In this document: positions 1-27,423 of the stretch, piece by piece
Layout: every line of letters starts with the position of its first letter
Position numbering within the stretch: position 1 is the stretch's first letter
Source of the DNA: Sporisorium sorghi
Lineage: Eukaryota > Basidiomycota > Ustilaginomycetes > Ustilaginales > Ustilaginaceae
Direction: 5' to 3'
DNA length: 27,423 nucleotides
Assembly: GCA_023212695.1 (NCBI GenBank)
Contig: JALCCG010000278.1
Location: 1-27,423 of the forward strand
Notes under the pieces: generated by a model
Databases searched by the model: none
What the model saw: only the letters and a program-made list of their open reading frames with translations
Told to the model about the DNA's origin: nothing
Made by a program: the position numbers and the translations under genes

Positions 1-274
1 TTGCATGAGCTTCGCTCTTTGGTGCTGTCCCTTTCATGTGATTTGATAGTGTTGTCTTTGATACATTGTTTGCAGCCGCTGCTTGACTAGCACTTGCGTG
101 CTTTCCAGTAGTAAGCTCTGCTATTGCTTGCTGGATCCTTCTTTCCTTGTCAGCTGTGATTGCTGCAGTCAGTGCACGGTGCACTTTGCCATGCCTGGTC
201 AGAGAAGGTGAAGGGCTGCGCTTAGTTGGAGAGGGTGACTGGCTGAACTTGTTTGAACCAGGAGCTGTCATCAT
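1..274 (-). CDS. psq/pogo-type helix-turn-helix protein, N-terminal part, cut by window edge
   Basis: Reading the minus strand from the tandem ATG codons at 274 and 271 gives 91 uninterrupted codons that are still open at position 1, so this is the N-terminal part of a longer protein. Residues 1-40 are Ser/Pro/Lys-rich. From about residue 45 there is an AIAELTTGK segment, then SASQAAAANNVSKTTLSNHM and KG. This is the pattern of the HTH_psq/CENP-B-N-like DNA-binding domain: a helix, a G-K turn, an AA-x-x-x-x-V-S-K-x-TL recognition helix, then a basic-Gly end. In fungi such a domain most often begins pogo/Fot1-type DDE transposases, but host-derived psq proteins also exist, and the catalytic part lies outside the window. 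It sits 156 bp outside the Tc1-type element, so it is a separate gene or element. The HTH call is fairly sure; transposase is inference. Confidence 0.55.
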   Translation of the reverse strand, partial: MMTAPGSNKFSQSPSPTKRSPSPSLTRHGKVHRALTAAITADKERRIQQAIAELTTGKHASASQAAAANNVSKTTLSNHMKGTAPKSEAHA

Positions 275-430
275 GGTTGGTGTAGAATGGTGGATGATGG
301 AGTGACTTTGACACAAAGACCATGCAATAAATCTGAGATAGTGGACCTGCAACTAGAATTTTGAGCTAAAGGATGCTTGACTCATTTCTGTGCTGAGTGA
401 AAATTGGACCACAAGTACACATGTTTCATA

Positions 431-643
431 CAGTGTGCACGTAAATTGTCCCACAAAATATAGGCATCACCATAAATCACCTTGATGCTCAACAATGGTG
501 AATGCTAGCCCACAAGTGTCTTACACTGTTGGAAAGCTCTGATTGTGCTCTACATGGCTGTGTGATTGAAAGCTGGAGAAGTAGGAGGTGAGATATACAA
601 AAAATTGGCCACAGTTTTTTTCTTTCTGGGACAGTTTTTGGAG
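431..643 (+). repeat. Left long terminal inverted repeat of the Tc1-type element
   Basis: This segment pairs with the reverse complement of 2076-2286. The best conserved blocks are the outer 29 bp, a GCTCAAC block near 487, a GAAAGCTCT block near 532, a GCTCTACA block near 546, and the inner end GGGACAGTTTTTGGAG (628-643), which has one mismatch to its partner. The motif AAAYTGTCCC occurs near the outer end, and its inverse GGGACAGTTT marks the inner end, so each repeat carries two oppositely oriented copies of a possible transposase-binding core. Confidence 0.75.
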
Positions 644-822
644 TGAGCCCCCATAGACATCCCACAGTTCATTGTGGCACTTGTGGGTGTTGGATCAGGC
701 TGAGACTTGGTGTGCTGGTGGGCTTGGGGTTAGACTGGTGACGTGGAAAGTCTCAGCTTGATCCGTCAAGGTTGCGCAGTCTGATTGTGTTTCTCAGTCA
801 CCACTGCCAAAATCACTATACC

Positions 823-1842
823 ATGGTCAGGACAAGCCCAGAGAAGCGTCACACGGTGCTCTATCACCTTCAAACTGGCCAGGCTATCCACTCAGTAGCT
901 AGCCTTGTTGGTTTGAGCAAGTCTACAGTGCAGCACATCAGCAAAAGTGCACCTGCTATGATCCCAAAGATGAAGGGGGGCAGATCCAAAAAATTACAAC
1001 CCCATCATCTCCACTTCTTGGACCACTGCTTCGAGCTCAACTGCAACGAGACTGTCAAGGATGCTTGTCAAGCATTGAAGGAAACCTTTGACATCGATGT
1101 CTGCCCCACCACAGTCAGGAAGGCACTTTGATTCATTTGCTTTAAATCACAAAGAAAAGTACCACACCCCATGCTGCAGAAGAAGCACTACAAACAGTGC
1201 ATGGAATTTGCACTCAGGCACAAGAACTGGATGGTCAAAGATTGGAAGTGGGACATATGGTCTGACGAGACCAAGATTAACTTTGTGGGCCCCGATGGTA
1301 GGCAGTTCTGTTGGGTCAAGGCCGCAGGTTTCAGTAGCAAGCTGGTGAAGCCAACAGTCGAGTTTGGCAGAGGCAGCATCATGATCTGGGGGTGCATGAC
1401 ATGGGAAGGTGTTGGCACTATGCGCATGGTGGTTGGCAGGATGAATGCTGACCAGTACATTGAGATCCTGGATGAGAAACTGACCAAGACCATGTCAGAG
1501 ATGCACCATCAGTACAGCTATACTGACATCATCTTTCAGCAAGACAACAACCCCAAGCACATGTCAAAGAAGGCCAAGAAATGGTTCAAAGACAAGAACA
1601 TCAATGTCTTGAAGTGGCCCGCTCAGTCTCCAGACCTCAACCCTATTGAGCACTTGTGGCAAGAGCTTAAAAAGCGACTTTCAAAGTACACAACCATTGC
1701 AAAATCAGAAAGCAAACTGCTCAAGTGCTGCGAAGCTGAATGGGCAGCCATTGTACCAGCAACGTGCCAGAACCTCATTGAAAGCATGCCTCGACGTATT
1801 CAGGCGGTCCTCAAGGCAAAGGGAGGGAACACAAAGTACTAG
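823..1842 (+). pseudogene. Tc1-type transposase with one in-frame stop codon
   Basis: The frame from ATG 823 to TAG 1840-1842 is 340 codons, the normal length for a Tc1 transposase, and is interrupted only by TGA at 1129-1131. Before the stop are two helix-turn-helix segments: one around VASLVGLSKSTVQHISK, and a second ending in VCPTTVRKAL. After it is the DDE catalytic domain: first Asp in WSDETKINF, second Asp in IFQQDNNPKH, and Glu in NPIEHLWQEL. There are 34 residues between the second Asp and the Glu, which is the Tc1 DD34E signature. All three catalytic residues are present. The stop separates the DNA-binding half from the catalytic half, so this copy should not make a full protein unless there is read-through. 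A small local frame disturbance around 1128-1150 is possible, because the residues just after the stop fit the family poorly. Confidence 0.85.
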
Positions 1843-1970
1843 AGCATTCCAAGATGGTGATCATTGATGACTGGCAAGTGTGTAAAAATGTCAGAAGATC
1901 AAAAAAATCCATTGTAGGCAGGCAGTCTAATTTTTCGAATTTCTTTTTTGGAATTTTCCACCAGCTCTGA

Positions 1971-2033
1971 GTGGAGCTTCGCCGGCCCTGAGAGCCGTCA
2001 GCCTCAGGTGGAGCTTCGTCGGCTCTCAGAGCC
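1971..2033. repeat. Two 26-bp GC-rich direct repeats inside the transposon
   Basis: Copies at 1971-1996 and 2008-2033 both start GTGGAGCTTCG and match at 23 of 26 positions. They contain CTGAGAGCC / CTCAGAGCC and lie in an otherwise AT-rich segment. The flanks (about 1931-1963 and 2034-2058) are loosely inverted copies of each other around GAATTTTCCACC / GGTGAAAATT, so the block could fold back on itself. No function can be assigned. Confidence 0.6.
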
Positions 2034-2075
2034 GGTGAAAATTGCGAATTTCCGAATTTTGGTCAGCTCTGAGAG

Positions 2076-2286
2076 CTCCAGAAACTGTCCCAAAGACAAA
2101 TGATTTGCGACTTTTTTTCTTGCTCAAAGATCTGATCTTTCTCAGCAATGAATGATACAGTCTTGTAGAGCAGAAGCAGAGCTTTCTGATGGTATAAGGC
2201 AGTAGGGGTATTGCTTTGATGGGTGTTGAGCAATGGAGTGATTTGTGCCAACATCAGATTTTATGGGACAGTTTGTGCGCGCGCTG
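2076..2286 (-). repeat. Right long terminal inverted repeat of the Tc1-type element
   Basis: Partner of 431-643, in inverted orientation. The outer end is GC-rich (GTGCGCGCGCTG, 2275-2286), whereas the left end has GTGTGCAC in the matching place. The inner end CTCCAGAAACTGTCCC (2076-2091) matches the left inner end with one mismatch. The length differs from the left repeat by two bases, which indicates small indels. Confidence 0.75.
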
Positions 2287-2288
2287 TA

Positions 2289-2875
2289 AGTACACAACAG
2301 ACGTTACGGGCATGCTGAGGTGGGTTTGCAATTGACACATCGCGATCCTAGTCAGGGAGCAGCATCGTCTTGGCGCAGCTCGGTCCTTCGTACTGCGTGT
2401 CTCGTTTCAAATTGGAGCAAGTCGAAGCGTCACGATCTCCTGATCCGCTTCATCACGTTGAGCGGTGTTTGCTTGGTAACCCACACCATCCGTGACGCCC
2501 TCGCTGTGAGAGGGGTGGTCATTTCATCAAGTAGCATTCGTCTGATCGTCTTCAGCGATCGACGATGGTGGTGCATTGTATTCAGCATCCGACAAGGCGG
2601 CAAAAAAACGCTCGGGCGTTGCGGACCCGAGCCTCAAATGCGGGACCCACTGCGCTCGGGCTAAAAGTGACAGGAGCCGCAGGCATTGGAACCGTTCCAA
2701 CTGAAAAGCTGGCATCACACATCCACCTGTTGAACACTAGATGAACGAGACAGATGCAAAATCGCTATCAAGGATGGTCTAGAATACACACTTGCTGTGA
2801 CATCGAACAAGATGAGATCGGCGCTTGGATGTGTTGACGTTCCCGAAGTAGAAGTAATTGCGACCCTTTGCCTCT
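2289..2875. other. Gene-free spacer between transposon and ribosomal protein gene
   Basis: No convincing coding sequence was found. Open frames at 2320-2664 (+) and 2527-2718 (-) have no recognisable domain and unconvincing composition. The segment has a small hairpin with arms GCTCGGG (2610-2616) and CCCGAGC (2626-2632), and another GCTCGGG at 2654. The part next to 2876 will contain the 3' untranslated region of the uS10m gene. Confidence 0.5.
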
Positions 2876-3788
2876 TCACTTCTGCTCAGCAGCAGCAGCA
2901 GCAGCAGCCTCCTGCGCCAGCTCCTTCTCCACAATACCATCCGCAATCTTCCTAATACTCTCCGCCGCGCCCCCCTCCTCCTTACCCTCCTTCCCCTCCA
3001 CCCTCGCCCCCTCTCTCTGCAGCGCCCTCGCCTCGTCCATCAACCGTTCCCCAACCCCGACCTCATGCCACCTGAACAGCTCCACCCTCTGCCCTACACC
3101 CGGCAACGCATGAATCCGCAAAAAGTGCAGCCACCTGTCCACCACCTCATCGTTCGCATCGTACAATTTAATCGCCCTGGAGTGGGTTTTGCGCCAGAAG
3201 TTCTCCTGCGACTTCTTGTGCACGAACGGCGAGCGCGGCACCGTCCACAGCGCGGTGCGCGTCGGGAGGTGCGCCACGCCGGCGGCGGCGATGCCGATGG
3301 AGAACGCCGCGCGGCGCGCGAAGTCGGCGAACAGGTCCAGGTTCGGCAGCCCGTCGGTGTAGCTGCGCAGGTGCAAAGTTGCCACGTGCACGCCGTGTGT
3401 AGGTCGGAGAGATTCAGTGGGCAGCAGGCAGTTCGGGAGCACGAATTGCTCATCTTCTTTGGCGACTGCGGTGGTGGAAGGGGCGCTGCTGCGAGTCGAC
3501 GCCTGCGTAGGTGGCGAGCGCAGCTGCTCCAGTGTAACGGACGACGAGGTCGACGCATTCGAGCGCACAGATGCCGAGCTGTTATGGAGACGCAAAAGCA
3601 GTCCAAAGGTCAATTCAGGTTCGCTCATAGCCGTATACAGCGGACAGCTCCGACCAGCAGATCGCTCCGGGATGTGATACTTACGCAAACGTTCGAGCGA
3701 CCGGAAGAGCGGTGCGTGTCGGGGCTCGAGAAGCTGCAGCAGCAGAGTTCGCCAGTTGGCGCGCGAGGCCTGTGGATCTTGACGCCAT
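2876..3788 (-). CDS. RSM10: Mitochondrial ribosomal protein S10 (uS10m), two exons
   Basis: A component of the head of the small mitoribosomal subunit. Exon 1 is 3685-3788 and exon 2 is 2876-3578. The 106-nt intron (3579-3684) has donor GTAAGT and acceptor AACAG, and splicing keeps the frame and gives 268 residues. Exon 1 starts MASRSTGLARQ and is rich in Arg, Ala, Ser and Thr with no acidic residue, a good mitochondrial presequence. The S10 core occupies roughly residues 95-190: FARRAAFSIGIA, LPTRTALWTVPRSPFVHKKS, QENFWRKTHSRAIKLYDAN, and the end VELFRWHEVG. The C-terminal tail is charged, then Ala-rich. A longer unspliced frame continues upstream of exon 2 but lacks a presequence, so the spliced model is preferred. 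The low-complexity stretch between the presequence and the core is not conserved family sequence. The family call is firm; the exon 1 start is well supported. Confidence 0.88.
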
Positions 3789-3997
3789 ATTGAAGAGCTT
3801 GCAAGTTCCGATGACCACACAAGGACGACGAGTGGATCTATGAGAGTGGTAGAATGGTAGCATGCAGATGGTTGAGGATGACGAGAAGAAAGTCGACTGC
3901 ATCTTCCGCCATTCCGAAAAAAGCTCAGATCACGTGAGACAACTCTGCTCAATTTTCGTGCGAATCAAGGCACGCGCAAATGCGATCTCACATTTTA

Positions 3998-4061
<64 letters not shown>

Positions 4062-4400
4062 CGCTGCCCTACAACACACCGCTCCGAGCATGCTCATGGA
4101 CAGGAACGCGGAGTGGCAGAGAAGCTAGACACTCAGCATCGAATGATTGAGCGTTGCGTGATAAGCATGCATTACATGGCGATATCAAGATGGATGAGCG
4201 ATAGAAGCACATGAAGCGAACCCGCCAGGGGAGAAGAAAAGAGAGTGAGAAAGTGTCCGTAAAGAGTGGAAAGGCAATCGTAGCGAAGAGAATGAACGAA
4301 TGGGTATAGAGCTCATAGACGAGCTTGAACAGGAGCGGATGGCGAAAAGAAGCAAGCAAATTTTGGTGCGACGAGACAACAGCGACTAGGACCAGAGCCA
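3789..4400. other. Intergenic spacer with long homopolymer
   Basis: This is the upstream region of the uS10m gene and the 3' flank of the Whi2-like gene, both on the minus strand. Its most striking content is a 61-nt T run at 4001-4061. On the coding strand of uS10m this is poly(A), 213-273 bp before the start codon. No RNA gene or credible ORF was found in the remainder. Confidence 0.5.
4001..4061. repeat. 61-nt poly(T) tract
   Basis: An uninterrupted run of T, the longest homopolymer in the window, preceded by TTTTAAGC and followed by CGCTGCCC. It lies in the presumed promoter of the uS10m gene. Exact length should be treated with caution, because long homopolymers are prone to assembly and sequencing error. 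Confidence 0.9.
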
Positions 4401-5588
4401 TCAAATCAAGCTGAGCTCTAATGTCCACACCCTGCGCGCCCACACACGCACCTTCCTGCCCTTGCCCGACTTGAGCAGCTCGACTTCCTTCTGCGTCAGA
4501 CTCGCATCATTGGCCTCTTCCGCCTCGACACTCTGCGCCTTTCCCGCCCCCTCCCCGCCCTCCGGCACGGGGAGCACGATATCAATGCCGTCCCACCAGC
4601 ACTTCCGCGCCGGCTTGCGCCAGAACAGCAGCAGCTTCTGCGCGGTCGCAAACTGCTGGTGATCGATGCGGATGTTGTTCATCATGCTCGTCTGGCCCGT
4701 CGGATCGTGGTACTCTGTACTCAGCGCTTCTGGGTTGATGCCCTCCGCCTCGAGCTCTCCGGCGTGCGTGATGCCAGTCTTGAGCAGCACGAGCGCAATC
4801 GACGTGATGCAGCAGCGGTTGGGCTCGAGCGCGCGGAAGCCCCACGTGTCTTGGCGGTCAAAGCCGCTCATGCAGAGCATGTCGATCAGGTGCTGCTCGG
4901 CGAGGTTGTTCTCTTTGTTCACGTTGCGCTGCAATGCAGTAAAGATCTGTTGGCGGTCGAGCAGTGCATCGCCGCAGGCGTACTTGAGTCGGAGCAGCGC
5001 CGGTGTCGGATGACCCGTGGATGGGTCGGTGCCTTCGAAGGTTTCGGGGTCCACGGCGGGAGGTGAAGTATCGGCACCAGCAGCTGCTGCTGCCTTTTTG
5101 GGTGGGATGGCAAAGTACTCGAGCTCTTCGCGCAGCACAATGATGGGCTGCTTGTTCATCAAGGGGATCTGCGACATGCCGCCCTGATTCATGCCGTTGG
5201 GATCCGCACCCTCCCCCTGTGCGTATTGGTACAAGGCCTGATTGCTGCCGTAGGAAGACGAGCTGGGTCTGTACTTGCCAGACAGCTCGTGAGTGCCGTA
5301 GAACTCGTCTTGGGCCGTTTTGAAGAAGCTGAGGACATATGAGAGACATTGCGGGTCGAAGTCGACAAGGTAGAGCTCCTCTTCATCGTCTTCGCCATCT
5401 TGATCTAGCAGCGAGGGGACACGAGGCTGTCGTGTGAGGATGAGACCGTTGGGGAAGAGGCAGAGCAAGACGGACTCGGGCAAGTTCATCATAGTTTCGC
5501 GTTCGATGGTGAAGCGGGTGCCGCGCAGTTCGAGCGTGAGATGGCTGCTGGGGTCCTGCCCGGACATGTCGTTGCCGTCGTCCATCAT
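4401..5588 (-). CDS. WHI2: Whi2-like BTB/POZ-fold protein
   Basis: A single exon of 395 residues starting MMDDGNDMSGQ (ATG at 5588). Residues about 17-100 resemble the KCTD-like BTB domain of fungal Whi2 proteins: LTLELRGTRFTIERETMMNL, PESVLLCLFPNGLIL, then LVDFDPQCLSYVLSFF. A Gly/Asn/Gln-rich linker follows, then a conserved C-terminal half (LKYACGDALLDRQQIF, FRALEPNRCCITSIALVLL, CWWDGIDIVLPVP) ending in VRVWARRVWTLELSLI. In yeast, Whi2 partners the Psr1/Psr2 phosphatases in general stress response and restrains TORC1 under amino-acid limitation. That role here is by homology only. The gene diverges from sec22 across about 750 bp. No intron is needed, although a GTGCGT near the 3' end could mimic a donor. 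Confidence 0.65.
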   Translation of the reverse strand: MMDDGNDMSGQDPSSHLTLELRGTRFTIERETMMNLPESVLLCLFPNGLILTRQPRVPSLLDQDGEDDEEELYLVDFDPQCLSYVLSFFKTAQDEFYGTHELSGKYRPSSSSYGSNQALYQYAQGEGADPNGMNQGGMSQIPLMNKQPIIVLREELEYFAIPPKKAAAAAGADTSPPAVDPETFEGTDPSTGHPTPALLRLKYACGDALLDRQQIFTALQRNVNKENNLAEQHLIDMLCMSGFDRQDTWGFRALEPNRCCITSIALVLLKTGITHAGELEAEGINPEALSTEYHDPTGQTSMMNNIRIDHQQFATAQKLLLFWRKPARKCWWDGIDIVLPVPEGGEGAGKAQSVEAEEANDASLTQKEVELLKSGKGRKVRVWARRVWTLELSLI

Positions 5589-5939
5589 GGTGAGAGGTGG
5601 GGAGCAAGTTTCGTCGAGATGAGCTCTGTGATCTGCAGTGATTCGAGGGGCGTCGAGAAGCTGTCGATGATCTCAGCCGCGGAAGGTGAAATGCGAGAAA
5701 GAGTCGCAGTGACGGCGTGAATGCGGATGATATCGTTTGCCCTCGAAGTATTTGACGACGCGATGGTTGGTGTGCTAGATAGACTGATGAAGAGAGTGAG
5801 TGGACGATGAAGGCGCCGCGCGAGAGAGGGACGTTGATGGCCGTGCGGACAAGCAGATGAAACTGTGCATCGTCTTGGCTCAAGTGAAGTGGGGGAAACT
5901 CGAAAAACCTCGCTCAGTTTTGGGGGTGCATGGGCGCTG

Positions 5940-5940
<1 letters not shown>

Positions 5941-5985
<45 letters not shown>
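5941..5985. repeat. (GCT)15 trinucleotide repeat
   Basis: Fifteen perfect GCT units (CAG on the minus strand) in the divergent promoter between the Whi2-like gene and sec22. Frames through it would encode poly-Leu, poly-Ala or poly-Gln, but none belongs to a supported gene. Confidence 0.9.
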
Positions 5986-5986
<1 letters not shown>

Positions 5987-6041
5987 GCTTGTGTGCTCAA
6001 TTTTGAATTTCGAGCGACGCTGAGCCAGAGCCACAGAAAAA

Positions 6042-6055
6042 AATTACGCGTAATT
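6042..6055. promoter_or_regulatory. 14-bp palindrome with ACGCGT core (MCB-like)
   Basis: AATTACGCGTAATT is perfectly self-complementary and lies 286 bp before the sec22 start and 454 bp before the Whi2-like start. The ACGCGT core matches the MluI cell-cycle box, and symmetry suggests a dimeric factor. The role is inferred. Confidence 0.4.
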
Positions 6056-6340
6056 GTGAGATCGTCACAGTGCCTGTTGCAGCGCATCGACCCACATCGC
6101 ATGCCTCCACGCTGGTCCTTGGCAAGACTGACGTGCTGTGATTCTTCCAACTGCCCCTTGACCACCCTCCGCCAACATCACCATCATCACCCCACTCTCA
6201 CCACGCCACAGACTGAAGAGCACATATCGAGGTCATTCTCACTTGCATCGCTTTCAATCCACTCTTCCAATCGACGTCACGCTCGAGCACCTCGTCGCTC
6301 ATCCCTCGGCCTCCCGCACTCACCTCTACACACAAACATT

Positions 6341-7021
6341 ATGCCTCTGTCAACACAGATTGCGCGCGTTTCGGACGGCCTGCCACTTGCGCAAAGCGTC
6401 GACGATGGCAAGACGGAAACCGATCTCTCGGAGCACAAGCAGCAGGCGAAGCTGATCTTTCGACGAATCACGCCCTCGTCCGAGCAGAGGTGCAGTATCG
6501 AGAGCGGCAAGTACACGCTGCACTACCTGATCTCCCCTCCGCCCGCAATGCCTTCGAGCGTAGTCTACCTGACGATTGCGGAAAAGTCGTACCCGCGCAA
6601 GCTGGCGTTTTCGTACCTGGACGAGCTGTCGAAGGAGTTTGAGCGCAGCTACGGCACGCAGGTCGAGCAGCGCGCGCTCCGGCCGTATGCGTTTGTGAGC
6701 TTCGACACGTTCATGCAGCGCACCAAGCGGCTGTATGAGGACTCGCGGACAGCACAGTCCGCCGCGTCGTCGAATTTGGACAGGCTGAACGAGGACCTGC
6801 AGGATGTCACGAGGATCATGACCAAGAACATGGAAGATTTGTTGTGGCGCGGCGACAGCCTGGATCAAATGTCGACCATGTCGTCGTCGTTGAGAGACGA
6901 GTCGCTCAAGTACAGGAAGGCGGCTCGCCAGATCAACCTGGATGCGCTGTATCGCAAGTGGGCTCCCGTGGGCGCAGTGGGCCTGCTGTTCTTGTTCATC
7001 ATCTGGATCAAGTTTTTCTAA
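6341..7021 (+). CDS. SEC22: Sec22 R-SNARE (ER-Golgi transport)
   Basis: A single exon of 226 residues. It encodes the vesicle R-SNARE that cycles between ER and Golgi and pairs with the Sed5/Bos1/Bet1-type and Ufe1-type Q-SNAREs. Residues about 1-125 form the longin domain (MPLSTQIARVSDGLPLA, CSIESGKYTLHYLI, VVYLTIAEKSYPRKLAFSYL). The SNARE helix spans about 140-198. Its zero-layer Arg is R170 in LLWRGDSLDQM. A C-terminal tail anchor spans about 207-226 (APVGAVGLLFLFIIWIKF) with almost nothing after it, as expected for this family. The ATG at 6341 was chosen because the longin N-terminus begins exactly there, although the frame is open further upstream. The stop faces the carnitine carrier gene across 226 bp. 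Confidence 0.95.
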   Translation: MPLSTQIARVSDGLPLAQSVDDGKTETDLSEHKQQAKLIFRRITPSSEQRCSIESGKYTLHYLISPPPAMPSSVVYLTIAEKSYPRKLAFSYLDELSKEFERSYGTQVEQRALRPYAFVSFDTFMQRTKRLYEDSRTAQSAASSNLDRLNEDLQDVTRIMTKNMEDLLWRGDSLDQMSTMSSSLRDESLKYRKAARQINLDALYRKWAPVGAVGLLFLFIIWIKFF

Positions 7022-7247
7022 ATTTACAGAGCGGTTCGAGTCGCAACAGCCGCGCTTTGGCATGTCAAAGACTGCGATGAGTTCTGTGCGTGTTCAGCTC
7101 ACTCGGCGCTCAAGACTCGGCGATGGAGAGCACGTTCCCACACAGTCTCGCTACAGAGATGCCTCATGAAAAGTGAGATTTCGTCTAGGATGAAACGGCC
7201 AAAGTATCAACATGAACTATTCGTAATCATGGCAGTCAGCTCCCGCC

Positions 7248-8301
7248 TCAGAACATCTTGTTCATAGCCTGGAGCGACACCTCGACACCGAGGAACGTAG
7301 CCGCATTTGCGGGGAACGCACGAGCCATCGCCGGGCCGAAGCCCTTGAAGAGCGCCTTGACGCCGTCCTTAGCCACAGTCTGACGCGCGCAGTCGAGGAA
7401 GCCGCTGTACGTGCCGTGCGGGGCGCCCTGGTAGCGCGACTTGATGACATCGGGCGGGATAGCGAGCGCCCACATGGCCATACCTGCGAGACCGCCTGCC
7501 GTGAGCACATTCAAGAAGTTGAGCTGCTGCGGGTCCTGACCTGCCGGGGTGAGCAGACGCTTGGACGCCTCGTATGCGCAGAAGTACGCTGCGGATCCCG
7601 GACCGTCACGTGCCAAAGTAGCACCCGTGCCGCGGAAGATCGACTTGAGACCGCCCTCCTTGTACAGCTGGCGCACGACGTCGACGGGTCCGTTGTACGT
7701 AGGGCCCGTGCTGCCGCTCTGGCCTTGCAGCTGCAGCAGCACCTTGACGCGCTCTGCTGGACCAGCGACCATGGTGGTGGGGATCGCACTGAAGAAGCCG
7801 GCAAAGGCGAGCTCGGGGATGGAAAGCTTCGGGTCGGTTCGGCTGGGAGTCATGGCGTAGACGAGCTTCTTGCCCATGTCGTACGACCAGAACGAGAGCG
7901 CAAAGATGGGTGTGACACCGATCAAAGGTGGGCCCATACCACGGTACAATCTGCACGAGGAAAAGGAGCGAAGGAAGGAAGAGTCAGTTTGCTGTTCGTT
8001 GGACAGAATCCTTGTCCGCAAGCGAGAGAGAATCTACAACTCTGCCTTGCCTATACTGCAAAACTCACCCCTTGATACCATCCGCCTTGATCGTCTTCCT
8101 GACGACATCCAGACCGCCCGTGTATGTGCCGTCGGCAGCGGTTTGCAGACGCGTCTTGGTAAGATCAAAGGGGTGTCCGACGAGAACGGAACAGACACCA
8201 CCGAAGCCACCGGAGAGGAACGACTTGACCGACGAGGTGGCCTGCTTCTTCTGCTCGAACTCCTCGTCCTTGATGGCGGCCGAAGTCTGATCGTCGGCCA
8301 T
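7248..8301 (-). CDS. CRC1: Mitochondrial carnitine/acylcarnitine carrier, two exons
   Basis: An inner-membrane exchanger that brings acylcarnitine (and acetylcarnitine made in peroxisomes or cytosol) into mitochondria. Exon 1 is 8069-8301 and exon 2 is 7248-7950. The intron (7951-8068, 118 nt) has donor GTGAGT and acceptor GTGCAG. Splicing restores the frame inside a Gly codon and gives 311 residues, normal for the carrier family. The three repeats carry the Px[DE]xx[KR] signatures [24 protein letters not shown] and [10 protein letters not shown]. The second and third, together with [12 protein letters not shown], are typical of the carnitine carrier branch. [18 protein letters not shown], spanning the splice junction, is a standard carrier element and supports the intron. 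The start ATG at 8301 gives a short polar N-terminus as usual for carriers. Confidence 0.93.
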
Positions 8302-9210
8302 TTTGAAGAGGAGCGGCGGGGGGGGAGAGAGAAGGGAGCTAGAGTGTCCGAGTGGCTTGATACGACGAATTCACTGCAAAAGTGACGAAAGGAAGGGTCG
8401 CCGATGAAGACGTGTGAGCTCGAGGTTGAATGCTGTGGTGGTGATGAGGAGGGAAGAGAAAGAACAAAGATGAGGATTTCTGAAGAGAAGCACTCCACGC
8501 TCCACGCTCGGTCGGTGCCCCGGAAACGACTCTGACGACGATTGCCGGCGCAGACTCGCTTCCTTCCCCGCTTTTATCGCCCGAAAAACAAGAAGAATTC
8601 TCCTTTCTCTTCCTTGCAGTCCGAGGCTCAACTTTGAAATCGGTCAATTCCTGTGAGACCGGTGCAGCCGACGAGTGTTCCTCTGTTTGTCGCTTTGCTT
8701 CCGACGCTGAATCATTTTCGCCTTGTCATTTTCCCCCGTCTGGCATTCTCGACACTATTTCCGCTCTTGGCCGCCTTGACTTGGACTGAACCGCGCTCGA
8801 TACGAACAAACCAACCACAGCCAAGCTCGCCTCGATCCAACGTCAGTCTCGAAGGGAGTTCCTGGTGGATGACCGCAGTATTAACGGGCAGCAGCATGTT
8901 TGCAACCGGCTCACTCACCAGCGCAGGTGCCGGTCGAGATCTTTTCTGCACCTCGCCGTCACGACGAGCGACGACCAATCAGAGATCCAATTTTCGAAAA
9001 GTCACGCAAAAACAGCGCGTGAAATGGAGCTCTTTCCAGAAACAAATCGGGCGGCCCGATGTGCACACACACACCGGCAATTCGCATGCTCCTCTTCCAC
9101 CGTCGATCTCACTTGATGCTACAGCTTTCGTTTTGGATGGTGGTAAAAGTACATTTGATGCTGGTCATGCCGGTAACTTGATAACAGAGTGGTGGGTGAA
9201 GAACAAGAGC
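8302..9210. promoter_or_regulatory. Upstream region of the carnitine carrier gene
   Basis: A 909-bp region between the carrier start and the Cox16-Erv1 stop codon, both genes on the minus strand. It contains CCAATCA at 8975-8981, matching the extended binding core of the CCAAT (HAP) complex that controls many respiratory genes in fungi, about 680 bp before the carrier start. The plus-strand open frame from 8653 has no recognisable domain and is mostly an antisense shadow of Erv1. The 3' untranslated region of Cox16-Erv1 lies at the right end. Confidence 0.4.
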
Positions 9211-10333
9211 TCAATTGCAGCTGCCGTCAGCGGGACCGTCGAGCCATCTCTCCGACAGCTTGGTCTCCGTACACGGGAACGCCGGCTTGCCCAGTCGTTG
9301 GTTGACCTCGTTGTGGATGCCGCACAGCCACTTGCGCAATGCTGGCCCAGAACTAACGGCTTCAGCGAGTCGAACGCTGCAATCCTCCCACCCGCCGTGC
9401 TTGCCTTCGCGCTCGTACTCCTCTCCCAGGGCTTTGGCGCACGAGTGGCACGGGTAGACGTGCGGCAGGGCTCGGAAGAGCGCGAGCATGGAGCTTTGCT
9501 GTTGCGCGGACGGGTCTTCGGGGAAGTAGGCGGCAGCAGAGTGTAGGAAGGTCCAGGTGGATCGGCCGAGTTCCTCTCCGTCAGGAGGGCATGCGGTTGT
9601 TGTACCTGAGGATGAGGCGAGTGTTGTTGTTGCCGCTGCTGCTGTTGTGGCTGCTGCCCCTGCACCTGTTGCGGAAGCCTTTTTGGCGCTAGGGGCTTCT
9701 TTCGAGGCGCTGCCACCCTTGGCTCCCTTCATGGCAGCAGCGAAAGCCAGCTTCGAGTTGCAAGCACGACACGGCTTACCGTCCGGCCCAAGCACAACCG
9801 CAGGCTGTTGACGCGAAGAGCGCACATTGTCGGCGGTGAATCCCTTGCTTTTCTCCAGTTCGGCATCCTCACCCGAAAGCCCCTCGGTCTGAATGGATCG
9901 GTACGTCGTCGGTGCCACGCCCCACTCTGCGACGCCCTCCGGCCGCTCGATTCGCTTGGGCTCCCAGTCGTCCAGCTCGTCCTCCTTCGATTGCAGTTTC
10001 TGCATTCGCAAAGTGGAAAGTCTCGAGTCAGCTTCCTGACCTCAACAGGTCGAGCGTAGTGGAAAGAAAACTTACAAAGTACTCTTCGCGGATATCGATC
10101 CTCTTGCGGTCCTTTTTCATACGCAGCTCCTCCTCCTTGGAGATGGCCTGCACCTTGGTCGCATTATAGTCGTATCGAGTCTGCGTGAGGTTGGCCAGTC
10201 CGAAGCTGGCTCCCACGATGGTGGCCAGGAAGGGAAGACCGAAGAATAGCAGCGGTCTGCGTCGCACTTGTGGCGCCAGTCTCGCTATGAGCGTATTTGA
10301 CTTTCGCAACGGCTTTGATTCGAACGTCGGCAT
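9211..10333 (-). CDS. Cox16-Erv1 fusion: complex IV assembly factor joined to FAD sulfhydryl oxidase
   Basis: Exon 1 is 10076-10333 and exon 2 is 9211-9999. The 76-nt intron (10000-10075; donor GTAAGT, acceptor ATGCAG) is in phase 0 and the product has 348 residues. Residues 1-115 are Cox16: a membrane segment at about 27-50 (RRPLLFFGLPFLATIVGASF), the charged segment RMKKDRKRIDIREEYF, and KLQSKEDELDDWEPKRIERP. Residues 155-348 are Erv1/ALR: the shuttle-type motif CRAC (163-166), CPPDGEELGRSTWTFLHS, the active-site pair YPCHSC (270/273), CGIHNEVNQRLGKPAFPC (312/329). A Lys/Ser/Ala/Thr-rich linker (172-220) lies between the shuttle motif and the FAD domain. In yeast both proteins work at the intermembrane-space side, Erv1 reoxidising Mia40 and Cox16 aiding Cox1 assembly. 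There is no stop between the parts and no ATG in exon 2 before the CRAC motif, so one fused polypeptide is the simplest reading. Confidence 0.88.
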
Positions 10334-10687
10334 CTTGGTTGAAGCAGCCGCTTCCGAGAGCTGGGTAGTGTGCGGATATGTGACCAAGGAAAGGTGCTCA
10401 GCCACGAAGCTTGCCACCTTGATGGCTCGCTACCTCGACCTCCGCGTTCCGAAGACCAGAAAAGAAAAAGAAAATCAAGGAAAAAGGGAAAAAAAAAAAA
10501 AAAAAAAGTGGAGCCGAAATTCTCGGCTGTCCTCTTCCGCGGATGTGAGCGTGGCGGCTTTTTCGAAGCATCAACGTGGGCACGTTTTGTTTCTTCTGAC
10601 GTGTGCACGATCCAACCTTCATCACCTCCATCTCATCCTCACCAAGGCATCAGCAGCATCAGCAGACATGCACACACGAAAGCGGCG
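10334..10687. promoter_or_regulatory. Divergent promoter of Cox16-Erv1 and the PLA2/PPTase gene
   Basis: 354 bp separate the two start codons. The region contains a purine-rich stretch ending in a 19-nt A run (10489-10507), and TGACGTGTGCACG at 10598-10610. An ATG at 10668 opens a ten-codon reading frame ending at 10700 that overlaps the PLA2/PPTase start in another frame, so translation of that gene may be damped if the transcript begins upstream of it. Confidence 0.5.
10489..10507. repeat. 19-nt poly(A) tract in the divergent promoter
   Basis: An uninterrupted A run, preceded by further A-rich sequence from about 10460, roughly 155 bp before the Cox16-Erv1 start codon and 180 bp before the PLA2/PPTase start. 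Poly(dA:dT) tracts commonly keep fungal promoters free of nucleosomes. Confidence 0.8.
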
Positions 10688-13633
10688 ATGCCCATCTTGA
10701 CATCGTTGAGGCAGAGTCCCACCTACCTCTACGTCAAGGTTTACTGTCTATGTGCACTCGTCACGCTGTCACAAGCTGCTCCGGTCTCGTCTCGCATTCC
10801 GCAGCTTGGCCAGAGACTCCAGCTCAACAAGTACAGGCTGATTCGCACGCGGTTAGGTCCGCGCATCGTGCCGGTCGAGGAAGCTGCTGCTCTACTCAAA
10901 GAGGGAGCTTCGGGGTCGTCGTCGCAAGCCGATGGGCAAACTCAACCACCGAATGAGGTCATCCTCTCGAGCGACGTCCTCGGCCCCACCGAGCAAACAT
11001 CCACCATCAGAAAGCTCCTGAAGCGCTGGTCATCCCGAGCCAAAGACCTCGCCCAGGTCAAACGCCTCCTCGCCACCGACGCTACCGACGTCAAAGCGTA
11101 CCCCGAGCTGCAATGGGACGCGACCGTGCGCCGCTCCTCCGCGCTACACCCCGAAGAACTCGCTTTCCTGCGCAAACGCCAGCACCGCCTTTCGTCCCAC
11201 GGCGACGACATCCTCAAGAACTTCCTCTCCCTCCCAGCCTCAGAACACGTCGATCCGCGCGATGTGCCGCTCGTCGCACTCGGCGGGTCCGGCGGCGGCT
11301 ACCGCGCCATGTACGGCTTTGCGGGCTTCATTGCCGCCGCTAAACGCAGCCAGCTCTGGGACTGCCTTTCCTGGGCCGCGGGCGTCAGCGGCAGCTGCTG
11401 GACGCTCGCGGCATACTACACGATCGCGTACCAGGACGCCGACCGGCTGATAAGGCACTACCTCGGCGTGGCGAGCGAGCTGGCGCATCCGCTGAGTGTG
11501 CATGCGCTCGACACGGTTGCGCGCAGCAGCCGCGGCGTGTACTTTTTGCTCGGGCCGCTGGTGCGCAAAGCGCAGGCTGGCATTGTCGGGTTGGGGATTA
11601 TGGATCTATATGCGACGCTGACGACGACGTATCAGTTTTTGTCGAGGGAGCCGCGGGCGCGGTTGAGCCGGGCGAGCTTTCAGTTTTCGAAAGTGTGGTC
11701 GCGCTCCGGGGTGAGCGAGAGCAGGGAGCCCATGCCGATCTTTACGGCGGTAAGGGTGGCGCCGAAGGACGCGCCCGGTGTGCGGCCGCATACGGACTCG
11801 TCGCTGAGCAAGGGGCAGCCGCCCAAGCGCGCGCTCACGCAGCACCAGTCCGCGGCGTCGCAGGCGCTTACGCCGAACAGTGCTGCCCGTAAACCAAGTG
11901 CGGAGTCAAGCGCGCAGAGGCCGGTCGGAGACGACGGCAGCACCGACGTATACGCCCTGCCAGCAGCCAAGGGCTACTTCCAGTGGTTCGAAGCGACCCC
12001 GCTCGAGGTGGGCAGTGCCGATGTACAAGGCTACATCCCCACATGGGCCTGGGGTCGACCGTTCGTTTCCGGCCGCTCGCTCGATCGCCGCCCGGAAGAA
12101 TCACTGTCGCTGCTCCTGGGCCAGTGCACAAGCGCACCCGCTGGCCCGCTGACCGGTTACATCACAGCGCTCCTGGCGTCCCTGCCAAAGGGCACGGCCA
12201 TGTCGCGCACGCTGCACTTTCTGAATAACTTTGTCAGGATGAAGCGGTGGGAGCGCAGGTGGGGTAATCCGATTCGCGCCGGTGACGAGCCGAATCCGTT
12301 TTATGGGCTCAATGTGGCTCCTGTGGCCAAACGGGATGATGGGAGCAAACGGAATCCGAGTATTCTGGGGATAGGCGTTGATATCTTGCACACGCCGCGT
12401 CTGCGACAGCTCCTTCAACGGCGACAAGATCGGTCGAAGAACAATACGACAAGCGAGCGAGCAGCACTGGACAAGCTAGCCAAACGCATCCTGTGCGCGT
12501 CCGAGTGGCAAGAATACAGCCACCTCGCCAACCAGGACCCCTCTTCCTCCGCAGACACCCTCCCGCGACTCGAACAATACCTCGCGAACCGGTGGACAGC
12601 CAAGGAAGCGGCGTACAAAGCGCTCTACCCTCAGTACGTCGTCTCGTGGAAAGATCTCTGCGTGCACAAATCGGGCTCCTCTACCGATGGCACGCCTGTC
12701 GACGGCGTCGACCTGACCCACCTCGAAAAACAAGGCTTTCGCAGCAAGAAGCCGATGCTGGCTCTGTCGGACGAATGGCGGTCGCGGCATGCAGACGTGT
12801 CGGCGGTGCCCAAGCTGCACCTCAGCCTGTCGCATGACGGCGAGTATGTCGTTGCAAACGTGCTGGCTGAAGAGATTCCGTCCAAGCGATTGCCTCAGGC
12901 GTCAACGCCAAAATGGAGCGAGCTCAGCGTCTCGCTGCCGTCGTCGCAGCATGCAGATCCGTTGGAGGACGGTACGCCACTGCAACTGGGAGCATCCTCC
13001 GCGGCTGCAACCCCAGCTTCAGCCGTCAAGCCGCACGACGACAGTACCACAGCTGCTAGTGCCGCCACCGCCTCCTGGGAATCGCAAGGCCGCATCCGCC
13101 TCATGGACGCAGGCATGTCGAACAATCTCCCCAACCACATCCTCGCGCGTCCCTCACGCCGTGCTGACATCATCATCGCGTTCGACGCATCATCCGACGT
13201 GCAAGCCGGCTCGGTCATGCGCCGCATCCACAATTTCGCCGACGACTGCTCCGTCTCCCTCGTGGACCAGACGCACCTGTTTCCCGCTCCCCAGCCTTTT
13301 CTCGATCCTTCTGCGGTGGATGCAGCGACGGAGGCGAAGTTTCTGCACAGCTACGCGCGCGTGCTGAGGGGCGAGCAGGAGGACGGCTCGGCGTTCTGGC
13401 TGGTGTACTGCCCGCTGCTGCCGAACGGGGCGAATGCGGGGTACGATCCGAGCGTGGCGCGGTTTAGCAATTCGTACAACTTGGTGTGGACGCCCGGGCA
13501 GGTCGAGGCGGCGGTGAGGACGTCGAGTGGCAATTTGGAGATGTATGCGTTGCAGACGGTGAAGCATGTTATGCGCAGGGTGTATGAAGAGAAGAAGCGG
13601 GCGAGGTTAGCGGCGGAGACGAGGTCCACGTGA
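10688..13633 (+). CDS. Cytosolic-PLA2-like lipase with nested AcpS-type phosphopantetheinyl transferase
   Basis: A single exon of 981 residues. Residues 1-63 contain Arg and Lys but no acidic residue, and a hydrophobic segment at about 12-31, so the start could be a mitochondrial presequence/anchor or a signal peptide. The cPLA2 catalytic domain starts near residue 190: VALGGSGGGYRAM (R206 as the phosphate-binding Arg), the nucleophile elbow GVSGSCW (S234), PIFTAVRV, YFQWFEATPLEVG. It resumes at IRLMDAGMSNNLP (catalytic D807) and ends near 965. Between NPFYGLNV (about 543) and D807 lies a complete holo-ACP synthase domain (about 557-728; DNA 12356-12871): GIGVDILHTPRL (D565), RILCASEWQEY, LANRWTAKEAAYKAL (E640), LHLSLSHDGEYVVANV. 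It would transfer phosphopantetheine from CoA to an acyl carrier protein. All key residues of both enzymes are present. The ATG at 10688 precedes the hydrophobic N-terminus. The frame is continuous, with no splice signals needed. Confidence 0.88.
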   Translation: MPILTSLRQSPTYLYVKVYCLCALVTLSQAAPVSSRIPQLGQRLQLNKYRLIRTRLGPRIVPVEEAAALLKEGASGSSSQADGQTQPPNEVILSSDVLGPTEQTSTIRKLLKRWSSRAKDLAQVKRLLATDATDVKAYPELQWDATVRRSSALHPEELAFLRKRQHRLSSHGDDILKNFLSLPASEHVDPRDVPLVALGGSGGGYRAMYGFAGFIAAAKRSQLWDCLSWAAGVSGSCWTLAAYYTIAYQDADRLIRHYLGVASELAHPLSVHALDTVARSSRGVYFLLGPLVRKAQAGIVGLGIMDLYATLTTTYQFLSREPRARLSRASFQFSKVWSRSGVSESREPMPIFTAVRVAPKDAPGVRPHTDSSLSKGQPPKRALTQHQSAASQALTPNSAARKPSAESSAQRPVGDDGSTDVYALPAAKGYFQWFEATPLEVGSADVQGYIPTWAWGRPFVSGRSLDRRPEESLSLLLGQCTSAPAGPLTGYITALLASLPKGTAMSRTLHFLNNFVRMKRWERRWGNPIRAGDEPNPFYGLNVAPVAKRDDGSKRNPSILGIGVDILHTPRLRQLLQRRQDRSKNNTTSERAALDKLAKRILCASEWQEYSHLANQDPSSSADTLPRLEQYLANRWTAKEAAYKALYPQYVVSWKDLCVHKSGSSTDGTPVDGVDLTHLEKQGFRSKKPMLALSDEWRSRHADVSAVPKLHLSLSHDGEYVVANVLAEEIPSKRLPQASTPKWSELSVSLPSSQHADPLEDGTPLQLGASSAAATPASAVKPHDDSTTAASAATASWESQGRIRLMDAGMSNNLPNHILARPSRRADIIIAFDASSDVQAGSVMRRIHNFADDCSVSLVDQTHLFPAPQPFLDPSAVDAATEAKFLHSYARVLRGEQEDGSAFWLVYCPLLPNGANAGYDPSVARFSNSYNLVWTPGQVEAAVRTSSGNLEMYALQTVKHVMRRVYEEKKRARLAAETRST

Positions 13634-13717
13634 ATGCCCCGCGTGCATAGAGTTGAGGGCAATTGTAGAAAGCTTTCCATTCCTCTTCCTCACAGCGATC
13701 TCTGTGTGTGTGTTTGT

Positions 13718-15079
13718 CTAGGTGTTCTTGAGCAACCACGAATCGACCCACTCCGCACCCCTTCCCTCCGTCCCCTCACCACCACTAGCCCTGACCCCAC
13801 TCAGATGCCCCCACAGACTCTCCAGCCTCCTGACCGCCCTCGCCCTAGCCTCCTCGCTCGCACCCTCCCTTTCCACCTCCTCCATCGTCTCCCTCAACAC
13901 CGGCGAGACGCCATACACGTCGTCCACATAGCTTGTTGCACCAAAATAGCGCGTGATCTTGCGCACGACCTCCCTCCCGCGCTGCTGCACCGTTGTCTCT
14001 GTGACATCTGTAGACTCGGGCCTGCCCGCAGCAGTGCCAGTGGTGGAGGAGGAAGTGCCAAAGATGGACGCGAGGGCGGCTTGGGGCGTGGGGGCGTAGA
14101 CGCCTTCCTGCAGCGTCGGGTTGTCGGGGCGCGGGATGAGGAGCTCGTGCTGGCCTTGGGCGGAGAAGTGCGCCTCGGCGAGCGCGCGGTGCAGCGCGGC
14201 TTGCTCGCGCGTGAAGCTCGCGTGCGAGGGGGAGGGCGCGCGGTAGAGTGTGTCGAACTGCGATACCACTGCGTCCGCCAGCCCTGCATCTGGGTCGGCT
14301 GGCTGCGAGGCTGTAGAGGTGGGAGCGGGCGGTTCAGTGTGAACGGAGGGAGATTGCGATTCTGCGTCGAGCAGGGCGAAGATGTCGTTTGACTGCGCGA
14401 GCGGCGCGGCGGTTGCTGTGGAGGGTTGATGTTGCGGCGTGTGTGTCGTGCGAGCGGCAGGGCGGTCGCCGACGCCGTGATCGGCGTGAACGGACGTGTG
14501 CAGCGGCTCGTCGAGCTCGGTATACGTGTGCACCGCCCGTGCCGTTGCCGGATCTAGCCCTGTCCGTTGCCATCGATCCTCCCGCTGCTGCTGGGCCGCG
14601 CTCCAGCTCTGCTCCATCCCCTCCCCACCCATTCCTACGCTTGGGCGGCCGTCGAGCGCCAACCCGCGCGCGAACTCGTCGAACATCTGCTCCCCTTCCC
14701 TACTCCCCTCTGCCACGCTTCTTGCAGGCTGCGTCCGGAATCCACCCGCCCTCGACTCTCCACCAGCCGCAGAAGAACCAGAGCCGGCAGGGACAGACCG
14801 CATATCCTGCACCAGCCAATCTCTCAACTCCGCCCCTGCCCCTCCACTAGGCCCTTGGAATCCTTCCTTGCCCCCACTTGCGCTCCGCATCAACGACCCT
14901 AACTGCGCAGATGCCATGCTCGTCCGCAGTGCCGACGCCAGGCTCTGCGCCGCTTTGCTCGCACTTCCTCCTCCACTGCCGCCGCCGCCGTTGCTAGAAG
15001 GCTGCGATCCTGCCGCATCCGAAGCCGCACCTGAAGAGGATGCAGGAGCTTTGCCCTTGCCTTTCGACTCTTCTGCCAT
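13718..15079 (-). CDS. Unrecognised, largely disordered protein
   Basis: A single exon of 453 residues from ATG 15079, which has A at -3 and G at +4. An in-frame ATG at 15280 would add 67 residues, but the added part looks like translated leader. Residues 1-60 are Ser/Gly/Ala-rich. Short ordered islands follow: LRDWLVQDMRSV, QMFDEFARGLALDG, WSAAQQQREDRWQR, NDIFALLDAE. A better ordered C-terminal third has LLIPRPDNPTLQEGVYAP, REVVRKITRYFGATSYVDD, VYGVSPVLRETMEEVEREG, RRLESLWGHL and a final WVDSWLLKNT. No enzyme motif, membrane segment or known domain was recognised. The scattered Trp/Phe islands resemble docking motifs of adaptor proteins, but no partner can be named. It is tail-to-tail with the PLA2/PPTase gene, with 84 bp between the stops. 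Confidence 0.7.
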   Translation of the reverse strand: MAEESKGKGKAPASSSGAASDAAGSQPSSNGGGGSGGGSASKAAQSLASALRTSMASAQLGSLMRSASGGKEGFQGPSGGAGAELRDWLVQDMRSVPAGSGSSAAGGESRAGGFRTQPARSVAEGSREGEQMFDEFARGLALDGRPSVGMGGEGMEQSWSAAQQQREDRWQRTGLDPATARAVHTYTELDEPLHTSVHADHGVGDRPAARTTHTPQHQPSTATAAPLAQSNDIFALLDAESQSPSVHTEPPAPTSTASQPADPDAGLADAVVSQFDTLYRAPSPSHASFTREQAALHRALAEAHFSAQGQHELLIPRPDNPTLQEGVYAPTPQAALASIFGTSSSTTGTAAGRPESTDVTETTVQQRGREVVRKITRYFGATSYVDDVYGVSPVLRETMEEVEREGASEEARARAVRRLESLWGHLSGVRASGGEGTEGRGAEWVDSWLLKNT

Positions 15080-15622
15080 CGTTGCACCGCTGTGTGGCTG
15101 AGTGTCTGAAAGGTGCTCGTGGTGGGAAAGTGATCGATGGAGATGGTGTGCGAGGTCGTGGTCGCCGGCCAACCTGGTATCTCCGCATTTTCCTTGAAGA
15201 CCCTCACGTGAAACCCCCAAATTCCGCACTCGCACGAACCTGTCCTCCTCACACTTCCTACACAACTCTACACCTGTCATCGTTCCAGATTGACGTAGCC
15301 CAGTCACCGACGACAGGAACCATTCAAAAGATGCAAGCTTGCAGACCACGTCACACGTGAAGAGAGAACAATGCGTCTAGAGATTTGAAAAAGACAAAGC
15401 GACGAACGAGAGATGCTAGGGAAACAGATGACGATGAGCTAGAGCGACAGCGAAGTGAAACGAGCGAGTGAAATGTTCTGTTGGGTGATGATGTTCTGTG
15501 TAGGGTATATAGGATGTATGAAGATAGGTCGCATGAGAATGTTAGAGAGAAATGCTGGAGTAGAAATGTCCTGAAGGGAGTCATTCTGCGGCGCCGAGTC
15601 GACTTGCTGCTCGTTACGACAA
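15080..15622. other. Spacer between the disordered-protein gene and the helicase-like gene
   Basis: Both neighbours are on the minus strand, so this is the leader/promoter of the former and the 3' flank of the latter. GGTATATAGG at 15504-15513 is a TATA-like stretch, read as CCTATATACC on the coding strand, about 430 bp before ATG 15079. No RNA gene or credible ORF was seen. Confidence 0.4.
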
Positions 15623-18600
15623 TCAAAAGTTGAGAATCTGCTTCGGATCCATGGGAAGCTCGGCCATCTTACACCCCAAGTGACACTCGAGCGTCCTCAG
15701 CATCTCCACATCGCCCCTGGGCCCGCCCGACGCCGTAACGACATTGACACACACGCTCGGCCTTGCCATCGCCCCCGCCGCCCCGCAGCTGATCTTCTCC
15801 TTGTAGTCCTCGACCGAGCGCGGCATGTCGTAAAACACAATTAGCGGGATCTGGTGCACCTCCTTCGGGTTGACCGCTAGCTCGCACACCACGAGCGCCT
15901 TGCGAGCGCGACTTCCCGCACCGACGCCCACAAACCCGCCTGGCTGCGCAAACGTCGCGCTGCTGACAATCGTGTTGGTGCCAAACTGCGACGAGGGCGA
16001 GCGGAACTTGGCCAACGTCTGCTGACGCGTGTAGGCGTTCATCTCGCGGTTGAGTCCCAACGCCTCGATGCCTTTAGAAGAGAGCTTGTAGATGAGCGCT
16101 TCCTGCGTGGCCACGTTGGCGCAGTAGATGACCGTCTGCCCGAAATCAATATCCTCCAACAAATCCGAGATCAAGTCGAGCTTCATCTCTCCGGCAGGAT
16201 TGTGCGAGAGCCCAGGCACGGGACTGGCTGGACCCATGCCGCCGCCGTTGGACGTGACAGCTACGTAGAGATAGTACTGACGCAGCCCCTTCAGCGCGGA
16301 CAGCATAGGGTCCTTGGCCGTGTTGATGCTTGAATTGACCGGGTGCGCGCCCAGTGCGTTGGTGGGCTGCGACAGGTCGCGCTGAGAGCCCTGAGCCTGC
16401 ATGCCCGAGCCTGGACCATGCGAGCCGCCCATGCCTGGAGCGCCGCCGGACGCAGTTTGTGTGATACCGCTGCCTCCGCCTCCTCCTCCTGCTCCGCCGC
16501 CGCCAGCACCGTCACGACGAACAAGGACGCGCACAGATTCGCGAAGGTGGATGGACTGAGCAAAGTTGAGCACGTCTTGTGGCACGGTGTTGGAGAAGAG
16601 GGCGACCTGCCGGTCAAGCGTGTTGGTAGAGCCGGCGGCACCTCCAAGCCCCTCGTTGGCGTTCTCGAAGGGCGAAAAGATGCCGTTCATGGCACCTTGA
16701 GGCAGGCCTGGACTGAGGCCGCCTGCACCTCTAGCGTTGGCGCCGCTGACACCTGCAGGAGCCGCGGGCAAGGGCAGCACGCGCAGCATGGTGCTCACGT
16801 GGTCCGCCAGGTTTCGGGCAATGAGCTGATCCACTTCATCGAGGACCACAAGTCGAACCTCGCTGGGCCTGATGGCAGAGGCTGCGGGCCCGCTGTGCAA
16901 AGCAGAAGCATTGTTGGTCATGTAGGTGAACAGCTCGCTCATCTTCTGAGGCGTTCCGACGACGAGGTGAGGCCATGCCTGCACCAGCGACTGGGCTTCC
17001 TGGTGCACGTCGATGCTACTTGCCGCCACCATGTGCACGCGGATGCCGAGAGGAGCACCGAGACCGAGTGCCATGCGCTGAGCCTGCGTGGCCTGGTCGA
17101 CAGTGGTGGAAACGATCAAGGCGACGGGACCGCGGTTCGAGGTGGTCTGACCGGGGCCACCTGTCTCTTTGAGCACATTGAGCACGAGCTGCAGTGATGG
17201 GATGACGTACGAGGCGATCCTCTCTTGGGTGGGAGGAGCTTGGGCAATAATGTCGCTGCCACGCAACAGGAAGGGCAAGGCGCGCTGCTGGATCTTGTTG
17301 GGCGGTCCAAGACCATACTTGAGGATCGAGCGCAGCAGGTCGGGGTGCAGATTGAGATGCTCCCACTTGGAGATGACGGCGTTTGGCTGGATGAGTCCCG
17401 TGCCGACCTGCGAAGCGCCCATTGCACCGGCTGCGCTCTCATCGAGGCTCGGCGTGGTCGGGACGCTGGCACCGCCCGAAGCGCCGCCGCCGTTGGCGTT
17501 TTGATTGCGAGAGTTGCCGTTCTGTGCAGCGGCGTTCCATCGTCGGTCAGGTCCATGCTCCTGTCCGCGAGCATTGGGTCCACTCCAGCCTCGGTTGTTG
17601 CCTTGCGGGCGCGGGCTGAGAGCATTCGACGCAGGGAAAGGGCCGTTGGGACCAGCGTTGAATTGGCCGTTCGGGATAGGGCCTACGCGAGGCGACGCGG
17701 CACGCTCCAGTCCGCCTGGACCTCCCAGCTGTGGTGTCCCCAGCATTCCACCGGTCTGGCCAAGCCCCAATCCAGTTAAAGCTGGAGCCGGGTTGACGCC
17801 AGCGCCGCCAAGACCGTTGCCTTGCAAGGTGAGCAGATGGGAGACGCTGTTTGCCAGAGCATTGACTTGAGCGTTGAGGGAGCGCACTTCGTCAGCCGTG
17901 CTGGCAGCTGCCGCCGAGGTTTGAGATGCATGGGCACCGCTGTTGGAGAGGCTTGCAGGTGGTAGACCTTTGGTGCGTTCGAGCAAGAGCGAAACGTTTC
18001 GCGAGATGCCCGAGATCTGGCGCGAAAAGTCCTTCATACCGCCCTCTACGCGAGTCAATCGTTCGAGCATGTCCTTGATCAAGGGCGACTCGGCCAAGGC
18101 TTCGTCCGCAGAGCTTGGTGGCTTGTCAAAAAGGTGACCTGCAGAGACGGAGCGGAGAGGCAGCGAATTCTGAAAGCCAGAAGCGCTACGGGGGCTGCCG
18201 ACGGGCGAGTGCGAGATGGAAGGAGCGCTGCTGCCGATGGTGGCTGCAGTGGGCGAGAGTAGGCCGCCGGATAGATTCATGTAGGATGGCACTGTGAGTG
18301 TAGGAGTGGCGCGGCCAGCAACTGCTGCTGATGCTGACGAACGATCAACTCGACTGTTGCGTCCGAGAGATCCGGTGTTGCTGATGCCAGGAGAAGTAGG
18401 ATTGCTAGAGTGACCCAGCAGGCCTGCGTTTGCTGAAGCTGGCGCATCGAGTGGACCGCGGGTGAATTGAGCCGAAGAAGACGAGCGTTTTGAAGCAAAG
18501 TTGTTCGGGCTGAAAGCAGCTTCAGTGTCCAAGTTGTGGGAAGGCATAAAAGCGCTGTTGTTGTTGCCTTGGCTGCTGGCGGGTCGTGGGAAGGCAGAGT

Positions 18601-19324
18601 CGGCGGTGTCGCGATTCATGGATCGTGTCGAGTCGGTGGAAGGATGCATCCAAGAGTTGGGTCGAGGCTTGCTGAAAGTGGATGCCGAAGCAGTGTGGCC
18701 TAGTGTAGATGAGGGTCGACCGAATGACAAAGCTGCCACCTGATCGTCCTGGTCGAGCGTGTGCTGTGCGTCGAGAAAGAGGCGTGGCGTGCCAAATTCT
18801 GTCTCTCCGCTGGCATTGCCTTGGAGACAAGGCGATTGAAGAGGCACTGGGAAACCATTTTGGGATTGGAGAGAGCCAGGCAGAGGCGAACCAGAATTGG
18901 CTGAACGAAAGCTTTGAACAGACGCAGCGAGGCTGTTGGATCGGCTGACCTCCGACTGCTTCTGCCCTCGAGCGCCAGCGGCCCCAACATTACCGATAGA
19001 AGCAGCTCGTGCCCCGCCAATGACACCAGGTCGAAGCGCCGTGGTGGTCATGGCAGAGTCGACCGAGCGCACCGCATCGTCTGCACCATTGCCCGTGCTC
19101 CTTGCCGATACTGCAGAATTGGAGCGGGCAGGACCGACGGGCTTGTTGGGCAACGGATGAGCCCCTGTACGCGACAAGTCGTTGCCACTACGCTCCGATG
19201 CGGCGAGACAAGGCGCAGTGTCGAGACCACCACCCTGAAGATCGGCGCCGGATGTGCCGAGTGGGGTGTGAGGCGCGTTTGTGGACCAGATGCTGTTGCC
19301 CGACAAGAAAGGCGAGACCGACAT
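15623..19324 (-). CDS. Long DEAD-box-fold protein with degenerate helicase motifs
   Basis: A single exon of 1233 residues. Residues 1-400 are Ser/Asn/Gly/Ala-rich and disordered. At 413-452 LIKDMLERLTRVEGGMKDFS and the next heptads suggest a coiled coil. After more low complexity, a two-lobe eIF4A-like core begins near 651 (WEHLNLHPDLLRSILKYGLG). The Q-motif region is good (KIQQRALPFLLRGSDIIAQA), but motif I is APPTQERIAS instead of a GxGKT loop, motif Ia lacks PTREL, motif II is VLDEVDQLI (DEVD), and motif III is SNT instead of SAT. In the second lobe LKGLRQYYLYVAV, TVIYCANVATQEALIYKL and IVFYDMPRSVEDYKEKI align with eIF4A, but motif VI (HRIGRxGR) is replaced by KISCGAAGAMA. ATP hydrolysis is therefore unlikely, and a scaffold or RNA/protein-binding role is inferred. 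Gly-rich loops (about 930-1020) are inserted between the lobes. Confidence 0.8.
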   Translation of the reverse strand: MSVSPFLSGNSIWSTNAPHTPLGTSGADLQGGGLDTAPCLAASERSGNDLSRTGAHPLPNKPVGPARSNSAVSARSTGNGADDAVRSVDSAMTTTALRPGVIGGARAASIGNVGAAGARGQKQSEVSRSNSLAASVQSFRSANSGSPLPGSLQSQNGFPVPLQSPCLQGNASGETEFGTPRLFLDAQHTLDQDDQVAALSFGRPSSTLGHTASASTFSKPRPNSWMHPSTDSTRSMNRDTADSAFPRPASSQGNNNSAFMPSHNLDTEAAFSPNNFASKRSSSSAQFTRGPLDAPASANAGLLGHSSNPTSPGISNTGSLGRNSRVDRSSASAAVAGRATPTLTVPSYMNLSGGLLSPTAATIGSSAPSISHSPVGSPRSASGFQNSLPLRSVSAGHLFDKPPSSADEALAESPLIKDMLERLTRVEGGMKDFSRQISGISRNVSLLLERTKGLPPASLSNSGAHASQTSAAAASTADEVRSLNAQVNALANSVSHLLTLQGNGLGGAGVNPAPALTGLGLGQTGGMLGTPQLGGPGGLERAASPRVGPIPNGQFNAGPNGPFPASNALSPRPQGNNRGWSGPNARGQEHGPDRRWNAAAQNGNSRNQNANGGGASGGASVPTTPSLDESAAGAMGASQVGTGLIQPNAVISKWEHLNLHPDLLRSILKYGLGPPNKIQQRALPFLLRGSDIIAQAPPTQERIASYVIPSLQLVLNVLKETGGPGQTTSNRGPVALIVSTTVDQATQAQRMALGLGAPLGIRVHMVAASSIDVHQEAQSLVQAWPHLVVGTPQKMSELFTYMTNNASALHSGPAASAIRPSEVRLVVLDEVDQLIARNLADHVSTMLRVLPLPAAPAGVSGANARGAGGLSPGLPQGAMNGIFSPFENANEGLGGAAGSTNTLDRQVALFSNTVPQDVLNFAQSIHLRESVRVLVRRDGAGGGGAGGGGGGSGITQTASGGAPGMGGSHGPGSGMQAQGSQRDLSQPTNALGAHPVNSSINTAKDPMLSALKGLRQYYLYVAVTSNGGGMGPASPVPGLSHNPAGEMKLDLISDLLEDIDFGQTVIYCANVATQEALIYKLSSKGIEALGLNREMNAYTRQQTLAKFRSPSSQFGTNTIVSSATFAQPGGFVGVGAGSRARKALVVCELAVNPKEVHQIPLIVFYDMPRSVEDYKEKISCGAAGAMARPSVCVNVVTASGGPRGDVEMLRTLECHLGCKMAELPMDPKQILNF

Positions 19325-20146
19325 GATTGAGGCAGAGCTGACCAGCCTCGAAGGCGGCTGTTGCCGGTGTACGCGCTCGATCGACCTTGAAGTTGCGTTG
19401 GCCCAAGCTAAGCAGAACGAAGAGTTGTCGGCTGCCTAGTTGCTGGATCCCGCGAATGATGGTCGATATGTACAAAGCGGGAGATTGTTGAGCCCAAGTC
19501 AATGAGCGGAAAAGTGATGGTGAGAAGGGAGGAAGAGAGGAGAGAGACAGAGAGACAGAGACAAGAGCATGAGTGAGCTGTGTCTCGTTTCGGATCTGCG
19601 CTCCACACCTGCCCAAAAAAAAGTTGTGTGGCTGCGCGCAGAGAGAGAGAGAGCGAAAGAGGGAGAGAGAGACACGTCGAGCCGAGCCAAAGCAACACTT
19701 TGAGCGTCACGCTCGCTCTCCCACGCCTTCTTTTTCTTCATATTCAGGGGGTCCAATCAGGCGCAGCACAGAACAACAGCGCGCACTGTGCACTGCCAAA
19801 TGCAGTCATACAAGCAAGGCAAAAGCACAGACAGCAAAAAGCGGACACGCGGCGGGCGTGTTGAAGGCAGCTCACAGCAGCAGCAGCAGCACACAGCGGG
19901 ATCGGCACATCCGAAAAAAAAAAAAAAAAAAAAAATTTAACTTTTGGGCCGAGAAATTTCGATTTTTGTGCCAAGCACCGAAGACCCTTGAACTGGCTGG
20001 CTGAATGGCTGGATGGCCTGTTCTCCGCTTTTGCTTGCTTTTCGGCAAGGGCGACTGACGTTCTTTCCTTTTTTTTCTTTCCAACATCATCCACACTTGA
20101 CTCGCTCGTGGTGAGGCGCATTCTTGTCGAGAGCTGCGCCGCGACA
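19325..20146. promoter_or_regulatory. Divergent promoter between helicase-like and DENN-type genes
   Basis: An 822-bp region with GA-rich microsatellites (about 19540-19562 and 19640-19672), a CAG tract (19876-19890) and a 22-nt A run (19914-19935). CCAATCA at 19753-19759 is a possible CCAAT-complex site. Open frames across the low-complexity parts are not credible genes. Confidence 0.45.
19914..19935. repeat. 22-nt poly(A) tract
   Basis: An uninterrupted A run in the divergent promoter, about 210 bp before the DENN-type start codon and 590 bp before the helicase-like start. Confidence 0.85.
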
Positions 20147-22672
20147 ATGTCTTCGCCAGCAGAAGCAGGCCCGAGCTCAGCTCCAGACCTCGCTCTCCTG
20201 CCAGCCAACGTCCTCACCATCTTTCTAGCACGCTTTCACGTCCGACACGGCAATCAGATCGAGTACCAGTATCCTCCTCCACCACCATCATCGAAAGGCG
20301 ACAAGAACGACAAGGCCAAGCTCATAGATATCGAGGATGACCAAGCAGAGGGAGCAGAAGCAGACCTCGAGGCAGGATCCGCTGTCGACCTCACTGGAAT
20401 CGAGTGGAAGGTGCTTCCTAGCGGTGGACATCTCGTCGACAAGGACGTCATCTACTTTCAACCCTCGCAAAAGGGAAGTACGGGTGTCGCATGTTTTCGC
20501 AACATCAAGCTCGACGATACAAAGCCGGACGCTTCGGGTCAACGCGGCGCTCGCATGGTCAGCGTCGGCCTGGTGCTTCAATGCGAAGGACACGCCGATC
20601 AACACGCTTGGTCGTTGGCGCAGCAACTTGCGATTGTGCCACATCTCTCCAACCTCGAACAGCTTGCTGATCAACTAGCACAAGATCCTCAAGACGTCTC
20701 GCCGCTCAAGACGTATTATGGCATGCATAGAGCTCGAAACAGCACCGAACAAAGCGACAGGACGATGGATGGCAAGCGCATGAAGCAGTTGCGCATGCGA
20801 CGACGTCGAGACCCCCGCAATCTGCCCCACGATCCCATTTCGCACATGCCTGCGCTCTGCGGCTCCCTCGGTGCGCTCCTGCCGCATCTACTCAAGAAGC
20901 TCATGCTGCCACGCCACCGCCTGCTTATCTTTTCGCCCTCGCCACCCGTCGTCCACGCCGCACACTTGGGATACAATCTAGCAGATCTCGTTGCACTTGG
21001 CATCGCCAGGTCGGGCAAAAGGCACGAGAATCTACAGGCTTTCGCACGCCGCTGGATTGTTCAAGTCAAGGGTCAGATTGGTGTACATGACATTCAGGCG
21101 TTGGAAGAGGAGCAGCAGCGTCGAAGCGAGAACGCGGCTTGGTTTGTCCAGCCGAGCTGGATCGCCTGGTCGACGGACAAGATCCTGCTCGACAAGCCAC
21201 ACCTGTTTGACAGCGTGCTTGACTTGACGCCACTCATCACGCGGGAGTCGCATGGGTTGCTGGACGAAGCGTGCTTGGAGGATGCCAACAACACGGCTCG
21301 GCTGTGGACCGTCGTACGTCCTGCGCAGCCGCCATCGGCTGGTCGTTCACCAGCCAAGGCACACTTGAAAGCGCAGAGCTGGACGACACGCGAGTTTGCT
21401 ACGTTCAACGAACTCGATGCACAGGCACAACGTCACGCAGAACGCGCGGAACGGCTCGGGGCAAGCGCGTGCATCAGCGGGCGAAAGTCCAAGAACAAGC
21501 TGATGGTGCGCTCCACATCTCGTCGATCCGAGGAGCAACAGCCGGATCGCAGCCAGCGCAATGGCGACGTCGAGTACACGCACGAGCCGTCAGATGTCGT
21601 ATCGCAGTGGCGTGGCGGGTGTGCGCGCTCTCCGCGTCGCAGCGGCGCCGGAACGATGAGCGCCGTGCTGGCTTTCTTGCGCTACTGGCTGGCTGGCTGG
21701 TGGTTCCTGCCGCGTCACTGGCGGTATGGGCTTCCCGCAGCCTATGTTTTGCCGTTGGGCATTCGTGGCGACGGCGGCGTGCGGGCAAGTATCCTCGTCA
21801 TGCCAGAGGACGAGAGCGATGACGACGACGACGACGACGATAACGACTTGGATGAGGAAGAAGACCGCGAGATCGCAGCCGAAGACGAGGAGGAAGACGA
21901 GAGGCGCAGTGCATTGGCCGCTGAGCCCGACGCGATCCTCGCCACTGTCGACGGCGGCGATGCAAACGACGTGCACCCTCGAGCCGTTGAAGCGGGTGAG
22001 CAGTATACTAGCACCAACAGCTCCTCCGACACCGAAGGTCTCGACATCCCGCACCATCATCACCACCATCATCTCCATCATCACCACCTCGTACCGCCGG
22101 ACCCGCTGCTCGCCGCCGTAGGTGCCAGCCCCGTGCGCGGCTCGGGCGTGGCCGACTCGGACCGCGTCAGCATGTCGCACACCTCGCTCCGCCGGCGCCG
22201 CAGCACCGATCGCAGCTTGTACACGCGCTCCTCGTCGGGCGGCGACCCTCTGCTGGATGCGGCGTGGCACGCGGACGAGGAGCAGCAGCACACGCGCTTC
22301 CGCTCCATCCTCTCGGACTCGCTGTGGATGGTGTGGTCGCACTGGACCACCGCGCTTGTCTCCGGGTTGCTGGATGTGTTGGAAGATAGGCTGGCGCAGA
22401 TCGAGCAGGACGAGATGCAGGAGGAGGAGGGGGAGGACGATGTGGCCCAGCTGCTGGTGGCCAAGGTGGAGGCCGGGTTGGTGGTGCAGTTGGGGCCGAG
22501 GGATATGGCGTCGTTGGGGTTGAGTGCGGGGAATCGGCTGGATGTGGAGCTGGTCGAGGTGTTGGGTTCGCAGTATTCGGCGTTGCTCACTGCGGGCGTG
22601 TGCGAGGATGGGAAGGGGACGGCGAGGGTCAAGGTGGATAAAGGCTGGTCGGTGTTTCGTTGGTTGCTTTAG
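20147..22672 (+). CDS. DENN-type protein related to LCHN/Anr2
   Basis: A single exon of 841 residues. The N-terminal part reads FLARFHVRHGNQIEYQYPPP, LTGIEWKVLPSGGHLVDKDV, IYFQ and MVSVGLVLQ, as in the longin-like upstream DENN segment of the LCHN (DENND11)/Anr2 family. The central DENN part is at about 235-285 (MPALCGSLGALLPHLLKKLM, LPRHRLLIFSPSPPV, LGYNLADLVALG), followed by WFVQPSWIAWSTDKILLDKP. DENN proteins usually act as exchange factors or regulators for Rab GTPases in membrane traffic, and the exact Rab cannot be told. The C-terminal half is less conserved: a Trp-rich hydrophobic stretch (about 510-535), an Asp/Glu run (about 551-585), a His-rich cluster (about 634-650), then ordered sequence to the end. 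ATG 20147 starts just before the conserved region; the open frame upstream crosses the poly(A) tract and was excluded. Confidence 0.72.
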   Translation: MSSPAEAGPSSAPDLALLPANVLTIFLARFHVRHGNQIEYQYPPPPPSSKGDKNDKAKLIDIEDDQAEGAEADLEAGSAVDLTGIEWKVLPSGGHLVDKDVIYFQPSQKGSTGVACFRNIKLDDTKPDASGQRGARMVSVGLVLQCEGHADQHAWSLAQQLAIVPHLSNLEQLADQLAQDPQDVSPLKTYYGMHRARNSTEQSDRTMDGKRMKQLRMRRRRDPRNLPHDPISHMPALCGSLGALLPHLLKKLMLPRHRLLIFSPSPPVVHAAHLGYNLADLVALGIARSGKRHENLQAFARRWIVQVKGQIGVHDIQALEEEQQRRSENAAWFVQPSWIAWSTDKILLDKPHLFDSVLDLTPLITRESHGLLDEACLEDANNTARLWTVVRPAQPPSAGRSPAKAHLKAQSWTTREFATFNELDAQAQRHAERAERLGASACISGRKSKNKLMVRSTSRRSEEQQPDRSQRNGDVEYTHEPSDVVSQWRGGCARSPRRSGAGTMSAVLAFLRYWLAGWWFLPRHWRYGLPAAYVLPLGIRGDGGVRASILVMPEDESDDDDDDDDNDLDEEEDREIAAEDEEEDERRSALAAEPDAILATVDGGDANDVHPRAVEAGEQYTSTNSSSDTEGLDIPHHHHHHHLHHHHLVPPDPLLAAVGASPVRGSGVADSDRVSMSHTSLRRRRSTDRSLYTRSSSGGDPLLDAAWHADEEQQHTRFRSILSDSLWMVWSHWTTALVSGLLDVLEDRLAQIEQDEMQEEEGEDDVAQLLVAKVEAGLVVQLGPRDMASLGLSAGNRLDVELVEVLGSQYSALLTAGVCEDGKGTARVKVDKGWSVFRWLL

Positions 22673-22740
22673 CCTTGGTGGATAGTGTGCAATCCGATCC
22701 GGATACAGTCTTGATAAGCGGGTGCGATAGTGCATCATGC

Positions 22741-23736
22741 CTATGTTTCAACGGTCGTTGTTGGAGCTTGCGGCATTGCTGGAGCTTGCGATTGAGTCGG
22801 AACATTGACCTTCTGTGTCATCTCTGCTTGTTCCGCGTCGTCGTCATCGTCATCCTCGTCGTCGTCGTCGTCATCGTCGTCATCCTCGCCATCCTTCGCA
22901 CTCGGATTGACCAATTCGTCCACAACATCTCCAATCCTCGACCACGCCTCCTTTCCTACGCTCCCGCTCTCCCTATCCAGCATGCCCGCGGTGCCCTCCG
23001 CACCACGCGCTGCATCATCCTTGACGACGATGTGTCTCACGAGGAGGTCGTAGAGCGTTGCGTCGCCAAGAACGTTCTGCTGCGGATGCGCGACGTGTTC
23101 GGACTCGAGCAGCTTGAGCAGCTGATCCTGCTGGCCGCGCGCGTCGGCGTTGCGCAAATTGCCGTGCTCCTTTTCGAGTTGTTGGCGTAAAGGTGTGGCG
23201 AGGAACGCGAGGAACGTGGGTTTTGTGCCGATGTCCAGGGGTGTTGGGTCGTTCGTCGATGTTGAGGCTGCCGGTGTTGATGGTAATGGTGCGTCGGCTG
23301 CTGTGGACACCGCAGGCACCGAAGATACGGATGTGCTGGTGGGAAGTGCAGCAGAAGGGTCTGCTTGTGATGTAGGACCTGCACCCGCCACACCGCTGGC
23401 AGTGACCCCACTCGAAGCAGCAGCAGCACCACTCCCCGCCGCTACAGACGACGCAGCGGTAAACGCATCAAACATCTGCCGGCGCAGCTGATCGACATAG
23501 CCGCTCTTCTTGAGCTCCTGCAGCACCTGCTCCGGCGTCAGGCCTGTGATGGCCTCGCTTGGCTTCTGCGCGAGGTCCCCTTCTGCGTGTGTTGCCGGCT
23601 TGTCTGAGGCTGGTGGTGTGGTTGTTGACGCGGTGGGAGTTGGAGGTTGGACCTCGCTCGGGATGGGTGCGGTCGCGGTTGCGGTGGACGCGTCTGCGGT
23701 GGGAGAGGCTGTCGCGGGGAGGAGTTCGGCGCTCAT
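22741..23736 (-). CDS. Shg1/BOD1-like acidic protein (possible COMPASS subunit)
   Basis: A single exon of 331 residues. The first 60 residues are Ala/Thr/Pro-rich. Residues about 66-92 (LTPEQVLQELKKSGYVDQLR, then RQMFDAF) match the start of the Shg1/BOD1 domain, in which an LKKSGxxDxLR helix is diagnostic. A second helical block (about 190-260: PTFLAFLATPLRQQLEKEHG, QDQLLKLLESEHV) follows a Ser/Thr/Ala linker, and an Asp-rich run lies at about 281-300. In yeast Shg1 belongs to the COMPASS (Set1) H3K4 methyltransferase complex. Membership here rests mainly on the short N-terminal match. The acidic tail would fit a chromatin protein. ATG 23736 was chosen; the upstream extension of the frame starts at a non-ATG codon and looks like leader. 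The stop is 68 bp from that of the DENN-type gene (tail-to-tail). Confidence 0.6.
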   Translation of the reverse strand: MSAELLPATASPTADASTATATAPIPSEVQPPTPTASTTTPPASDKPATHAEGDLAQKPSEAITGLTPEQVLQELKKSGYVDQLRRQMFDAFTAASSVAAGSGAAAASSGVTASGVAGAGPTSQADPSAALPTSTSVSSVPAVSTAADAPLPSTPAASTSTNDPTPLDIGTKPTFLAFLATPLRQQLEKEHGNLRNADARGQQDQLLKLLESEHVAHPQQNVLGDATLYDLLVRHIVVKDDAARGAEGTAGMLDRESGSVGKEAWSRIGDVVDELVNPSAKDGEDDDDDDDDDEDDDDDDAEQAEMTQKVNVPTQSQAPAMPQAPTTTVET

Positions 23737-24574
23737 GCTGAGGTGGTGGCCGGGGCAGAGGTGCGAGATGAGATGGAGGAGAAGGGAAAGATGCGTAGTC
23801 ACGGGAAGCGCATCGAAAGGACCCTGAACTCGAGCTGTGTTCCGCAATCCGAGTTTTCGTCGTGGCTGCGGAGCGCGTCTCTCAAAAGGCTCGTGTCGAG
23901 GCTCGACTCTGCTCAGGCTGTTCTCACACACATTGACACAAGACACGGACGCAAGCTTCTCTTCCTCTGTCACAACTAGAGCTACCATTCCAGAAATCTA
24001 CAAAGCCAAGCGACGACGACAAGACAGAAAAGCAACGAACACAAAGGTCAGCACAACTATCCTCGCGAGCTCATCTTCGCCCATCAACTATCGCGACATC
24101 CAGCATCGCAAGCACGATCATAAGCTCCGAACGACTATGCACGTTGCGAAGGCCGTCGTAAACGAGCGCTGAGGCTTGACCACCAAAAAAAAAATAAAAA
24201 ATCAGTATCCGATGTAGATATCAACAAATGCCTGACTCCCTTTTATACACAAAGCCCGAAGACCTTGCGTCTAGCTCCCGCCGCTCAATTTGTACACGAG
24301 AGCTAAGCAAGGAGAAGAGAGGAGTGCAGGGGTGTTTATGTCCGCCCATCGGGGTAAGAATCATCCTAGTGTTGGTGGTGGGTCAAGAGGTGTGTGAACG
24401 CAGCCGGGCAGCGGTCATGTTTGTTTGAGGGGTGCGATGTGTGGTTGTTGCGATTGAGGGGTTGATACGTACTGCTTTGCGAGGGCAGCCAGCGGTTGCG
24501 TGCTGGCTGAAGTCACCAGGCTGAGCGAGGGCGATGTGGTTGAGAAGAAAGGAAGAAATCGACAAAAAGAAGTC

Positions 24575-24602
24575 TTTTTTTTTTTTTTTTTTTTTTTTTT
24601 TT
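24575..24602. repeat. 28-nt poly(T) tract
   Basis: An uninterrupted T run in the presumed Fmc1-like promoter, about 200 bp before the start codon, followed closely by further T-rich sequence. Confidence 0.85.
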
Positions 24603-24647
24603 CCTTTTTTTCTTCTCGACCTTTTTTCGCTTGCCAAACACATACGC

Positions 24648-24649
<2 letters not shown>

Positions 24650-24684
<35 letters not shown>
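24650..24684. repeat. (GA)n dinucleotide repeat
   Basis: About 17 GA units immediately after GCGC. It lies about 120-150 bp before the Fmc1-like start codon. Confidence 0.9.
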
Positions 24685-24687
<3 letters not shown>

Positions 24688-24801
24688 TCTCGGAAGGCGG
24701 AATTGTGGACCCTCTGAGAAGCTCGAGTAACACTTTTAGTTCGCACTCTCAGCCACCGCTCGAGCTGCTCCACCATCACCAACACACACAGCCACTTCAT
24801 C

Positions 24802-25509
24802 ATGTTCGCAACAGCAACAATGTCATCAGCCGCCAAGACGCTCTATCAGAATGTCCTTAAGGAAGCTGAGGGCTCGGTGAGTAATTGATCTCGAAGTCGA
24901 CAGGGTATCTGGGTTCTGATGACTGACCAAGCAATTGTATTCCTTCCTGTCATGTGGCACTGTACAGGCAAAGAACGGCCCGCTCGTGACATACCTGCAG
25001 AAGGAGTTCAAGGATGCTGAGAGTGGAACATTCTCTGAGTCAAAACCAGCTAGCACCAACGACTACACGCCGTTCATCGCACCAAGCAAGACACCATCAC
25101 AGTTGCGTCAGCAGACGCTCGAAAACCTTCACACTTTCCTTCAGAACAAGGCACTCCATGCTGTAAGTGCCCATCCCAGAGATCCTTACCTTAGAGACAT
25201 GACTGCTGATCCTTTCCCTTTTGCTGCCAACAGGAGCTCCTGCAACGCTACAACCCAACCGTAGGCATGACCGAAGAAGAGCGCGTTCGCCTCACAGCAC
25301 GCAGAGTCGGACTCGACGTGCCCATCACCCACGACGCCGCCTCCTCAGATCCCGCCACCAATGGCAGCGGCAACTACCGCGAAAGCGCACAGATCGCACA
25401 GGACCAGTACAAGCACGACAAGGACCAGCGCCAAGACCAGCTGTACTCAGGCAAAGGCGACGGTCTCAATGTCGGCGGTCCCCTGCGACCTCCTGTTCCC
25501 AAAGATTAG
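24802..25509 (+). CDS. FMC1: Fmc1-like mitochondrial ATP synthase assembly factor, three exons
   Basis: Exons are 24802-24876, 24968-25162 and 25234-25509. Introns are 24877-24967 (GTGAGT...TACAG) and 25163-25233 (GTAAGT...CAACAG), both in phase 0. The product has 181 residues. An N-terminal LYQNVLKEAEG and a second helix (LRQQTLENLHTFLQNKALHA) are followed by ELLQRYNPTVGMTEEERVRL and TARRVGLDVP, the strongest match to the Fmc1 family (LYR-related small helical proteins). In yeast Fmc1 helps Atp12 assemble the F1 sector of ATP synthase, especially at high temperature. The C-terminal 70 residues (SGNYRESAQIAQDQYKHDKD and a Gly/Pro end) are an extension that looks disordered. A second ATG at 24820 is also possible. 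The family call rests on one conserved block, so it is moderate; the splice sites are clear. Confidence 0.7.
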
Positions 25510-25522
25510 ACTCTATTTACAA

Positions 25523-26851
25523 TTACAGCCCATACTCTTCGAACTTGGCCACCACTTTGGCGACCTCTACGTTGCCGCCGCTCCAGACGATGCCGATGCG
25601 GATCTCGGGCTGCGTTTGGCCGGCTTGCGTCTTTTGCTGTGCAATGTGGTGCACCCATTCTTTGAGACCCCACCGCGATCGGTCGGACGAATCCGCTGCC
25701 GATGCGCCGGCCTGCGCTGCTACTGCTGCTTCGTTGAAGCCCTGCAGCACAGTCGCGAGCCCCACGGCAGCACTCGGCTCGACGAGCTGCTTCTGGCGCG
25801 TCCAGTGCAGCTGCAGCGCCCTGAGCACGTTCTCCTCGCGCGCCGTCACGATCCCATCCACACTCCGCTGAATATGCTCGAGAGTCAGCGGCGAGAGCGA
25901 CGTGAGCAGGCCGTCGCAGATGGTCTTTGGCGGTTGTGGCGGCTGGTGCACCTCTCCGGTTTGATACGAGTGGAACGCGTCGTTGACGAGGTCCGGTTCG
26001 GCGCCGATAACGACGATGCGGCTGTCAGCGCCCTTGACGGCGGTTGCGACGCCGGAGAGCATGCCGCCTCCGCCCACGGGTGCGATGACGATGTCGAGCA
26101 CAGGCTCGGCGATGTCCCTTGCCCGCCAGGCTGCTTCGGCTTTGGGGCCGGACGCGGGTACATCACGCGAGCCGTGCAGGGGTCGAGAGGACGGCCGGGC
26201 AGCAGCGGCGTGCGAGCAAGCAGCGCGTACCTCGAGCTGCGGCACCTGGTCGAGCAGCTCGAGCGCCATCGTTCCCTGCCCCGCTATCACCAGCGGCTCG
26301 TCGTACGGATGCAAGAAGCGCACCGTATACCCCTGCCGCTCATACTCATCCATGACCGCCTTGGCCGTCGACTCGCGCGCCTCGAGCGTCGGCGTGCAGA
26401 ACGTAATGCGCGCACCGTACCCCGCCACCGCCTCCCTCTTCGGCTTCGGTGCGTTGTCCGGCATCACCACCGCGGCAATGCACCCGGCGGAGGCGGCAGC
26501 ACACGCAAGCGCCCCCGCATGGTTGCCGCTCGAGTGCGTCACGACCACGAGCTTTGAGGGGCTGAATGCCTCGCCCGTTTTGGCGGGGTCGGCATCGTGT
26601 GCTGCTTTGGCGGCGGCGAGGTGGACCAGCACCGAGTTGGTCGCACCGCGGTACTTGAATGCGCCTACGCGTTGGAGGTGTTCGGCTTTGAAGGCGAGAC
26701 GTACGCGGGGATGGAAGGATGCGGTTGGAGAAGTGCCGAACAGCGCTTCGGTGGCTAGGGTGTCGATCGCCTGGTTGGTGATCACGGGCGTGTAGTGCGT
26801 GTACGGTGAGACGCGGGCGTGGGCCTCTTGGATGTCGTTGAATGTCACCAT
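25523..26851 (-). CDS. Serine racemase/threonine dehydratase-type PLP enzyme
   Basis: Fold-type II PLP enzyme, 442 residues as an uninterrupted frame. FKYRGA (K66) carries the cofactor Lys, SSGNHAGA (107-114) contacts the PLP ring, and PVGGGGMLSG (258-267) binds its phosphate. GYGARITFC, HPYDEPLVIAGQGTMALE and the late WSGGNVE also fit the serine racemase branch rather than biosynthetic threonine dehydratases, which carry a regulatory ACT domain that is absent here. The likely chemistry is racemisation or dehydration of L-serine/L-threonine. Residues 208-249 are an insertion not expected in the family, exactly where the strand before PVGGGG should begin. They are bounded by GTACGC and GAG and total 126 nt, so they may be an intron (26105-26230) whose removal keeps the frame. 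A second polar insertion lies at about 370-420. The gene is tail-to-tail with the Fmc1-like gene, with 13 bp between the stops. Confidence 0.82.
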   Translation of the reverse strand: MVTFNDIQEAHARVSPYTHYTPVITNQAIDTLATEALFGTSPTASFHPRVRLAFKAEHLQRVGAFKYRGATNSVLVHLAAAKAAHDADPAKTGEAFSPSKLVVVTHSSGNHAGALACAAASAGCIAAVVMPDNAPKPKREAVAGYGARITFCTPTLEARESTAKAVMDEYERQGYTVRFLHPYDEPLVIAGQGTMALELLDQVPQLEVRAACSHAAAARPSSRPLHGSRDVPASGPKAEAAWRARDIAEPVLDIVIAPVGGGGMLSGVATAVKGADSRIVVIGAEPDLVNDAFHSYQTGEVHQPPQPPKTICDGLLTSLSPLTLEHIQRSVDGIVTAREENVLRALQLHWTRQKQLVEPSAAVGLATVLQGFNEAAVAAQAGASAADSSDRSRWGLKEWVHHIAQQKTQAGQTQPEIRIGIVWSGGNVEVAKVVAKFEEYGL

Positions 26852-27069
26852 TTTCGCGATGAGTGTGTGAGAGTGAGAGAGAGTTGATGGCAGCGTCTGA
26901 CAAGTGACAAGCGGAGGCGATGCTGTTCAATAGCTGATCCCACGCTGTCTTTGGCCGACTGGGTCTTTTGTAACGGAGCTCCGCGGCAGCTTGTCAGGCG
27001 ATCTTCCATTCGCACGGCAGAGATGCGTAATCCATTTTTCACGAAAACGAGAAGTTGCGATGTAACAAC

Positions 27070-27090
27070 CCGATTTTTCGCAAAAATCGG
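27070..27090. promoter_or_regulatory. Perfect 9-bp-arm inverted repeat
   Basis: CCGATTTTT and AAAAATCGG are separated by CGC. The spacing and symmetry suit a dimeric DNA-binding protein; fungal Zn2Cys6 factors often bind inverted CGG half-sites, which are present as the outermost CCG/CGG. No specific factor can be named. Confidence 0.35.
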
Positions 27091-27304
27091 AGACTGGACG
27101 AGAAGATGAGGCTTGTGACACAGCTTTGCAGAGAGCAGCGAGAAAGGGACAAAAAAGCTTCGTGCAGCTTCTTCTCTCAGCGCGAAGAAAACGTCACCGT
27201 CTGCAGCCAGCAGCGGTAAATTTACTGTAAGAGCAGCAAAGCTGAGTCTCTCGCTTTCCCTTTCTTCCGTCTCTGGCCGGTCTGTGTGTGCCCCTTCTCT
27301 CTCT

Positions 27305-27306
<2 letters not shown>

Positions 27307-27344
<38 letters not shown>
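27307..27344. repeat. 38-nt poly(T) tract
   Basis: An uninterrupted T run between CTCTCTCTGG and GGAATTC, about 455 bp upstream of the racemase-type start codon and near the window end. Confidence 0.85.
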
Positions 27345-27345
<1 letters not shown>

Positions 27346-27423
27346 GAATTCATAACAAGAAACTCCTCCATCTCACCTCCCCACCGCCCCTATCCCCATG
27401 ATAATTTCTCCACCTTTCTTCTT

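Follow-up and report, generated by a model that had tools for sequence, protein, structure and literature searches.

An AcpS-type phosphopantetheinyl transferase nested within a cPLA2-like lipase is conserved in smut fungi and apparently decayed in ascomycete relatives

Yeast and filamentous fungi have three phosphopantetheinyl transferases (PPTases), namely a domain of fatty acid synthase (FAS), an Sfp-type enzyme and an AcpS-type enzyme for the mitochondrial acyl carrier protein (ACP), as described in the accessible parts of two articles (PMC3360786, PMC4659657). According to the accessible part of the latter, the AcpS-type enzyme, known as Ppt2 or PptB, has been reported to be indispensable for the growth of both A. 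fumigatus and C. albicans, in A. fumigatus despite the presence of the Sfp-type PptA; humans have a single PPTase, which is of the Sfp type and also serves the mitochondrial ACP (PMC4659657). Here, we describe a gene of the smut fungus Sporisorium sorghi in which an AcpS-type domain lies inside a lipase related to group IV cytosolic phospholipase A2 (cPLA2). Neither family is new, and database records already show the two domains together, for example under the name "related to phospholipase A2, cytosolic". In the literature searched, which lay mostly outside subscription journals and included the accessible part of PMC13208730, we found no account of a phospholipase that carries a PPTase within it.

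The nested domain shares the AcpS fold and metal ligands with the Ppt2/PptB enzymes of S. cerevisiae, A. fumigatus and C. albicans and groups with fungal stand-alone AcpS, a likeness that rests on stand-alone AcpS of other fungi and not on the yeast or Aspergillus sequences themselves. In contrast to Ppt2/PptB, which is a small separate protein, it is an internal domain of the lipase. Two differences separate the S. sorghi lipase from group IV cPLA2 (PDB 1cjy, 5iz5) and from cPLA2-like proteins of fungi, such as A. oryzae AoPlaA: a whole AcpS domain splits it, and it has no C2 domain by Pfam. The PPT domain of fungal FAS alpha (2was, 2wat; the species' own FAS2 is on contig C422) is likewise an AcpS-type PPTase within a larger polypeptide, but it is C-terminal in the synthase and separated from the nested domain by a very long branch.

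The gene occupies positions 10688..13633 on the forward strand of the window, i.e., the whole stretch of 27,423 nucleotides that was analyzed, and all parts of the gene given below are on this strand. Its frame of 981 codons is uninterrupted and remains open through both lipase/AcpS junctions; among 300 first-order Markov sequences, each 8 kb long and of the local composition, the stop-free runs reached at most 574 codons. The assignment of the 981-aa product as a cPLA2-like lipase with a nested AcpS is based on the open frame, Pfam and orthologues. The initial annotation had described an intact AcpS-type domain lodged between two lipase halves that keep their key residues. This proved to be a real insertion, and S234, D807, the GGSGGGYRA motif, D565, E640 and the LSLSHDG motif were all found where it had placed them.

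The nested domain covers residues 557-729 (12356..12874), as delimited by Pfam, NCBIfam and the structure model. The Pfam ACPS profile (PF01648) matched residues 561-659 with an E-value of 2.5e-12 and a score of 47.3 bits (cut-off 25). TIGR00556 matched residues 561-728 (E 2.7e-10) with 40.4 bits, below its own cut-off of 45.35, as did all ten NCBIfam matches listed, TIGR00556 among them. An AcpS fold was present over approximately residues 557-729 in the predicted structure and was recovered by structure match, as was the cPLA2 catalytic-domain fold. By alignment, the Asp of the GxGxD motif is D565 (codon 12380..12382) and the Glu of the KEA motif is E640 (codon 12605..12607), the positions of the AcpS metal ligands; an Asp and a Glu of this type have a catalytic role in known AcpS. 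The LSLSHDG motif, identified by sequence and alignment, follows at residues 712-718 (12821..12841). In bacteria, the active form of AcpS is a trimer, with active sites shared between subunits, and our structure models of the lipase-AcpS protein represent a single chain.

Two fast-evolving linkers connect the domain to the lipase: linker 1 at residues 541-556 (12308..12355), of low model confidence, and linker 2 at residues 730-796 (12875..13075), of low confidence from residue 736 on. The segments flanking the AcpS domain had very low model confidence and are probably disordered, and AcpS both starts and ends in a strand. The initial annotation had argued that a nested insertion, unlike an end-to-end fusion, requires both folds to tolerate each other. 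The nesting itself stands, but the demand on the two folds appears softer, because the AcpS domain sits between low-confidence segments and begins and ends in strands. A bacterial origin of the nested domain was considered and rejected: it is 60% identical to the AcpS of Botryobasidium (query residues 2-90) and groups with the fungal copies, and the bacterial copy on contig C426 is only 31% identical to the Botryobasidium AcpS.

Lipase part 1 (residues 106-540, 11003..12307) is supported by Pfam, a PDB-sequence match, alignment and structure match. The Pfam PLA2_B family matched with an E-value of 1.7e-16 and a best stretch at residues 196-360. In the PDB-sequence search, the whole protein matched human cPLA2 with an E-value of 8.9e-19 in three pieces, of which the one at residues 147-245 was the only one significant by itself; the pieces at 430-509 (i-E 120) and, behind the AcpS domain, at 802-836 (i-E 0.27) were weak. 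Hence, the assignment of lipase part 2 (residues 797-980, 13076..13627) rests mainly on orthologue alignment and structure match. The motifs of group IV cPLA2 are present, with the nucleophile S234 in a GxSGS context (GVSGS; codon 11387..11389), the dyad Asp D807 (codon 13106..13108) and the oxyanion motif GGSGGGYRA in part 1; S234 and D807 were located by sequence and alignment, and the D807 segment has low confidence in the model. Most group IV enzymes, but not all, carry an N-terminal C2 domain. No C2 family was among the Pfam matches at E-values up to 1, and the protein is therefore named cPLA2-like.

A protein database search scored 8000 candidates, of which 167 matched at E <= 1e-5. Among the best 120 of these 167 relatives, 21 contained both Pfam domains (P0002-P0020, P0112 and the degenerate P0024). 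The nested order PLA2_B - ACPS - PLA2_B recurs in 20 database clusters besides the S. sorghi gene (P0002-P0020 and P0112), some of them on contigs of up to 2.8 Mb. Named sources among P0002-P0020 include Sporisorium, Ustilago, Pseudozyma, Melanopsichium and Testicularia; P0112, whose gene model stops shortly past the D807 motif, was placed among smuts by its sequence. When 56 of the 121 proteins were aligned, with P0011, P0012 and P0014 left out, both D565 and E640 were retained in 18/18 smut rows. Stand-alone fungal AcpS retained both in 21/21 rows, and 18 AcpS residues were invariant over 16 smut rows and 21 stand-alone rows. In 15 smut rows, pairs were on average 81% (residues 106-360), 93% (429-540), 86% (796-860) and 69% (886-960) identical in the lipase and 60% identical in the AcpS domain as a whole, compared with 45% and 27% in the linkers. 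As judged from these alignments, the lipase-nested AcpS arrangement is conserved in Ustilaginales. A further cluster, P0026, is a partial database model.

Next, we took an inventory of PPTases in the S. sorghi draft assembly (23.2 Mb in 469 contigs, bacterial ones included) by a six-frame, intron-blind search. The ACPS profile matched at six places: the nested gene, FAS2 (C422), an Sfp-type gene (C287) and contigs C33, C36 and C426. On the last three, the surrounding genes looked bacterial by eye and GC was 0.49-0.50. The copy on C426 was examined as a competing stand-alone AcpS and rejected, its neighbors being read by eye as nadE, mutY and superoxide dismutase at a GC of 0.49. Two stand-alone basidiomycete AcpS queries matched only the nested gene and, weakly, one bacterial place. 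In this one draft assembly and at six-frame level, no other AcpS-type gene was found on fungal contigs besides FAS2, and the nested domain corresponds to Ppt2/PptB in being of the AcpS type, distinct from the FAS and Sfp-type enzymes and the sole one found in the genome. By sequence, it is probably the only copy of its kind in smuts; other basidiomycetes have a stand-alone AcpS. A candidate substrate is also encoded, in that one of 33 PP-binding matches in the assembly, on C254, is an exon for an ACP of the mitochondrial type and contains a DSL motif. An enzyme without which neither A. fumigatus nor C. albicans is described as able to grow (PMC4659657, accessible part) seems to persist in smuts only as a guest within another enzyme. 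A census for a small separate protein would label smuts "Ppt2-less". Ppt2/PptB is also a proposed target for antifungals, which in smuts shares its chain with a lipase.

The nested domain is most likely a Ppt2/PptB-type mitochondrial enzyme that moved into a lipase loop. A stand-alone fungal AcpS of this kind would have been captured once by a cPLA2-like lipase, in a loop that is probably disordered and that lies after the nucleophile and before the catalytic aspartate. Held by two flexible linkers, the AcpS would take phosphopantetheine from CoA and load it onto the serine of mitochondrial ACP, with D565 and E640 holding the metal; the lipase reaction would be carried out by S234 and D807, independently of the AcpS on the same chain, and the fusion would secure the targeting and dose of the PPTase. 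Sequence and model establish the nesting, the two folds, the catalytic residues of each enzyme and the conservation, and a six-frame search of one draft assembly found no further fungal AcpS-type gene apart from FAS2; catalytic activity, a mitochondrial location, mitochondrial ACP as the substrate, and tethering without coupling are inferred. On balance, we regard it as probable that Ustilaginales possess such a two-enzyme protein, with the captured AcpS as the dedicated PPTase of mitochondrial ACP, an independently working lipase, and a later presence of the gene in ascomycetes.

The lipase also occurs in ascomycetes of the Sordariomycetes and Leotiomycetes, e.g., in Stachybotrys, Fusarium and Mollisia (lineages were looked up for two), and in Tilletia (Exobasidiomycetes). 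Several of the 34 ascomycete rows were assigned by tree position. In 11 of them, an AcpS remnant occupied the same position in the lipase as the smut AcpS, and none of the 11 remnants retained the ligands D565 and E640; the other 23 rows had no AcpS and 4 to 101 residues at its place. At matched lipase identity (residues 106-540), conservation of the smut AcpS exceeded that of the ascomycete remnant in 5/5 shared bins, several of which were small, one of the two groups contributing only 2 to 9 pairs. The Tilletia proteins (P0116, P0117, P0119, P0120), like the ascomycete orthologues, have the same lipase, a similar N-terminus and the loop at the same position, but the content of the loop differs from that of smuts. 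In four aligned Tilletia rows, it was a low-complexity loop. A degenerate AcpS was considered there and rejected: the loop spans the same columns, but it is of low complexity and lacks the motifs, and a Pfam search of P0119 at E-values up to 10 gave PLA2_B alone. S234 and D807 were retained in all 43 lipase rows (16 smut, 24 ascomycete and 3 Tilletia). An AcpS that is intact in smuts and dead or absent in ascomycetes at one and the same loop amounts to a natural experiment on the gain and loss of a nested domain, with the active-site residues of the host kept.

These rows bear on the proposal of the initial annotation that one polypeptide couples the loading of ACP with the release of fatty acids from phospholipid. 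Coupling could mean that the AcpS, tethered to the lipase, loads ACP at the very spot where the lipase frees a fatty acid from phospholipid of the mitochondria, which would tune ACP-dependent mitochondrial fatty acid synthesis, lipoate and the assembly of respiratory complexes to membrane lipid turnover. The nested order in 18 aligned smut rows, the strong conservation of both active sites in smuts and the divergent start that the gene shares with COX16 are compatible with such a function, but no result favors it. Ascomycetes keep S234 and D807 where the PPTase is dead or absent, and Tilletia has the lipase without an AcpS; hence, the lipase appears independent of the PPTase. Moreover, the long low-confidence linkers favor tethering over a rigid channel, and the protein contains no ACP domain by Pfam at E-values up to 1. 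Since the lipase is kept elsewhere without a working PPTase, we consider coupling possible but unsupported and, overall, unlikely.

Several features of the locus are compatible with mitochondria. The presequence-like N-terminus that had been remarked upon earlier was borne out by its composition: the targeting-like segment (residues 1-63, 10688..10876) has no D or E, with 9 K/R in the first 60 residues, and is moderately hydrophobic at residues 16-34. The Tilletia lipase has an N-terminus similar to that of the smut protein. Upstream, an interval of 354 bases (10334..10687) separates the start codon from that of the divergently transcribed COX16 (cytochrome c oxidase assembly), the first exon of which lies on the reverse strand at 10076..10333 (PF14138, E 2.1e-21; exon end set visually, at a GT site). 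Erv1/Alr is the next gene. COX16 and Erv1/Alr are both mitochondrial families, and the divergent COX16 neighbor is weakly in line with a mitochondrial location, where we would place the lipase-AcpS protein. Apo-ACP is expected in the mitochondrial matrix. A cPLA2-like protein of A. oryzae is mitochondrial and located in the intermembrane space, as stated in the accessible part of PMC4931635. By analogy, this relative supports mitochondria but is awkward for the loading of ACP in the matrix, so that the PPTase may be on the wrong side.

The AcpS domain could, therefore, act on another carrier or in another compartment, e.g., outside the matrix, with the Sfp-type enzyme loading mitochondrial ACP. 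Besides the location of the A. oryzae protein, this is suggested by the Sfp-type gene in the same genome and by the human Sfp-type enzyme that serves mitochondria; however, PptB of A. fumigatus is essential alongside PptA (PMC4659657, accessible part for both), and the Sfp type is therefore no simple stand-in there. We judge a different carrier or compartment to be improbable, somewhat more so than coupling, and retain a dedicated PPTase of mitochondrial ACP as the preferred reading.

The history of the gene was approached with trees of both parts. In the lipase tree, which was calculated with the insert columns removed and Tilletia as root and which omitted P0112, P0115 and P0086 as long-branched or short, the ascomycetes formed a clade within the smuts, the sister group of which comprised Testicularia and the majority of the remaining smut rows, while P. 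flocculosa branched outside (100/98). Holding the smuts together was rejected with moderate strength (AU p 0.0135) in a test that followed a quick tree, which had already shown this shape with P0112, P0115 and P0086 included, and smuts were one side of a branch in 0% of 200 bootstrap trees. NCBI assigns P. flocculosa to Ustilaginaceae and Testicularia to Anthracoideaceae, and the position of P. flocculosa outside Testicularia thus departs from those labels. In the AcpS tree (137 columns, poor outgroup), nested and remnant copies formed one clade (98/95) among fungal stand-alone AcpS, the best named stand-alone matches to the nested AcpS being from basidiomycetes. The remnants again fell inside the smut copies, with a sister that differed from the lipase tree and was weakly supported. 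Parsimony required at least three changes between presence and absence of AcpS without Tilletia and four with Tilletia, after two Tilletia rows that the script had scored as AcpS-bearing were recoded by hand, and it does not distinguish gain from loss.

The branching of the ascomycete relatives inside the smuts in these sequence trees is new here. The tree position, together with AcpS decay while the lipase residues were kept, fits a single transfer from smuts to ascomycetes followed by decay of the PPTase; judging from the sequences, the gene apparently passed from smuts to other moulds and decayed there. Among the titles that a search on transfer from smuts to Sordariomycetes covered, none concerned the lipase-AcpS gene. 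In the simplest history, the AcpS would have been captured once in Ustilaginales and the gene transferred once to ascomycetes, where the catalytic residues would have been lost first and the domain then deleted repeatedly. Filamentous fungi in general have their own AcpS-type mitochondrial PPTase (PMC3360786, accessible part), which we apply here to the ascomycete hosts; in these, the acquired copy would have lost D565 and E640 and disappeared from many lineages, with the lipase residues kept. A wider reading, which we put forward tentatively and hold to be possible but doubtful, is that Ustilaginales activate mitochondrial ACP solely inside a phospholipase, with loading and lipid turnover tied by dose, targeting and membrane contact, and that ascomycetes kept a foreign lipase and discarded a redundant PPTase. 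A transfer in the reverse direction, in which the fusion arose in ascomycetes and was given to smuts, draws on the many ascomycete rows and on Tilletia being the sole root of the lipase tree, but it is very improbable given that ascomycetes lie within smuts in both the lipase tree (100/98, AU p 0.0135) and the AcpS tree, that the named stand-alone AcpS among the best matches are basidiomycete, and that 34/34 aligned ascomycete rows have a ligand-less remnant or no AcpS.

An artefact of gene model or assembly, with two merged genes or an intronic AcpS part, could be read into the P0026 model, which begins within the gene, and into the fall of third-position GC to its minimum of 0.55 at codons 541-600, but is hardly credible in view of the frame that is open over both junctions and exceeds the chance maximum, the nested order in 20 other clusters, some of them on long contigs, the invariant AcpS active-site residues in smuts and the decayed copies at the same position in another phylum. 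Over codons 541-780 as a whole, third-position GC was 0.55-0.78, compared with 0.65-0.87 for most of the lipase.

The genes for Erv1/Alr and COX16 (window 9214-10333, minus strand) adjoin the lipase-AcpS gene on the plus strand, and the start codons of the divergent COX16 and lipase-AcpS genes were 354 bases apart. Together, the three genes form a run whose role is likely mitochondrial. Elsewhere in the window, a family match to the DDE_3 superfamily endonuclease was found at 1171-1839 (plus strand), likely marking a transposon remnant or gene.

In four aligned Tilletia orthologues of the lipase without AcpS (P0116, P0117, P0119, and P0120), the loop at the AcpS position was 89-203 residues long, and in some of the four it carried repeated units resembling PPRAMxRGRGxxxIY. 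The fungal-like stand-alone AcpS P0216 (213 residues) has a long insertion preceding its SLSHDG motif; a protein search with this query returned 15 proteins at E ≤ 0.001, P0216 itself included.

Three of the six ACPS profile matches in the window's own assembly came from contigs C33, C36, and C426 (loci L024-L026), which were bacterial in appearance when neighboring genes were read by eye. These neighbors included nadE, mutY, and superoxide dismutase; a PKS cluster was also present, and the contigs are perhaps Paenibacillus-like. Their ACPS matches could introduce errors into a PPTase census. On contig C287, the Sfp-type PPTase motif was located within a long open frame of 1101 residues (locus L006), preceded by a long Ala/Thr-rich segment. 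This frame is either an odd architecture in its own right or a fused frame.
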